Assembly (NCBI GenBank): GCA_021413735.1
Contig: JAIOPV010000201.1
Coordinates: 1 to 51,044, forward strand
Reading direction: 5' to 3'
DNA from: Planctomycetota bacterium
Lineage (GTDB): Bacteria > Planctomycetota > Planctomycetia > Gemmatales > Gemmataceae
DNA length: 51,044 nt
The position numbers were made by a program, and so were the translations under genes. The notes beneath the pieces are model-generated. The model saw nothing but the letters and a program-made list of their open reading frames with translations, ran no database searches and was not told the origin of the DNA. This document shows positions 1 to 51,044 of the stretch, piece after piece; the first letter of the stretch is position 1; every line of letters starts with the position of its first letter.

Positions 1-188
1 CGGACCGCATCAATGCCGCTGAGTACATGACGATCAACGAGAAGCGCCGAGCGATGGGCATGGACGACTACGAGGGCGGCGACGTGATCCTGGTGCCGTT
101 CAACGACATCCCGCTGGAGAAGGTGGACAGTTCGGTTCACTTGGCAGAGCCGGGCAGTCCCGCAGCACAGCCACCGGCCGCCACATGA
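1..188 (+). CDS. Phage portal protein, C-terminal end (partial)
   Basis: The reading frame is open from the window edge and ends in TGA at 186-188, giving about 61 residues. It contains NEKRRAMGMDDYEGGD followed by a Pro/Ala-rich tail. The INEKRRAMG..D..GGD pattern is typical of the extreme C-terminus of HK97-family portal proteins, the dodecameric DNA gate at the capsid vertex. The position directly before a MuF-like gene and a prohead protease supports this. The stop overlaps the next start (ATGA). The rest of the gene lies to the left of the window. Confidence 0.8.
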   Translation, partial: DRINAAEYMTINEKRRAMGMDDYEGGDVILVPFNDIPLEKVDSSVHLAEPGSPAAQPPAAT

Positions 189-373
189 TTACCAAGACCG
201 ACGGCAACGTCATTCACGCCGACTTCGGGAAGGTGGATCCGACGATCCTGTTTAGCCTCACCGTATCTTGCCAACTGCTCTACGCCGACGAACTGGTGGC
301 AGTCAGCCGCCTGACTTACACGCTCGACGGCCAGCAGTTCGTCCAGCACGTCGTCACGGAAGCCCGTGGCTGA
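185..373 (+). CDS. Small hypothetical phage protein
   Basis: This 62-residue protein starts at an ATG that overlaps the portal stop codon (ATGA), and its own end overlaps the GTG start of the next gene by 8 bases. Such tight coupling in a phage head operon is the main evidence that it is translated. I see no signal peptide, transmembrane segment or recognisable motif. It is mostly beta-prone and hydrophobic, with one cysteine. Function unknown; a small head-associated or regulatory protein is possible. Confidence 0.6.
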   Translation: MITKTDGNVIHADFGKVDPTILFSLTVSCQLLYADELVAVSRLTYTLDGQQFVQHVVTEARG

Positions 374-1121
374 CCGCCGCTTGATCCTCCGGGCCTGGCT
401 CCGGGCCATGCGCGGCTTGGAATACCAGTTGAGGGGCGAGCAGACCCGAGCACGCAACGCCATGATCCAGATGGCGGCAAGCGAATACCTCAAGCTCGGC
501 CACCCGCCGGCCCACGTCTTCATCGCCCACCGCGTCCGCGTGCGGGGGATCATCACCGAGCACTACAAGCGGACCATCCCCGTGTTCGCGGCGATGGCAC
601 TGAGCCAGATCAAGTCCCGCCGCTTCGACCGCAAGCAGGCACAGAACACGTTCGACTCGCTGACCCAGGACTGGATCTCCCGCGAGGCGCTGCGCAAGTC
701 CACGATGATCGCCGACACCGACCGCGACGACGTGCTGAACGCCCTCTCCGACGGCATGGCCGAGGGGCTGGGAGCGGAAGAGATTGCAAGGAACATCCGG
801 AAAGTAAGCGAACTGACTCCCTTCCGCGCCGCCACCGTCGCCCGCACCGAAACGCACGCCGCTGCAGCCTTTGGAAGCGTCGAGGGCGTCCGACAGGCCG
901 AGCGCGATCTGGGCGTGAAGATGCTCAAGGAGTGGCTGCCCACCCTGGACGACCGCACCCGCCCGGACCACGCCGCCATGAGCGGTTACGGGCCGATCCC
1001 GATGGACGAACGGTTCGAAGTCGGCGGTTCTTCAATGGATCGCCCCGGCGACCCATCCGCTCCGCCCGAACAGTTAGTGAACTGCCGCTGCGCTCTCGCC
1101 TACACCGAAGCAACCGACTGA
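366..1121 (+). CDS. MuF/SPP1 gp7-like head morphogenesis protein
   Basis: The 251-residue protein has the C-terminal signature of the phage Mu F-like minor head family: ARTETHAAAA, then WLPTLDDRTRPDHAAMSG, then PPEQLVNCRCAL near the end. Family members are minor capsid proteins bound to the portal and involved in head assembly or early DNA delivery. The start is GTG at 366, which overlaps the previous stop. It lies between portal and protease, the usual position. The C-terminal CRC pair is the conserved NCRC motif. No fused toxin domain is present. Confidence 0.85.
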   Translation: MADRRLILRAWLRAMRGLEYQLRGEQTRARNAMIQMAASEYLKLGHPPAHVFIAHRVRVRGIITEHYKRTIPVFAAMALSQIKSRRFDRKQAQNTFDSLTQDWISREALRKSTMIADTDRDDVLNALSDGMAEGLGAEEIARNIRKVSELTPFRAATVARTETHAAAAFGSVEGVRQAERDLGVKMLKEWLPTLDDRTRPDHAAMSGYGPIPMDERFEVGGSSMDRPGDPSAPPEQLVNCRCALAYTEATD

Positions 1122-1134
1122 CAAGGAAGCCACC

Positions 1135-1989
1135 ATGAAACTGCAACACAAAACATTCCTGATCCGCGATCTGGAAGTCAAGCAAGACGGCGATGCGTGG
1201 ACGGTGGAGGGCTTCGGCTCAACCTTCGGCAACGTGGACAGCTACGGCGACATGGTCATGCCCGGCGCCTTCGTGAAGTCGCTCCTAACCCGCAAGCCCG
1301 CAATGCTCTGGCAGCACAACTCCGACGAACCGATCGGCGTGTGGGACGAGGTCCGCGAGACCCCGCAGGGCCTTTACCTGAAGGGACGCATCCTCCCGAC
1401 CGCGTGCGGGAACGACGCCTACACGCTCGCCAAGGGCGGGGCGCTGACCGGTCTTTCCATCGGCTACAGCACCAAGAAGTCCGAGCACGACCCCAAGACC
1501 AACGTCCGCAAGCTGCTCGAAGTGGAACTGTACGAGGTCTCCCTCGTCACGTTCCCGGCCAACGAGGCGGCCACCATCACCGGCGTGAAGTCGGCGGGTG
1601 AGGACATCGACGCGGCCGTTGCTCTGCTGACCCAGGCCGGCGCGGCGTGCCAGGCGTGCATCGACATGTCCGTTCCGATCCAGCCCGACATGGCATCCGG
1701 CATCCTGCAAATGATCCAGGACGCCGTCGCGCTGCTCGACGAGCCGCTGGAAGCGGATGACACAAATGACCCCGAAGGCGCGAGCAAGTCGCGCCCCCAG
1801 ACCATTCGGGAGTTCGAAGATTTCCTGCGGGAGGCAGGAAAGTTCAGCCGCGAGGACGCGACCACCGTCGCCCTGCGCGGCTTCAAGGCGCTACCGACTC
1901 AGGGGGAGCCTGACGAAGTGCCGGAGGAGAAGGAACTGCGCGAGGTACTCTCGCTGTTCAAGTCATTCAACAACCAGATCAAAGCATAG
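1135..1989 (+). CDS. HK97-family prohead protease
   Basis: This 284-residue protein belongs to the HK97 gp4 (U35) serine protease family, which cleaves the scaffold region of the capsid protein during maturation. Visible landmarks are VEGFGSTFGNVDSYGDMV, the WQHNSDEPIG segment with the probable catalytic His61, and GLSIGY with the probable catalytic Ser108. ELYEVSLVTFPANEAA closes the catalytic domain. The C-terminal third is acidic and helical, as expected for a self-cleaved tail. A GGAAG ribosome site precedes the ATG. It lies 7 bases before the capsid gene. Confidence 0.93.
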   Translation: MKLQHKTFLIRDLEVKQDGDAWTVEGFGSTFGNVDSYGDMVMPGAFVKSLLTRKPAMLWQHNSDEPIGVWDEVRETPQGLYLKGRILPTACGNDAYTLAKGGALTGLSIGYSTKKSEHDPKTNVRKLLEVELYEVSLVTFPANEAATITGVKSAGEDIDAAVALLTQAGAACQACIDMSVPIQPDMASGILQMIQDAVALLDEPLEADDTNDPEGASKSRPQTIREFEDFLREAGKFSREDATTVALRGFKALPTQGEPDEVPEEKELREVLSLFKSFNNQIKA

Positions 1990-1996
1990 AGGAAAT

Positions 1997-3292
1997 ATGA
2001 CCCATGAATTGACGCAAGAAGTCAAAACGGCCCTGACCGGCCTGGAGGCTTTCAAATCCGACCTGCTTACCAAGGTGGGCAAGTTCGACGCATTCGACGA
2101 GGCCAAGTTCAATCGCATCGCCGACGACATCGGCAAGGCCATCGAAGCCGGCCAGAAGGAAAAGGCTCGCGCCGACGCCATCGAAACGGAGCAGAAAGCC
2201 TTGAAGGAGTCGCACAAGCTCCTGGAAGCCGAACTGTCCGGCGTGAAAACGGCCCTCAACCGCGCTCCCTCCGGCGGCAACTCGGAAGACGTCAGCAAGG
2301 AACTGCGGACCAAGTGCAAGAAGGCGTTCAACGCTTTCGCCCGCACGCCGCAACAACTCCACTTCGACGAGTTCCTCCGCAAGGAGTACGCCGACGACGC
2401 CGAGTTCAAGTCCCTCTCGACCGGCTCCGATCCGGCGGGCGGCTATCTGGTCATGCCCGAGTTTGGCGGGATCATCCAGGAGTTCGTGTACGAGTCCTCC
2501 CCGGTCCGCCAGTTGGCTTCGGTGATGACCATCGGCACCGACACCCTGGAGTACGTCCTGGACAACGACCAGAACACCTCCGGCTGGGTGGGCGAGCAAT
2601 CGACCCGCACCAACACCACGACCCCGACCTTCGGCAAACTGACCATCTACGTCAACGAGATGTACTCCAACCCGGCGGCGACGCAGAAAATGCTCGACGA
2701 TGCGGGCACGGACATCGAGGCGTGGCTGGCCGACAAGGTCGCGTCCGAGTTCGCCCGCAAGGAGGCCACGGCCTTCGTTACGGGTTCCGGCGTGATGCAG
2801 CCCAAGGGCCTCTTGAGCTACGACTCCGGCACCACGGTGGCATCCCAGCAGATCGAGCAAGTCGTGACCGGCTCGGCCACGGACTTCACCTACGACGGTC
2901 TGGTCGGCCTCCAGAACTCGCTGAAGGAGGACTACCAGTCCAACGCCGTGTTCCTGATCCGCCGCGCCAGCAACGCCAACCTGATGAAGATCAAGGACGG
3001 CGAGGGCCGCCCGATCTTCAACATGACGTTCGACAAGAACGCCGGGATGCGGCCCACCATCATGGGCCAGCCGGTGTACTTCGCGGCGGACGTTCCGGCA
3101 GTCGCTGGCAACGCCCTGGCCATGATCTACGGCGACATTAAACGCGCCTACCAGATCGTGGACCGCACCGGCATTCGCGTGCTGCGCGACCCGTACAGCT
3201 CGAAGCCGAATGTCAGCTTCTACACGACCAAACGTGTCGGCGGCGGCGTGAAGAATTTCGAAGCGTTCAAGATCGGCAAGATCAGCACCTAA
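1997..3292 (+). CDS. Major capsid protein, HK97 fold with N-terminal delta domain
   Basis: The 431-residue protein begins at the ATG at 1997, directly behind GAGGAAAT. The frame stays open upstream to 1757, but that part lies inside the protease gene. Residues 1 to about 115 form a charged helical region like the HK97 delta/scaffold domain. The capsid core follows from about residue 140: STGSDPAGGYLVMPEFGG, then GWVGEQS, EMYSNPAATQ and KGLLSYDSG. The C-terminus has the usual ADVPAVAGNALAMIYGD strand. Cleavage by the upstream protease near residue 130 is likely but not shown. Confidence 0.94.
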   Translation: MTHELTQEVKTALTGLEAFKSDLLTKVGKFDAFDEAKFNRIADDIGKAIEAGQKEKARADAIETEQKALKESHKLLEAELSGVKTALNRAPSGGNSEDVSKELRTKCKKAFNAFARTPQQLHFDEFLRKEYADDAEFKSLSTGSDPAGGYLVMPEFGGIIQEFVYESSPVRQLASVMTIGTDTLEYVLDNDQNTSGWVGEQSTRTNTTTPTFGKLTIYVNEMYSNPAATQKMLDDAGTDIEAWLADKVASEFARKEATAFVTGSGVMQPKGLLSYDSGTTVASQQIEQVVTGSATDFTYDGLVGLQNSLKEDYQSNAVFLIRRASNANLMKIKDGEGRPIFNMTFDKNAGMRPTIMGQPVYFAADVPAVAGNALAMIYGDIKRAYQIVDRTGIRVLRDPYSSKPNVSFYTTKRVGGGVKNFEAFKIGKIST

Positions 3293-3305
3293 TCGCTAGC
3301 CACCC

Positions 3306-3331
3306 TCGGGGGAGGGTAATTCCTCCCCCGA
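3306..3331 (+). terminator. Hairpin after the capsid gene (attenuator-like)
   Basis: A perfect 10-bp inverted repeat, TCGGGGGAGG (3306-3315) and CCTCCCCCGA (3322-3331), encloses a 6-base loop 13 bases after the capsid stop. There is no U-run behind it, so it is more likely a partial terminator or an mRNA-stabilising end than a full terminator. It would allow capsid mRNA to exceed downstream mRNA. Confidence 0.5.
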
Positions 3332-3360
3332 ACTCATTCATCCAAGGAAGGATTCATCTC

Positions 3361-3789
3361 ATGAGACAAGACCTACACAACAACATCCAGGTGCTTTCGG
3401 TGTTCGACCCGATTGACCTGGGCACCGGCAACACCGCGAAGGTCGGTGAAATCATCGACCGCCAGAACGCACAGGGCGTGGAGTTCATCATTCAGACCGG
3501 TTCGCTGGCCGACAGCGACGCCACCTTCACCGTCCTCGTTGAAGACGGTGACGACTCCGGTTTGTCGGACAACGCCGCCGTTGACGACACGCAGTTGCTC
3601 GGCACCGAAGCAGGTGCAGCGTTCATCTTCTCCGACGACAACAAGATCGCGAAGATCGGGTACATCGGCTACAAGCGGTACGTCCGCCTGACCGTGACCC
3701 CGGCCAACAACACGGGCGCGGTTCTCATCTCCGCGTGTGCGATCCTGCATGGCTTGCGCGGCGCTCCGAACACGACCCAGCTAGCATAA
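3361..3789 (+). CDS. Hypothetical capsid-associated protein
   Basis: This 142-residue, beta-rich, acidic protein follows the capsid gene behind AAGGAAGG. It contains VEFIIQTGSLADSDATFTV and IGYKRYVRLTVTP segments and has no cysteine-rich, membrane or signal region. Similar small beta proteins follow the capsid gene in many HK97-like phages and often decorate the shell, but I do not recognise a named family. A head decoration role is an inference from position and composition. It stands between two hairpins, so its transcript may be separately tuned. Confidence 0.7.
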   Translation: MRQDLHNNIQVLSVFDPIDLGTGNTAKVGEIIDRQNAQGVEFIIQTGSLADSDATFTVLVEDGDDSGLSDNAAVDDTQLLGTEAGAAFIFSDDNKIAKIGYIGYKRYVRLTVTPANNTGAVLISACAILHGLRGAPNTTQLA

Positions 3790-3801
3790 CGCCAACATTT
3801 T

Positions 3802-3823
3802 GAGGGGGGCTTCGGCTTCCCTC
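3802..3823 (+). terminator. UUCG-loop hairpin between head genes
   Basis: GAGGGGGGC (3802-3810), loop TTCG, and GCTTCCCTC (3815-3823) form a 9-bp stem with two G-U pairs on a stable UUCG tetraloop. A pyrimidine-rich ACTTCTTTCCC tract follows. It may act as a weak terminator or attenuator before the 3847 gene. Confidence 0.5.
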
Positions 3824-3846
3824 ACTTCTTTCCCAAGGAGGGGAAC

Positions 3847-4584
3847 ATGAGCAACACATCGAAAGTTTTCAATAACGACGGCGACACCCTGACGGTTGCC
3901 AGCGGCGGTTCCATTGTGCTCGAAAGCGGCGCAACCCTCACCCTGCCGGGCGGGGACGCGGAGGGCACGAAAACCTTTACCGGGGACGTGACGATCAGCG
4001 GGTCGAACCTGGCCTTTTCCGGCACGACCGGCCAGAACAACATCACCATGACCGACAACCTTGCCTCCGCCCTCACGATCGAAGAGGGCAGCAATGTCTA
4101 TCTCAAATTCGTCACCACGAACTCGGGCGAGGGAATCACGGCATCAAAAGATCTGACGATGGCCAGCGGCACGGACATCACGTTCACCGGTACGACCGGT
4201 CAGCCCCAGATCAACCTGACCGACAACCTGGCGGACGCGCTCTCTATCTGCGAGAGCACGAACGATTACATCACGTTCACCACGACCAACAGTTCGGAGG
4301 CGGTGAATCTCGGGCAGAACCTGGTGATTGCGGACGCCAAGAATATCACCGTGAACGCGACGACCGGCACCAAGATCGGCACCGCCACCACCCAGAAGCT
4401 CGGCTTCTTCAACGCCACGCCCGTCGTTCAGCCCGCGGGGACTGCCGACGTCACCGGCTTCGTCGCCGGCTCGGGAACCGCTTCAAAATCCGACAGCGTA
4501 TGGGCCGGTGCATCGGGCTCAGCAGCTTACACCGTGGGCGACATCGTTACCGCGCTGAAGGCCCTCGGCCTGCTGGCCGCGTAA
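3847..4584 (+). CDS. Beta-repeat phage structural protein
   Basis: The 245-residue protein begins at an ATG behind CAAGGAGGGGAAC. It is rich in Thr, Gly, Ser and Asn and has an internal duplication: FSGTTGQNNITMTDNLASAL and FTGTTGQPQINLTDNLADAL, each followed by I.E.SN.Y..F.TTNS. This suggests stacked beta units as in decoration or fibre proteins. The C-terminal part is Ala/Gly-rich and ends in a short helix (IVTALKALGLLAA). No catalytic motif is visible. A capsid decoration or fibre role is inferred from position and composition. Confidence 0.72.
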   Translation: MSNTSKVFNNDGDTLTVASGGSIVLESGATLTLPGGDAEGTKTFTGDVTISGSNLAFSGTTGQNNITMTDNLASALTIEEGSNVYLKFVTTNSGEGITASKDLTMASGTDITFTGTTGQPQINLTDNLADALSICESTNDYITFTTTNSSEAVNLGQNLVIADAKNITVNATTGTKIGTATTQKLGFFNATPVVQPAGTADVTGFVAGSGTASKSDSVWAGASGSAAYTVGDIVTALKALGLLAA

Positions 4585-4601
4585 CCCGGAAAGGACACGA
4601 C

Positions 4602-5018
4602 ATGAAGCCCTACCACATCCTGAAAGACTTCAACGGCTCCCAGACCGGCCACGACTTCCACCAGTTCAAGGCCGGCACCACCTCGCCCCTGTCCGATTCC
4701 CTCGCCGCCATCGCGGTGGGGGAAGGTTGGGCGAAGGCGGCCGATCCCGTGCCGAGCAAGGTCGTCACCCTGCAACCACCACTCACCGGCGACACGCAGG
4801 AAGTTACCCTTCCGGAAGACCGCGAGACGAAGGTCGTCGGCCCGGAGGAAACGAAGGTGACCGAACCCGCAGAAACCAAGCCCGCGAAGCCGCTCATCAA
4901 AATGAGCAAGGCGGAGTTGGCGGCACACGCCATGACCGCGTTCGGCCTGGAACTCGTGGCCGACGAGATGACCGCGAAGGACATGATCGCGGCCATCGAA
5001 GCAGCGGGTAACGCCTGA
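4602..5018 (+). CDS. Hypothetical phage protein with acidic linker and C-terminal helix pair
   Basis: The start is the ATG at 4602, 17 bases after the previous stop. The open frame reaches further upstream but that part lies in the 3847 gene. The 138-residue product has an N-terminal MKPYHILKDFNGSQTGHDFHQFKAG-like part, a repeated ETKV/EPAETK linker, and a C-terminal SKAELAAHAMTAFG...MTAKDMIAAIE segment resembling a small helix-extension-helix fold. Such two-part proteins are common near phage head-completion genes. Function unknown. Confidence 0.7.
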   Translation: MKPYHILKDFNGSQTGHDFHQFKAGTTSPLSDSLAAIAVGEGWAKAADPVPSKVVTLQPPLTGDTQEVTLPEDRETKVVGPEETKVTEPAETKPAKPLIKMSKAELAAHAMTAFGLELVADEMTAKDMIAAIEAAGNA

Positions 5019-5395
5019 TGCCCAGCGCCTCGAACTTCCAGCCGGTCGTCTCGTACGAAGACGTGACGATCACCATCGCGTCGAGCACCACCGTGTCGAA
5101 CGCGATCGACCTCCACGGCTGCACCCCGGTCGGGATCTTCCTGCCCTCCACCTTCGACGGCACGACGATCAAGTTCCAGGCGGCGTCGGCCTACGACGGC
5201 ACTTACGTCGCGGTAGAAGACGGGGCTTCCAGCCCTGCCGACGTCGTCCTCACGGCGACTGCGGCGAGCAAGTACATCGCCATCCCCCAAGCGATCCAGG
5301 AGCAACTCCGCGGAATCCGGTTCCTGAAGGTGGTGACGGGCAGCGCTCAGACCACGACGAACACCGTCATCACGCTGGCCCTCCGTCCGATTTGA
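5018..5395 (+). CDS. Hypothetical beta-rich phage head protein
   Basis: The ATG at 5018 overlaps the last base of the previous stop codon. The 125-residue protein is nearly all predicted beta strand: VTITIASSTTVSNAIDLHGC, GIFLPSTFDGTTIKFQAAS, then a C-terminal TNTVITLALRP strand. This looks like a jelly-roll or Ig-like minor head protein. It directly precedes the connector gene, so a role in capsid decoration or the head-tail interface is plausible. I do not recognise a named family. Confidence 0.68.
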   Translation: MPSASNFQPVVSYEDVTITIASSTTVSNAIDLHGCTPVGIFLPSTFDGTTIKFQAASAYDGTYVAVEDGASSPADVVLTATAASKYIAIPQAIQEQLRGIRFLKVVTGSAQTTTNTVITLALRPI

Positions 5396-6036
5396 TGCGC
5401 CACTCCCTCACCCTCGTCACCGCACCGACTTCCGAGCCGGTCACGCTCGGCGAGGTGAAGGCGTGGGCGAGGCTCGACACCGGCGACGAAGACCCCACGC
5501 TCGACGCACTCATCGCCACGGCACGGGGGGCGGCGGAAGAATATCTCCGCCGCTCGCTGATTACGCAGAGTTGGAAGCTGACGCTCGGGTTGGAGCAATC
5601 GCCCGACTACTACAACCTCCCCGCTGGCGTTTATGACCTTCCGGTCTCGGCCCTCTTCGCCGGGCTCCCCCGGTCGATCCACCTGCCCAAGGGCCAGATT
5701 CAATCGATCACCTCGGTCACGACCTACGACACCACCAACACCGGCACCGTTTACTCTTCTTCGAACTACTACCTCGACGCGGCGGGTGAGCGGGTCGTGC
5801 TGAACACCGACGCCGTGTGGCCCTCTCCGCTCCGGCCTGCCGCCGCCTGCGAGATCGTTTACGCTGCCGGGTACGGCGACACCGCCTCCAGCGTCCCGCA
5901 GCCCGTCCGCACCGCCATCCTGATGCACGTAGCCGCGATGTACGAGACCCGTGGGCAGTGCGAGCAGCCGGACATGCCGCCCGCCGTCGAGCAGATCCTG
6001 AAGAAGTACCGCATCATGGGCGACCGCCGTGGCTAG
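5395..6036 (+). CDS. Head-tail connector protein (phiE125 gp8-like)
   Basis: The likely start is the ATG at 5395, which shares its A with the preceding TGA; a TTG lies one codon earlier. The 213-residue protein opens with LTLVTAPTSEPVTLGEVKAW and continues LDALIATARGAAEEYLRRSL, the hallmark helices of the gp6/gp15-like connectors that form a ring under the portal. ACEIVYAAGYGDTASSVPQPVRTAILMHVAAMYE closes the domain as in phiE125 gp8 relatives. It is followed by a head-closure gene, the standard order. Confidence 0.88.
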   Translation: MRHSLTLVTAPTSEPVTLGEVKAWARLDTGDEDPTLDALIATARGAAEEYLRRSLITQSWKLTLGLEQSPDYYNLPAGVYDLPVSALFAGLPRSIHLPKGQIQSITSVTTYDTTNTGTVYSSSNYYLDAAGERVVLNTDAVWPSPLRPAAACEIVYAAGYGDTASSVPQPVRTAILMHVAAMYETRGQCEQPDMPPAVEQILKKYRIMGDRRG

Positions 6037-6367
6037 TTGCTGCGACGGCTTCTCGAACATGAAGCACCGGGTCACGATCCAGAACTCCTCCCAGGTCAGT
6101 GACGGCCAGGGTGGCAGCACCGAGTCGTGGCCGGACGGCGACACCGTCTGGGCGAGCATCGAAGCGCTGAAGGGCTTTGAGAAGTATCAGGCCATGCAGA
6201 TGCAGACCCCGGTGACGCACAAGCTCGTCGTCCGCTACCGCGCCGACATCACCACCGCCTCCCGCCTGAAGTTCGGCACCCGCATCTTCTGGGTGAAGGA
6301 GGCACTTAACGTCAAGGAAGAGAACCGTTACCTGCAAATCAAGGCAATCGAAAGGAGCCAACCATGA
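6029..6367 (+). CDS. Head closure / head-tail adaptor protein
   Basis: A GTG start at 6029 overlaps the connector stop. The 112-residue product contains MKHRVTIQNSSQVSDGQGG, W..GDTVWASIEAL, and a C-terminal YLQIKAIERS strand, the layout of the SPP1 gp16/HK97 gp7-type stopper family. These proteins seal the capsid after DNA packaging. Its place immediately after the connector supports this. An internal ATG at residue 11 is an alternative start that would match the usual family length. Confidence 0.85.
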   Translation: MASCCDGFSNMKHRVTIQNSSQVSDGQGGSTESWPDGDTVWASIEALKGFEKYQAMQMQTPVTHKLVVRYRADITTASRLKFGTRIFWVKEALNVKEENRYLQIKAIERSQP

Positions 6368-6660
6368 ACGACATCAAGACTATCGGCACCGGAGCCGTCC
6401 TGCCCCCCGGCAGCACGCCTGCAATCGCGACCCTTCCAGAGGGCGGATACAAGGTGGTCATCAGCGGGTTCGACGAGAGCGGCATGATCCGCTGTGTCTA
6501 TCCGGGTGAGTTCGTGAAGCACCACCAGGCCGAGACGGTCGAAGAGCTGGCCGGCAAGGTCGTGAACCAACTCCGCGCGCGCTACGGCGTGCAAGAAATA
6601 CCGTTCGCGAGCGTGCCCAAAGAGATTGCGGCCGGTGAATCCTTCACGGTGGAGGCGTAA
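6364..6660 (+). CDS. Hypothetical phage protein
   Basis: The ATG at 6364 overlaps the head-closure stop (ATGA). The 98-residue protein has TLPEGGYKVVISGFDESGMIRCVYPGEF and a helical VEELAGKVVNQLRARYG segment, suggesting a small alpha/beta fold. No signal, membrane or catalytic motif is visible. It opens a block of seven appendage-type genes placed between head closure and tail completion. Function unknown. Confidence 0.62.
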   Translation: MNDIKTIGTGAVLPPGSTPAIATLPEGGYKVVISGFDESGMIRCVYPGEFVKHHQAETVEELAGKVVNQLRARYGVQEIPFASVPKEIAAGESFTVEA

Positions 6661-7068
6661 ATGGCCTCGAACCTCAAGGTGGCGGTGACAGCCAAGAACG
6701 CCGGACTCGATGCCAAGTACACTACCGCGATCGGCGCGTCAGGCCTGCTTCGCATCTACTCTGGCACTCAGCCGACTGACCCGGACACTGCCCTATCCGG
6801 CAATACCCTCCTTGCGGAACTCGCTCTATCTGCGACGTTCGCGGCGGGCGCAGCGTCAGGTGTCCTGACCGCCAACAGCATCACCGCCGATTCTTCGGCG
6901 GACGCCACCGGCACCGCAACGTTCTTCTCCCTCCTGACCTCCGGTGGCACCCGCAAGGTGGACGGAACCGTGGGAACTTCGGGTTGCGACTTGAATCTAA
7001 ATACGACAAGCATCGTGGCGGGAGCCCAGGTATCGGTGTCAAGTCTCACGCTGACGAGCGGCAATTAA
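6661..7068 (+). CDS. Hypothetical phage structural protein
   Basis: The ATG directly follows the previous stop with no gap. The 135-residue protein is rich in Ala, Ser, Thr and Gly with little charge. It contains TAIGASGLLRIYSGTQPTD, then LLAELALSATFAA, and ends in a strand-like VSVSSLTLTSGN. The 'LLRIYSGTQP' pattern recurs in uncharacterised virion proteins of siphoviruses of proteobacteria (recalled, not searched). A virion surface or fibre-base role is an inference. Confidence 0.66.
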   Translation: MASNLKVAVTAKNAGLDAKYTTAIGASGLLRIYSGTQPTDPDTALSGNTLLAELALSATFAAGAASGVLTANSITADSSADATGTATFFSLLTSGGTRKVDGTVGTSGCDLNLNTTSIVAGAQVSVSSLTLTSGN

Positions 7069-7069
7069 C

Positions 7070-7330
7070 ATGGAGCAAGCCGCCATCGCCGAATCCCTAG
7101 CCGCACTCTCGGCGGGTGGAGAGCGCCGGGCCACCGAGTTCATCCGCTGGACAAACGGCGCCTACTACCTGGAACTCCAGATCGATGCGGCGGGCAAGAT
7201 GTCGCACTCGACCAACCTACCGCAGTCCGTCATCGGCAAGGGCATGTACTGGCCAGACCCGGACGACCGCTATCGTGCTGACCTGACCGCCGCGCTCGAA
7301 GCCCTCAACACGCTGTCGTTCCTGCCGTGA
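7070..7330 (+). CDS. Hypothetical phage protein
   Basis: This 86-residue protein begins one base after the previous stop. It includes RRATEFIRWTNGAYYLELQI and a short C-terminal helix, DLTAALEALNTLSFLP. There is no membrane or signal region. Its stop overlaps the GTG of the next gene, so translation is probably coupled. It belongs to the appendage block. No function can be assigned. Confidence 0.6.
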   Translation: MEQAAIAESLAALSAGGERRATEFIRWTNGAYYLELQIDAAGKMSHSTNLPQSVIGKGMYWPDPDDRYRADLTAALEALNTLSFLP

Positions 7331-7668
7331 CCGCCGCCCCCGCCGTCAACACCTCTGGTTCGCAGACCGCGACCATCAGCACCGAACACTCGCTCGCCAC
7401 AATCACGAGCGCGAAAACGCTGCAACTCGTGGTGGACGCGGCCAACCTCGTCGGCGGAAGCACCCCGGACATTTTGGAACTGACCATCTACACCAAGGCC
7501 CGTTCCAGCGACACCAAGCGAATCCTCTTCCAGCAGCACTACATGGGGGCACAGAGCGTCGTCGAGTCGCTCTCCCCTCCCCACGCTTCACCGCACTACT
7601 TTGAAGCCACCCTCAAGCAGACCCAGGGCACCGGTCGCGCCTTCCCCTGGGCAATCAACGAACTGTGA
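7327..7668 (+). CDS. Hypothetical beta-rich phage protein
   Basis: A GTG start at 7327 overlaps the previous TGA. The 113-residue product begins with a low-complexity AAPAVNTSGSQTATI segment and has alternating strands: KTLQLVVDAANLVGGSTPD, ILELTIYTKARSSD, YFEATLKQTQGTGRAFPW. It resembles a small beta-sandwich virion protein. Its stop overlaps the GTG of the next gene, marking a translationally coupled pair. Function unknown; a structural role is inferred from context. Confidence 0.62.
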   Translation: MTAAPAVNTSGSQTATISTEHSLATITSAKTLQLVVDAANLVGGSTPDILELTIYTKARSSDTKRILFQQHYMGAQSVVESLSPPHASPHYFEATLKQTQGTGRAFPWAINEL

Positions 7669-8441
7669 ACTGGAACGTCCCGTTCGCGGGGTTCACGGAG
7701 GAGAGCGGACATAACAGCTCGGCTTCGCGTGCAACGGCCCTCACGACCAGCTACACAGAGTTCGAGTCTGCGACCGACTACGAGTGGCCGGGCTTCACCT
7801 TTCTCGCTACCTCCCGAACTGTGGGCGCTGACACCGACTTCACCATAGCCCTCGGGGCCGCTGCCGCCGAGTTTCCGATCGTGGACCGCATGCTGATGAG
7901 CAACGGCGGCTCGACCTATGCCCACAGTCGCGTGATTCACTGCCCGGTCCGGGTGCCGAAGGGTTCCCGGGTCGCCGTGAAGATCGGCACAACCTTCACC
8001 ACGCTCTACGGCCAGATCTTCGGTTGGGCAGCCGCTATGCCCGGGGCCTGCGCCTCGGCAGCCTTCCTCGAACGGGTCGGCACGGCCGGAACGGGTGTTT
8101 CGGTGGACGCCGGCGCTGTCCTGAACACGAAGGGGTCATGGACCTCTCTCGGCTCGAACACCTACGCCTGGAACGGCATGTTCGTGAACGTCTTGAGTGG
8201 CGACTCCGGCACCGGCGTCGACTTCAACGTGGACATCGGCATCGACCTCGCCGGAACGAAATTCATCATCGTCCCCGACCTGTACGTGACCAAGGGGTCC
8301 GGTTCGACCGTCAACCCGTTCGCGGTCCCGCTGCCGTGTTCTGTTCCTGCCGGCAGTAACCTCTACGCCCGCATCCAGGCCAGCACGACCACCTCGACCT
8401 CGCGCAAACTGGGCATCTGCCTGCACGGGATGGTGACGTAA
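7665..8441 (+). CDS. Phage appendage/structural protein, unknown family
   Basis: A GTG start at 7665 overlaps the previous stop. The 258-residue protein is beta-rich with SASRATALTTSYTEFES near the N-terminus and repeated aromatic-glycine strands, ending PCSVPAGSNLYARIQAS then LGICLHGMV. The composition suggests a globular tail-spike or decoration domain, but no active site is visible. It lies next to the 21-residue-repeat protein and is followed by it without a gap, so the two may form one appendage. Function is inferred only. Confidence 0.65.
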   Translation: MNWNVPFAGFTEESGHNSSASRATALTTSYTEFESATDYEWPGFTFLATSRTVGADTDFTIALGAAAAEFPIVDRMLMSNGGSTYAHSRVIHCPVRVPKGSRVAVKIGTTFTTLYGQIFGWAAAMPGACASAAFLERVGTAGTGVSVDAGAVLNTKGSWTSLGSNTYAWNGMFVNVLSGDSGTGVDFNVDIGIDLAGTKFIIVPDLYVTKGSGSTVNPFAVPLPCSVPAGSNLYARIQASTTTSTSRKLGICLHGMVT

Positions 8442-9686
8442 ATGTTCCGCTCGTGGGCCGGGCTCTGGGCGGCGCTCACCGAGTACGACGCGGGCGTTTC
8501 CGGCAGTGGCGCGGCAACGGAAGATAATGACACCGCTTCGGCGTCTGGCCTTGAGACGATAACCGGAACTGCTGCAAGCACGGAATCGAACGATACCGCT
8601 TCCGCGTCGGGAATTGCAGGGATTCGCGGCAGTGCGGCGGCAATGGAAGCCGACGACACGGCCTCTGCGGCAGCAACCGAAGCCTTCACCAGCTCCGCAT
8701 CCGCAACCGAAGCGGCCGATACAGCCAGTGGCAGCGGCTTGGAAACCATCACCGGCTCTGGTGCAATCACCGAGAGCGACGACACGGCATCGGGCACCGG
8801 CCTCGCGGGGATTCGCGGCAGCGCTGCCCCGACCGAGGATTCCGACACTGCCTCCGCGTCCGGCACCGAACTCATCACGGGTTCGGCGGCATCGACGGAA
8901 ACGGACGATACTTGCACCGCCTCCGGCCTCGCGGGGATTCGCGGCTCGCTTGCGTCCACGGAAACCGATGATTTGGCTTCAGCCAGCGGCCTGGAGACGA
9001 TCACCGGCACCTCAGCGGCCACGGAGGACAACGACACCGCGGGCGGTTCGGGGAGTGTTTCTGACTCGTCTACCACCGGCTCCGCCGCCATCACGGAAGG
9101 GGACGATTCGGCAGCCGCCGCAGGCTTACTCACGATTTCCGGACCAACCACCACCACCGAGGACGCCGACAGTGCTTCTGCATCCGGCACGGAGACTATC
9201 ACCGGCTCGGCCGGGATTTCCGAGTCGAACGACACCGCATCAGCGAGCGCCACGCTCGATTTCACCGCCACCGCTTCCGCCACCGAAGCCGCCGACTCCG
9301 CCAACGGTTCCGGCCTGCTCACCATCACCGGCACCGCCGCGCCGCAGGAATCCGACGACACGGCATCCGCAAGTGGTGCGCTCCTCATCTCGGGCTCCGC
9401 CGACGCGAACGAGGACGCCGACACCGCATCCGCCACAGGCTCGACAGCACTCCCCGTCACCGGGGTTGGTGCGGCTACCGAGCAAGACGACACCGCCGAT
9501 GGCTCCGCCCTCACGCTCATCGCCTCCGGGTTGAATGTCGTCACCGTCGCAGCAGAATCCCGCGTCGTCACCGTCGCCAACACGCCCCGAATCGTGCTGG
9601 TCGCAAACGACAACCGAATCATTACCGCTTCGGCCGCGAGCCGGACGGTCACCGTCAACGCCGAGAGCAGGGTCATCGCCGCATGA
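8442..9686 (+). CDS. Tandem 21-residue-repeat fibre protein
   Basis: The 414-residue protein starts at ATG 8442, immediately after the previous stop. Residues about 24-364 consist of some 16 tandem units of 21 residues built on ATE-D-DTASASGLETITGS; two units carry 2-3 extra residues. Each unit has an acidic T-E-x-x-D-D core and a hydrophobic GLETITG strand, consistent with a beta-helical or trimeric shaft. The C-terminal 50 residues are five 9-residue repeats such as VVTVAAESR and VVTVANTPR, a pattern recalled from proteins next to fibre-tail adaptors. No signal peptide. Likely a virion fibre. Confidence 0.75.
   Translation: MFRSWAGLWAALTEYDAGVSGSGAATEDNDTASASGLETITGTAASTESNDTASASGIAGIRGSAAAMEADDTASAAATEAFTSSASATEAADTASGSGLETITGSGAITESDDTASGTGLAGIRGSAAPTEDSDTASASGTELITGSAASTETDDTCTASGLAGIRGSLASTETDDLASASGLETITGTSAATEDNDTAGGSGSVSDSSTTGSAAITEGDDSAAAAGLLTISGPTTTTEDADSASASGTETITGSAGISESNDTASASATLDFTATASATEAADSANGSGLLTITGTAAPQESDDTASASGALLISGSADANEDADTASATGSTALPVTGVGAATEQDDTADGSALTLIASGLNVVTVAAESRVVTVANTPRIVLVANDNRIITASAASRTVTVNAESRVIAA
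8511..9530 (+). repeat. In-frame 63-bp tandem repeats within the fibre gene
   Basis: About 16 diverged 63-bp units encode the 21-residue repeats. Recurrent blocks include GACACCGC for the DTA core and GGGATTCGCGGCAG for the GIRG variant, which appears in three alternating units. The mixture of two subtypes (ETITG and AGIRG) suggests growth by duplication of more than one unit at a time. Confidence 0.75.
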
Positions 9687-9961
9687 GCAGTCCGTTCCTG
9701 AAAGACCCCGGCGACCGCGTCGATTACCTGGTCGATTACACCGACTGGCTCGGCACCGACACCATCACCGGCACCCCGTCGTGGACCGTTCCCACGGGGC
9801 TGACCAACTACGCCGTGAGCAACACCACGACGGGGGCGACCATCTGGCTGACCGGCGGCACACACGGGAATGATTACACCGTCACCTGCCAGGTCACCAC
9901 CACCGGGGGGCGCATCAAGCAACAGAGTTTCACCATCAAGGTCCGGGACAACGTCGCGTAA
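9683..9961 (+). CDS. Fibre-tail adaptor protein
   Basis: The ATG at 9683 overlaps the fibre-gene stop (ATGA). The 92-residue protein reads FLKDPGDRVDYLVDYTDWLG, then SWTVPTGLTNY, IWLTGGTHGNDYTVTCQVTT and GGRIKQQSFTIKV. This is the Ig-like family known as phage fibre-tail adaptor proteins. Its coupling to the repeat protein supports the view that the pair builds a virion appendage. The stop overlaps the ATG of the tail-completion gene. Confidence 0.8.
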   Translation: MSSPFLKDPGDRVDYLVDYTDWLGTDTITGTPSWTVPTGLTNYAVSNTTTGATIWLTGGTHGNDYTVTCQVTTTGGRIKQQSFTIKVRDNVA

Positions 9962-10404
9962 TGGATTTCAGCGTCAAAATCGAAGGGCTGGACAAGCTCG
10001 CCCGCAACAGCCAGGTCATCCAGGCGAGGGTGAAGGACGAGATCGAAAAAGCCCTATACGTCAGTGGAAAGAAGGTCGAGGGAGACGCGAAGAAGTCGAT
10101 CCTCGACGGTCAGAAGTCGGGCCGCACCTACAAGCGGCGCACCGTGTTCCACCGGGCTTCGGCACCGGGAGAAGCTCCCGCCAGCGACACCGGCAGGCTC
10201 GTCAACTCGATCAACTCGGAACTCATTCGCGGCTCCCTCGAAGCCGTCGTGAAAGCAGGGGGTGGGATCGTCAGATACGCCCGCATGCTGGAGTTTGGCA
10301 CGTCGAAGATGGCGGCCCGGCCGTTCTTCTTCCGCTCCCTGGAGCAGAACAAGACCTGGATCGCCGAGCGGATGCAAGAGGCGATGCGAAAGGCGCTCAA
10401 GTGA
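9961..10404 (+). CDS. HK97 gp10-like tail-completion protein
   Basis: This 147-residue protein begins at an ATG overlapping the previous stop. It has KIEGLDKLARNSQVIQARVK, an APASDTGRLVNSI segment, and YARMLEFGTSKMAARPFFFR. The Y-x-x-x-x-E-F-G-T...M-x-A-R-P-F pattern defines the HK97 gp10 family, neck proteins acting at the head-tail junction. It sits before the DUF3168 gene, as expected. The last bases overlap the GTG of that gene. Confidence 0.92.
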   Translation: MDFSVKIEGLDKLARNSQVIQARVKDEIEKALYVSGKKVEGDAKKSILDGQKSGRTYKRRTVFHRASAPGEAPASDTGRLVNSINSELIRGSLEAVVKAGGGIVRYARMLEFGTSKMAARPFFFRSLEQNKTWIAERMQEAMRKALK

Positions 10405-10829
10405 GCAGCCCGGACAATGCCCTCCAGGCCGGAATCTACTCCCGACTCACGGGCTATTCCGCCCTGACGACCGCCCTCGGAGGCAGCAAGGTCTATGACT
10501 TCGTGCCCGAGAACGCGACCCCGCCCTACGTCGTGATCGGCGACGACACGGCGATCGACTGGGACACCAAGAGCAAGTACGGCTGGGAGTTCACCATCAC
10601 GATCCACGTATGGGATTTCGAGAAGGCCGGGCGCAAGTCGGTCAAGACACTTCTTTCGCACATCTTCGACGCACTGCACCAGCAGGAAGCCAGCATCACC
10701 GTCTCCGGCTTCACCCTCGTGCAGATCCGCCGGGAGTTCCAGACCACGTTCCAGGACGCCTCCGAAGAGGGCCAGAACGACCGCTTTTACCACGGCGTCG
10801 CCCGCTACCGGGCCGTCGTCACCGCTTAA
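10401..10829 (+). CDS. DUF3168-type tail terminator/completion protein
   Basis: The GTG at 10401 overlaps the gp10-like stop; the open frame extends upstream only as a shadow. The 142-residue product contains LQAGIYSRLTGYSALTTAL, then PPYVVIGDDTAIDWDTKS, and ends FYHGVARYRAVVTA. This matches the DUF3168 family of gpU-like tail-terminator proteins, which cap the tail tube at the head-proximal end. Its place between gp10 and the tail tube gene is canonical. Confidence 0.9.
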   Translation: MSSPDNALQAGIYSRLTGYSALTTALGGSKVYDFVPENATPPYVVIGDDTAIDWDTKSKYGWEFTITIHVWDFEKAGRKSVKTLLSHIFDALHQQEASITVSGFTLVQIRREFQTTFQDASEEGQNDRFYHGVARYRAVVTA

Positions 10830-10847
10830 CGCAACCAAGGAGGGATT

Positions 10848-11252
10848 ATGACGAACTACGCGGGCAGGAGTTTCCTGCTCAAGACCGGCACCTGGTCGGG
10901 GGGCACGGCCATCGCCGACTGCAAAACCCACTCGCTGAAGCTCAACAACGAGCAGGTGGACATCACCAACAAGTCGTCCGCGGGCTACCGCACCCTGCTT
11001 TCCGCCGCGGGAACCCAGTCGATCACCATCACCTTCGGCGGGGTGATGACCAACGACACCGGCTTCGAGACCATGCAGGGCTACGCCTTCGCCAACTCGA
11101 TCAACGCCTTCGCCATGCAGTGGGCCGACGGGGACACCCTGGAGTGCAGCTTCGCCGTCTCCGACTTCGAGGTGTCGGGCGACCACAACAGCGAACAGCG
11201 GTTCACGGTCACGCTCCAGTCGAGCGGCCAGTGGACCTTCACCCCGGCGTAA
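10848..11252 (+). CDS. Major tail (tube) protein, TP901-1-like
   Basis: A strong AAGGAGGG site precedes the ATG at 10848. The 134-residue protein has GRSFLLKTGTWSGGTAIADC, VDITNKSSAGYRTLLSAAG and a GVMTNDTGFETMQ segment. The V-D-x-T-N-K-x-S-x-G-x-R-x-L motif is typical of TP901-1-type major tail proteins, which stack as hexamer rings in non-contractile tails. The strong ribosome site fits a high-copy virion protein. The shortness of the product is normal for the family. Confidence 0.92.
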   Translation: MTNYAGRSFLLKTGTWSGGTAIADCKTHSLKLNNEQVDITNKSSAGYRTLLSAAGTQSITITFGGVMTNDTGFETMQGYAFANSINAFAMQWADGDTLECSFAVSDFEVSGDHNSEQRFTVTLQSSGQWTFTPA

Positions 11253-11263
11253 GGAGATAACTC

Positions 11264-11632
11264 ATGGCAACACTCACCGTCCAGAACCTGAGCATCGCCG
11301 GACTCATCAGTTCGACGATGGCGTCCGCGTCCACGGCCGACAAGTTCACCAACGACGGCAGCACGTTCCTGCTGTTCGTCAACGGCAACGCCTCGTCGCG
11401 GACTCTGACGCTGACCGTCCAGAACACCACCGTGAACCAACCCGGTTACAACCCGATCACGCTGACCAACCCGACCGTGACGCTTCCGGGATCGGGCACC
11501 AACGGCGGCATCGGCGTCGTCGGGCCGTTCGGCACGGGCCAGTTCAACGACTCCAACGGCCAGGTCAACTACACGCTCGATACGGCGACCGGCATGACGG
11601 TGGCGGCGATCAAGGTTCCCCATGTCGTTTGA
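11264..11632 (+). CDS. Hypothetical tail-associated protein
   Basis: The ATG at 11264 follows a GGAGATAA ribosome site. The 122-residue protein is Thr/Ser/Gly/Asn-rich and contains FTNDGSTFLLFVNGNASSRT and ITLTNPTVTLPGSG. It looks like a small beta-sandwich of the kind found as minor tail or decoration proteins in some phages. It lies between the tail tube and the tail-assembly chaperone. Its end overlaps the chaperone start by 11 bases. The role is inferred from position. Confidence 0.7.
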   Translation: MATLTVQNLSIAGLISSTMASASTADKFTNDGSTFLLFVNGNASSRTLTLTVQNTTVNQPGYNPITLTNPTVTLPGSGTNGGIGVVGPFGTGQFNDSNGQVNYTLDTATGMTVAAIKVPHVV

Positions 11633-12068
11633 AGTCACTCCCGACCGCACCATCGCCATCGGCCCGCGTTCGCTCGTGCTCTCGGGCAACTTCGGCACGC
11701 TCAAAACCATTCAGCACGCATTCGCGCAAGATCTGATTCCGCTCCAAGCTCGCATCTTCGAGATGCGGCAGGACGAGATCGCCCGGCTCGTCGCGTTGGC
11801 GTCGGGCACCGACGAGGCCGAGGTGGGGCAACTCCTGCTGGACGAACTCGACGTGACGAGCACCGACTACCTGATGCTCAAGGCCGAACTGATGGCCTGG
11901 CTGGCGGTGGCCATGACGCCCAAACGCGACCGCGAAAAAAAAGTCCAGGCGACGGCGGAGATGCTCGCAAGGCTCAGGGGTTCCCGTGGCGGCAGTACCG
12001 CGAGTTCTGCCTCGGCGTCCTCCGCTGGACCCCGCAGGCGTTCTGGGAAGCGACCGTCTGGGACGTGA
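11622..12068 (+). CDS. Tail assembly chaperone, short (frame 0) product
   Basis: The 148-residue frame-0 product resembles the GTA gp10-like tail-assembly chaperone family: VLSGNFGTLKTIQHAFAQDL, an LVALASG segment, and YLMLKAELMAWLAVAM. Such proteins coat the tape measure while the tube forms. After the A8 run at 11935-11942 the frame-0 reading becomes a Gly/Ser/Arg-rich, low-complexity tail (SRGGSTASSASASSAG), as expected for sequence not selected in that frame. The genuine downstream information is in the -1 frame. Confidence 0.82.
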   Translation: MSFEVTPDRTIAIGPRSLVLSGNFGTLKTIQHAFAQDLIPLQARIFEMRQDEIARLVALASGTDEAEVGQLLLDELDVTSTDYLMLKAELMAWLAVAMTPKRDREKKVQATAEMLARLRGSRGGSTASSASASSAGPRRRSGKRPSGT

Positions 12069-12190
12069 GCGACGCCTACGAAGGCTACGCCGCGTCGAAG
12101 GGCATCAAGAAGAAACACGACCCGTCGCTCTTCCCCACGGATGAGGAGCGCGAGGAACTGCACCGGAGGATAAGGGAACGCAATGGCTGA
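11622..12190 (+). CDS. Tail assembly chaperone, frameshifted long product
   Basis: If ribosomes slip -1 at 11942, 107 frame-0 residues are joined to 82 residues from the -1 frame, for about 189 in total. The extension contains QGFPWRQYREFCLGVLRW, then TPQAFWEATVWDVSDAYEGY, and ends EEREELHRRIRERNG. The 'LGVLRWTPQAFW..T..D' motif is that of the small GTA-type chaperone encoded separately in other elements. This makes a G/GT-like pair as in lambda. The stop at 12188-12190 overlaps the tape-measure start at 12183. Confidence 0.75.
11936..11942 (+). other. Probable -1 ribosomal frameshift site, A AAA AAA
   Basis: The frame-0 codons are GAA AAA AAA GTC, so the last A of GAA plus two AAA codons form a classic X XXY YYZ heptamer inside a run of eight A. 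Slippage by -1 enters a frame that stays open to 12190 and encodes a conserved-looking chaperone extension. That frame has no ATG, GTG or TTG between about 11870 and its conserved start, so independent initiation is unlikely. Confidence 0.75.
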
Positions 12191-13862
12191 TCTCGGCGAG
12201 CTAAAGGTCACGATTAAGGCCGATTCCGCCGCCTACGAGCAGGCGATGAAGCGAGTCACCGGCGTGACTCAACAATCAGCCAGCCAGATGCAATCGGCGT
12301 TCGGTGTCATGAAGGCGCAACTCATGGAGTTGGTCCCAGCGCTTTCCGCCGTTGCGCTGGTTGAATTCGGTCGCCGCGCCGTAGATGCGGCCAGCCAGAT
12401 TCAAGACATGGCCGACCGCATCGGCTTTGCCGCAAGCTCGCTTGCCGCTCTGGAAACGCCCCTGAAGACCAACGGCTCGAGCGTCGACGAGTTCGCGGCC
12501 AGCGTCAACCGCATGAACAACATGATCGGCGAGGCCGCGAAGGGCACGAATCAGGAGGCGATCAAGGCGTTCGACGAACTCGGACTCTCGGTCCGGAAGC
12601 TCCAGGCGATGTCGCCGGAGGAGCAGTTCTACGAGGTCACGCAGGCGATCATGCAACTCGGCACCCAGGCGCAGATCACGAACGCGGGAATGAGCATCTT
12701 CGGCCGCGCCTTCTCGGCCATGCAGCCGATGCTCAAGGAAAGTCACGGCGCGCTGAGCGATTACGTCGACAAGCAGAAGGAACTCAACGAGGCGCTTTCC
12801 GACGAGACCATCAAGCGGATCGATGATTTCGGCGATCACCTGGAAGCGGCCGCGATCAAGGCACGAAATGCGTTCCTCGAAGCGTTCGCGGCCATCCTGA
12901 AGGTCGTCGATTCCATCCCGGATGCGGAATCGTTGGGGGAGAAGGCTGGTGCTTCATTACGCAACGCTTTCGGGATGGGGCCGAAGCCCACTGCCACACC
13001 CGCCGAGATCGAAGACCTCAAGTCGCGGATGGGATACGGCGAGAAGTACGGCCCGGCGTTCCAGCAACCCTCCTCCAAAGGCAGCAACGCCGCCCTCCTG
13101 AAGCCGACCGGGGGAACCACGAAGGCGCTCGAACCGGCGGATTACGACAAGCTGACGGATTCGGTGGACGGCTTCATCACGAAGCTGGAGGAGGAGAACA
13201 AAGTCCTCGGCCTGAACAAGAAGGAAGCCGCCGGGATGAAGGCGGTCTACGAGGCCCAGGCGAAGGCGATGGCCGAGGGGAATCTTCTCACCACGGACCA
13301 GATCGAGAAGGTGAAGGGACTCGCCGAGGCCAACGAGGAACTGAAGAACAAGATGCAGGAGGCCGACCGGTTCAGCAAGGAACTGCACGACGGCCTCGCC
13401 AAGGGTCTCGCGGACGTGGCGCTCAGTGCCGACAACGCAGCAAACTCAATCGCCAACTTCGCCAACCAGATCGCCAACACGCTCCTCCAGAAGAAAATCA
13501 CCGGGCCGATTGCCGACGCCCTGATCGGGACCGATGGGAAGACGGGCATCTTGGACGACCTCTTGAGCGGTCTCGGCTTTGCTTCCGGCGGACGCCCGCC
13601 ACTCGGCAAGGCGTCGATGGTTGGTGAGAACGGCCCCGAGTTGTTCATTCCCGACACCTCCGGCACCATCATCCCGAACGGCGGATCAGGAGGAGGAGTG
13701 AGTGTTACCAACGTGTTCAATATCAGCCCCGGCATCCAGGGCACCGTTCAAGCCGAGATCAATCGAGCGATCCCCGCCATCATCGCCGCCTCGACCAATT
13801 CCGTCATGAGTGGCATCGAGAAGGGCGGCCGCGCCGCGCAGATCGTGGGTAAGCGTTCGTGA
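12183..13862 (+). CDS. Tail tape measure protein
   Basis: The 559-residue protein follows the chaperone pair. It begins LGELKVTIKADSAAYEQAMK, a typical tape-measure opening, followed by long Ala/Gln/Met-rich helices and heptad-like segments. The C-terminal part has ASGGRPPLGKASMVGENGPE, LFIPDTSGTIIPNGG and a hydrophobic INRAIPAIIAAST helix, as in lambda H-like proteins. By the general rule of about 0.15 nm per residue the tail would be roughly 80-85 nm long, at the short end for siphoviruses. No lytic domain is seen. Confidence 0.92.
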   Translation: MADLGELKVTIKADSAAYEQAMKRVTGVTQQSASQMQSAFGVMKAQLMELVPALSAVALVEFGRRAVDAASQIQDMADRIGFAASSLAALETPLKTNGSSVDEFAASVNRMNNMIGEAAKGTNQEAIKAFDELGLSVRKLQAMSPEEQFYEVTQAIMQLGTQAQITNAGMSIFGRAFSAMQPMLKESHGALSDYVDKQKELNEALSDETIKRIDDFGDHLEAAAIKARNAFLEAFAAILKVVDSIPDAESLGEKAGASLRNAFGMGPKPTATPAEIEDLKSRMGYGEKYGPAFQQPSSKGSNAALLKPTGGTTKALEPADYDKLTDSVDGFITKLEEENKVLGLNKKEAAGMKAVYEAQAKAMAEGNLLTTDQIEKVKGLAEANEELKNKMQEADRFSKELHDGLAKGLADVALSADNAANSIANFANQIANTLLQKKITGPIADALIGTDGKTGILDDLLSGLGFASGGRPPLGKASMVGENGPELFIPDTSGTIIPNGGSGGGVSVTNVFNISPGIQGTVQAEINRAIPAIIAASTNSVMSGIEKGGRAAQIVGKRS

Positions 13863-14464
13863 CCATCAACATGCCATCATCCCCCGGCTTCTCGGCATGC
13901 GACTTCGGGCTCCAGACCAATACGCAACGCTTTGAAAGCCCGCTCACCAAGAACATCCAGCGCGTACTGATAGGCGGTGGGCGGTGGATGGCGAACTACT
14001 CGCTCCCAAAGATGAACCGCGCCCAGATGGCCGCGTGGCAGGCCTTCTTCCTCTCACTGGAAGGCAGCGTTAACACGTTCTACGCCTACGACCCTGACGC
14101 CCGAACTCCGCGAGGAGTCGCCACCGGGACACCGCTCGTGAAAGGGGCTTCGCAGACCGGAAGCAGCTTGAACATCGACGGTTGCACAGCAGGTGTGACC
14201 GGGTGGATGCGGGCGGGGGATTACTTCGTGGTGAACAGCGAACTGAAAATGCTCACCCAGGACGCCACCACCAACGGCTCGGGAGAAACGACGCTCAACT
14301 TCAAGCCCGCACTCAGCAACAGCCCAGCCGACAACGACCCGCTCACCGTGTCGAACTGCACCGTGCCGATGGTGCTTTCCGACGACGGCCAGACTCGATG
14401 GCGCAGCGGCACGCAGGTCGGCATTTACGAGGAGACGACGTTCTCTGCGATCGAGGTATTTTGA
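13859..14464 (+). CDS. Distal tail (DUF2460-position) protein
   Basis: A GTG start at 13859 overlaps the tape-measure stop. The 201-residue protein includes GFSACDFGLQTNTQRFESPL, then GRWMANYSLPKMNRAQMAAW and FYAYDPDARTPRG, ending with an ETTFSAIEVF strand. The 'P.M.RAQ.AAWQAF...L.G..NTFYAYDPD' pattern is common in proteins just after the tape measure, acting as the first distal ring of the tail tip. It occupies the position of gp12 in GTA-like modules. Exact family not confirmed. Confidence 0.78.
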   Translation: MTINMPSSPGFSACDFGLQTNTQRFESPLTKNIQRVLIGGGRWMANYSLPKMNRAQMAAWQAFFLSLEGSVNTFYAYDPDARTPRGVATGTPLVKGASQTGSSLNIDGCTAGVTGWMRAGDYFVVNSELKMLTQDATTNGSGETTLNFKPALSNSPADNDPLTVSNCTVPMVLSDDGQTRWRSGTQVGIYEETTFSAIEVF

Positions 14465-14862
14465 TGAGCCGAACAGATAAGCCATGTCACAAGGATTCCT
14501 ACCCCATTTACAAGCTTCTCATCGGACCGCTCCGTGAAAAGGCACGAGCCTTGGGTTATGCCCTTGCGGTTCATGGCACCCTCATGCGGGACATTGACCT
14601 CATTGCCTGCCCTTGGACCGACGACGCTGTGGAGGCAAAAACGCTCGCGGAAGAACTGCGGAAGGTGGCAGAGAAGGTGAACCCGGTCGGCGTGGCTTTT
14701 TGCAAAGATCGGATGCACGCCGACAACCCGCAGTTTTTTGATGATGGTTGCCCTGGGATGAAACCTCATGGGCGGCTGGCTTGGTCATTCCATCTCGGCG
14801 GTGGCCCGTACATCGACCTGTCCGTGATGCCGCGTAACCCGTCCGGACCCCATAAACCATGA
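14464..14862 (+). CDS. Nucleotidyltransferase-like hypothetical tail-module protein
   Basis: The ATG at 14464 overlaps the previous stop. The 132-residue protein contains ALAVHGTLMRDIDLIACPW, an H-G-T-x-x-R-D-I-D-L core that resembles the G-S/T...D-x-D metal-binding strand of nucleotidyltransferases (Asp43 and Asp45). It is followed by a helix, DDAVEAKTLAEELRKVAE, and ends with SFHLGGGPYIDLSVMPRNP. Similar genes occur in phage genomes as hypothetical proteins. Catalytic function is not established; only the motif is seen. It is coupled to both neighbours. Confidence 0.65.
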   Translation: MSRTDKPCHKDSYPIYKLLIGPLREKARALGYALAVHGTLMRDIDLIACPWTDDAVEAKTLAEELRKVAEKVNPVGVAFCKDRMHADNPQFFDDGCPGMKPHGRLAWSFHLGGGPYIDLSVMPRNPSGPHKP

Positions 14863-15422
14863 CCCGCGACATCAGCAGCGCCAACCAGACCGCGAGCCAG
14901 GCCACCACCATCCACCCGGTGCTGTTCGTGGATCTGATGTTCGACGACGGTGCCGTGCGCTTCCACTCCGAACTCGGCGACATCACCTGGGGCGGCAACA
15001 CCTACACCGGCACCGGCCGCCTCGGCGGGCTGTCCGCGATGGAAGAGGAGAGCGAACTCGCCCGCTCACCGCTCTCCATGACACTTTCGGGCCTTCCGAC
15101 TGACCTCCTCAGCGTGCTGCTGAACCAACAATACCAGGGCCGCAAGGCGACCGTTTACCTTGGCTACCTCAACCTCACCACGAGGGTGCTCGTGGACGAC
15201 CCGTTCATCCTGCATCGGGGACGCATGGACACGCCGCAGGTCCAGCAGGGGGAGGATTTGACCATCCGGCTTTCCGTAGACAGCCGCTTCGCCGCGTGGG
15301 ATCGACCGCTCTCCCGGCGCTACAACAACGCCGACCAGCAGAGCCTCTACCCCGGAGACCGGGGACTGGAGTTCGTCGAGCAGAGTGTCGAGAAACAGAT
15401 CGCATGGGGAATGAGGTTATGA
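14859..15422 (+). CDS. Tail hub/baseplate assembly protein (DUF2163-like position)
   Basis: The ATG at 14859 overlaps the previous stop. The 187-residue protein has VLFVDLMFDDGAVRFHSELG, DITWGGNTYTGTGRLGGLSA, and LARSPLSMTLSGLPTD. The 'F.D..VR.....GDI.W.G..Y.G.G.LG..S..EE' motif is widespread in siphovirus tail-tip proteins related to DUF2163 and the GTA gp13 group. The C-terminal DRPLSRRYNNADQQSLYPGD motif is also typical. It precedes the peptidase-like and hub genes, as in GTA-like tails. Confidence 0.82.
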   Translation: MTRDISSANQTASQATTIHPVLFVDLMFDDGAVRFHSELGDITWGGNTYTGTGRLGGLSAMEEESELARSPLSMTLSGLPTDLLSVLLNQQYQGRKATVYLGYLNLTTRVLVDDPFILHRGRMDTPQVQQGEDLTIRLSVDSRFAAWDRPLSRRYNNADQQSLYPGDRGLEFVEQSVEKQIAWGMRL

Positions 15423-15811
15423 GGGTCGAGGGATGGGAGTTGCTGCTCGCCGAGCACGTCCGCGAAGCCTATGGCCGCAGATTCCAGTGGGGCGAACACG
15501 ACTGCGTCCTGTGGGCCGGGAGGTGGGTCCGGCTCTGCACGGGGAAGGATCTGATCGCCGAATGGGAAGGCAAATACAAGACCGAGGCGGGTGCGCGCCG
15601 CATCATGAAAAAGTTGGGGTACGCTGTCGTGGCGGATGCCGTCGATGATCGCCTCAACCCGATCCCCGTTGCCCTGGCGAAACGTGGCGACATCTTGCTC
15701 GGCCCGTCCGGGGCGCTCGGCGTGTGCTTTGGTCGGCACGGGTTCTTCCCCGGGCCGGACGACGTGACAATGGCCGACACGCTGACCTGCCCGCGCGCGT
15801 GGGCCGTGTAG
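15419..15811 (+). CDS. DUF6950-like protein (NlpC/P60-position tail gene)
   Basis: The ATG at 15419 overlaps the previous stop (ATGA); an ATG at 15404 is an alternative. The 130-residue protein has FQWGEHDCVLWAGRWVRLC, with Cys in the H-D-C-V position, a YKTEAGARRIMKKLG helix, and RGDILLGPSGALGVCFG. This matches the DUF6950 family, which replaces the NlpC/P60 cell-wall hydrolase in many phage tail modules. The Cys-His arrangement suggests a distant papain-like fold, but catalysis is unproven. It sits directly before the hub. Confidence 0.82.
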   Translation: MRVEGWELLLAEHVREAYGRRFQWGEHDCVLWAGRWVRLCTGKDLIAEWEGKYKTEAGARRIMKKLGYAVVADAVDDRLNPIPVALAKRGDILLGPSGALGVCFGRHGFFPGPDDVTMADTLTCPRAWAV

Positions 15812-18800
15812 ATGCCGGCAGCAGTTCCACTCGTCGCTGCCGTCGCCGGATATGGCGCGTCCGCCGCCATCGGCGGAGGCTTGCTCGGCGCGCTCGGTGG
15901 TTTCGTCGTATCCAGTGCCATCAACCAGATCGGCGGACGGGCGCTCACGAAGAAGCCCAAAAACCAATCGACCGCGCAGGACGCATCGGGAAGGACGCTC
16001 GTCATCCGCTCGTCGGTGGAGAGTCACAAAATCATCTACGGCACCACCCGCGTCTCCGGGCCGCTGGTTTACGTCTCCACCGCCAACGACGGCGCAGGCC
16101 CGGCCTCCCCGCCGAAGGACAACAAGATGCTCTACATGGTGATCCCGCTGGCGGGTCACGAGGTGGAGGACATCACGACGGTTTACTTCAACGACCAGCC
16201 TGTAACGTTCGACACCGGTGCCACGGAGGGATACGTTTTCAGCGCCCCCTACTACCTCAACGGGGCGTCGTACGCCTTCGTGAGCAAGCACCTGGGGTCG
16301 ATCGACCAGACCGCCGACCCGATGCTCGTCGCCGAGGCCTCCGGCTGGACGACCGCCCACCGGTTACGGGGCATCGCCTATCTGGCCATCCGCCTGGAGT
16401 ACAGCGCCGACGTCTACCCGCTGGGAATCCCGAACATCTCCGCCGTGGTGAAGGGGAAGAAGGTCTACGACCCCCGCACGCTCACCACCGCCTGGAGCGC
16501 GAACGCCGCCCTGTGCATCCGCGACTACATGACCAGCGAGTACGGCTTCAACTGCGACGACGACGAAATCTCCGACTCCTACTTCATCGCCGCCGCGAAC
16601 GTCTGCGACGAGGACGTGACTCTTGCGGCGGGGGGAACCCAGGACCGCTACACCTGCAACGGGGTTGTGGACACCGCCTCGGCACCACTCGACAACCTCG
16701 GCTCGCTCGTCTCCTCCCTTGCCGGTGCAGTTACTTACGTTCAGGGGACATTCCGCCTCCACGCGGGTGCATACGACTCGCCGTCCGGAACCATCACGAT
16801 GGACATGCTTTCGGGTCCGGTTAGCGCCGAACTCCGCACCGCCAGGAAGGAACTGTTCAACGCGGTGAAGGGCACTTACGTCGATCCGAGCAAGAGCTGG
16901 CAGCCGACCGACTTTCCGTTCGTCACCAATTCGACCTACGAAACGCAGGATAACGGCGAGCGGATTTACACCGACATCGACCTGCCGTTCACTCAAAGTT
17001 CCGAGGCCGCCCAGCGGATCGCCAAGATCATCCTCGAAAAGGGCCGACAGGGGATCAAGGTCGAACTACCGCTGAACCACACGGCCATGAAGTACGCGGT
17101 GTTCGACGTCATCAACGTGACGAACGATGCCTTCGGCTGGAGTGCCAAGCCGTTCCGCATCATCAAGGTCACGACTACCGGCACCGGCCCGATGACCCTG
17201 TCCCTACAAGAGGAGTCGAGCGCGAGTTACGACTGGAGCAGCGGCGAGGAAAGTACGCTCGACGCCGCCCCGGACACGAATCTGCCCGACCCGCTGAACG
17301 TCGCCGCGCCTGGTGCCCCGACCGTCACCGAGTCCCTTTATACGACGACCGATGGCAGCGGTGTGAAGACTAAAGCACTGGTATCGTGGGGGGCGAGCAG
17401 CGACGCGTTCGTCCGCGAATATCAGGTGGAGTACAAACTCACCACGGACACCGAGTACACCATCGGCGCGCGGACCACCGCGACCGCCCTGGAAGTGCTG
17501 GACATCACTCCCGGCAGTTACAACGTCCGGGTGAAGGCGATCAGTTCGCTCGGCGTTTCCTCCGAATACAGCCCGGTCACCACCCAGAGCATCTACGGCC
17601 TCACCGCCGCACCCGCCTCCGTCAGCAATCTCAGCCTGAATGTGATCGGCAACGCGGCCCACCTGAGTTGGGACCAGGCGACCGACCTCGACGTCCTGAA
17701 CGGCGGCTGGGTGCGGTTCCGCTACAGCCCATCCCTCAGCGGAGCCGCCTGGAACGCCGCCGTGGACATCGGTCCGTCGCTATCGGGAATCTCGACCAGT
17801 GCCGTCCTGCCGCTGCTCGCGGGAACATACCTGGCGAAGTTCGTGGACAGCACAGGAAATGCCAGTGCCAACGAATCCACGGTCACGACGAACGTGGTGA
17901 GCCTGCTGGAACTCAACGTTGTCACGACGATCAACGAACACCCGACGTTCGCGGGAACCAAGACCGATGTCGCCTTCGATGAAACCCTCGGCGGCATCAA
18001 GCTCTCGGGAGCAGTGAACTGGGACGACTACCCCGGCAACATCGACACCTGGCCGATGATCGACGGACTGGGCGGGGTGGCATCCTCCGGCACCTACGAC
18101 TTCGCCAACTCGGTCGATCTGGGAGCGGTCTACACCTCGAAACTGACCGCCGCAATCGCCGCGAGCGGGTACGACACGGGTGACCTGTTCGACTCGCGCC
18201 TGGGCAACATCGACTCGTGGACCAGCTTCGACGGCGGGGGCATCTCCGACTTCACGAGCGGATACTGGACGACGGTTACCAACGTGAGCGTGACCGCCGA
18301 CGCGACCGCCGCCCCGGACGGGACGATGAACGCCGACATGCTGACCGAAAACACTGTGGTGGGCGCGGCACATCTCATCATCGGCGGGGACGACCTCGGC
18401 ATCGCCGGGGCGAAGAACGTCACGACGGAAATCTACGCGAAGTCCGGCAACCGCAACCTTCGCATCGAGATGAGTTGGGCCGGCGAGTTGGTGCGGGTCA
18501 ACTTCGACCTGACGAACGGTGTCGTGGACTCCACCAGCACGCCGGGCGCGACGACGCTGGTTGATTACGGTATCACGCCCGCACCGAACGGGTTTTACCG
18601 CCTCTGGGTGACCGGGATGTCGGACAACTGGTTCGACGAGTTCAGCTACGTCGCGTTCAACCTGCTCGACGGCGGTTTCGGGAAGTTCTACACGGGCGAC
18701 GGCACCTCGGGCGTCTACCTCTGGAGCTACAAGACCTACCCTGGAACCCTCCAGGCGGTGAGCGCGAACGACGACACCAACGCCGCGATCTACCTCCGCA

Positions 18801-19210
18801 CGACGGACGACGATCCCGCAGGCTCCCCGGTGTGGAGCGATTGGCGGCAGTTCTTCGTCGGAGATTACACCGCGAGGGCGTTCGAGTTCCAACTCCGCAT
18901 GACCAGCGCGAACACCAACCACAACATCCTCGTCACCGAACTCGGCGTAACGGTGGACATGCCGGACCGGGTGGAATCGCAATACGGCATCATTTCCGGG
19001 GCAGGCAGTTACGCCGTCACCTACGCGAACGCCTTCCGGACCACTCCATCTCTCAACGTCAACGCCTACGACCTGGGAACGGGGGATTATTACGCGATCA
19101 CCAGCGAGAGCGAGACGGGCTTTACCGTGACGTTCAAGAACTCCGGTGGAACGTCTGTTTCGCGGAAGTTCGACTACCAGGCCAAGGGCTACGGAAAACT
19201 CATCACATAA
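15812..19210 (+). CDS. Central tail hub/tip protein (gpJ-like) with FN3 and binding domains
   Basis: The 1132-residue protein begins right after the previous stop. Residues 1-45 are Gly/Ala-rich and hydrophobic (AAIGGGLLGALGGFVVSSAI), as in gpJ-type hub N-termini. RTLVIRSSVESHKIIYGTTR and the following section to about residue 490 match the hub core. Two FN3-like domains lie near residues 500-600 and 600-695. A jelly-roll-like region near 810-976 begins TAAPDGTMNADMLTENT, a pattern seen in phage spike carbohydrate-binding domains. It probably determines receptor binding. Confidence 0.88.
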   Translation: MPAAVPLVAAVAGYGASAAIGGGLLGALGGFVVSSAINQIGGRALTKKPKNQSTAQDASGRTLVIRSSVESHKIIYGTTRVSGPLVYVSTANDGAGPASPPKDNKMLYMVIPLAGHEVEDITTVYFNDQPVTFDTGATEGYVFSAPYYLNGASYAFVSKHLGSIDQTADPMLVAEASGWTTAHRLRGIAYLAIRLEYSADVYPLGIPNISAVVKGKKVYDPRTLTTAWSANAALCIRDYMTSEYGFNCDDDEISDSYFIAAANVCDEDVTLAAGGTQDRYTCNGVVDTASAPLDNLGSLVSSLAGAVTYVQGTFRLHAGAYDSPSGTITMDMLSGPVSAELRTARKELFNAVKGTYVDPSKSWQPTDFPFVTNSTYETQDNGERIYTDIDLPFTQSSEAAQRIAKIILEKGRQGIKVELPLNHTAMKYAVFDVINVTNDAFGWSAKPFRIIKVTTTGTGPMTLSLQEESSASYDWSSGEESTLDAAPDTNLPDPLNVAAPGAPTVTESLYTTTDGSGVKTKALVSWGASSDAFVREYQVEYKLTTDTEYTIGARTTATALEVLDITPGSYNVRVKAISSLGVSSEYSPVTTQSIYGLTAAPASVSNLSLNVIGNAAHLSWDQATDLDVLNGGWVRFRYSPSLSGAAWNAAVDIGPSLSGISTSAVLPLLAGTYLAKFVDSTGNASANESTVTTNVVSLLELNVVTTINEHPTFAGTKTDVAFDETLGGIKLSGAVNWDDYPGNIDTWPMIDGLGGVASSGTYDFANSVDLGAVYTSKLTAAIAASGYDTGDLFDSRLGNIDSWTSFDGGGISDFTSGYWTTVTNVSVTADATAAPDGTMNADMLTENTVVGAAHLIIGGDDLGIAGAKNVTTEIYAKSGNRNLRIEMSWAGELVRVNFDLTNGVVDSTSTPGATTLVDYGITPAPNGFYRLWVTGMSDNWFDEFSYVAFNLLDGGFGKFYTGDGTSGVYLWSYKTYPGTLQAVSANDDTNAAIYLRTTDDDPAGSPVWSDWRQFFVGDYTARAFEFQLRMTSANTNHNILVTELGVTVDMPDRVESQYGIISGAGSYAVTYANAFRTTPSLNVNAYDLGTGDYYAITSESETGFTVTFKNSGGTSVSRKFDYQAKGYGKLIT

Positions 19211-19219
19211 CGGAGGAAT

Positions 19220-20416
19220 ATGTCACAGCATGATATGGTGGTCGCAGACGCGACCGGAGCAACGGTGCGAGCCGACATCAACAGCGGGCTTCAGGCGCTC
19301 GCCAGCACCAGCAAGGGGGCTTCCGCACCAAGCACGATCTACACCGGGCAGCCCTGGATCGAGGACGATTCTCCGACGAGTACCGTCTGGACCGAGAAGG
19401 TGTACGACGGCACCGACAGCATTCCGAAAGCGCTGATCGACACCGTCAACAACCGCTACCTGTCCGCCATTCCCCTCGCACCCGGCGGACGTCTGACGCT
19501 CACCACCTCCACCCCGGTCATGAACGCCGACAGTTCCGGCGCGACGACGGTATACTACACGCCTTACGTCAGCGACCTGATCCCGCTCTACAGCACGTTC
19601 TTCGCGCCTTACGTTTTCACGGAACTCTCGCTCGCCCTGGACTCGAACTCCGGCCACACGGGATACCACCAAACGGGCAAGAACTTTGACCTGTTCGTGA
19701 CGAGCGATTCCGGCACGCTGCGGCTCGTGACCGGCCCGGCTTGGTCGAGCGATACTGCGCGAGGCAGCGGGGCGGGCACCACCGAGCTTGAACGCAAGAA
19801 CGGCCTGTGGACGAACAAGAACTCCATGACCGCCCGCTTCGGCTCGGTGAGCGGCAACACGATTACCGTCGCCGCGAACCAGGGCACCTACGTCGGCACC
19901 ATGCGAGCCACGGCCGACGGGCAGACGTCGATGGTGTTTAAGCCGGCGGCGACGGCGGGCGGGAATGCGAATGTACTCGGTCTGTACAACGCCCACAATC
20001 GCGTCACGACCCGCGCCATGTCACGCGACAGCACGGCTTCTTGGAACTACGCGACGGCCACATGGCGAGTAGCGAATGCAGCAGGAACGGGTTCGGGCCT
20101 CAACAACCGTATCAGTTTCATCGATGGGCTGCAAACATCCTCGATCGAAGCGAAGTACAACGCGGACATCTCCAACACGAACAGCCAGGCCGGGATCGTC
20201 GGCATCAACCTCGACTCCACGAGTGGCACGCCCGGCATTACCGCTCAGAACGCTGCGGCCCTGGCCGGGAATGCGGTCTCTATCGAATCATTCTCACCGC
20301 AACTTGGTTTCCATTACGTTCAGGCAATGGAGTACTCGACCGGCGCGACATCCACCTTTTTCGGCACGAATAGCAGCCAGCAGCAGATGGCGGTACTGCT
20401 CACATTGGAGATGTAA
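19220..20416 (+). CDS. Tail fibre/receptor-binding appendage protein
   Basis: A strong GGAGGAAT site precedes the ATG at 19220. The 398-residue protein begins QHDMVVADATGATVRADINS, an N-terminal anchor seen in tail appendage proteins. The rest is Thr/Ser/Gly-rich and beta-prone, with no signal peptide or catalytic motif. It ends SSQQQMAVLLTLEM. Its place between the hub and the lysis cassette is where receptor-binding or fibre proteins usually lie. Specific family unknown. Confidence 0.75.
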   Translation: MSQHDMVVADATGATVRADINSGLQALASTSKGASAPSTIYTGQPWIEDDSPTSTVWTEKVYDGTDSIPKALIDTVNNRYLSAIPLAPGGRLTLTTSTPVMNADSSGATTVYYTPYVSDLIPLYSTFFAPYVFTELSLALDSNSGHTGYHQTGKNFDLFVTSDSGTLRLVTGPAWSSDTARGSGAGTTELERKNGLWTNKNSMTARFGSVSGNTITVAANQGTYVGTMRATADGQTSMVFKPAATAGGNANVLGLYNAHNRVTTRAMSRDSTASWNYATATWRVANAAGTGSGLNNRISFIDGLQTSSIEAKYNADISNTNSQAGIVGINLDSTSGTPGITAQNAAALAGNAVSIESFSPQLGFHYVQAMEYSTGATSTFFGTNSSQQQMAVLLTLEM

Positions 20417-20483
20417 ACTCAGTGACACGCACTACGAGTTGTGGCAAACTTCCGCACAGCAACACCACATCTGGCGAGGGGGC

Positions 20484-20804
20484 ATGACACCACCGAACAT
20501 CCGCGTGAACTGGACCATTCCCGCCCCCGTCATCCTCGCACTTCTGGGTCAGGTCGCAATTCTGGCCTTCCTCGGGGGCTCGTTGAAAACAAGCCTTGAA
20601 GCCACAATCGAGCTTTACCGGCAAGAGTCGAAGCAGCGGGCATCCGCACTTGAGGATCGGCTCGCAGCAGTCGAACGCACGACAGCCAACGGCATGGCGA
20701 TGGTCGAGCGTGTGAAGGGCGTCGAAGTCCGGTTGGATGGCATCGAGAAGCAGAGCACCCGGATCGAAAACAAGCTCGACACAGTGATTGAGAGGAAGAG
20801 ATGA
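20484..20804 (+). CDS. One-TM coiled-coil lysis-cassette protein
   Basis: The start is the ATG at 20484 behind GGCGAGGGGGC. The 106-residue protein has one membrane segment (PAPVILALLGQVAILAFLGG), then a long charged helix with heptad-like spacing (ALEDRLAAVERTTANGMAMV, RLDGIEKQSTRIENKLD). This topology is that of XhlA-type or other holin-accessory proteins. It overlaps the endolysin start (ATGA), so it belongs to the lysis cassette. A regulatory or holin-partner role is inferred. Confidence 0.72.
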   Translation: MTPPNIRVNWTIPAPVILALLGQVAILAFLGGSLKTSLEATIELYRQESKQRASALEDRLAAVERTTANGMAMVERVKGVEVRLDGIEKQSTRIENKLDTVIERKR

Positions 20805-21259
20805 TTTGTAATGAGGCGGCACTGCAACTCATTCGAGAATCCGAAGGGTTGCGGCTGAAGGCGTACCAAGATACCGGGGGCGTCTGGACCATCGGCTTCG
20901 GACATTGTGGCAAAGACGTTCGGCCCAACTCCGTGATCGACGAATACACCGCCGAAATCCTTCTGAGCCAGGACGTGACGAACGCCGCCCGCAGCGTGAA
21001 TCGACTTGTTCGCGTACCACTCAACGAAAACCAGTTCTCGGCACTCTGCTCGTTCGTGTTTAACCTCGGCGAAGGACAACTCCGAAACTCGAAATCCATC
21101 GCGGTCCTGAACCAGAAACGCTACCTCGAATTCGCCGACCGCATGCTGCTGTGGACGAAAGACAACGGGGCCGAACTCCCCGGCCTGGTAAAGCGTCGTG
21201 CCGCAGAACGCGCTCTGTTTCTCACTCCCGTCATCGCCGGAGGAAAGGATTTGGCATGA
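20801..21259 (+). CDS. Endolysin, GH24 T4-type lysozyme
   Basis: The 152-residue protein cleaves peptidoglycan to release virions. It shows the family triad E-8-D-5-T as Glu15, Asp24 and Thr30 in LIRESEGLRLKAYQDTGG and VWTIGFGHCG. Further landmarks are NENQFSALCSFVFNLGEGQL and GLVKRRAAERALFLTP. There is no signal peptide or SAR segment (the N-terminus is MICNEAALQL), so export must rely on a holin. A GH24 lysozyme fits peptidoglycan in planctomycete walls. Starts at an ATG overlapping the previous gene. Confidence 0.95.
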   Translation: MICNEAALQLIRESEGLRLKAYQDTGGVWTIGFGHCGKDVRPNSVIDEYTAEILLSQDVTNAARSVNRLVRVPLNENQFSALCSFVFNLGEGQLRNSKSIAVLNQKRYLEFADRMLLWTKDNGAELPGLVKRRAAERALFLTPVIAGGKDLA

Positions 21260-21495
21260 CCATCAAGCAATTCATCACCGACTGCATCACCGGGATCGAC
21301 GGGGAATCCGCCGACATCGGGAGAGTTCTGTGGGTATTGGGCGCGCTCGCATTCCTTGGGCTTTCGGTTTACGCCGTTCTGAAATCCGGCACGTTCGACG
21401 GCATGGGCTTCGGGGCGGGATACGGGGGCGTGCTCGGGGGCGGCGGGGCGGCCATCGGCATGAAGGCGAAAACCGAGCCGGGGCCAGAGCAATGA
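21256..21495 (+). CDS. Holin-like small membrane protein
   Basis: The ATG at 21256 overlaps the endolysin stop. The 79-residue protein has an amphipathic N-terminus (TIKQFITDCITGIDGESADI), a clear membrane span (VLWVLGALAFLGLSVYAVL), and a second Gly-rich hydrophobic stretch (GMGFGAGYGGVLGGGGAAIG) that could be a weak second span. Size, topology and location behind the lysozyme fit a holin or pinholin. No family name is recognised. Its stop overlaps the Rz-like start. Confidence 0.72.
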   Translation: MTIKQFITDCITGIDGESADIGRVLWVLGALAFLGLSVYAVLKSGTFDGMGFGAGYGGVLGGGGAAIGMKAKTEPGPEQ

Positions 21496-21797
21496 ACCTG
21501 CTTCTCGCCTGGAAACCGCTTGCCGTCGCTTTGCTAATCGGCTTTGTTGCCGGATGTGTTGTGACCAACAAGTGGTGGCAAGCGAGCGAGGCAGCGGAAT
21601 TGCAGCGGAGCATCGAACACGGCGCTGAGAAGGCGGCGGGGCTTGAAATCCAACTCGAACTGCTGCAACGTGAGGCGCGAGAAACCAACCGGAGGTACGC
21701 CAATGAAACCCGCAAGGACGCTTATCGCTGCCCTCTCCCTTCTGATGGGCTCAGGTTGCTCAATGAGGCCCGAACCGCCGCCAAGCCTGACCGCTGA
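21492..21797 (+). CDS. Rz-like inner-membrane spanin
   Basis: The ATG at 21492 overlaps the holin stop. The 101-residue protein has one N-terminal membrane segment (WKPLAVALLIGFVAGCVVTN) and then a helical, charged periplasmic domain (LELLQREARETNRRYANETR) with coiled-coil character. This is the layout of i-spanins, which span the periplasm and fuse the membranes at lysis. The Rz1-like lipoprotein gene overlaps its 3' half in another frame, the classic Rz/Rz1 architecture. Sequence similarity to lambda Rz is low. Confidence 0.78.
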   Translation: MNLLLAWKPLAVALLIGFVAGCVVTNKWWQASEAAELQRSIEHGAEKAAGLEIQLELLQREARETNRRYANETRKDAYRCPLPSDGLRLLNEARTAAKPDR

Positions 21798-21960
21798 GTG
21801 CCCGGAGTTGGAGGCCGTGAATGCTCGCGATCTGGGCGAAACACTCGGCGTGTGCATCGACACATCGGCAATGTATAAGCAGTGCGCCGCCAGGCACGCC
21901 GCGCTCGCAGCAGCAGTGAAGCCGTCGAACCCGCTCAACTTCCTCGGCTGGTTCAAATGA
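21703..21960 (+). CDS. Rz1-like outer-membrane spanin lipoprotein
   Basis: The ATG at 21703 has a GGAGG site and lies inside the Rz-like gene in another frame, so 95 bases are read twice. The 85-residue product has a lipoprotein signal (MKPARTLIAALSLLMGSGC) with Cys19, followed by the Pro-rich MRPEPPPS, as in Rz1 o-spanins. After the overlap it continues for another 50 residues with three Cys (ECPELEAVN, GVCIDTS, YKQCAARH), longer than lambda Rz1. The extra part may add disulphides. The call is strong on architecture. Confidence 0.8.
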   Translation: MKPARTLIAALSLLMGSGCSMRPEPPPSLTAECPELEAVNARDLGETLGVCIDTSAMYKQCAARHAALAAAVKPSNPLNFLGWFK

Positions 21961-22115
21961 CCCTCGCCGAGCGAAATCTGCTCCGCCACAAATGGCGAAT
22001 GGCAACGGAAGATGCCCGCAGGAACGAAGGGCCGCTGTTCCAACTCGGAGTCGTGTGCTTGGGGGCGATCCTGATAATCGCAGGGCTGAACGAGACACTC
22101 GGCATCGGAAGGTAA
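21957..22115 (+). CDS. Small one-TM phage protein
   Basis: The ATG at 21957 overlaps the Rz1-like stop. The 52-residue protein has a basic N-terminal helix (RNLLRHKWRMATEDARRNEG) and one membrane span (LFQLGVVCLGAILIIAGLNE). It is the last + strand gene of the late operon and is followed by a terminator hairpin. It could be a lysis accessory or superinfection protein. No function is recognised. Confidence 0.6.
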   Translation: MTLAERNLLRHKWRMATEDARRNEGPLFQLGVVCLGAILIIAGLNETLGIGR

Positions 22116-22326
22116 GGCGAACCCCCACCGACTCACTCCGGCTCAAGGATGGCATGGAAATACACCTTCCCTCTGCCTCTGGCCGCCTCCTGGGGGCGTC
22201 GCGTCGCATTTTACGCGCATTCGCGCGATGCGCCGACGAACCCCCATACGGCGACCGACGGCGACGGGAAGGAAAGGCTCAGGGCATTTACGTGCGAAAC
22301 GCCCATGCGGAAGACGAAAGCAAGAA

Positions 22327-22362
22327 CCCCCAGATGCGCGTCGGCGTGTCCGGGGGCTTTTT
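22327..22362 (+). terminator. Rho-independent-like terminator of the late operon
   Basis: CCCCC (22327-22331) pairs with GGGGG (22352-22356), with GCGCG-rich loop sequence between, followed by CTTTTTG. It lies 210 bases after the last + strand gene and just before the convergent - strand lipoprotein gene. The 22116-22326 stretch holds no gene I can support. Confidence 0.55.
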
Positions 22363-22373
22363 GCGTTTCTGGA

Positions 22374-22616
22374 TCAGTCGAGACGCAGCGTAGCGCCTTT
22401 TAGCCACCCACTGCAAATGACGCCCGAAATCCGTTTGCCGTTCTTCACCGCAACAAAGCCAGTGTGGAACACGTCGTCTTTGCTGCATCCGAAGAACCGA
22501 TAGCCGGTCACCTCGTAAGACTCCCAACCCTCCGCCTCCGCGTACTTCCGCACGTCGTCAGGGGACGTGCATGCGGTCAGGGCGAGGATGGCTGCAATCG
22601 CGATGATCCACTTCAT
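22374..22616 (-). CDS. Small cargo lipoprotein
   Basis: The 80-residue product has a lipoprotein signal (MKWIIAIAAILALTAC, Cys16) followed by YAEAEGWESYEVTGYRFFGC and VAVKNGKRISGVICSGWLKG. The two later Cys could form a disulphide. The 'GYRFFGCSKDD.F.TGF.A.K.GK...GV.C.G..KG' pattern is recalled from small lipoproteins on many proteobacterial prophages and chromosomes, with no known role. Its ATG overlaps the stop of the upstream gene, so it is the last gene of a - strand operon. Confidence 0.75.
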   Translation of the reverse strand: MKWIIAIAAILALTACTSPDDVRKYAEAEGWESYEVTGYRFFGCSKDDVFHTGFVAVKNGKRISGVICSGWLKGATLRLD

Positions 22617-22912
22617 AACTCGCTCCGATCTTCCATATACCCTTCGGGCCTGTCCCCGAGTCCGGCCGTCAGGTTCACGGTGTCGATCCAGGCGGTGATG
22701 GTCGGGGTCGCTGCCCCGAACGGGATATGCTCGAACTCACCGGACCAGAAGACGAGGCTGTGCTGGTTGCGGGTGAAGTCGAAGTCAACGTGGAACAGCA
22801 GGGTGTCATCCGGCAGTGCGGTCAGGATTTGCAGCAGCGCCCACTTCGGGATTTCCACCCCTCGGCTGAACACCAGGGCCTGGAACCGCCGATCATTCTC
22901 AAAGTCGATCAT
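22613..22912 (-). CDS. Hypothetical protein of cargo operon
   Basis: The start at 22912 is chosen because AGGAGG lies 8 bases upstream; the frame is open further upstream but overlaps the SPFH gene. The 99-residue protein has SRGVEIPKWALLQILTALPD, LFHVDFDFTRNQHSLVFWSG and FEHIPFGAATPTITAWIDTV. No signal or membrane segment is present. It is coupled to the small lipoprotein and follows the SPFH gene by 8 bases. Function unknown. Confidence 0.68.
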   Translation of the reverse strand: MIDFENDRRFQALVFSRGVEIPKWALLQILTALPDDTLLFHVDFDFTRNQHSLVFWSGEFEHIPFGAATPTITAWIDTVNLTAGLGDRPEGYMEDRSEL

Positions 22913-22920
22913 GCCGCCTC

Positions 22921-23709
22921 CTACTGTTTCGTTTGCGGCACGTTGATGAACGGGGTGGAGTTGCTGCCCAGCATGTAAACCGGCAACTTGCCGTCCCACT
23001 TCTGCACGGCTTCCCACTGCACCAGGGCGGCGTTTTGCGTCAGTGCCTGGGCACGGATTTGCATGGACTTCGCCTCGGTTTCCGCCTTGATGAGCGTCTG
23101 CTTGGCTTCTTCCTGAACCTGAACCGTTTTGTTCTTGGCCTGCTCGGCTTCCTGAATGGCCCGCACCTTTGCCTCAACGGCCCCCTCGAACTCCTTGGTG
23201 TAGTCGATGTTCGACACCTCCACACGCGTGACCACGACGCCCTTCGTCGCCAGGACGGCGGCGATCGTCTCCTGGATCTCCTGCTGTGCCTTCCCGCGAT
23301 TCCCGATGAGGTCTACCGCGTCCCACTTGCCGATCACGGTCTTGAGCGTTCCTTGCGCCGTCTGCGGAATCAGCTTCTCGGCCCACTCCCGGCCCACGTT
23401 CTGATACATCTCGTTTGCGTGCTCTTTTTCCAGGTTGTAGTTGATCGTGACGTGCAGTTTGGCCTGTTGGATGTCGCGGGTGTAAGTCTCGGCATCGAAT
23501 TCCCACTTCTGCGTCCGCACATCCAACTCGACGATGGAGCTGCTGAACGGGTTGTAGAAGTAGATGCCTTCAGGCAGCGATTCGCCGGCCACTTTGCCGA
23601 ACCGAGTCTCGATTCCGCGATGGCCTGTGTCCACGATGGAGACGCCAAGGCAGCCTTGCAGTGAAAGCATCATGCCGATCAAGGCCGTGGTGGTGAGTAG
23701 TTTCTTCAT
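22921..23709 (-). CDS. SPFH/band-7 (prohibitin-like) lipoprotein
   Basis: The 262-residue protein starts with a lipoprotein signal (LIGMMLSLQGC, Cys20) instead of the usual membrane anchor. The SPFH domain follows: DTGHRGIETRFGKVAGESLP, EGIYFYNPFSSSIVELDVRT, then TYTRDIQQAKLHVTINYNLE and TKGVVVTRVEVSNIDYTKEF. A charged Ala/Glu/Lys helix (residues about 175-225) is the usual oligomerising coiled coil. SPFH proteins form membrane rings; phage-borne copies are known but their role is not. It heads three coupled cargo genes. Confidence 0.88.
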   Translation of the reverse strand: MKKLLTTTALIGMMLSLQGCLGVSIVDTGHRGIETRFGKVAGESLPEGIYFYNPFSSSIVELDVRTQKWEFDAETYTRDIQQAKLHVTINYNLEKEHANEMYQNVGREWAEKLIPQTAQGTLKTVIGKWDAVDLIGNRGKAQQEIQETIAAVLATKGVVVTRVEVSNIDYTKEFEGAVEAKVRAIQEAEQAKNKTVQVQEEAKQTLIKAETEAKSMQIRAQALTQNAALVQWEAVQKWDGKLPVYMLGSNSTPFINVPQTKQ

Positions 23710-23721
23710 GGGATTGCTCCT

Positions 23722-23940
23722 TCAGAGTTGGTTGAACTTGCCGAGCAGAACCTTCCGCCCTGGCGATGAAAACAGGCTGAGCGGCCAAACCGCGCAGAAG
23801 ATGGGAGTCGCGAGAAGTGCTTTCAGACGTTTGCCGTCCAGGTCGTCACTGAAGATTAGGGACGAAACCGCGTTGAACGTAAAGATCACCGCACCGAGCA
23901 ACCAAATGCTGTAGAAGATTCGCAGAAGCTCATAAGCCAT
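23722..23940 (-). CDS. Small two-TM cargo membrane protein
   Basis: The 72-residue protein has two hydrophobic segments, LLRIFYSIWLLGAVIFTFNA and LLATPIFCAVWPLSLFS, joined by a short charged loop (SDDLDGKRLK). It stands 12 bases upstream of the SPFH gene on the same strand and probably shares its mRNA. There is no recognisable family. A membrane partner of the SPFH lipoprotein is possible but is inference. Confidence 0.6.
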   Translation of the reverse strand: MAYELLRIFYSIWLLGAVIFTFNAVSSLIFSDDLDGKRLKALLATPIFCAVWPLSLFSSPGRKVLLGKFNQL

Positions 23941-24091
23941 CAGCCCTCGCTATCCCAGCCCCTCGGCGCAGCAGACGCAAGAGCTTGCCAGCGACGAGCG
24001 CCTGCTGCACAGAAGGGCCGGAAATGGGGAATGGTCGCTGGCATGGGCCGGAGGATGGCACGGCCCGGAGCCTCGCGCAAGCGGATAATGC

Positions 24092-24931
24092 TCAAGTCGA
24101 AACGAAGCTTGCGTCCAGGAAAGCGCCGCCGAACGGAATTGATTCGTAGGAGTAAGCTCTTCCACGGCTTTCGACCACGAAGTGCGACACGACCGCCGGG
24201 CGAACCACTTCGATGCGGAAATTGACTACAATTTCGCCCTGAATGACCGGCTCGCCGTCTATCACCAACTCGCCATCTTTGAACGTGCGAGTAGACTTCG
24301 CCTCGAAGTCATAATGCCCCGCAGGGGCCTCACCAGATCCGAAGGACCGAAGCCGCTCCTCACAGGCTTCCCGTGTCCAGGCCGTGATGTAATCCTTCAA
24401 GGGCATCACCACCCCTGCTGCGAGCACGGGGGCGTCGTTTTCCAACCTGCCCCGGTTTCTTGTGGTGTGGAGCGAGACGCTTGCGCGGGTTTGGGCGAGG
24501 TCCTGAAGCACTGCGTGATACCCAACCGGCACAGGAGAAGTTTTGGGGTCGTGCGCGGTGGCGAGGAGAAGAGTGATTCGAGGGTCTTTCCGAGCTTGCG
24601 CTTCCGCATCCGAGGTAAAGGATTTGGCAACGAAGATCCCGTCCTGCGCCCGCGAGACGCTGATTTTTTCCGAGAACACTATGATCTCGTTTTTCCCCAC
24701 CTTCTCCTTCCAGTTCTTGCACTCGAAAATGAAGCGAGTGGCGTATCCCGGCGCGATGTCGATCTCAACCCACACATCGATCTCGTGCCGCACCTCATCG
24801 ACCACAATCACTTTCTTGCTGAAGATGCGGAACGTCTTGTCGCTGTAACCAGGCGACTTCTCCAGAATGCACCGCTCAATCGCGCAGACCGCGTCTTCCA
24901 GTGCCTTTCCCTTCACGCTCGCATCGCTCAT
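24092..24931 (-). CDS. PD-(D/E)XK nuclease-like protein (Mrr-type fold)
   Basis: The 279-residue protein carries a restriction-endonuclease-like core in its first 110 residues: GKALEDAVCAIERCI helix, then VVDEVRHEIDVWVEIDI with the acidic Asp, and RFIFECKNWKEKVGKNEI with the E-x-K motif. IFVAKSFTSDAEAQARKDP continues the fold. The C-terminal half (from about residue 165) is a separate beta-rich domain of unknown type. No methylase is adjacent. It may be a restriction-like defence protein or a DNA-processing enzyme. Confidence 0.75.
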   Translation of the reverse strand: MSDASVKGKALEDAVCAIERCILEKSPGYSDKTFRIFSKKVIVVDEVRHEIDVWVEIDIAPGYATRFIFECKNWKEKVGKNEIIVFSEKISVSRAQDGIFVAKSFTSDAEAQARKDPRITLLLATAHDPKTSPVPVGYHAVLQDLAQTRASVSLHTTRNRGRLENDAPVLAAGVVMPLKDYITAWTREACEERLRSFGSGEAPAGHYDFEAKSTRTFKDGELVIDGEPVIQGEIVVNFRIEVVRPAVVSHFVVESRGRAYSYESIPFGGAFLDASFVST

Positions 24932-25002
24932 CGGGTTTCTCCTGATAACCGACCTTGCGCTTCCCGCACTCGTGCGCTTTGCTGAGAGTAAGGGAGGCCA
25001 CC

Positions 25003-25167
25003 ATGGACTGCTTTTGTTGCCGTCGCCGAAACGTGTTGCCGATGAACTGCGCTTGCGCGCGGGTTACATGCCGCGAGTGTCTTTATTGCTCGAAGAATTG
25101 TGCGTGTGGAAAGAAGGCGCGGATACCGGGGTGTGCGAAGCCGAAGCCGCCTACTCCTCAATCCTGA
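25003..25167 (+). CDS. Cys-rich mini-protein (possible zinc binder)
   Basis: The ATG at 25003 has a good GGGAGG site. The 54-residue product has ten cysteines (CFCC, CAC, CREC, CSKNCACG and a last one near the end) and a basic, Pro-rich C-terminus. Cys pairs spaced C-x2-C suggest a zinc-ribbon or metallothionein-like fold. It diverges from the nuclease-like gene and ends just before the convergent DUF1559 gene. It could also be chance; the ribosome site and Cys spacing are the only support. Confidence 0.45.
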   Translation: MDCFCCRRRNVLPMNCACARVTCRECLYCSKNCACGKKARIPGCAKPKPPTPQS

Positions 25168-25197
25168 TCTCTGCCCACTCTGGAACGGACCGCTGTT

Positions 25198-26139
25198 TCA
25201 CCAATCACTCCCAAGCACTTCGCCGCCGGATGGTGACGATGCCGCTTGCCAGGTCGCCTGCGTGACGCTGTTTGTCACGAACCGTACCGAACCATCGCAT
25301 AGGAGCGTGTTCACGCCGTCGTTGTGCTTGCTTCGGGCCGAATGGATGATGCTACGCGGCCCCGCCACCGTGTAAGTGGCGGTACACGGTGCGAAGGTGG
25401 TCGAGATGCACCCGTCGTTCCGGCCATTGTCAGGGATCTTGCTGTTCGGCGGGTTGTTGGCCTGGAAGTAGGCACCATCTGGGATGGTGTACATACCCCG
25501 GAAATCTGTCCCCGGAAGCACTACAACTTCGGAGACAAACACGGTGTTACTCGTTCCATCGGTAATCGAATTAATATCCAATCGACTATCTATGTATAAG
25601 ACACCCGCTTGTCGCTTTGGCGGCGCATCTGTGTTCCACGCCTCGATCATCGGCCCGATGCCGTTGTTCCCCACATAACTTCCCCGATAGTGAGAGTCCG
25701 CGGTCACCACAGCAATTGACTTGGTTCCAGAAGCCGGGTCCGAAGGACAGACGTAGACGTCGATGCGAGTGTCCTTGAAAATTGCGTTTGGGTGGCCTGC
25801 CCAACTCGTTGCGTAGAACCCTCGGGTGAGGTCACACTTCCCGTAAAGGTTCCCTTGCTCGATGTAAGGTAGCAGCCAAAACGCCCACGTGCCTTGTTCA
25901 GCATTTTGGTCATATTGGCCGAGGATAGCCCGCTTTTGGCCGACCGGGAACCGACTGTTTGCGTCGTGATAGTTGTGCAGACCGAGGCCCAGTTGCTTGA
26001 GATTGTTGGCGCACTTGATCCGTGCCGCGGCCTCGCGGACTTTCTGCACAGCGGGCAGCAACAACCCAATCAGCACGGCGATAATGGCGATGACAACGAG
26101 TAGCTCAATCAGCGTGAACCCGGAGCGACGAACGGACAT
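25198..26139 (-). CDS. DUF1559 protein with prepilin-like N-terminus
   Basis: The start at 26139 gives MSVRRSGFTLIELLVVIAII, a type IV prepilin cleavage site (G-F-T-L-I-E) and helix. Residues then follow the planctomycete pattern LPAVQKVREAAARIKCANNL, KQLGLGLHNYHDANSRFPVG. The C-terminus has the H-X9-DG motif, HNDGVNTLLCDGSVRFV. Such proteins occur in dozens of copies per planctomycete genome and are probably pseudopilin-like surface or secretion components. The product is 313 residues, normal for the family. It follows the kinase gene on the same strand by 51 bases. Confidence 0.92.
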   Translation of the reverse strand: MSVRRSGFTLIELLVVIAIIAVLIGLLLPAVQKVREAAARIKCANNLKQLGLGLHNYHDANSRFPVGQKRAILGQYDQNAEQGTWAFWLLPYIEQGNLYGKCDLTRGFYATSWAGHPNAIFKDTRIDVYVCPSDPASGTKSIAVVTADSHYRGSYVGNNGIGPMIEAWNTDAPPKRQAGVLYIDSRLDINSITDGTSNTVFVSEVVVLPGTDFRGMYTIPDGAYFQANNPPNSKIPDNGRNDGCISTTFAPCTATYTVAGPRSIIHSARSKHNDGVNTLLCDGSVRFVTNSVTQATWQAASSPSGGEVLGSDW

Positions 26140-26190
26140 GGGCGGCCTCTGGTGAGGGAATACTGGGTGTTGGTTGAGCAGCAACTGTGG

Positions 26191-28782
26191 CTATTGCGGT
26201 AGGCGAAAGATTAGCGTCGTTGCGGCCTTGGTCCCGACAATGACGTGTCGCCCATCGGGGTGGAAAACCACGTCGGTCAGAAGAAAAGTCGGGCCGAGCG
26301 CCCAGTCGGGGTTGGCCACAGGGATGTCCAGCACCTTCTTCTCATCTGCCCATTGCCAGACTATTAGTTGTCCATCCTTGGTGACGGTAGCCAAGAGCTT
26401 TCCGTCTGGGCTGAAAGCCGAACGATAGACTCGGCTGTCGTGCGGGAGGAACTGACGGACCCCGAAGCCGTTCTTGGCGTCCCGCACCCCGAAGATGGAC
26501 TCCTCGGTCTTCACCCCCTTGCTCGGTCGAAGGAAGAGGTCGGTGATGGCTCCCGTGTCCGGCCTCAGTGGGTTTTGCCCTCCGTTGACGGCCAGCCACC
26601 GGCCGTCCGAACTAACAGCCGTTGCCTTGTAGATCACCTTGTTCTCGAATTGGTGAAGTACGGGCTTCTCGGTGATCAAATCCACGACTTTGAGAACGGC
26701 ACGACCACCGATCACCAATTTGTTGCCGGTGGGTAAGAATCGCAGGGACTGGACGCCCTCGCGCTCCAAGGTGAGCCGCTTCACAGTACTCAGGTTCTTG
26801 TCCCTCGGGTCGATTAGTATTGCTCCCTCATCCCAACTGCCGACGGCAAAAAGAGTCCCGTCCGGACTGAAGGCGAGAGCCTCGCCGGCCCCTTTGATCT
26901 CGCGGGTCGCCAGAACTGTCCGCCGGGGCAGATCCCAGACCGCGATCAGCCCGGTTTCGTCGCAGGTAGCCATCCGGGTAGCGTCGGTGCTGAGTGCCAG
27001 AGCCAGGATGGGCTTTTTGTGTGCGTGGACCGCGGCGAGTTCGGTCGGCGTCGGGGTCGTCAGGTCCCAGAACCGGGCGAAGCCATCGAGCCCCGTGGTC
27101 ACGAGGGTTTTCCCATCCGGTTGGAGAGCCAGGCAGGTGATCGCCCAGGCGTGCCCCGTTCCGGGGTTCGGCTTGGCCTGCTCTGGAGTACCAACCATTG
27201 CGACCAGTTCCGGCGGTGCGGCGGCGGAATTCCCTCGCCCGAATTCGGCCAGAAACTTGTCGGGGATGTTGGCCCTCCGAAAGTGGTCGAGCGTCGGGCC
27301 TGTGGCCTTCGGGATCGGCGGGACGAGTTCTCCGGGTTGACCCCCCGGGAGCGTGACATCTACCTCGCCCTTGCCATCGACCTTGACCTTCGTTCCGTGC
27401 GGCACGCTCAGTTCGATCGGTGGCACGCCCTCCTGACGCTTGATGCGAATAATCACCTGTTGAAGTATCACGACCCCAGCCAGCAGCATCAGCAACACCG
27501 CCAAACCCACCAGCGCCCGTCGTTTCTGGAGGGGCGAATCGAGACGCGGTTGCGTCGGAATCAACGGGATCGTCTCGACCCCCGATGCAGGAATTGCGGT
27601 CGAGGCAGAACCGATCAGTGCCCGAAGTGCGGCCACGACATCGCGAGCAGTCTTCGGTTCCCGGTCGGAGGGGTTTTTACGAAGCAATCCGAGGATCACG
27701 GGACATACGCCCGTTGGGAGCCCCAGGACAAGTGAATCCGGCGGTATCGGATCAGACTCGAGCGCGGCTGTCCGGATTTTACCGAGGGTTGCCCCAACGA
27801 AAGGTCGCCTGCCTGTGATCATCTCATACAGCAACACCCCCAGCGCCCACAGATCGGCTCGCCCGTCCATTGGCTCGCCATTCCACTGCTCGGGTGCCAT
27901 ATAAGCCGGGGTGCCGGCAGTGCCTCCGCTTTGGCTGATCTCGGCCGATCCATCGATCGGCTTCGCGAGTCCGAAGTCGAGGATGCGAACACTTGGTCCT
28001 TCGGTGCGCTCCTCCACCCACAAGTTGCTCGGCTTGATGTCGCGGTGGACGAGTCCGGCCGCGTGCGCTTCGGCCAACCCTTCCGCGGTCTGCCGGGCAA
28101 GATCTAGCGACTCATTGATGGTGAGCCGTGGTTCCCGGCGAAGCCGATCCGCGAGCGACTCACCTTTCAACAGTGGCGTCACCAGATACGTCACGCCACC
28201 CGGTTCGTGGGTGTCGATCTGGAAGACCTGCAAAATGTTGCGGTGGTCCAGTTTCGCGGCGGCGCGGGCTTCTCGCAGAAATCGCTCGCGGTCGGTATCC
28301 GTCTCTCCCACTGGACCGCGAATAACCTTGACGGCCACGGCTCGATGGAGATCCTTGTCGAAGCCTTCAAAGACGACTCCCATTCCACCCTGACCGAGCA
28401 CCCGCAGCAGAGGGAACTTCCCGATCCTGCCCAACTCACCGGGCTCCTGCGGCGGCGATAATCGAGAGAGAATTCGCTGGACAATTTCGTCGTCCGGAGG
28501 TGGCAGTGAGGCGAGTTTTCCGATCTCCACCTGAGGAGTTCGCATCGAAACGTCGACCCGAATTCGCTGGAGAAGTTCGGGCAGTTCCGGGGCCACGGCA
28601 TTGTCGGTCGGCGGAACTCTGAGCAGATTAATCACTCCAGCAAACTCGACGTCGCAGATCGAGGTACACGCCGGGCAATCGGTCAAGTGGGAGGCCACTG
28701 GTTCGGCGTCCTCTTCGGAGAGGCGACCGGTCGCAAACGCATGAAGGGTATGCTGATTCGGGCAGTGCAACACGGTGTTCAT
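26191..28782 (-). CDS. Membrane Ser/Thr protein kinase with zinc-finger-like N-terminus and WD40 repeats
   Basis: The start at 28782 gives 863 residues. Residues 1-45 hold a Cys/His cluster (C7, H32, C36, C39 in SHLTDCPACTSIC) like anti-sigma zf-HC2 domains. The kinase spans about 120-400: GQGGMGVVF loop, Lys152 in VAVKVI, HRDIKPSN (D248), DFGLAKP (D269) and PAYMAPEQW. A membrane helix (LVGLAVLLMLLAGVVILQ) lies near 440, and WD40 repeats fill the C-terminus (ITCLALQPDGKTLVTTG and similar). It lies next to a broken ECF sigma gene, a common planctomycete pairing. Confidence 0.93.
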   Translation of the reverse strand: MNTVLHCPNQHTLHAFATGRLSEEDAEPVASHLTDCPACTSICDVEFAGVINLLRVPPTDNAVAPELPELLQRIRVDVSMRTPQVEIGKLASLPPPDDEIVQRILSRLSPPQEPGELGRIGKFPLLRVLGQGGMGVVFEGFDKDLHRAVAVKVIRGPVGETDTDRERFLREARAAAKLDHRNILQVFQIDTHEPGGVTYLVTPLLKGESLADRLRREPRLTINESLDLARQTAEGLAEAHAAGLVHRDIKPSNLWVEERTEGPSVRILDFGLAKPIDGSAEISQSGGTAGTPAYMAPEQWNGEPMDGRADLWALGVLLYEMITGRRPFVGATLGKIRTAALESDPIPPDSLVLGLPTGVCPVILGLLRKNPSDREPKTARDVVAALRALIGSASTAIPASGVETIPLIPTQPRLDSPLQKRRALVGLAVLLMLLAGVVILQQVIIRIKRQEGVPPIELSVPHGTKVKVDGKGEVDVTLPGGQPGELVPPIPKATGPTLDHFRRANIPDKFLAEFGRGNSAAAPPELVAMVGTPEQAKPNPGTGHAWAITCLALQPDGKTLVTTGLDGFARFWDLTTPTPTELAAVHAHKKPILALALSTDATRMATCDETGLIAVWDLPRRTVLATREIKGAGEALAFSPDGTLFAVGSWDEGAILIDPRDKNLSTVKRLTLEREGVQSLRFLPTGNKLVIGGRAVLKVVDLITEKPVLHQFENKVIYKATAVSSDGRWLAVNGGQNPLRPDTGAITDLFLRPSKGVKTEESIFGVRDAKNGFGVRQFLPHDSRVYRSAFSPDGKLLATVTKDGQLIVWQWADEKKVLDIPVANPDWALGPTFLLTDVVFHPDGRHVIVGTKAATTLIFRLPQ

Positions 28783-28878
28783 ATCGCCTCCGCAAGTGAC
28801 CCGTCCCAAACATCTACGGATGAGATCAGAAAGATTTGCAGAAAAAGTGAAGAAATTATCTCGGCGGAAGGAATCGTG

Positions 28879-29378
28879 TCAGTCGAGGAAGCCATCGAGT
28901 TCACGCCGGAGTCGCGGCAAGACGTGAAGACGGGCAGCGCGATACACCCAATCCACTGCGACACCCAGTTCCTTGGCAATGTCAGCAGCTGGCCGACCTT
29001 CGACGGCAAACGCCCAGAATGCTTGCCAGATCCGAGGGTCGAAATCCGCCTGGAGGACACCTATTACCCTGCTTCGCAAGTGGCGGAACGCACGACGGTG
29101 AATAACCAACCACGGAAGCGACGGGATGGGTCATACTCGAGTTTCGGAAGCGCAGTGAGCAACCGGACGAACACATCCTGGGACACATCGGCTCGCTCTC
29201 CCACCCCAACCCCGAGGTGTCCCACCCATGCCAAAACAACGGGGGCATACAGATCGATGAATCGATTCCAAGCGGCTGGGTCGGATGGCCCACGCAGTCG
29301 ATCGAGCAACGTGCGTGGAGTGGGGTCCGGTGGCGCGACTGTCATCCGGTGAGTGCTCGCAATCTGCCGGTGAGACAC
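28879..29378 (-). pseudogene. Broken ECF sigma factor gene
   Basis: Two - strand frames carry the two ends of one ECF sigma factor. The first (29378-29064) has TLLDRLRGPSDPAAWNRFID, YAPVVLAWVGHLG, DVSQDVFVRLL and FRGWLFTVVR, sigma region 2. The second (29109-28879) has ADFDPRIWQAFWAFAVEGRP, AADIAKELGVAVDWVYRA and LRRELDGFLD, sigma region 4. They are in different frames, and only about 20 residues separate the ends where relatives have roughly 70-80, so both a frame change and a deletion are likely. It stands directly upstream of the kinase. Confidence 0.78.
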
Positions 29379-29506
29379 AAGGTCTTGATGCAGAGAGAAT
29401 ACTCGGGCGGCGGGAGCAGGGAAAGGTTGCGTGGCCAGAACAATTAGCCTGCTGCGCCAGGCGTGCTGCGGATGCCAAACGTGGTGGAGTTGCTTGCGTT
29501 GGAGAT

Positions 29507-29535
29507 CAAGAAGAAACCCCGGCTTGTGGCCGGGG
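29507..29535 (-). terminator. Terminator of the ART/partner operon
   Basis: On the - strand, CCCCGGC (29535-29529), loop CACAA, GCCGGGG (29523-29517) is followed by TTTCTTCTTG. It lies six bases beyond the stop of the basic partner gene. It would end the ART-partner transcript. The 29379-29506 stretch holds nothing I can support. Confidence 0.7.
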
Positions 29536-29540
29536 AGGAG

Positions 29541-29885
29541 TCAGGCGGTCACAGCTTTCTTCCCGCCGGGTTTCTTTTTGACAGCAGCCGTCTTCACGAC
29601 GCCGTAGATGATCTTTGTCGCCGGAGGTTTGGGCTTCACGGGTGCCGCCTTGCGTTTCGTCTTTGCCGGCGGTTGGTAGTGGGCGGTGAGCTTGCCGTCT
29701 TCCGAGAGAACTCCGATGCGGATCAAGGTTTGTCGCGTCTGTTGGGGCGTTCGCTTTTTCGCCCGCTCGAGGATGAAGCCGAACTTATTCGGTTGGGCGA
29801 CCGTAGCGACCGTCTTCACGGACGTGCCAGACGGCGAGGATGCTTTGGGGGTTTCGGACACAGATTTGGATGTGTGTTTCTTCAC
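29541..29885 (-). CDS. Basic partner of the ADP-ribosyltransferase gene (antitoxin-like)
   Basis: A GTG at 29885 behind GGGAG gives 114 residues; an ATG at 29942 is an alternative. The core is NKFGFILERAKKRTPQQTRQ, TLIRIGVLSEDGKLTAHYQ; the helix plus 'GVL...GKLT..Y' ending is recalled from small proteins next to ART-type genes. The C-terminus is Lys/Pro/Ala-rich (TKRKAAPVKPKPPATK, KTAAVKKKPGGKK), like a nucleic-acid-binding tail. It overlaps the 3' end of the ART gene by about 100 bases, a strong sign of coupling. An antitoxin or regulator role is inferred. Confidence 0.65.
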   Translation of the reverse strand: MKKHTSKSVSETPKASSPSGTSVKTVATVAQPNKFGFILERAKKRTPQQTRQTLIRIGVLSEDGKLTAHYQPPAKTKRKAAPVKPKPPATKIIYGVVKTAAVKKKPGGKKAVTA

Positions 29886-30378
29886 TGATCCAACTCCCAG
29901 TATAGACTCGCTTGGCAGTCGAGGTTGGGACGAACACTGCACGAGCAGTGTCTAAAGGCATTTCGGCCGCCTCGAAATCGTCGTACAGATAATTAAAAAC
30001 GGCACAATCCAAAACCCGATGGCTCCGCACGTTCACCGGAATCTGTGCGTTCACATCCTGCATGTCCGCGACCATCTTGTCATGAAATCCGCGTAGCAGC
30101 GTCACGTTTCCTGTGTCGAGGAGATCGAAACACCTACCGAGTCGCAGGACTGCACCGATGACCGCCGGGTGTGGATTGTCATCGCGTCTCGCCCACCACC
30201 ACGCTTGCTGGAAGGCGTGCTCCCAGAAGTAGATGCCCTTCCCGAACCACTCGTCGTCTTCGTCACTTTCTTCAAACGGATCACCCGCCACAAGTCGATC
30301 TGCCGCTTCGACGGTCGTCCCGTGGTAGCCGATGACCGTTCTGTGGTAGTCGGCAAAGTCGATGGGCGGGGGCGGCAC
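29785..30378 (-). CDS. PARP-like ADP-ribosyltransferase-fold protein
   Basis: A GTG at 30378 with GGAG five bases upstream is preferred over the GTG at 30456; it gives 197 residues. The protein has VIGYHGTTVEAADRLVAG and EWFGKGIYFWEHAFQQAWWW. The H-G-T...F-G-K-G-I-Y-F pattern is the NAD-binding signature of PARP/ARTD enzymes (His19, Tyr50). GSWISEETHIQICVRNP near the end offers Glu166/167 as the third catalytic residue. It probably transfers ADP-ribose to an unknown target. The downstream gene overlaps it, and a NADAR gene diverges from it. Confidence 0.75.
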   Translation of the reverse strand: MPPPPIDFADYHRTVIGYHGTTVEAADRLVAGDPFEESDEDDEWFGKGIYFWEHAFQQAWWWARRDDNPHPAVIGAVLRLGRCFDLLDTGNVTLLRGFHDKMVADMQDVNAQIPVNVRSHRVLDCAVFNYLYDDFEAAEMPLDTARAVFVPTSTAKRVYTGSWISEETHIQICVRNPQSILAVWHVREDGRYGRPTE

Positions 30379-30738
30379 GGGAAGCTCCGCAGGGCGGTGC
30401 GGAGTAATTTTACCACAATTTGGATAAGAAAGCAGCGGCGAAAAGAGCGGCCCCACGAGCTTCCAGACTCCACCTTGCCCTGCAGCGCATTTTGCCGCTC
30501 ACCCGTGGGGCCTACCCGCCACACCGCTAGAAGGAGCCTGGACGCGATGGAAAGTGGCGGGTTTGGCGAAGCGTGAGAAGCCAGGTAAACAGCTTCATAG
30601 TGCACCTCCTTTCGGCAAGAGGGAAGGGATGCCACGCCGCCAGAAGGTGATTCGTCGTGCCGTGGCCGAGATTTTGCAGGGCGAACCAACATCCCGGTTC
30701 CGATCTCCAGGGGGTAGTATCACTCACCGGAGGAAGCC
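30379..30738. promoter_or_regulatory. Divergent intergenic region between ART and NADAR genes, with inverted repeats
   Basis: No gene is supported in these 360 bases. They must hold the promoters of both divergent genes. Two 9-bp perfect inverted repeats are visible: GGCCCCACG (30449-30457) with CGTGGGGCC (30504-30512), and ACCCGCCAC (30514-30522) with GTGGCGGGT (30554-30562). They could form mRNA hairpins or operator half-sites. Ribosome sites lie at 30724-30731 (CCGGAGGA) for NADAR. Confidence 0.4.
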
Positions 30739-31194
30739 ATGCCCGTGATCGAGTTCTACTCCACCGCCGCAGATTACGGATGTTTCTCGAACTTCTCCCG
30801 CCACTCGGTCTTCCTCAAAGGGAAGCGGTGGCTGACCACCGAGCATTTCTTCCAAGCCCAAAAGTTTGCAGGCACCGAGCACGAGGAGAAGGTACGGCGG
30901 ACGAAAAAGCCGAGCGAAGCCGCTGCGATGGGCCGTGACCGGAAGTTGCCCCTCCGGCGAGACTGGGAGAGCGTGAAGGATCAGGTCATGCTCGAAGCCG
31001 TGCGCGCGAAGTTCGCCCAGCACGACGACCTTCGAGAGATTCTGCTCGCCACCGGAGACGCGAAGTTGGTCGAACACACCGAGAACGACAGTTACTGGGG
31101 TGACGGCGGCGACGGGTCGGGGAAGAACCAGCTCGGACAAATCCTCATGCGGGTCCGCGAGGAGTTGCAAGCAGCGGAAGTCGCACCCGAATGA
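30739..31194 (+). CDS. NADAR-family protein (YbiA-like; proposed ADP-ribose-removing hydrolase)
   Basis: The 151-residue protein has all NADAR landmarks: GCFSNFSRHSVFLKGKRWLT, TEHFFQAQKFAG, LPLRRDWESVKDQVM, and TENDSYWGDGGDGSGKNQLG. CGGAGGA precedes the ATG. NADAR proteins hydrolyse the N-glycosidic bond of ADP-ribose-like compounds; YbiA acts on riboflavin intermediates, and other members remove ADP-ribose from guanosine and counteract DarT-type toxins. Its divergence from an ART gene makes the second role attractive, but substrate cannot be read from the sequence. A terminator follows. Confidence 0.9.
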   Translation: MPVIEFYSTAADYGCFSNFSRHSVFLKGKRWLTTEHFFQAQKFAGTEHEEKVRRTKKPSEAAAMGRDRKLPLRRDWESVKDQVMLEAVRAKFAQHDDLREILLATGDAKLVEHTENDSYWGDGGDGSGKNQLGQILMRVREELQAAEVAPE

Positions 31195-31212
31195 TCTTGT
31201 TCGGAAGGAAGA

Positions 31213-31236
31213 AGCCCCCATTTGGGGGGCTCTTTT
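31213..31236 (+). terminator. Terminator of the NADAR gene
   Basis: AGCCCCC (31213-31219), loop ATTTG, GGGGGCT (31225-31231) is followed by CTTTTC, starting 19 bases after the NADAR stop. It forms a good intrinsic terminator before the convergent membrane gene. Confidence 0.75.
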
Positions 31237-31264
31237 CATTCGGATAAGAAGCATCGCACCCCGC

Positions 31265-31927
31265 TCACGGCTGTCCGACTGCCGCCTTCTTTTCCTCCAA
31301 CTCCTTCTGCTCCTTTTGAAGCTTCAGTTTCTCGAGCGTATCGAGCCGTCGCTGGGCAATGCGCCAGAAGATGAATCCGAAAACGGAACCGACCACTCCA
31401 AGCAAAATTCCCATGAAGGCGAAATTGCAATTTCCCTTCGTGGTGGCGGCCTGTCGCCAGAGGTTTTCCACCGTGGTGCTGTGCTGCCGGAGTTTGGTAC
31501 GAAGCTCTTTCACTGCGTCGGGCGGGAATGCGGTGCCCACCTCCGGAGAAGCCTTGCTCGCCCCCGTCGAAGAACTGGCGAGCCAGTTGTCCCAGAAGGT
31601 CAACACCTCCCGATACTGGTCGCGCCACTTGGCGTCACCGAGGAGGGGGAACTTGGTGCCGGGCCGAATCTGAACCAGCTTCCCGTCGGTGTCCGGAATT
31701 GCGAGCTTGACGGTGAGCGGCTCCTTGGTCTTCACCTGGGATGCCAGAATGTTCATCCGGGTTTCCATCTCGGTCACGAACTCGATGTACTGCTCCCGTG
31801 CCGCGATCTCGCTGGTCCGGAGCCGATCTTCTTGATCCTGAATGACCCACACCGACGCCCCGGCCAGGATGATGCCGCCGATGGCAAGGAACTTAAACAG
31901 GTTGTCTGTCGGGATCGCTGGAAGCAC
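31265..31927 (-). CDS. Two-TM protein with extracytoplasmic domain and C-terminal coiled coil
   Basis: The frame is open to 32524, but upstream residues are implausible and the GTG at 31927 is the first start before the first membrane segment; it lacks a clear ribosome site. The 220-residue product has LFKFLAIGGIILAGASVWVI as the first span, an extracytoplasmic part with helices (REQYIEFVTEMETRMNILAS), a second span near the end (FMGILLGVVGSVFGFIFWRI), and a charged helix (LEKLKLQKEQKELEEKKAAV). No family is recognised. It lies between the intact and truncated NADAR copies. Confidence 0.65.
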   Translation of the reverse strand: MLPAIPTDNLFKFLAIGGIILAGASVWVIQDQEDRLRTSEIAAREQYIEFVTEMETRMNILASQVKTKEPLTVKLAIPDTDGKLVQIRPGTKFPLLGDAKWRDQYREVLTFWDNWLASSSTGASKASPEVGTAFPPDAVKELRTKLRQHSTTVENLWRQAATTKGNCNFAFMGILLGVVGSVFGFIFWRIAQRRLDTLEKLKLQKEQKELEEKKAAVGQP

Positions 31928-32016
31928 GGTGTGTATTCCGTGGTGTAGGACTCGGTGAAGGCCGTCATTAAGAGGTTCGATCTTCCTGCCTTGATCTTTC
32001 TGGACTGCACCTTTGC

Positions 32017-32045
32017 GTGCACCTTTGGAGGTGCAAAAGGTGCAC
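32017..32045. promoter_or_regulatory. 10-bp palindromic element upstream of truncated NADAR
   Basis: GTGCACCTTT (32017-32026) and AAAGGTGCAC (32036-32045) form a perfect inverted repeat with a 9-base spacer. A related GCACCTTTGCGTGCACCTTT direct repeat overlaps it. It lies between the - strand membrane gene and the truncated + strand NADAR copy, so it may be an operator or a recombination junction scar. Confidence 0.4.
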
Positions 32046-32116
32046 AACTGTGGCCCCTGTGCGATCTGTACAGAATCGCAAGTGCCATATCTACCAACAA
32101 CTTGCGTCGCGGCGAA

Positions 32117-32476
32117 ATCCAGGCGCAGAAGTTTGCCGGGGAACCCGATGAGGAAGAGATTCGCATGACCTCGAAGCCCGCACAGGCCGCCAGCATGGGG
32201 CGCGACCGGAAACGACCGCTGCGGCGAGACTGGGAATCCGTGAAGGAACAGGTGATGCTCGACGCTTTGCGAGCGAAGTTCACCCAGCACGATGAAGCGA
32301 AAGCCGTCTTGCTTGGCACCGGGGATGCCAAGCTGGTAGAGCACACCGTGAAGGATTCCTACTGGGGCGACGGCGGCGACGGGAGCGGAAAGAATCGCCT
32401 CGGGCAATTGCTGATGAAACTGCGTGAAGAGTTGCGTCAGGAAAGCACACAGCCGCCAGCGAAAGCCGGCGGCTGA
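32117..32476 (+). pseudogene. 5'-truncated second NADAR copy
   Basis: From codon 32117 the frame matches residues 38-145 of the intact NADAR protein nearly residue for residue: QAQKFAG, RDRKRPLRRDWESVKEQVM, and VKDSYWGDGGDGSGKNRLG. The first about 38 residues (FSNFS and the W-x-x-T-E-H-F motif) are missing and are replaced by unrelated reading frame. That segment holds conserved residues of the active site, so it is probably inactive. The frame opens to an ATG at 31955, but that part looks non-coding. It ends with stop TGA at 32476. Confidence 0.75.
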
Positions 32477-32501
32477 GGTTGTTTCGCGGATCGCTTGTGA
32501 A

Positions 32502-33851
32502 TCACGGGGCGGCGTGGCTGCCATTCAAGCCGGCGGGTGAGTTGAACACGCTCGTGTAGATGACCGGAACCTGAACCCTCGGGCCATCGCTTGCCACGAT
32601 GTAGATGTCCGAGAGTAAGTAATCAAGGGTCAGATCGTCGATCGCAATTTCCAGGTTGCGACCATAGGCTATCGGATATGGGACGGTGAAGTCGCCATCG
32701 GGCACACCTGTTTCCCCGCGGAAGATTCGAACCGTGGTCGAATTCTTCAGGCTGGCATAGATCTCGCCGCCGCGAAGCCCGTCGGTGTTTCCGGCTGCGA
32801 CGTTCACACCAATCTTGGCGTTGTTGATGTTCGGATCGAACGCGAAGTACGAAGCGCGAAGATTGGGGGTCGGCAACTGAAGGTCATAAATGTTCAGCAA
32901 CGGGGCGTCCTTCGCCTTGCCAACGATAACCTCGTCGTAGGTGTAATCGTAGTTTGTGGTTGACGAGAACGCAGTCGTGTCGATGTTGGTCGACGCAATC
33001 GAGACACCGCCCTTGTAGCCCGCTTCAAACGCCCGGACTTTGCGGATTTCAAAGTACGTTTTGCCGTTCGAGTTGGGATCGACCGCGAACGCCTTCACGA
33101 CGGAGCCGTTCGTCTGCTGACCAACGATGATTTCCTTCGCAAAGTTGCCCGTCACATTGCCAGTCGTGATTTGGACGCCGCCAACATAATTCGGTCCGAA
33201 TGGCTGGATGAGAGACAGATTCTGCAATTGGTTATTGGCGAATGTGTACACTCGCACCCGACCAGTTGAACCCTCGGTGGTCGAGCAAATGATGTCCTTC
33301 TGGAAGACCCCTACCGATCCGCCCCGACCGGCTGGAGGAAGCGGGTTCGGAGGGAAACTGACGAACTGGAATGAGAAGAGACCAGTCACAGCGGTAACGA
33401 TGTAAGTCCCATCGTAGGAGTAGACAAACATTCCCGTGGTGGGATCGAATGCGTTCACATTTGAAAGTTGGACCCTATCCCCAACGGCGTAGCCGTGTGG
33501 GCTCGATGTGCTCACGTTGACAATGTTCCCCGAAAACGAGGCACTCGAAACGCCAGCTTCTGAACTGATGTTGCCCGTCACGTCGCCGACCGCAACATTG
33601 ACACCGCCGGTGTACCCCGCAAACGGGGTTACCTTATACTTGAGATTCCCGTTCGCGTCGAAGACCTGAACGAGCCCCAGTGTGCCGGGGCCTGATCCGG
33701 TGACGTAATCGACATCGGTTCCACCGTTAATCACGTGCCCGACGGCCAGCGACTCGCCCTGCTTGATACCGAACGTGGTCGGCACCGTGCGGTCTTCGAG
33801 TAGCTCAATTCCTAGCTTGGTCGCGTTCTGGCGGGTGTTCTTGTTGGACAT
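32502..33851 (-). CDS. Exported planctomycete repeat protein, LEDRTVP-type
   Basis: The ATG at 33851 has GAGGAAGAG directly upstream; an earlier ATG at 33896 is less likely. The 449-residue protein starts SNKNTRQNATKLGIELLEDR, then TVPTTF; this L-E-L-L-E-D-R-T-V-P motif marks a large class of exported planctomycete surface proteins. The remainder is beta-rich with FG-GAP/VCBS-like motifs such as GYTGGVNVAVGDVTGN and GGVQITTGNVTGNFAKEIIV. Likely a cell-surface or secreted beta-propeller. No catalytic motif. Function unknown. Confidence 0.85.
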   Translation of the reverse strand: MSNKNTRQNATKLGIELLEDRTVPTTFGIKQGESLAVGHVINGGTDVDYVTGSGPGTLGLVQVFDANGNLKYKVTPFAGYTGGVNVAVGDVTGNISSEAGVSSASFSGNIVNVSTSSPHGYAVGDRVQLSNVNAFDPTTGMFVYSYDGTYIVTAVTGLFSFQFVSFPPNPLPPAGRGGSVGVFQKDIICSTTEGSTGRVRVYTFANNQLQNLSLIQPFGPNYVGGVQITTGNVTGNFAKEIIVGQQTNGSVVKAFAVDPNSNGKTYFEIRKVRAFEAGYKGGVSIASTNIDTTAFSSTTNYDYTYDEVIVGKAKDAPLLNIYDLQLPTPNLRASYFAFDPNINNAKIGVNVAAGNTDGLRGGEIYASLKNSTTVRIFRGETGVPDGDFTVPYPIAYGRNLEIAIDDLTLDYLLSDIYIVASDGPRVQVPVIYTSVFNSPAGLNGSHAAP

Positions 33852-34019
33852 CTCTTCCTCACCATCGAAGCGCGGGCATGAATGTAGTGCATCCAAAGCA
33901 CTAATTCAAAGATACCCGGCAATTCGGACAGGGTGATGAGGAATAATCGAGAAGGTTGTTTGTGGACGCGGGTGTGCGCGGTAACTCTCGTGCGGGCGGA
34001 ATGATCGGGCGCCGCAAGA

Positions 34020-34035
34020 GTTCCGCACGCGGAAC
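34020..34035. promoter_or_regulatory. 7-bp palindrome in the intergenic region
   Basis: GTTCCGC and GCGGAAC flank a 2-base spacer at 34020-34035. It lies in the 243-base gap between the two surface protein genes and could be a transcription-end hairpin or operator. Nothing else is supportable in 33852-34094. Confidence 0.3.
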
Positions 34036-34094
34036 GACCGATCAAAACCGGCTTATCAGCGCCAAAAAATTTTCAGAGTGTCCTTCCATTAACG

Positions 34095-36962
34095 TCAGAT
34101 TCCGTCGAGGCTGATTCCACCATTGAGGACGGTTAGGCCGAAACCGCCGGTTTGCAATCCCGTCAGCGGGGAGAGATACACAATCCCCGAAACCGCGCTC
34201 TCGGTGATGAGTGCCAGGTTCTGCTGTGTGCCGGTTGCCGCGACGTGAGAAATCGCGTGATCCACGACCGCCTTGCCGGAAAGATACGTTCCCGCATCGG
34301 ATCCCGTGCTGACAATCGTCGCGGCTCCCGCCGCCGCCCCCACATTGATGGAATAGACGCCAACGCGAACCTGCTCGTTATTGGGATTGGTGAGCGGATC
34401 GAGCGCCGAGAACACCAATTCCGCTTTCCCATCTCCGTTCGTATCGACGAACGCCACGCGACCATCGCGATTGATGGCATTCGCCGGACCGCTGAGGGAA
34501 CCGAACGGTGCGAACGCCGTCGAACCGTCCGCCGACAGATGAAGTTCGGTGAGCGTCGATCCTTGAAGTCGAAGCACCTTGACCTTAATTTTCTGCACCG
34601 CAGGGTTCGCGCTCGCAACGGGACCGCCACGAGTCACCGCGATCTCGTCACCCGCGACACCATCGACATTCCCCGCAGCGACAACCACGCCTTTCTGATA
34701 GCCAGCACCAAAAGGCTTTTGGATTGCTCCGATCACAATGTTCGTTCCCACCGGAGAAGCCCCAGCGATGACCACCAACCGCCCGTATTCATTCAGCCCC
34801 GCTGATGTCCCATTCCCACCCCGAGTGCCCGCGATGAGATCGACAGTTCCATCGCCGTTGACGTCGCCAGCCGCGATGTTCAGACCGTTGATGTACGCAC
34901 CCGTTGTGCCAGCCGGCCCATCGGTTGTGGCGAACGGTGTGAATGTGTGGAATGGCGATGTCGGCACCTTACCCGTGGCCAACGCAGCTCCATCGTAGAC
35001 GAAGACCTGGCCTGCCTTGGTCGGGGCCAATCCGTGCACACCACTCGGATCAGCAGCGGCGACCGCGAGATCAGGAATCGTATCGCCGTTGAAGTCGCCG
35101 AGTGCAACCTCGACGAGCCCGGTGTATTGCGCCACTCCGTTATCCAGCGGCCGGATGGTCGAGATGACCGATCCGGTGCTGGCGTTCACAATGCGAACCG
35201 TGCCGCCGAAATTGCCGACCGCGAAGATTGGGGGAAGCGGCGGCGCCCCGATTGTCCCCGTTTGAACAGATTGATCGGCGGGGATCTCACCGTTGATGGC
35301 GTTCTGATTCTGATTCATGAGGTTGCCGGCGAGGTCCAAGATGTTCACACCGGTGGTGATGGTGTAAATCCCAGGGACGCTCTGCACGGGAAATGTGACA
35401 TCGAATTGTGTCGTCGAACCGCTGACGAGCGTAACTGCCGTCGGGGTGATTGCGCCGTTAGGTCCAGACAGCGTGACATCGGCGGTGGTGAAACTGGTCG
35501 CATTAATCGCTTCGCTGAACGTCAGGCGAACCTTGTCGAACGTGCCCGATGCCGTGCCGGAGAATGTTGCCGACGTGATGTTCGCACCACTCGTGTCGGT
35601 CGTCGTGGTGGCGTCGGCCTTCCACAACTCCGTGCCGTGCGTGCCATCATTGGCCTGGAAGTAGAGATTACTCCCCACGTTCAAGAGATTCGATGGATTG
35701 GAACTCGAACTGCCGGGGAAGATGTCTTTGACGAGAACCGTGCCTGCGTCTGTGCCATCGCTTTGCCACAACTCCTGCCCGTTAGTGCTATTGTCGGCGC
35801 TGAAGAACAGCACTCCGTTCACGTTCGTCAAATAGTTTGGTCCGGGACCGTAGGCACCGGGGTAGATGTCTTTGACAAGGACCGTGCCCGCATCTGTGCC
35901 GTCACTCTTCCACAGTGCATACCCAACGGTTGCCGTCATTGCGCTGAAGAAGAGTGTGCCGTTCACATTCGTTAAATTGCTGATATTGGAACTTAAAGTG
36001 CCGATCCTGATGTCTTTGACGAGGAAGGTGCCTGCATCCGTGCCATCGCTCTTCCACAACTCTCTGCCTTTGTTTTTATCTACTGCCGTGAAGAACAGTA
36101 CCCCGGCAACATTGGTGAGAGATTGCGGGGAACTGCCGGATGCATCGCGGGGAGGGTTGATGACGGGAACCGTGCCTGCATCCGTGCCATCGCTCTTCCA
36201 CAACTGCGATCCGTCTGTGTCCGTCGCACGGAAAAAGAGCGTCCCATTCATGTTGGTCAGATACGTCGGAGAAGAGCTGATAGCGCCTGGGTAGATGTCT
36301 TTGACGAGCACGGTTCCAGCGGCGGTGCCATCAGTTTTCCACAATTCGGAGCCGTTGACCACATCCGTGGCATTGAAGAAGAGTACGCCACTCACATTGG
36401 CCAGACTGCTGGGATTGGAGTCGCCTGTCGGGTTGATGTCATCGACAAGCACGGTGCCGGCAGCGGTGCCATCGCTCTTCCACAACTCAACCCCATGAGT
36501 TCCATCGTCGGCGGTGAAGAACAGCGTGCCGTTCACATTTTCCAGCCGCGATCCCACGATGGGCGAGGCACCGTTGCCAGGGGAGGCTGAAGCGCTGCCT
36601 GGATTGATGTCTTTGACGAGGACAGTGCCGGCGGCCGTGCCATCGCTCTTCCACAGTTCCTGTCCGTGTGTTCCGTCGTCGGCGGACAAAAACAACGTCC
36701 CGTTCACATTCGCCAAATATCGAAGAGCAGAACTGCCGCTGGGGTTGATGTCTTTGACGAGGACAGTGCCGATCGTCGTGCCATCACTTTTCCACAGTTG
36801 ATCGTTGTTGGTCGTAAAGAAGATCTCGCTATTCACGTTGGTCAGAAAGCGAGGATCCGACGAGCCACTGCCGGGGACGATATCCGCGAGAAGGGCAGCG
36901 GAGAGAAGAGTTCGACCTTCCAGTTCATCAAGACGAGGGTGGCAACTGTGGAGCGTGCTCAT
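34095..36962 (-). CDS. Large surface protein with LWKSDGT repeats, Ig-like domain and FG-GAP repeats
   Basis: The 955-residue protein begins STLHSCHPRLDELEGRTLLS, the planctomycete export motif. Residues about 25-480 hold nine degenerate repeats of about 48-52 residues centred on ELWKSDGTAAGTVLVKDINP. A Ca-type or SbsA-like Ig domain follows (ITSATFSGTASGTFDKVRLT), then FG-GAP-like units (VALGDFNGDTIPDLAVAAAD, IAAGDVNGDGTVDLIAGTRG, VAFVDTNGDGKAELVFSA). This suggests a propeller-forming exported protein. Function unknown. Close to the tandem 21-bp array. Confidence 0.9.
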   Translation of the reverse strand: MSTLHSCHPRLDELEGRTLLSAALLADIVPGSGSSDPRFLTNVNSEIFFTTNNDQLWKSDGTTIGTVLVKDINPSGSSALRYLANVNGTLFLSADDGTHGQELWKSDGTAAGTVLVKDINPGSASASPGNGASPIVGSRLENVNGTLFFTADDGTHGVELWKSDGTAAGTVLVDDINPTGDSNPSSLANVSGVLFFNATDVVNGSELWKTDGTAAGTVLVKDIYPGAISSSPTYLTNMNGTLFFRATDTDGSQLWKSDGTDAGTVPVINPPRDASGSSPQSLTNVAGVLFFTAVDKNKGRELWKSDGTDAGTFLVKDIRIGTLSSNISNLTNVNGTLFFSAMTATVGYALWKSDGTDAGTVLVKDIYPGAYGPGPNYLTNVNGVLFFSADNSTNGQELWQSDGTDAGTVLVKDIFPGSSSSNPSNLLNVGSNLYFQANDGTHGTELWKADATTTTDTSGANITSATFSGTASGTFDKVRLTFSEAINATSFTTADVTLSGPNGAITPTAVTLVSGSTTQFDVTFPVQSVPGIYTITTGVNILDLAGNLMNQNQNAINGEIPADQSVQTGTIGAPPLPPIFAVGNFGGTVRIVNASTGSVISTIRPLDNGVAQYTGLVEVALGDFNGDTIPDLAVAAADPSGVHGLAPTKAGQVFVYDGAALATGKVPTSPFHTFTPFATTDGPAGTTGAYINGLNIAAGDVNGDGTVDLIAGTRGGNGTSAGLNEYGRLVVIAGASPVGTNIVIGAIQKPFGAGYQKGVVVAAGNVDGVAGDEIAVTRGGPVASANPAVQKIKVKVLRLQGSTLTELHLSADGSTAFAPFGSLSGPANAINRDGRVAFVDTNGDGKAELVFSALDPLTNPNNEQVRVGVYSINVGAAAGAATIVSTGSDAGTYLSGKAVVDHAISHVAATGTQQNLALITESAVSGIVYLSPLTGLQTGGFGLTVLNGGISLDGI

Positions 36963-37110
36963 GTTGAATCCACCCCGAATGAGAATGGGTTAGCCGAGAA
37001 TGAGCCACGATAGTGTTACCATTCCGGCTCGCGGTCAAGTGCGACTACGACGAAATCACTTGTGATGAAAAGGCACAGTGCCACAGTTACTGTGTTGAAT
37101 TGATCGGTGT

Positions 37111-37329
37111 TTGTGAGCGTCGAGCCGTCAGGCCGACGGTGGATTTCGCTCGGCCGCCGGTGGATTTCGCTCGGCCGCCGGTGGATTTCGCTCGGCCGCC
37201 GGTGGATTTGCTCAGGCCGCCGGTGGATTTGCTCAGGCCGCCGGTGGATTTCGCTCGGCCGACGGTGGATTTGCTCAGGCCGACGGTTGCTTGACGCTGA
37301 CCGTCGAGCTTACGCTTCGACGCTCACAA
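37111..37329. repeat. 13-bp inverted repeat flanking the tandem array
   Basis: TTGTGAGCGTCGA (37111-37123) and TCGACGCTCACAA (37317-37329) are perfect complements on either side of the array, 193 bases apart. This makes array plus arms look like a discrete insertion or a large foldback element. No target-site duplication was found by eye. Confidence 0.8.
37131..37288. repeat. 21-bp tandem array (about 7.5 units)
   Basis: Units start at 37131, 37152, 37173, 37194, 37215, 37236 and 37257, with a partial unit at 37278. The core is GGCCGCCGGTGGATTT followed by CGCTC or GCTCA; both variants keep the 21-base length. A third position varies between GGCCGAC and GGCCGCC. No spacer separates the units, so this is not CRISPR. 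Confidence 0.9.
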
Positions 37330-37370
37330 TCATTTCAACACGGCATGTCACACTGAGATGCGGACCGATG

Positions 37371-37931
37371 TCAGTCCTGGACGCTGCCTAACGACGACCG
37401 GAACCGCGCCACCGATTCCCGTACCTCAGCGGTGCCGTCTTCGTTCGACGACCAACCCAGCGGTTCGATTGTCACGCCTTCGAGTTGCTTGTACGTCGTG
37501 AAGAAGAATTCGACCTCGCGAACGAAGTGAACCGGCACATCGTCGAGTTTGCGGATATGCGAGAACAGCGGGTCTTTGTGCGGCACCGCGAGAATCTTGA
37601 AGTCGTTGAAGCCCTTATCCTTCATGCGGAAGATGCCGACGACACGCGCTTCAATCAGACACCCCGAGAATGTCGCTTCGTTCACCATCACGAGAATGTC
37701 GAGGGGGTCACCGTCTTCGGCGAGGGTCTGCGGAATGAAGCCGTAGTCGCCGGGGTACACTGCGGAGCTGTAGAGGTAGCGGTCGAGTTTGATGAGCCCG
37801 GTGACCTTGCATACCTCGAATTTGCTCCGTCGTCCCTTGGGGATCTCGATGATGCAATTGACGACACTTGCTTCGCCGGTTCCCGGCGGAATCATCATGT
37901 AATCGCGGAGGTAGTCACGGCGAGCGAACAT
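37371..37931 (-). CDS. ppa: Inorganic pyrophosphatase, family I
   Basis: The 186-residue protein hydrolyses pyrophosphate to two phosphates in the cytoplasm. It has VVNCIIEIPKGRRSKFEV with the active-site Glu, Lys and Arg, RYLYSSAVYPGDYGFIPQTL, and the family signature DGDPLD (Asp73, Asp75, Asp78) that binds metal. The C-terminal HFVREVEFFFTTYKQLEG matches the family. The N-terminus MFARRDYLRD is a little longer than usual; the Met at residue 12 is an alternative start. Normal housekeeping gene. Confidence 0.95.
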   Translation of the reverse strand: MFARRDYLRDYMMIPPGTGEASVVNCIIEIPKGRRSKFEVCKVTGLIKLDRYLYSSAVYPGDYGFIPQTLAEDGDPLDILVMVNEATFSGCLIEARVVGIFRMKDKGFNDFKILAVPHKDPLFSHIRKLDDVPVHFVREVEFFFTTYKQLEGVTIEPLGWSSNEDGTAEVRESVARFRSSLGSVQD

Positions 37932-38023
37932 GATTTATGCGTGTGGGTTGTTGGTTGTGGATTGCACGAGGACAATCTACGACCCACAACCCACAACCAA
38001 CACCCCATCTCGACAACGCGGGC

Positions 38024-38389
38024 TCAACCTGAGACGGCGATCCGCTTCGGTTTGACGGCTTCGACTTTCGGCAGCCGCACAGTCAGAACGCCAACCTTGA
38101 GTTCCGCGCTGATCTTGTCGGCCGCAACGGTTTCGGCCACGGTGAACACCCGGTGGTAGTTCGTCGGTGCGTACTCGCGATTTGCTGGCCGTCGGCCGTG
38201 AATCGACAGCTCGCCTTTCTCGAAGCGAATATCGACATCATCGGGTTTCACGCCCGGCATATCGGCAAGAACGAGGAACTCGCTTTCGGTTTCGAGAACA
38301 TCCACTCGTGGCCCAACGGTTACGGCGCGATCATCGGTGCCGTTCGTCGGAGCGGATGAATTGGGGGCTTCGCGTGTGGGATTGAACAT
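38024..38389 (-). CDS. Hsp20-type small heat-shock protein
   Basis: The 121-residue protein has an alpha-crystallin domain: RVDVLETESEFLVLADMPGV, DDVDIRFEKGELSIHGRR, and the AELKVGVLTVRLPKVE strand. It holds unfolding proteins and prevents aggregation. The N-terminal arm is short and Ser/Thr/Pro-rich. It is followed (in gene order) by nothing on its strand, and the second Hsp20 gene lies upstream across an inverted repeat, so the two are probably one unit. The gap to the pyrophosphatase (37932-38023) holds AT-poor imperfect repeats. Confidence 0.92.
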   Translation of the reverse strand: MFNPTREAPNSSAPTNGTDDRAVTVGPRVDVLETESEFLVLADMPGVKPDDVDIRFEKGELSIHGRRPANREYAPTNYHRVFTVAETVAADKISAELKVGVLTVRLPKVEAVKPKRIAVSG

Positions 38390-38428
38390 GGAAACCTCTG
38401 TGTTTGGTGTTTAGTGTTTGGTGTTTTG

Positions 38429-38497
38429 CGAGCCACGGGGTTTACCCCCGTGGTCTTTTCATCACAGTCGCTCCACGGGGGTAAACCCCGTGGCTCG
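38429..38497. repeat. 25-bp perfect inverted repeat between the two Hsp20 genes
   Basis: Arms 38429-38453 and 38473-38497 are perfectly complementary over 25 bases with a 19-base loop. Each arm is itself a hairpin, CCACGGGG-GTAAA-CCCCGTGG. Folded in mRNA this gives a stable stem between the two - strand Hsp20 genes. The repeat resembles REP-like intergenic elements seen in planctomycetes (recalled, not searched). Confidence 0.85.
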
Positions 38498-38510
38498 CCG
38501 CTGATGAACC

Positions 38511-38945
38511 TTACTCGCCCTTCACGACGATCTTGCGAGGCTTGGCCGCCTCGTGTTTCGGCAGCGTGAGCCTCAGCACGCCATCGACATATTTCGCCTC
38601 GACCTTGTCCGCATCGACCAGCGCCGGCAATCCAACTACGCGGGTGAACTTCCCGAACGGTCGTTCCTGTCGAATCCATGCCGCGGTGGGTACTTCCGGC
38701 GGCTTTCGTTCGCCGACAACCGTGAGTTGGTTGCCTTCGGTCACGGTGACTTCCAGATTCGCGGGGTCCACGCCCGGCAGATCGGCTTCGGCGAACACGG
38801 TGTTTTCGTCTTCCCACACACTGATTTGCGGCGCTGGAATTCCGGTTACGGTTGTTGCTCGACCGAGCCACTTCGCGAACTCATCCTGAACTTGATTGAA
38901 CTCGTTCCACAGCGTCCCGAGAGGGTGACGGCGATTACCAGACAT
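38511..38945 (-). CDS. Second Hsp20-type small heat-shock protein
   Basis: The ATG at 38945 has GGAGGAG upstream; the frame is open further to 39374, but that part lacks similarity. The 144-residue product has PLGTLWNEFNQVQDEFAKWL, the alpha-crystallin domain (VFAEADLPGVDPANLEVTVT, LTVVGERKPP, GKFTRVVGLPALVDADKVEA) and a C-terminal VDGVLRLTLPKHE. It probably forms mixed oligomers with the neighbour. No CIRCE or sigma-32-like element was seen upstream. Confidence 0.92.
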   Translation of the reverse strand: MSGNRRHPLGTLWNEFNQVQDEFAKWLGRATTVTGIPAPQISVWEDENTVFAEADLPGVDPANLEVTVTEGNQLTVVGERKPPEVPTAAWIRQERPFGKFTRVVGLPALVDADKVEAKYVDGVLRLTLPKHEAAKPRKIVVKGE

Positions 38946-39373
38946 GAGCACTCTCCTCCACAGTTGGTTAGGGTCCGGGATTCCTCCGGTCACAGCTTTG
39001 GAGTGGGGCAGCCCGGAAAAAGATTCTCCATCGCTGCGACTCTGAAATCTGCATATTTCAAGCCGCGTGCCAATTCTGATGGGAGATCGTCGAGGAGAAA
39101 TATCGCCAAGAAAAACAAGGAGTTGCGGCGAAATCCCACGTTTCGAGATGCAACCCGGATCGGGTGTCAGTTTGACGCCCAGGTGCAAAAGTGACAGCGA
39201 CCAAATTTTGGCGATTGTGCGACGGTGCCGAATACGGCATGATGTGGGAAGATAAGCATCGCCCCGCCGACCGAACTTGCCGAAAAATTCCCACCCCCCA
39301 GCGGAATCTCGCCACCCACAACGGCGTGATTCATCCCGCTCCCGCCAGTCGCAGTTTTCGAGGAGTCCAGCCA
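38946..39373. promoter_or_regulatory. Divergent promoter region of Hsp20 and DUF1501 genes
   Basis: These 428 bases separate two divergent genes and should hold both promoters. I see no tRNA or further gene. A small palindrome CCAAATTTTGG lies at 39201-39211. A strong GAGGAG site precedes the DUF1501 start. No convincing -35/-10 pair was fixed by eye. Confidence 0.4.
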
Positions 39374-40783
39374 ATGCTGACCATCAGCGACACACGGAAG
39401 AATCACCACTGCCAGGGTTCATCTCGCCGCGACTTCCTGCGAGTCGGAAGCCTCGGAATGCTCGGCGGTCTCGGCCTTTCCGATCTGCTCGCCGCACGCG
39501 CCGCGGCCGGCCCCGATAGCGCTTCGCGGAAAGACCGCTCGGTCGTGTTGCTGTTCCTGTCGGGCGGCCCGTCCCATATCGAGTTCTTCGACCCGAAGAT
39601 GAACGCCCCGGAAGACATTCGCAGCATCACGGGCGAAGTGCAGACCAAAATTCCGGGCATCACGTTTGGCGGCACGTTCAAGAAGCTCGCCAACATGACC
39701 GACAAGCTGGCCATCGTGCGGTCTTACGCCTCGATGAACGGCGACCACACTTACAACGCTGTTACCACCGGCGGCAACACGCTGAAGGCGGCGATGGGTG
39801 CGATGTATGCTCGCGTCGTCGGCAACACGAACGCGGCAACGGGCTTCCCCACGAACTGCCTCGTGCTGCCGGAAGCGGTCGAAGCCGGTCTGAAGCTTGG
39901 GGGCAACTTCGAGACGGGCGCACTTCCGACTCTCACCACCCCCGGCGAACTCGGACCGGGCTACGCAGCGTTCGACCCCAGTGGCGGCGACCAACTGAAG
40001 AAGAACCTTCAGATGAAGATCCCGCAGGAGCGGTTCAGCGACCGTCGGCAACTGCTCGCGGGCCTCGACACGATTCGGCGTGAGGCGGATGTGTCCGGCG
40101 CGATGGAGGGATTGGACCGCTTCCAGCAGCAGGCGTTCGACGTGATCGTTCGCGGCGTCGGCGATGCGTTCGATCTCTCGAAGGAAGACCCGAAGACGCT
40201 GGCGAAGTACGACACGAGCGGGCTGTACAAGCGCGAAGACATCACGAAGTGGTACGACCAGAAACGCGGATCGAATCTGCTCGGGAAGCAGATGCTCATG
40301 GCTCGTCGCATGTGCGAGGCCGGTTGCGGGTTCGTGACGGTTTCCGATTGCGGCTGGGACATGCACGCGAACGAGAACAGCCCCAAGAACATGGCGAACT
40401 TGCCTGCGATGTCGAGCCAGGTCGATCACGCGGTGGCGGCGTTCCTTGAGGATATCCACGAACGCGGCCTGTCCGACAAGATTCTGCTCGTGGTGACAGG
40501 CGAGATGGGTCGCACGCCGCGTCGGAACAAGAACGGTGGCCGCGACCACTACGCGAATCTGACGTCACTGTTGCTGGCGGGCGGCGGGTTGAAGATGGGT
40601 CAGGTGATTGGGCAGTCGGACCGCACGGCCTCGCAGCCCACGACGGAGCGGTACACGCCGAAGAACCTGATGGCGACGATCATGGGCACGCTGCTGGATC
40701 TGGGCGAAGTTCGCGTGCGTCCGGGGCTGGGTCGCGTGGCGAACGTGCTCACCGAGAGCGACCCGATTCCCGGATTGATGTGA
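39374..40783 (+). CDS. DUF1501 TAT-exported protein
   Basis: The 469-residue protein starts at ATG 39374 behind GAGGAG; the frame opens upstream but that part is not conserved. The N-terminus has a twin-arginine signal (SSRRDFLRVGSLGMLGGLGL, Arg18-Arg19). The DUF1501 core follows: SVVLLFLSGGPSHIEFFDPK, RSYASMNGDHTYNAVTTGG, and VVTGEMGRTPRRNKNGGRDH. DUF1501 proteins resemble alkaline-phosphatase-type sulfatases and in planctomycetes usually accompany DUF1800 or DUF1553 partners; none is adjacent here. Substrate unknown. Confidence 0.93.
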   Translation: MLTISDTRKNHHCQGSSRRDFLRVGSLGMLGGLGLSDLLAARAAAGPDSASRKDRSVVLLFLSGGPSHIEFFDPKMNAPEDIRSITGEVQTKIPGITFGGTFKKLANMTDKLAIVRSYASMNGDHTYNAVTTGGNTLKAAMGAMYARVVGNTNAATGFPTNCLVLPEAVEAGLKLGGNFETGALPTLTTPGELGPGYAAFDPSGGDQLKKNLQMKIPQERFSDRRQLLAGLDTIRREADVSGAMEGLDRFQQQAFDVIVRGVGDAFDLSKEDPKTLAKYDTSGLYKREDITKWYDQKRGSNLLGKQMLMARRMCEAGCGFVTVSDCGWDMHANENSPKNMANLPAMSSQVDHAVAAFLEDIHERGLSDKILLVVTGEMGRTPRRNKNGGRDHYANLTSLLLAGGGLKMGQVIGQSDRTASQPTTERYTPKNLMATIMGTLLDLGEVRVRPGLGRVANVLTESDPIPGLM

Positions 40784-40795
40784 GTGTTGGTATCA

Positions 40796-40841
40796 GCCGC
40801 TTGCGGCGTTGCACCAAGTAATGTGCAACGCCGCAAGCGGC
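40796..40841. terminator. Bidirectional terminator between convergent genes
   Basis: Perfect 19-bp arms at 40796-40814 and 40823-40841 flank the loop CAAGTAAT. It lies between the DUF1501 stop and the convergent metallophosphoesterase stop. The stem is strong, but there is no long T-run, so an mRNA-end role is likelier than classic termination. Confidence 0.65.
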
Positions 40842-40856
40842 GAAATTCCACTGCGA

Positions 40857-41753
40857 CTACCCCTTCAATTCCAACTCGAACCTGTCGGCATCCACGAACG
40901 CCCCCGCTGCGAGGTCATACACTCGCCGCAACGCCGCCAACTTCCCGCCGTCGATCGTGTACTCGTGGTAGCCCCAACGTCGCGCCTGCGTGGTGCTGCC
41001 AACGCAAATCGTCGCGAACGGCAACTCTGCATCCGTCGGCAACACATACCATCCGTGCTTGTGACCGTGCAGCCATAGGCTCACGCCACATTCCACGGCC
41101 ACGTCTTTGACTCGCTTCCAATCCCGTAGCCGATGGTATCGCGGTTCCGGTCTGCGACTCGGCATCATGATCGGGTAATGACTCACTACGATTCGCGGGC
41201 CAGGGTCGAGGGTTGCTGTCAGTTCGCGAAGTCTGGCGAGTTGTGGTTCGCCGACACGTCCGCTCGCGTCCCACGGCCAGAAGTTCGCTCGTGACGAGTT
41301 CAATGCGATCAACCAGACGTGCCCCACTTTTTGCGCGAACGGATAGTACGAATCACCGACGCGCTGCCCCTGCTGCCACGATGCGAACGACGCCTCGAAC
41401 AGCCGCTTCTTCTCAGCACGACCGATGTACACATCATGATTCCCCGGCACCGCGATGCACGGCGGCAATGTCGCATCGCCCACGCCGAGCGCATTCGCGG
41501 CCAGCTTCATCTCGGACTCAAAGCCGAGCATGGTCGCGTCGCCGGAGAAGACGAGGTGATCGTATCCCCGCGTGGCGAGATCACGCCGCAACACATCCAC
41601 GACCGACGGGGCGTGCCGAAAGCGACTCCCGCGACCGAGTGCCGTGAGGTTGAACCAACCGGTCGCCCGCTTCCCGACGACATCGCGAGCCGACCAACCC
41701 ATCGGCTTCGCGGTCAGGTGAATGTCGCTGAAATGGCAAAGCTTCACAGCCAT
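40857..41753 (-). CDS. Calcineurin-like metallophosphoesterase
   Basis: The ATG at 41753 gives AVKLCHFSDIHLT, with Asp10 and His12 as first metal ligands. Further motifs are LVFSGDATM (GD), AVPGNHDVYIGR (GNH[ED]), IVVSHYPIM, and LHGHKHGWYV (GHxH), the full set of the family. The 298-residue enzyme cleaves phosphodiester or phosphomonoester bonds with two metal ions; the substrate is unknown. There is no signal peptide. It converges on the DUF1501 gene across a terminator. Confidence 0.93.
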   Translation of the reverse strand: MAVKLCHFSDIHLTAKPMGWSARDVVGKRATGWFNLTALGRGSRFRHAPSVVDVLRRDLATRGYDHLVFSGDATMLGFESEMKLAANALGVGDATLPPCIAVPGNHDVYIGRAEKKRLFEASFASWQQGQRVGDSYYPFAQKVGHVWLIALNSSRANFWPWDASGRVGEPQLARLRELTATLDPGPRIVVSHYPIMMPSRRPEPRYHRLRDWKRVKDVAVECGVSLWLHGHKHGWYVLPTDAELPFATICVGSTTQARRWGYHEYTIDGGKLAALRRVYDLAAGAFVDADRFELELKG

Positions 41754-41797
41754 GAGGTTCCAAACGATCCCAAGGTGATTGGATACGCACAAGGGAA

Positions 41798-41908
41798 CCC
41801 AGGCCGTTGGCCTGGGCTGAGGAAGATCGGTCCTTTAGACCTCAAAAACCAAGCATGTCTTTGCGGTCTGAAGGACCGCGTTCCCTCAGCCCAGGCCAAC
41901 GGCCTGGG
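41798..41908. repeat. Long inverted repeat between phosphoesterase and FabG-like genes
   Basis: Arms 41798-41822 and 41884-41908 are perfectly complementary over 25 bases. A nested pair, GGTCCTTTAGACC and GGTCTGAAGGACC, is complementary but for one base. The AGGCCGTTGGCCT core is itself palindromic. Folded, it gives a long two-tier stem. It lies upstream of the FabG-like gene. Confidence 0.8.
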
Positions 41909-41998
41909 ATCTTGGGTTTACATGGGTAAGATACGCAATGCGGGGCTCGGACGTCTGTGTCCGGACTCATCACACATCACTCAACACTCATCACTCTG

Positions 41999-42763
41999 AT
42001 GATTAGTTACAGTTTCCCTGGCAAGGTTGTTCTGGTCACGGGCAGTTCGCGAGGCATCGGGGCCGGCGTGCTGTCGGCATTCGCGAAAGCCGGCGCGACG
42101 TGCGTTCTCCACTACTGGAACGACCCCGCGGGCGAAAATCGCAAGGACGCCGAGGCACTCGCGACGCAACTCCGCGCGCTGTCGAGTGCGCCGCAGGTTC
42201 ATCTCTTCGCAGCGGACGTGCGAAACGCCGCAGAAATCGAATCGCTCATGAGGCAGGTGAAAGAGAAGTGCGGCGGGCTTGATGTTCTCGTGAACAATGC
42301 TGGCATTATCCGCGATCGCACCCTCAAGAAGATGACACTCGACGAATGGCACGCGGTCATTCAGACGAACCTTGACGGCGTGTTCCATTGCTGCAAGTAC
42401 GGCACGGAGATCCTTCGCGATGGTGGCCGTATCGTGAGTATCGCATCGGTCGCGGGGCTGATCGGCTTTCACGGTCAGACGAACTACGCGGCGGCGAAGG
42501 CGGGCGTCATCGGCATGACTCGCGTGCTAGCGAAGGAGTTGGCTCGTCGGCAAATTACGGCGAACGCGATCGCACCCGGCATGATTAACACCGCGATGAT
42601 GGGCGAGGTGAAGCCTGAGATGTTGGCCGAATACCTGAAGATGATCCCGGCGGGTCGGTTCGGAACAACCGATGACATCGCGAACGCCGTGCTGTTTCTT
42701 TCGAGCGAAGAAAGTGGCTACATCACGGGGCAGGTTCTTCCCGTCACCGGTGGCTGGGTATAA
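41999..42763 (+). CDS. fabG: 3-oxoacyl-ACP reductase-like SDR
   Basis: The 254-residue protein is a short-chain dehydrogenase: cofactor loop TGSSRGIG (residues 14-21), NNAG at 99-102, and the active site Ser150, Tyr163, Lys167 in SVAGLIGFHGQTNYAAAK. IAPGMINTAM and SGYITGQVLPVTGGW complete the classic FabG/PhaB pattern, which reduces 3-ketoacyl thioesters with NADPH. The start at 41999 lacks an obvious ribosome site. It may be one of several FabG paralogues; no acpP or fabF is adjacent. Confidence 0.9.
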   Translation: MISYSFPGKVVLVTGSSRGIGAGVLSAFAKAGATCVLHYWNDPAGENRKDAEALATQLRALSSAPQVHLFAADVRNAAEIESLMRQVKEKCGGLDVLVNNAGIIRDRTLKKMTLDEWHAVIQTNLDGVFHCCKYGTEILRDGGRIVSIASVAGLIGFHGQTNYAAAKAGVIGMTRVLAKELARRQITANAIAPGMINTAMMGEVKPEMLAEYLKMIPAGRFGTTDDIANAVLFLSSEESGYITGQVLPVTGGWV

Positions 42764-42806
42764 GTTTCACGGATAACCTCGAAATGCCAACGCCCAAAGG
42801 TGCCTC

Positions 42807-43043
42807 ATGCTGTTCGCCGACGGTTGGACCACCAATTCGTTTGAGATGTCGCTGCTCGCCGCTGCGGCATTCGGGTTGCTTGGCATCGCCATGCTCGCGC
42901 TCGGCTTCAAGGTGTTCGAGTGGATCACGCCCAAGCTCAACGTCGAGGAAGAGCTCGTTAAAGGGAACATCGCGGTGGGCATCATGGTGGGTGCGTTGCT
43001 GCTCGGCATCAGCTTGATTGTCGTGCGTGCCATCGGCGGCTAA
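42807..43043 (+). CDS. DUF350 small membrane protein
   Basis: The 78-residue protein has two spans, MSLLAAAAFGLLGIAMLALG and VGIMVGALLLGISLIVVRAI, joined by FEWITPKLNVEEELVKGNI. The K-G-N-x-A-V-G-I-x-x-G motif is the DUF350 signature. Family function is not firmly known. It lies 43 bases after the FabG-like gene on the same strand. Confidence 0.85.
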   Translation: MLFADGWTTNSFEMSLLAAAAFGLLGIAMLALGFKVFEWITPKLNVEEELVKGNIAVGIMVGALLLGISLIVVRAIGG

Positions 43044-43076
43044 GAAGTGGTTGCGTAATGATGGGAATGGTTGTTT

Positions 43077-43131
43077 CCCCTCACCCGGCTGGCAACGCCT
43101 TGCCGCGAGTCTTCGAGCGGCGGGTGAGGGG
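43077..43131. repeat. Inverted repeat after the DUF350 gene
   Basis: CCCCTCACCCG (43077-43087) and CGGGTGAGGGG (43120-43130) are perfect complements with 32 bases between. It lies between convergent genes, so it may serve as an mRNA end on both strands. Confidence 0.6.
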
Positions 43132-43181
43132 GAATTGCCCCTGGCTACAATCCGCCGCCCTTCCAGGGCTAAAACCCAGAA

Positions 43182-43901
43182 TCATTCTTTGCCAAGCACA
43201 AGATCGACGACCCAACATCCGCGAACGTGCGTGGCGTTCGCATTACGGCAATGCGTGAGGATGTCGTCGTTGTCGCAACCCGCGTCTTGCAAAGCGTCCG
43301 CGAGAATCGGCATCGCACTGAAATCGCGGGACTCGTACATCCCTTGTGCGATGGCGACGGCAGTGGATGTTTGCCACTCCGGGGAGAACACGACGGGGCG
43401 AAACGGGTTGCGAAAGATGTCACGGAGTATTTTCCCCAACTCAACGCGCTGCTTGTCGTCCGGGGCAACGCCGAACGACCCGGGCGTATCTTCATCACGG
43501 AAGAAGTCCCGGGTCGGGTCTTTTGCGAGCCAGTCGCCCGCAACCGCTGCATCCGATGCGGTGTAAGTTGGAGATGCTAGCCACCTTGCCACGCAGATCG
43601 CGTCGAACGCAAGGACGGAGAGACGCGGTTCGGCGAGACCATGAAGTCGGTCGTCTATGTCGGCGAAATAGGCGGGGTCGCTCGCAGCCTTGAGTTCCTC
43701 CACGGTCACTCCCCCATCCGCATACGCTTCCGCGAGTTCCACGATACTGCGAGCCGCATCCACCTGCAGCAATGGCCACGAGCGGCGGCAGCAGGCACAG
43801 GCGAACAGCCGGGCGCGCCTTTCACTCCCGGCTCGATGCTCCAGAAAGCCAGCGAAGAAGTCGCGTGGGGTACTCTCTGCCAACCATTCCGCTTCTGTCA
43901 T
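43182..43901 (-). CDS. Gemmata-type MTEAEWLA family protein, unknown function
   Basis: The ATG at 43901 has GGAAGG upstream; an ATG/GTG near 43994 overlaps the upstream PfpI stop. The 239-residue product opens TEAEWLAESTPRDFFAGFLE, then RRARLFACACCRRSWPLL, and has IFRNPFRPVVFSPEWQT, MPILADALQDAGCDNDDILT, HCRNANATHVRGCWVVDLVL. This is a family recalled only from Gemmata-type planctomycetes, often in many copies. The FACACCRR Cys cluster may bind metal. No function is known. It is cotranscribed with the PfpI gene. Confidence 0.85.
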   Translation of the reverse strand: MTEAEWLAESTPRDFFAGFLEHRAGSERRARLFACACCRRSWPLLQVDAARSIVELAEAYADGGVTVEELKAASDPAYFADIDDRLHGLAEPRLSVLAFDAICVARWLASPTYTASDAAVAGDWLAKDPTRDFFRDEDTPGSFGVAPDDKQRVELGKILRDIFRNPFRPVVFSPEWQTSTAVAIAQGMYESRDFSAMPILADALQDAGCDNDDILTHCRNANATHVRGCWVVDLVLGKE

Positions 43902-43990
43902 CGTTGCCACCTTCCGCAGCAGTTCCATCAGACCATGAACGCGGGCAGGTCGTCGGGCTTGCGGCTCAGAGAATCTTAGTCGCGCGTGCA

Positions 43991-44515
43991 TCACCCCTTT
44001 CGCAACAACTCTATCAGCGCGACCACGAACGCGGGCAAGTCATCGGGCTTGCGGCTCGTGATCACGTTACCATCGACCACTACCTCACGATCGACATACG
44101 TTGCGCCCGCGTTCACGATGTCGTCCTTGATTGAGTGGAAACACGTTGCGGTCTTGCCTTTGAGTGCCGTCGTACTGCAAAGTACCCAAGGACCATGGCA
44201 AATAGCTGCAATCGGCTTCCCCTGTGCGAACAGTTCGCGGACCAGCTTCAACATCGGCTCGCTACGACGGATGTAGTCCGGCGAGAAGCCGCCCGGAATC
44301 ACGATGCCGTGGAACTTGTCAGCGCTCAGATCACCGGCCGCGGCGTCCGACTTCACCGGGTAGCCGAGCTTGCTGGCGTAGGTCTTGCCAGCTTCGGGAC
44401 CGACCAGCACCACCTCACAGCCCGCTTCCCGCAGTCGATATACGGGATACCACACTTCCATTTCCTGATACTGCTGCTCGACAAGAACCGCGACTCGCTT
44501 ACCAGACAGATTCAT
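43991..44515 (-). CDS. DJ-1/PfpI family protein
   Basis: The 174-residue protein has KRVAVLVEQQYQEMEVWYPV, GIVIPGGFSPDYIRR, and the nucleophile elbow AAICHGPWVL with Cys106 and His107. Glu18 is the usual supporting acid. PfpI members are reported as proteases or protein/nucleotide deglycases that remove glyoxal adducts; activity cannot be set from sequence. Ends ITSRKPDDLPAFVVALIELL, typical. Its stop overlaps a possible start of the next gene, suggesting an operon. Confidence 0.93.
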   Translation of the reverse strand: MNLSGKRVAVLVEQQYQEMEVWYPVYRLREAGCEVVLVGPEAGKTYASKLGYPVKSDAAAGDLSADKFHGIVIPGGFSPDYIRRSEPMLKLVRELFAQGKPIAAICHGPWVLCSTTALKGKTATCFHSIKDDIVNAGATYVDREVVVDGNVITSRKPDDLPAFVVALIELLRKG

Positions 44516-44526
44516 GGGTAGCTCCT

Positions 44527-44635
44527 GTAGGGCCGGCTGAGCCGGCCATTTTGTTACGATTGGCGTAACTGATTACTTTCACTTCGGCCGGCAGAGCCGG
44601 CCCTACTTTCGAGGCCGGCAGAGCCGGCCCTACTT
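44527..44635. repeat. GGCCGGC repeat cluster with direct and inverted copies
   Basis: A 23-bp unit is present twice in direct orientation at 44586-44608 and 44613-44635, 4 bases apart. An inverted 21-base variant lies at 44527-44547. Each unit is itself nearly palindromic around AGAGCC. The last unit contains the stop codon of the 44630 gene on the - strand. Confidence 0.8.
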
Positions 44636-45748
44636 CAACGTCACACGCACGAAACGCGGCCAGTACAGTCCGGCGTCGTTGATGACCGGAGCCAACTCGA
44701 ACGCATTCACCACGTAACTGATGACTAGCTCGTTCGCGTCGGTCGCCAGATGCGGGTGAGCCTTCGCCGCGTAGGTGAAGACGCCCTTCTGCTGTTTCAT
44801 CTCCGGGCACTTGTACAGCAACACCGCTTCCGACCACGGACCCATCGGCGACTCCGCGAACCGGCCGACGATGCGATCCGACAAGCCGAGTTCGGTGTAC
44901 ACAAGAGCGTAACGCTTCAGGCCGGGCACGTAGCTCACTGAGAATTCCGTGCCGAGGTTGTCAGCGAAACTTACCGCATCCTTCACGTCAGGCTTCCACT
45001 CGCCTTTCGCGCCGAGGAATCGCCACGAGTCGAAATCCCCCAACTTCTCGACGGGCGTTCGCGCGATCAGCAACTTCCGAGAAGCGAATGGCTTGCCCGG
45101 CTTCTCTTCGTAGCCGTAGATGTAAGCGTGACCGTCTGCCGTCAGCACCGACGAGCCGAACGAACGCTTCCGCTCGGCCGCGAAGTCCGCGAACGGCACC
45201 TTCGTGTAGGCGATCTTCCACGCGGTCGGCTCGTCAGCGGGGTTCGACACCGTGCCAAGCCACAGATCGACCGCACGGAAGCCGAACGAGCCCGGGTCTT
45301 TGGTTTTCTCTTGCCGCGGCAAGAAGACGTGCAGTTTCCCGTCGGCGTGATGCCCCGCGAAGATCCAGAACCAACCCTTGCCATCGGGAGGCACGAACAG
45401 GGTTCCGGGTTTGTCGTCCTTGTCCTTCGCGATTGCGAACGTGATCTTCGCATCAGCCCCGTTGCCGTCCTGAACGCCGATCGTGTTGTTCACCATCGCG
45501 ACGTTCTTCCGCTTGCCGTCGCGGATGGTGCCGACCCACGTATCGCTGAATAGCCACAGCGTTCGCTTGTCGGATGTCGCCACCGAGAACGCACCGTCGC
45601 CGCCGACCCAGCCATCGACACGGCGAAACTTCGCGTCGAGTTCCGGAAGTGGTTTCGCGTTCGCGACAGTCGGTAACGCATTCGCCGCGGGTGGGTCCTG
45701 TGGGACGCCCGCGGCGACGAGTGAAATCAGAAGCATTGCGGAGAGCAT
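44630..45748 (-). CDS. Secreted DUF4185/DUF5005-like propeller protein
   Basis: The start at 45748 gives a signal peptide (MLSAMLLISLVAAGVPQ). The 372-residue protein has VDGWVGGDGAFSVATSDKRT, LWLFSDTWVGTIRDGKRKNV, MVNNTIGVQDG, and GRFAESPMGPWSEAVLLYKC. The 'GDGA.S....D.RTLWLF.DT..G' motif and repeated W-containing strands match five-bladed glycosidase-like DUF4185/DUF5005 proteins. Possibly a secreted carbohydrate-active protein. It lies 7 bases downstream of the lectin-like gene; the stop comes from a repeat unit. Confidence 0.82.
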   Translation of the reverse strand: MLSAMLLISLVAAGVPQDPPAANALPTVANAKPLPELDAKFRRVDGWVGGDGAFSVATSDKRTLWLFSDTWVGTIRDGKRKNVAMVNNTIGVQDGNGADAKITFAIAKDKDDKPGTLFVPPDGKGWFWIFAGHHADGKLHVFLPRQEKTKDPGSFGFRAVDLWLGTVSNPADEPTAWKIAYTKVPFADFAAERKRSFGSSVLTADGHAYIYGYEEKPGKPFASRKLLIARTPVEKLGDFDSWRFLGAKGEWKPDVKDAVSFADNLGTEFSVSYVPGLKRYALVYTELGLSDRIVGRFAESPMGPWSEAVLLYKCPEMKQQKGVFTYAAKAHPHLATDANELVISYVVNAFELAPVINDAGLYWPRFVRVTLK

Positions 45749-45755
45749 GCGGAAC

Positions 45756-46679
45756 TCACTTCGGGACGAAGAAGCCGAACCACTGCGGAGCTTCGTTCTG
45801 GTCTGCCCACAAAAGGATACGAGCGCCCGCGTCCTTCGACTTGGCATCTACGCCAATCAACTTCCCGCTCGGTTTCGCGAAGACCTTCTGAACGTCCTTC
45901 TGGCCGGGCACAGCGCTCAACTTCCACAACTGCGTTTCGGACGCTGGCGTGATCTTCTTCGAGATAAACACCTCGGCGCCGTTATTCTTACCGGTCGCGG
46001 TCATCACCATGCCCGTTTTGACGTTCTCGATGTAAGACAAGCCTTCACCGGCCGCGACCACCTTCCAGAGTTGCCCCTGATCCCCCTTCACGAAGTCAGC
46101 AGTCATGAGTTTCGCCCCGTCGTCGGCCCCGTTTGGAGCGATGACTTTATTCGAGTGACGCGCAACGATGGCCACGCCAGCAGCGCCAACCGCGCCCCCG
46201 CCGACCGTGGGATCCTTCGCCAGAAACTCCTTCGCTTCTTCGAGTGTGGCCCCGGCTGCTTTCACGTCGCCCTTATCGCGGTAGGCTTTGGCTGCCTTGT
46301 CGAACGCGGCCTTGCATACGAGTTCGGCCTTCTTTTGTGCCGCACGGTATTCGCTGAGCGCGACCTTCATGCCAGGAGTTCCGGGAATCGTGCCGGCCTC
46401 CTCGAACGCCTTCTTGTCGGCTTCGATCTTCTCCAACTGCGCGAGTTGTGCCTCGATCTTCAGCGACTTGTTCGCCTTCACCGCTTCGTAGTACTTGTCG
46501 AAGCCCTTGAGCATATCTTCGCGAGCCTTCTCCAGACTGCTCACGAACGCTTCCTTGTCCTTGAGCAACTGCCTCGCAATGGGATCGTCATCCGTCTTGG
46601 GTGGATCGACTTTCTTGTCCTGGCCGATGGCTACCGCAGCGAAGCACAGAACCGGGATGAGTAGGAGGCGGGTTCGCAT
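45756..46679 (-). CDS. Secreted helical protein with ricin-type lectin domain
   Basis: The ATG at 46679 gives a signal peptide (MRTRLLLIPVLCFAAVAIGQ). Residues about 25-180 are a charged, Lys/Glu/Ala-rich helical region (ARQLLKDKEAFVSSLEKARE). From about 190 the ricin B-like fold appears: VIAPNGADDGAKLMTADFVK, GDQGQLWKVVA, TQLWKLSAVPG. The Q-x-W motif occurs repeatedly. Total 307 residues. It probably binds sugars outside the cell. It starts an operon with the propeller gene. Confidence 0.82.
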   Translation of the reverse strand: MRTRLLLIPVLCFAAVAIGQDKKVDPPKTDDDPIARQLLKDKEAFVSSLEKAREDMLKGFDKYYEAVKANKSLKIEAQLAQLEKIEADKKAFEEAGTIPGTPGMKVALSEYRAAQKKAELVCKAAFDKAAKAYRDKGDVKAAGATLEEAKEFLAKDPTVGGGAVGAAGVAIVARHSNKVIAPNGADDGAKLMTADFVKGDQGQLWKVVAAGEGLSYIENVKTGMVMTATGKNNGAEVFISKKITPASETQLWKLSAVPGQKDVQKVFAKPSGKLIGVDAKSKDAGARILLWADQNEAPQWFGFFVPK

Positions 46680-46785
46680 GGCCGGAACCTCATCGGGGCA
46701 TGGGTGGGAATAATTGATGGAGACTGGAAATACCGTACTCAAAGTTCGAGCGATGTGCAAGCGAACCGGTGCCGTTTCGGTGTGC

Positions 46786-47625
46786 TCAGGAGATCCATCC
46801 GGTCCGGGTGAATTCGAGCATCGCACGCCACGACGTTTCGCCTGGCTGCACGATCAGATGGTTGCCTGTCAACGAGTCGAGTCGTTCTCGCAGTACCCGG
46901 GATATCTCGCCATGTTTCACATCCGGGATGTCTTTGCTGTTGTAGGCGTCTGGTGTGGGCAGCAGCAACCAGCCCGAGTGGCCCAGCGAGTAGTAGCCGA
47001 GGCCAAGCCGACGAAGATTGTTCAGGAACGGTGCCGCTCGCAAGGCGTCGGCGGTTGCTCGGCTGAGTGCGACCCGACTGACGACAAATTCGGTGAGTCG
47101 CACAAACTGCTCCGAAGCGAACAGACGAACCGTGAATTCTTCCGTGAAGGTGTGTTCGAACGGGGCGACCTTTTGAAGATGGAGCCGCGTGAGACGCCGC
47201 AGGTGTTCACATTCGAGCAGTTCGTCGGGGAACTGCTTTTCTGTGCCCAGCGACAGTCGCCGGATCGGCAGCAACGGCCACCATCGCGCCGAGTGTGCTG
47301 TGAATACTTCGGGGCTGACGATTGCGAGGCCTTCCATGCAGCCGTTCGTGAATCCACGAGTGAATGATTCCTTTCGCAGACCGTTTGGTGGCAGCAGGTC
47401 GGTCCACTTCCGTTTGAGCTTCCGCCAGACGGCTGCTTCTTGTTTCAACAAGTGGTCGCGTTCGGCGGTCTTGGTCGTGGCCAGCTCTCGGGCGATTTGC
47501 AGCCGGATGAACTCCGCGTAGACGCCTTCGCCGTGTTCGTCGAGCCAGTCGGCGTACACAAGCCGAGGGGTATCCTCGGCGGGTGCGGCGAAGATCGCCT
47601 CCAAGAGTGCATCCTGCTCGGTCAC
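46786..47625 (-). CDS. TIGR02996-domain protein with leucine-rich C-terminus
   Basis: The GTG at 47625 overlaps the stop of the methyltransferase gene. The 279-residue product opens TEQDALLEAIFAAPAEDTPR then LVYADWLDEHGEGVYAEFIR, which is the TIGR02996 (repeat-companion) domain found in planctomycetes. The remainder has LRR-like strands: LLPIRRLSLGTEKQFPDELL, HLRRLTRLHLQKV, NNLRRLGLGYYSL. The domain's role is unknown; it often precedes leucine-rich repeats. No signal peptide, so intracellular. Confidence 0.86.
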   Translation of the reverse strand: MTEQDALLEAIFAAPAEDTPRLVYADWLDEHGEGVYAEFIRLQIARELATTKTAERDHLLKQEAAVWRKLKRKWTDLLPPNGLRKESFTRGFTNGCMEGLAIVSPEVFTAHSARWWPLLPIRRLSLGTEKQFPDELLECEHLRRLTRLHLQKVAPFEHTFTEEFTVRLFASEQFVRLTEFVVSRVALSRATADALRAAPFLNNLRRLGLGYYSLGHSGWLLLPTPDAYNSKDIPDVKHGEISRVLRERLDSLTGNHLIVQPGETSWRAMLEFTRTGWIS

Positions 47626-48356
47626 TTCTTCGCGTCCTTCTTCGTGAAGATGATGACGTGCTGCCACGGAAGCGTCGTCACCGTTTTCGTGTGTTCCATC
47701 TCACTGAACGCGCTCATCTCTTTAATCACCTGCCGTTCGCTCATCTTGTGAACGAGCTTGATCGGCACCTTGGGGTCTTCCAGGCGGAACTCCACGAACA
47801 CGAGCCGCCCGCCGGTTTTCAGCGAGTCGATCATCTTTTCCGTCATCTCGAACGGCTGATCGAATTCGTGATACACGTCCACCATCATGATGAGATCGAC
47901 GCTGTTCGCGGGTAGCTTTGGGTCGGAGGTCGTGCCTTTCACCGTTTCGATGTTGGCGACCTTCAGCTTCTTCGCCTTCGCCGTGATGAGGTCGAGCATC
48001 TGCTGTTGGATGTCGGAAGCGATCACTTTTCCCTTCTCGCCCACCAACGGCGACATCAGGAAGCAGTGATACCCGCTGCCCGCCCCGACGTCGGCAACCG
48101 TCATGCCTTCCTTGATGTCGAGCGCCTTGATGAGCTTCTCGGGTTCCTCTTCCTTCACTCGCTCGGGCCGTTCCAGCCACGTCGAAGCCTGGAAGCCCAT
48201 GACGTGCGCGATCTCGCGACCCAGGTAAAACTTGCCGATGCCGTCTGGGTCGTGATCTTTTTTCGTCTCGTATTTCGGGGCTTCACGCTTTGGTGGCTCT
48301 GCCATCACGAGGCCACCGAGCAAGGCGAACGCAAGGCAAGGCAACTTCCATTTCAT
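47622..48356 (-). CDS. Exported SAM-dependent methyltransferase
   Basis: The ATG at 48356 gives a signal-like N-terminus (MKWKLPCLAFALLGGLVMAE). The 244-residue protein then has KFYLGREIAHVMGFQASTWL, the SAM motif VADVGAGSGYHCFLM, VIASDIQQQMLDLIT, VDLIMMVDVYHEF, and GGRLVFVEFRLED. This matches class I methyltransferases. The substrate is unknown, and the presence of a signal peptide on a SAM enzyme is unusual but common in planctomycetes. Coupled to the TIGR02996 gene. Confidence 0.88.
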   Translation of the reverse strand: MKWKLPCLAFALLGGLVMAEPPKREAPKYETKKDHDPDGIGKFYLGREIAHVMGFQASTWLERPERVKEEEPEKLIKALDIKEGMTVADVGAGSGYHCFLMSPLVGEKGKVIASDIQQQMLDLITAKAKKLKVANIETVKGTTSDPKLPANSVDLIMMVDVYHEFDQPFEMTEKMIDSLKTGGRLVFVEFRLEDPKVPIKLVHKMSERQVIKEMSAFSEMEHTKTVTTLPWQHVIIFTKKDAKK

Positions 48357-48537
48357 CGCGATACTCCGCACGAGTTCCGGATTGTGCCTGCTTATCGTAC
48401 CCGCAAGAAGTGGAAAAATCCCCTGACTCGGGTTGACGCAACGCCAAGGATACCGCATATCCATAAGTGTACAGATTATCATTAGTGATCGGGCGACTAA
48501 ATAAATGGATCCGAGTTGAATGGATCACCTCCGACCG

Positions 48538-48582
48538 CCGGGTGGGGGAGTCGGCCTCTGGGTACCCGGCTCCCCCGCCCGG
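48538..48582 (+). other. GC-rich stem-loop before the second phage module
   Basis: CCGGGTGGGGGAG (48538-48550) and CTCCCCCGCCCGG (48570-48582) form an imperfect 13-bp stem, one mismatch, over a 19-base loop. It lies in the 280-base gap between the divergent methyltransferase and the small 48637 gene. It may be a 5' leader structure. The rest of 48357-48636 holds nothing supportable. Confidence 0.45.
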
Positions 48583-48636
48583 TCCCTTCTGCTCGCTCGA
48601 ATTGAGATACGTCGGCAGCGGGGGCAGAGAATTGTC

Positions 48637-48873
48637 ATGCCGCGCAAGCCCGGATACACGTCTTACTCCGCTGCCCTCGACGGCTCCGAAATGAGCCATG
48701 ATGAGGTGGAGTTTCTACTCGCTGTCTCGGCGTTTCAAAGACGCACTGGTCGTCGCTATCCGACGTGGCGCGAGGTTTTGTACATCGCTCGCTGCCTGGG
48801 ATATCGCAAAGTTCACGACGCTGTGCCGATCGGCAAACCGGAACCACCATTGGACGAAACCGAAGACATTTAG
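48637..48873 (+). CDS. Small protein preceding the second portal gene
   Basis: The ATG at 48637 starts a 78-residue protein reading PRKPGYTSYSAALDGSEMSH, EVEFLLAVSAFQRRTGRRYP, TWREVLYIARCLGYRKV. The helix pair 'F...RTGR.YPTW.EVL.IAR.LGYRK' resembles a small helix-turn-helix, recalled from hypothetical proteins of Gemmata-type genomes. It may be a DNA-binding regulator or terminase-like small subunit; neither is shown. It ends 42 bases before the portal gene. Confidence 0.6.
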   Translation: MPRKPGYTSYSAALDGSEMSHDEVEFLLAVSAFQRRTGRRYPTWREVLYIARCLGYRKVHDAVPIGKPEPPLDETEDI

Positions 48874-48915
48874 CCGTCGCTCCGTTGGGGCGACCACGCC
48901 ACATGGAGCGCCCCA

Positions 48916-50151
48916 ATGTCCATCTTCACTCGCGTTCTGAAAGCGCTGAAGCCTGCCCTTCCGAAGTCGCCTCCGCCACGCGTGTCGGCCGTGTTCGCTC
49001 CGCCGTATCCCGCAGCCGGTTGGTGGCACGACGACCCTGCCGAGCAACTCCGCAACTATCGCTCGTGGGTGTACGCCGCGGTGAACGCCATCGGGCAGGA
49101 AGCTGCTCGGCAACGTCCGTTCCTGTACCGCAACACGGGGCAGGCCGAACATGAGATGGTGGCGCTACCGCACACGCATCCGCTTTGTCGATTGTTGGAT
49201 CACCCGAACCCGTGGCTGACGCCGTGGGAGCTGTGGTATCTCACGACGGTCTATCTCGAACTCACCGGCAACGCGTTTTGGTACGTCGCTCCGCAGTCAG
49301 TCGGCGATACACGGCTCGGCACTCCAGGCGAAATCTGGATCATCCCGACGCCGTGGGTTCGCATCGTTCCCGATCGCACCGAGTACGTGAAGTCTTACCA
49401 AGTCGCGGCGCCCGGCGTGCCTGCCGAAGAGTTCGGACCGGACGAGATTATCCACCTGAAGTATCCGAACCCGCTCGACCCGCATTACGGACTGTCGCCG
49501 CTGCAGGCGAACGCACTGACCGTTGATGCGAACACGGAGTTGCTGAAGTCACGCTATCAGACCTTCCTCGCGGGTGCGAAGCCGGGCGTTGTGCTTCAGA
49601 CCGATCAGACGCTGACGGATCAAACTGTCGCGAGGCTCGAAGACAAGCTGACTGCGAAGTTCAGCGGGCGCGACAACTGGCATCGGCCGCTCGTGCTGGA
49701 ACAGGGATTGAAGGCGAGCCCGTGGACGCTGACGCCGGCCGAGATGGACTTCCTCAATTCGTCTCGCATGACTCGCGACGAAATCCTCGCGGTGTTCCGT
49801 GTGCCGCCACCGATCACGGGCGTTGTCGAGAACATGGGCCTCGGCGCTGACATCTGGTTCGGCGCCCGCGTGATGTTCTGCGAAGGAACAATTCAGCCGA
49901 AGCTCGACCTGATCGGACAGGCACTGACCCGCGACCTCGGGCATCGTTACGGTCCGGATGTCGCGATCAGCTTTCCGGACTGCTCGCCGCGAAACCTCGA
50001 TCAGCGCCGCAAGGACGACGAACTCGACGCGAAGCTCGGGCTGCGAACCTTCAACGAGATTCGCAAGGCTCGTGGCCTCGACCCCTTCCCCGACGCCCGC
50101 TTCGACAAACCGATTTTGCCCACGGATTTACGGAGCGAACCCGGAGCGTGA
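48916..50151 (+). CDS. HK97-family phage portal protein (second module)
   Basis: The 411-residue protein has RSWVYAAVNAIGQEAARQRP, LLDHPNPWLTPWELWYLTTV, ELTGNAFWYV, and FGPDEIIHLKYPNPLDPHYG, LSPLQANALTVDANTELLK. ILAVFRVPPPITGVVENM and RTFNEIRKARGLDP are typical of portal C-termini. It forms the DNA portal of an HK97-like head. Its similarity to the portal end at the window start is limited to the general NEIR..RGL-type ending, so it is a different element. No terminase is adjacent. Confidence 0.93.
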   Translation: MSIFTRVLKALKPALPKSPPPRVSAVFAPPYPAAGWWHDDPAEQLRNYRSWVYAAVNAIGQEAARQRPFLYRNTGQAEHEMVALPHTHPLCRLLDHPNPWLTPWELWYLTTVYLELTGNAFWYVAPQSVGDTRLGTPGEIWIIPTPWVRIVPDRTEYVKSYQVAAPGVPAEEFGPDEIIHLKYPNPLDPHYGLSPLQANALTVDANTELLKSRYQTFLAGAKPGVVLQTDQTLTDQTVARLEDKLTAKFSGRDNWHRPLVLEQGLKASPWTLTPAEMDFLNSSRMTRDEILAVFRVPPPITGVVENMGLGADIWFGARVMFCEGTIQPKLDLIGQALTRDLGHRYGPDVAISFPDCSPRNLDQRRKDDELDAKLGLRTFNEIRKARGLDPFPDARFDKPILPTDLRSEPGA

Positions 50152-50577
50152 CTGAGGTCGAGCCTTATTCAGCCTTTGGCCCGCACCTAGGAAGTAGAGC
50201 GGTTTTCCTTCAAGATCAATGGCGGTGACCGTTCCCTGTGAGTCATACCAAAACCGAAGGCTCTGCCCCTGCAACGTGCGACCAGCGAGTTGAGCTAGTT
50301 CGAGAGGCAACTCCACCAACTCCCACAGCCCGAGAGACATGCCTGCTGCCATCCCTTGCGTCTGAGCGCGAGAAGCTTCAGCAACCTTTTGGCGAGTCTT
50401 GAACTGCTCGTAATCCCGGCTCTCGCTTGCCCCAGTGGCGACAGGAGTTCCGAACTGGGCATGCACTTGTTCTCGGGTGGTCAGCTTACTGAGATCGTGA
50501 CCAGTTCCAGCAATGTAAGCGGAACACCCCATTGTGTGGGGGACCACCGCAACCAAGAGCAATAGCGTGGCTCGCAT
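50128..50577 (-). CDS. Convergent lipoprotein gene inside the second phage module
   Basis: The 149-residue product has a lipoprotein signal (LLLLVAVVPHTMGC, Cys18) and then TREQVHAQFGTPVATGASES and RFWYDSQGTVTAIDLEGKPL. The 'T.EQV...FG.P' motif resembles SmpA/OmlA-like folds. Its 3' end overlaps the portal end by 24 bases on the opposite strand. It is unusual to find a lipoprotein between portal and protease. It could be phage cargo or host sequence inserted in a decayed element. Confidence 0.72.
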   Translation of the reverse strand: MRATLLLLVAVVPHTMGCSAYIAGTGHDLSKLTTREQVHAQFGTPVATGASESRDYEQFKTRQKVAEASRAQTQGMAAGMSLGLWELVELPLELAQLAGRTLQGQSLRFWYDSQGTVTAIDLEGKPLYFLGAGQRLNKARPQSRSGFAP

Positions 50578-50646
50578 TGAGCGAGAGATATCGACGCTTG
50601 TGTTGTCGTGTCAATACCACCAGTCGGATTCACCAAGGAGAATTCC

Positions 50647-51044
50647 ATGCCACTCACACGCGCCGATCCCGCTGCCCGCACGCTCGCCGTGAACGCCGAC
50701 AAACTCACCGTGCGGTCCGTCATCACGACCATCGACCCCGATCGTGCTGGCGACATCGTCATTCCCACGGGTCTGCGAAACGCCGACGACTACCTGCTGA
50801 ACCCCGTCGTGCTGTGGGCACATCAACGGGCCCAGTTCCCGCCCATCGGCGTCTGCGAATGGATCGACATTCAGCCTCGCCGCATTGTCGCCGAGACGCG
50901 ATTCGCATGCGGAGTGCCGTTTGCCGAGGACGTGTTCAAACTCTACGAGCAGGGCATTCTCCGCGGCTGGTCGATCGGGTTCATCCCGCGAAAGGCTCGT
51001 CGCATGGCGGCGGTCGATCTGCGGAACCCACCCGCGTTGCGAGT
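50647..51044 (+). CDS. HK97-family prohead protease (second module), 5' part
   Basis: The ATG at 50647 is preceded by AAGGAG. The frame is open to the window edge (132 codons). It reads VRSVITTIDPDRAGDIVIPT, LNPVVLWAHQRAQFPPIG with the probable catalytic His59, and LRGWSIGFIPRKA with Ser109. This is the U35 protease pattern. It differs clearly from the protease at 1135 (WQHNSDE, GLSIGY), so the two head modules are not recent duplicates. The capsid gene is expected beyond the edge. Confidence 0.9.
   Translation, partial: MPLTRADPAARTLAVNADKLTVRSVITTIDPDRAGDIVIPTGLRNADDYLLNPVVLWAHQRAQFPPIGVCEWIDIQPRRIVAETRFACGVPFAEDVFKLYEQGILRGWSIGFIPRKARRMAAVDLRNPPALR

What the first reader, a model, noticed from the sequence alone, without database searches (positions are those of the whole stretch)
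29541..31194. Possible ADP-ribosylation writer/eraser system: PARP-like ART, basic partner and divergent NADAR
A PARP-like protein (HGTT and FGKGIYF motifs) overlaps a small Lys-rich gene and diverges from a NADAR gene. NADAR proteins are known to remove ADP-ribose from guanosine and some serve as antitoxins against DarT-type toxins. A PARP-fold writer, a nucleic-acid-binding-like partner, and a NADAR eraser would be a new arrangement, close to a prophage and next to another NADAR relic. That the genes act together is inference; the overlap and divergence are seen.
Basis: partly seen in the sequence, partly recalled or inferred. Interest (0 to 1): 0.8.

Follow-up and report, generated by a model that had tools for sequence, protein, structure and literature searches.

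The report
Unannotated CmdT-like ADP-ribosyltransferase toxin–antitoxin pair
A planctomycete carries an ADP-ribosyltransferase gene paired with a tiny partner gene, and this pair recurs across many bacterial phyla and plasmids like an overlooked toxin–antitoxin module, while the neighbouring NADAR "eraser" gene is usually absent.

Summary
In detail: a PARP-like ADP-ribosyltransferase (ART; 29785-30378, minus), a small Lys-rich gene overlapping its 3' end (29541-29819, minus) and a divergent intact NADAR (30739-31194, plus), with a truncated NADAR beyond. The writer/eraser reading is only partly supported. The conserved unit is ART plus small partner: the partner lies beside the ART in 83 of 94 homologous loci (37 downstream, 42 upstream, 4 convergent), and gene order follows the ART tree. 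86 of 91 ART members weakly match PADLOC's CmdT model; the partner is predicted as two helices plus a loose tail, as published for CmdA; no SecB gene adjoins. I read it as a chaperone-less, CmdTA-like toxin-antitoxin module. NADAR lies nearby in 1 of 80 genome and 0 of 14 viral loci; in the family survey only the window and one other genus have it, with NADARs of separate lineages. In the window the resident NADAR gene was split at FQAQK, apparently by an integrative element (integrase beside its 5' half on another contig; 3' half = the "relic"). NADAR#1 may therefore be a spare copy rather than the eraser, though a second-line eraser is not excluded. Function is inferred; nothing was assayed.

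The parts
29785..30378 (-). ADP-ribosyltransferase (ART), PARP-like fold, H-Y-Q triad; likely GTG start at 30378 (longest ORF starts at 30456)
   Evidence: 86 of 91 family members match PADLOC PD-T4-9_A (CmdT) at E<=1e-3
29541..29819 (-). small Lys-rich partner, candidate antitoxin; core KFGFILERAKKRTPQQTRQTLIRIGVLSEDGKLTAHY; likely GTG start at 29819 (longest ORF starts at 29942)
29517..29535 (-). terminator-like hairpin directly after the small gene
   Evidence: consensus scan only
30739..31194 (+). intact NADAR (NADAR#1), YbiA type; E35/K42 and W76/E112/D117/W120 match published catalytic and ligand residues
   Evidence: residue roles from passages of PMC11543638, mapped by me from motif and spacing within each block, not by structure
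31213..31231 (+). terminator-like hairpin after NADAR#1
   Evidence: consensus scan only
31265..31960 (-). uncharacterised, membrane-protein-like ORF between NADAR#1 and the NADAR relic (start uncertain)
   Evidence: no Pfam match; membrane call is by eye
32118..32131 (+). putative right attachment site: 14-nt word TCCAGGCGCAGAAG, identical to the left junction on contig C273
32118..32476 (+). 3' part of the genus-core NADAR gene (the relic)
   Evidence: 91% identical to the NADAR of G016 over 118 residues, groups with it in the tree (94/87), beside core 3' neighbours
37371..37931 (-). inorganic pyrophosphatase, conserved 3' neighbour of the core NADAR locus (marks the ancestral site)
   Evidence: (matches in 11 of the 20 loci searched)

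Best explanation
The ART and its small partner form a two-gene toxin-antitoxin-like module related to CmdTA of the CmdTAC anti-phage system, but without the SecB-like chaperone. The ART would bind NAD+ and transfer ADP-ribose to a cellular target, by analogy with CmdT possibly RNA, stopping growth or aborting infection. The small partner (a helix pair plus a loose tail) would bind the ART, help it fold and keep it silent until it is degraded or displaced. The pair sits at the right end of what appears to be an integrative element that inserted into the resident NADAR gene. NADAR#1 most likely restores the NADAR function broken by the insertion; it may in addition clean up leaked ADP-ribosylation. 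Shown here: conserved H-Y-Q, a predicted ART fold, frequent adjacency of the partner, correlated divergence of the two proteins, plasmid and viral-contig carriage of relatives, a split NADAR beside an integrase. Inferred: toxicity, neutralisation, target, trigger, mobility of this copy, role of NADAR#1.
For: Partner beside the ART in 83 of 94 loci at 8 bits or more (71 of the 83 at 15 bits or more); of the 83, 14 had supplied profile seeds, and among the other 69, 57 reach 15 bits. Only 2 profile hits of 8 bits or more away from any ART, in 921 kb. All 39 partner-upstream rows of the ART tree fall in one clade (46 rows, 100/100). ART and partner distances correlate over 54 loci (Mantel r 0.46, 0 of 1000 permutations; also within each gene order). 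ART fold. Weak but consistent CmdT profile match in 86 of 91 members. Partner predicted as helices 12-22 and 25-35 plus coil, as CmdA is described in PMC11618068 (passages). A relative of the ART (query L124) is on 64 plasmid records, 35 typed conjugative; in 4 of 5 opened the gene directly upstream matches the partner profile. Split NADAR, integrase, TraG-like gene, shared 14-nt word.
Against: No toxicity or binding data. The CmdT match covers about half the protein, has no stated cut-off here, and the PD-T4-9_A model also rings in 1 of 14 control genomes (M. jannaschii) and not in E. coli. No sequence match links the partner to CmdA, and I held no CmdT or CmdA sequence to align. Structural scores are modest: no Foldseek match at E<=1e-3, and the tool warns that Z under 8 may mean only a common arrangement. 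Gln replaces the catalytic Glu, so activity is not assured. The window ART is acidic (pI 4.9), whereas CmdT is described with a positive cleft. 11 of 94 loci showed no adjacent partner by the rule used: 4 have a hit overlapping the ART frame's start, 3 more look related by eye, 4 have none; 1 of 5 plasmid records opened has none. Contigs C273 and C185 are not joined, so the element's extent is inferred.
Confidence: 0.66

Rival explanations
1. A genuine three-part writer/eraser system: ART modifies a base (likely guanine), the small partner controls the ART, and NADAR#1 is the cognate eraser that protects the host, as YbiA does for YarT.
For: Two independent ART-NADAR adjacencies, same divergent geometry, in different genera; chance expectation 0.0045 for 13 loci, and 0.004 for the 12 without the window, of which one shows it. 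NADAR#1 has intact catalytic residues and matches defence-associated NADAR models weakly or below cut-off. YbiA-type NADAR rescues YarT toxicity in print (PMC11125620, section 6). In the family, 10 of 12 ART genomes have a NADAR (one of them, G054, below the family cut-off) against 41 of 83 without ART (p 0.03; 9 of 11 without the window, p 0.056).
Against: Nearly all ART loci lack NADAR, including G029, which holds the window's nearest full-length relative (61%). Phylum-wide co-occurrence is not significant (3 of 14 against 39 of 377 without the window, p 0.18). The two NADARs belong to their own host lineages, not to an ART-linked clade. CmdT modifies adenine N6, and the NADAR activity on nucleic acid that I saw in print is on guanine (PMC11618068, PMC11833690, passages).
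Confidence: 0.2
2. NADAR adjacency is a by-product of integration: elements insert in or beside NADAR genes and carry a replacement copy, so the ART pair is ordinary cargo at a NADAR hotspot. (Compatible with the best explanation; a rival only to the eraser reading.)
For: Resident NADAR split at FQAQK; 5' half with core 5' neighbours directly beside a tyrosine integrase on C273, 3' half with core 3' neighbours in the window. G006 also has an intact NADAR plus a C-terminal relic about 2 kb away, with no ART at that locus. In G008 the locus that matches G007's ART locus (transporter gene 87% identical) has a different NADAR and a lipoprotein-like gene in place of the pair.
Against: In G007 I saw no integrase or relic on the 13.5-kb contig (ORFs by eye; profile). 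G006's breakpoint differs. Other integrations into NADAR were not systematically sought.
Confidence: 0.5
3. The small partner is a cofactor that activates or aims the ART (as HPF1 does for PARP1/2, recalled) rather than an antitoxin.
For: CmdT needs CmdA to fold (PMC11618068, passages); the triad lacks Glu; partners are mostly basic.
Against: No acidic residue is invariant in the partner; only one Gly is invariant, and a second Gly and a Tyr are at least 90% conserved.
Confidence: 0.15
4. The ART is an NAD+-degrading toxin, like NatT or MbcT (their activities recalled), with no macromolecular acceptor.
For: Among the best VIA-align rows are NatT (Z 8.2) and MbcT (Z 7.8).
Against: Z near 8 is tied with PARPs and diphtheria toxin, and the tool warns that middling Z is common. 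CmdT profile similarity points to a transferase.
Confidence: 0.15

Closest known systems
CmdTAC (PD-T4-9), E. coli anti-phage toxin-antitoxin-chaperone system (PMC9519451, PMC11618068)
   Same: ART with H-Y-[E/D/Q] triad and weak profile similarity (86 of 91 members); small partner encoded beside it; partner predicted as a helix pair plus loose tail
   Different: No adjacent SecB-like chaperone gene found; partner has no PADLOC match; gene order variable across the family; target unknown; here with a divergent NADAR
YarT-YbiA toxin-antitoxin (myxobacteria, PMC11125620)
   Same: An ART beside a YbiA-type (Glu) NADAR
   Different: YarT is a small Tre23-like ART encoded downstream of YbiA in an operon, with no small third partner described in the section read; here the genes are divergent and a separate conserved partner is present. 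Homology of the two ARTs was not tested (no YarT sequence held)
DarT1-NADAR (DarTG1)
   Same: ART plus NADAR
   Different: ART has no match to a DarT family in Pfam; NADAR is Glu-type, not Asp-type; not an operon
ART-fold toxins with antitoxins of known structure (NatRT, MbcTA, ParST)
   Same: Fold and toxin-antitoxin style organisation
   Different: Z about 7-8 only; profile search of solved chains found none at E<=1

Membership tests
ART (PARP/diphtheria-type) superfamily | ART fold | tested here: met
   Model pLDDT 93.9; the listed Foldseek and VIA-align rows are nearly all ART-fold proteins (PARP2 probability 0.99 at E 1.4e-3; 308 of 989 aligned chains with Z>=5), though single scores are modest
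ART (PARP/diphtheria-type) superfamily | H-Y-[E/D/Q] triad | tested here: met
   H19 at least 90% conserved, Y50 and Q171 invariant in 91 sequences; placing Q171 as third triad residue is by strand position, not by superposition
CmdTAC | CmdT-family ART | tested here: inconclusive
   PADLOC PD-T4-9_A E 7.7e-8 and 4.5e-7 for the window over about half the protein; 86 of 91 members at E<=1e-3 with one model, 60 with the other
CmdTAC | CmdA-like antitoxin | tested here: inconclusive
   Similar predicted architecture (against passages); no PADLOC match in 7 partners tested plus the window's
CmdTAC | adjacent SecB-like chaperone gene | tested here: not met
   The window pair's neighbours are a sigma-70 region 2 ORF and NADAR. 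In 124 neighbours at homologous loci no SecB or PD-T4-9 partner is among the families listed (25 of 114 Pfam, 25 of 34 PADLOC listed), so single cases there are not excluded
YarT-YbiA | YbiA-type (Glu) NADAR | tested here: met
   LVEHT, E112, mapped by motif and spacing to published E125
YarT-YbiA | YbiA and ART in one operon | tested here: not met
   Divergent genes, 360 bp between likely starts
YarT-YbiA | ART homologous to YarT | not tested
DarT1-NADAR | DarT toxin and Asp-type NADAR in an operon | tested here: not met
   No DarT-family Pfam match; Glu-type NADAR; divergent genes
Toxin-antitoxin module | small gene consistently adjacent to toxin-like gene | tested here: met
   83 of 94 loci; 4 of 5 plasmid records opened
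Toxin-antitoxin module | toxicity neutralised by partner | not testable with these tools
   needs expression assay

The most novel reading that the evidence does not exclude
A layered ADP-ribosylation module: a CmdT-related ART restrained by a protein antitoxin and, in some lineages, backed by a divergently transcribed NADAR that erases its base modification. The element would disrupt the host NADAR while supplying its own, making the host dependent on the element for the antidote (addiction by antidote capture).
Probability: 0.15. Interest if true: 0.85.

Novelty: new variant of a known kind. Interest (0 to 1): 0.56.

Why it matters
If right, CmdT-related ADP-ribosyltransferases are far wider than CmdTAC: a two-gene, chaperone-less form occurs in Planctomycetota, Verrucomicrobiota, Myxococcota, Pseudomonadota, Bacteroidota, Bacillota, plasmids and viral contigs, and matches no Pfam or NCBIfam family in the members tested. 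It would show how such an ART toxin is controlled without a chaperone sensor, and offers a simple system for testing what these ARTs modify. The rare NADAR-linked members give a direct test of whether a CmdT-like ART modifies a base that NADAR can clean.

Tried and rejected
Rejected: DarT (no Pfam match); a conserved ART-small-NADAR operon; the two ART-linked NADARs as one lineage (starred branches force two placements); a decayed ART pair at G008's matching locus (no match); true CmdTAC in sampled Planctomycetota (PDLC04068 found 6 of 392 genomes, at most 29.6 bits, all six at ART places already).

Led nowhere: sequence search of PDB with the ART gave 7 rows at E 0.4-0.7, six bromodomains and one exotoxin over the HGT motif (Pfam likewise showed the exotoxin A catalytic family below cut-off at E 0.11); its profile gave none; phages collection with the window ART (no match); sigma-70 promoter scan (none); NCBIfam on 91 ART members (0). 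The PHROG match is to phrog_14664, function unknown (91 of 91). Neighbour families show no common third gene (no Pfam family in more than 3 of 124).

Limits: one search kept the best 80 of 256 relatives found by one strict motif (G[KRH]G[IV]YFWE), so divergent members are missed and the sample leans to close ones; 55 of 80 genome loci and 10 of 14 viral loci have at least 2 kb on both sides. L069 and L070 are the same contigs as G029:C382 and G007:C136. One search scored at most 8 candidates per genome and may undercount. L123, L137, L161 were left out of A2 as near-copies and L125 as incomplete. The partner rule (8 bits, unfiltered search) admits weak hits: 12 of 83 are under 15 bits. Of 176 neighbour ORFs found by script, 148 were picked and I dropped 24 more by hand (ORFs close to or overlapping the partner, and a few others) before the scan of 124. 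In one search, of six pairwise codon comparisons of the partner core only some show a third-position excess (window against G007:C462 12/9/18; window against G007:C136 22/15/22), so selection on the gene is suggested, not proved. "Not found in print" rests on the paper searches in an open-licence library, of which I read listings, and passages or named sections of eight papers.
Full report
1. What is there. The window is contig C185 of a 9.8-Mb, 293-contig genome. On the minus strand a 223-codon ORF (29785-30456) encodes the ART; close homologues begin near GTG 30378. A second minus-strand ORF (29541-29942) overlaps its 3' end; a later GTG at 29819 gives a 92-residue protein. On the plus strand 30739-31194 encodes a complete NADAR. 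A terminator-like hairpin follows the small gene and another the NADAR.

2. The ART. Pfam and NCBIfam give no significant match; PHROG gives a family of unknown function; PADLOC gives PD-T4-9_A, which is CmdT, at about 1e-7 (identity of PD-T4-9 with CmdTAC from PMC9519451, passages). A 91-sequence alignment has invariant W44, G46, G48, Y50, F51, W52, E53, C83, D124, H169 and Q171, with H19 at least 90% conserved. AlphaFold2: pLDDT 93.9, pTM 0.88. Foldseek's best PDB matches are PARP2 and PARP1 (best E 1.4e-3, TM about 0.36-0.42); VIA-align gives NatT 8.2, diphtheria toxin 7.8, MbcT 7.8, tankyrase 7.6. Single scores are modest, but the lists are dominated by ART-fold proteins, and with the conserved H and Y motifs I call it an ART with an H-Y-Q triad. 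In the 91-member set 86 match PD-T4-9_A at E<=1e-3 and none match NCBIfam.

3. The small partner. A motif scan of the genome collection (84,980 species by its description) found 256 relatives of the ART, of which the best 80 were kept, and a scan of viral contigs found 14. A profile built from 16 partner stretches (14 from these 94 loci, counting two that are the same contigs under other locus numbers) finds the partner beside the ART in 83 of 94: downstream 37, upstream 42, convergent 4. The threshold is 8 bits; 71 of 83 reach 15 bits, and of the 69 loci that gave no seed 57 do. Of the 11 without, four (L129, L136, L145, L155) have a hit just overlapping the start of the ART frame, three (L075, L089, L092) have a similar-looking downstream ORF by eye, and four (L084, L100, L116, L120) have neither. 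Only two profile hits of 8 bits or more lie away from any ART, in 921 kb. All 39 partner-upstream rows of the ART tree fall in one clade (46 rows: 39 up, 7 none; support 100/100), the downstream and convergent ones outside it: gene order changed, adjacency stayed. ART and partner distances correlate over 54 loci (r 0.46; 0 of 1000 permutations). Against the partner at G007:C462, whose ART fragment is the closest to the window's (84% over 45 residues), the 37 core codons differ at 12/9/18 first/second/third positions, a mild third-position excess that more distant pairs show less or not. The predicted structure is two helices (12-22, 25-35) and coil. PMC11618068 (passages) describes CmdA as a pair of N-terminal helices followed by a long unstructured domain, and reports that CmdT needs CmdA to fold. 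Partners are mostly basic (72% of 83 above pI 9; 24% below 7), so nucleic-acid binding is not a safe inference.

4. Mobility. A relative of the ART (query: the L124 member) occurs in 64 plasmid records, 35 typed conjugative. In the five records opened a small hypothetical gene lies directly upstream, and in four of the five it matches the partner profile; the Comamonas one does not. In the 30 of 64 records listed the ART is annotated as a hypothetical protein or not at all. The window ART itself found nothing in the phages collection.

5. The NADAR. NADAR#1 matches Pfam NADAR (4e-42) and TIGR02464 (9.4e-45), and weakly or below cut-off two defence-associated NADAR models; its E112 puts it in the YbiA subfamily as defined in PMC11543638 (passages). 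In the family survey NADAR is in 51 of 95 genomes and ART in 12 of 95; they lie together only in the window and in G007:C136, with the same divergent geometry. Chance expectation is 0.0045 for 13 ART loci, so adjacency is non-random, but in the wider sets it is nearly absent: 1 of 80 genome loci (L070, which is G007 again), 0 of 14 viral, and in 392 phylum genomes only the window of 15 ART genomes. In the tree the starred branches force two separate placements of the ART-linked NADARs: G007's pairs with a NADAR of G008 (94/83), the window's sits in a 20-row group that holds the NADARs of its own genus (99/99).

6. How NADAR#1 got there. The relic is the 3' part of the genus's usual NADAR gene: 91% identical to G016's over 118 residues, and followed by the FG-GAP-like (by eye) and pyrophosphatase genes that flank that gene in relatives. 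The missing 5' part is on contig C273, with the usual 5' neighbours (70-83% identical to those at G016's locus), ending at FQAQK and followed by a tyrosine integrase; a TraG-like gene lies further along. The two junctions share the 14-nt word TCCAGGCGCAGAAG. The simplest reading is that an integrative element entered the resident NADAR, and that NADAR#1, the ART and the small gene came with it or with later changes at its right end. The contigs are not joined, so this is inference. G006 has a similar intact-plus-relic NADAR with no ART at that locus. In G008 the locus that matches G007's ART locus (neighbouring transporter gene 87% identical) has another NADAR (50% identical) and a lipoprotein-like gene where G007 has the ART pair.

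7. Mechanism. Best reading: a chaperone-less CmdTA-like module, in which the ART arrests cells by ADP-ribosylation and the small partner folds and restrains it. The target is unknown; RNA is the analogy from CmdT (adenine N6 in GA dinucleotides of single-stranded RNA, PMC11618068 abstract), but the acidic window ART and the Gln triad advise caution. NADAR#1 is more likely a functional replacement of the broken NADAR than a dedicated eraser, since the NADAR activity on nucleic acid that I saw in print is at guanine (PMC11833690, passages) and CmdT acts on adenine. A second-line eraser role remains possible; the YarT-YbiA pair (PMC11125620, section 6) is the precedent.

8. Novelty. ART toxin-antitoxin systems, CmdTAC and ART-YbiA pairs are all known. 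The two-gene family defined here, its partner motif and its gene-order switch were not found in the paper searches run. New variant of a known kind.

Noticed in passing
window 1-20400 and 48916-50151: Phage structural genes at both contig ends: prohead protease, capsid and tail at the left (by eye), portal at the right (Pfam). The order would close if the contig were circular or lay between two similar prophages; no exact terminal overlap of 20 bases or more. Core chromosomal genes lie between.
   Followed up: partly
window 24092-24931 and 22921-23709: Mrr-type restriction endonuclease domain and a Band-7/SPFH protein to the left of the ART locus (Pfam).
   Followed up: partly
window 28879-29378: A sigma-70 region 2 ORF and a region-4-like ORF (by eye) in different frames: possibly a frameshifted ECF sigma factor, beside a serine/threonine kinase-like gene (by eye).
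   Followed up: no
L065 (G006:C8) 6554-9381: Another genome with an intact NADAR and a C-terminal NADAR relic about 2 kb apart, with other ORFs between: NADAR may be a recurrent insertion target.
   Followed up: partly
window about 30850-30866 versus 32118-32131: NADAR#1 carries a diverged version of the 14-nt junction word, which might protect it from the same integrase (speculative).
   Followed up: no
L008/L017 (G030:C141): An ART of this family with internal stops and a frame change relative to its partner: a broken copy in a relative.
   Followed up: no
L103 (uncultured proteobacterium): Two copies of the ART, each with its own adjacent partner, in tandem in one locus.
   Followed up: no
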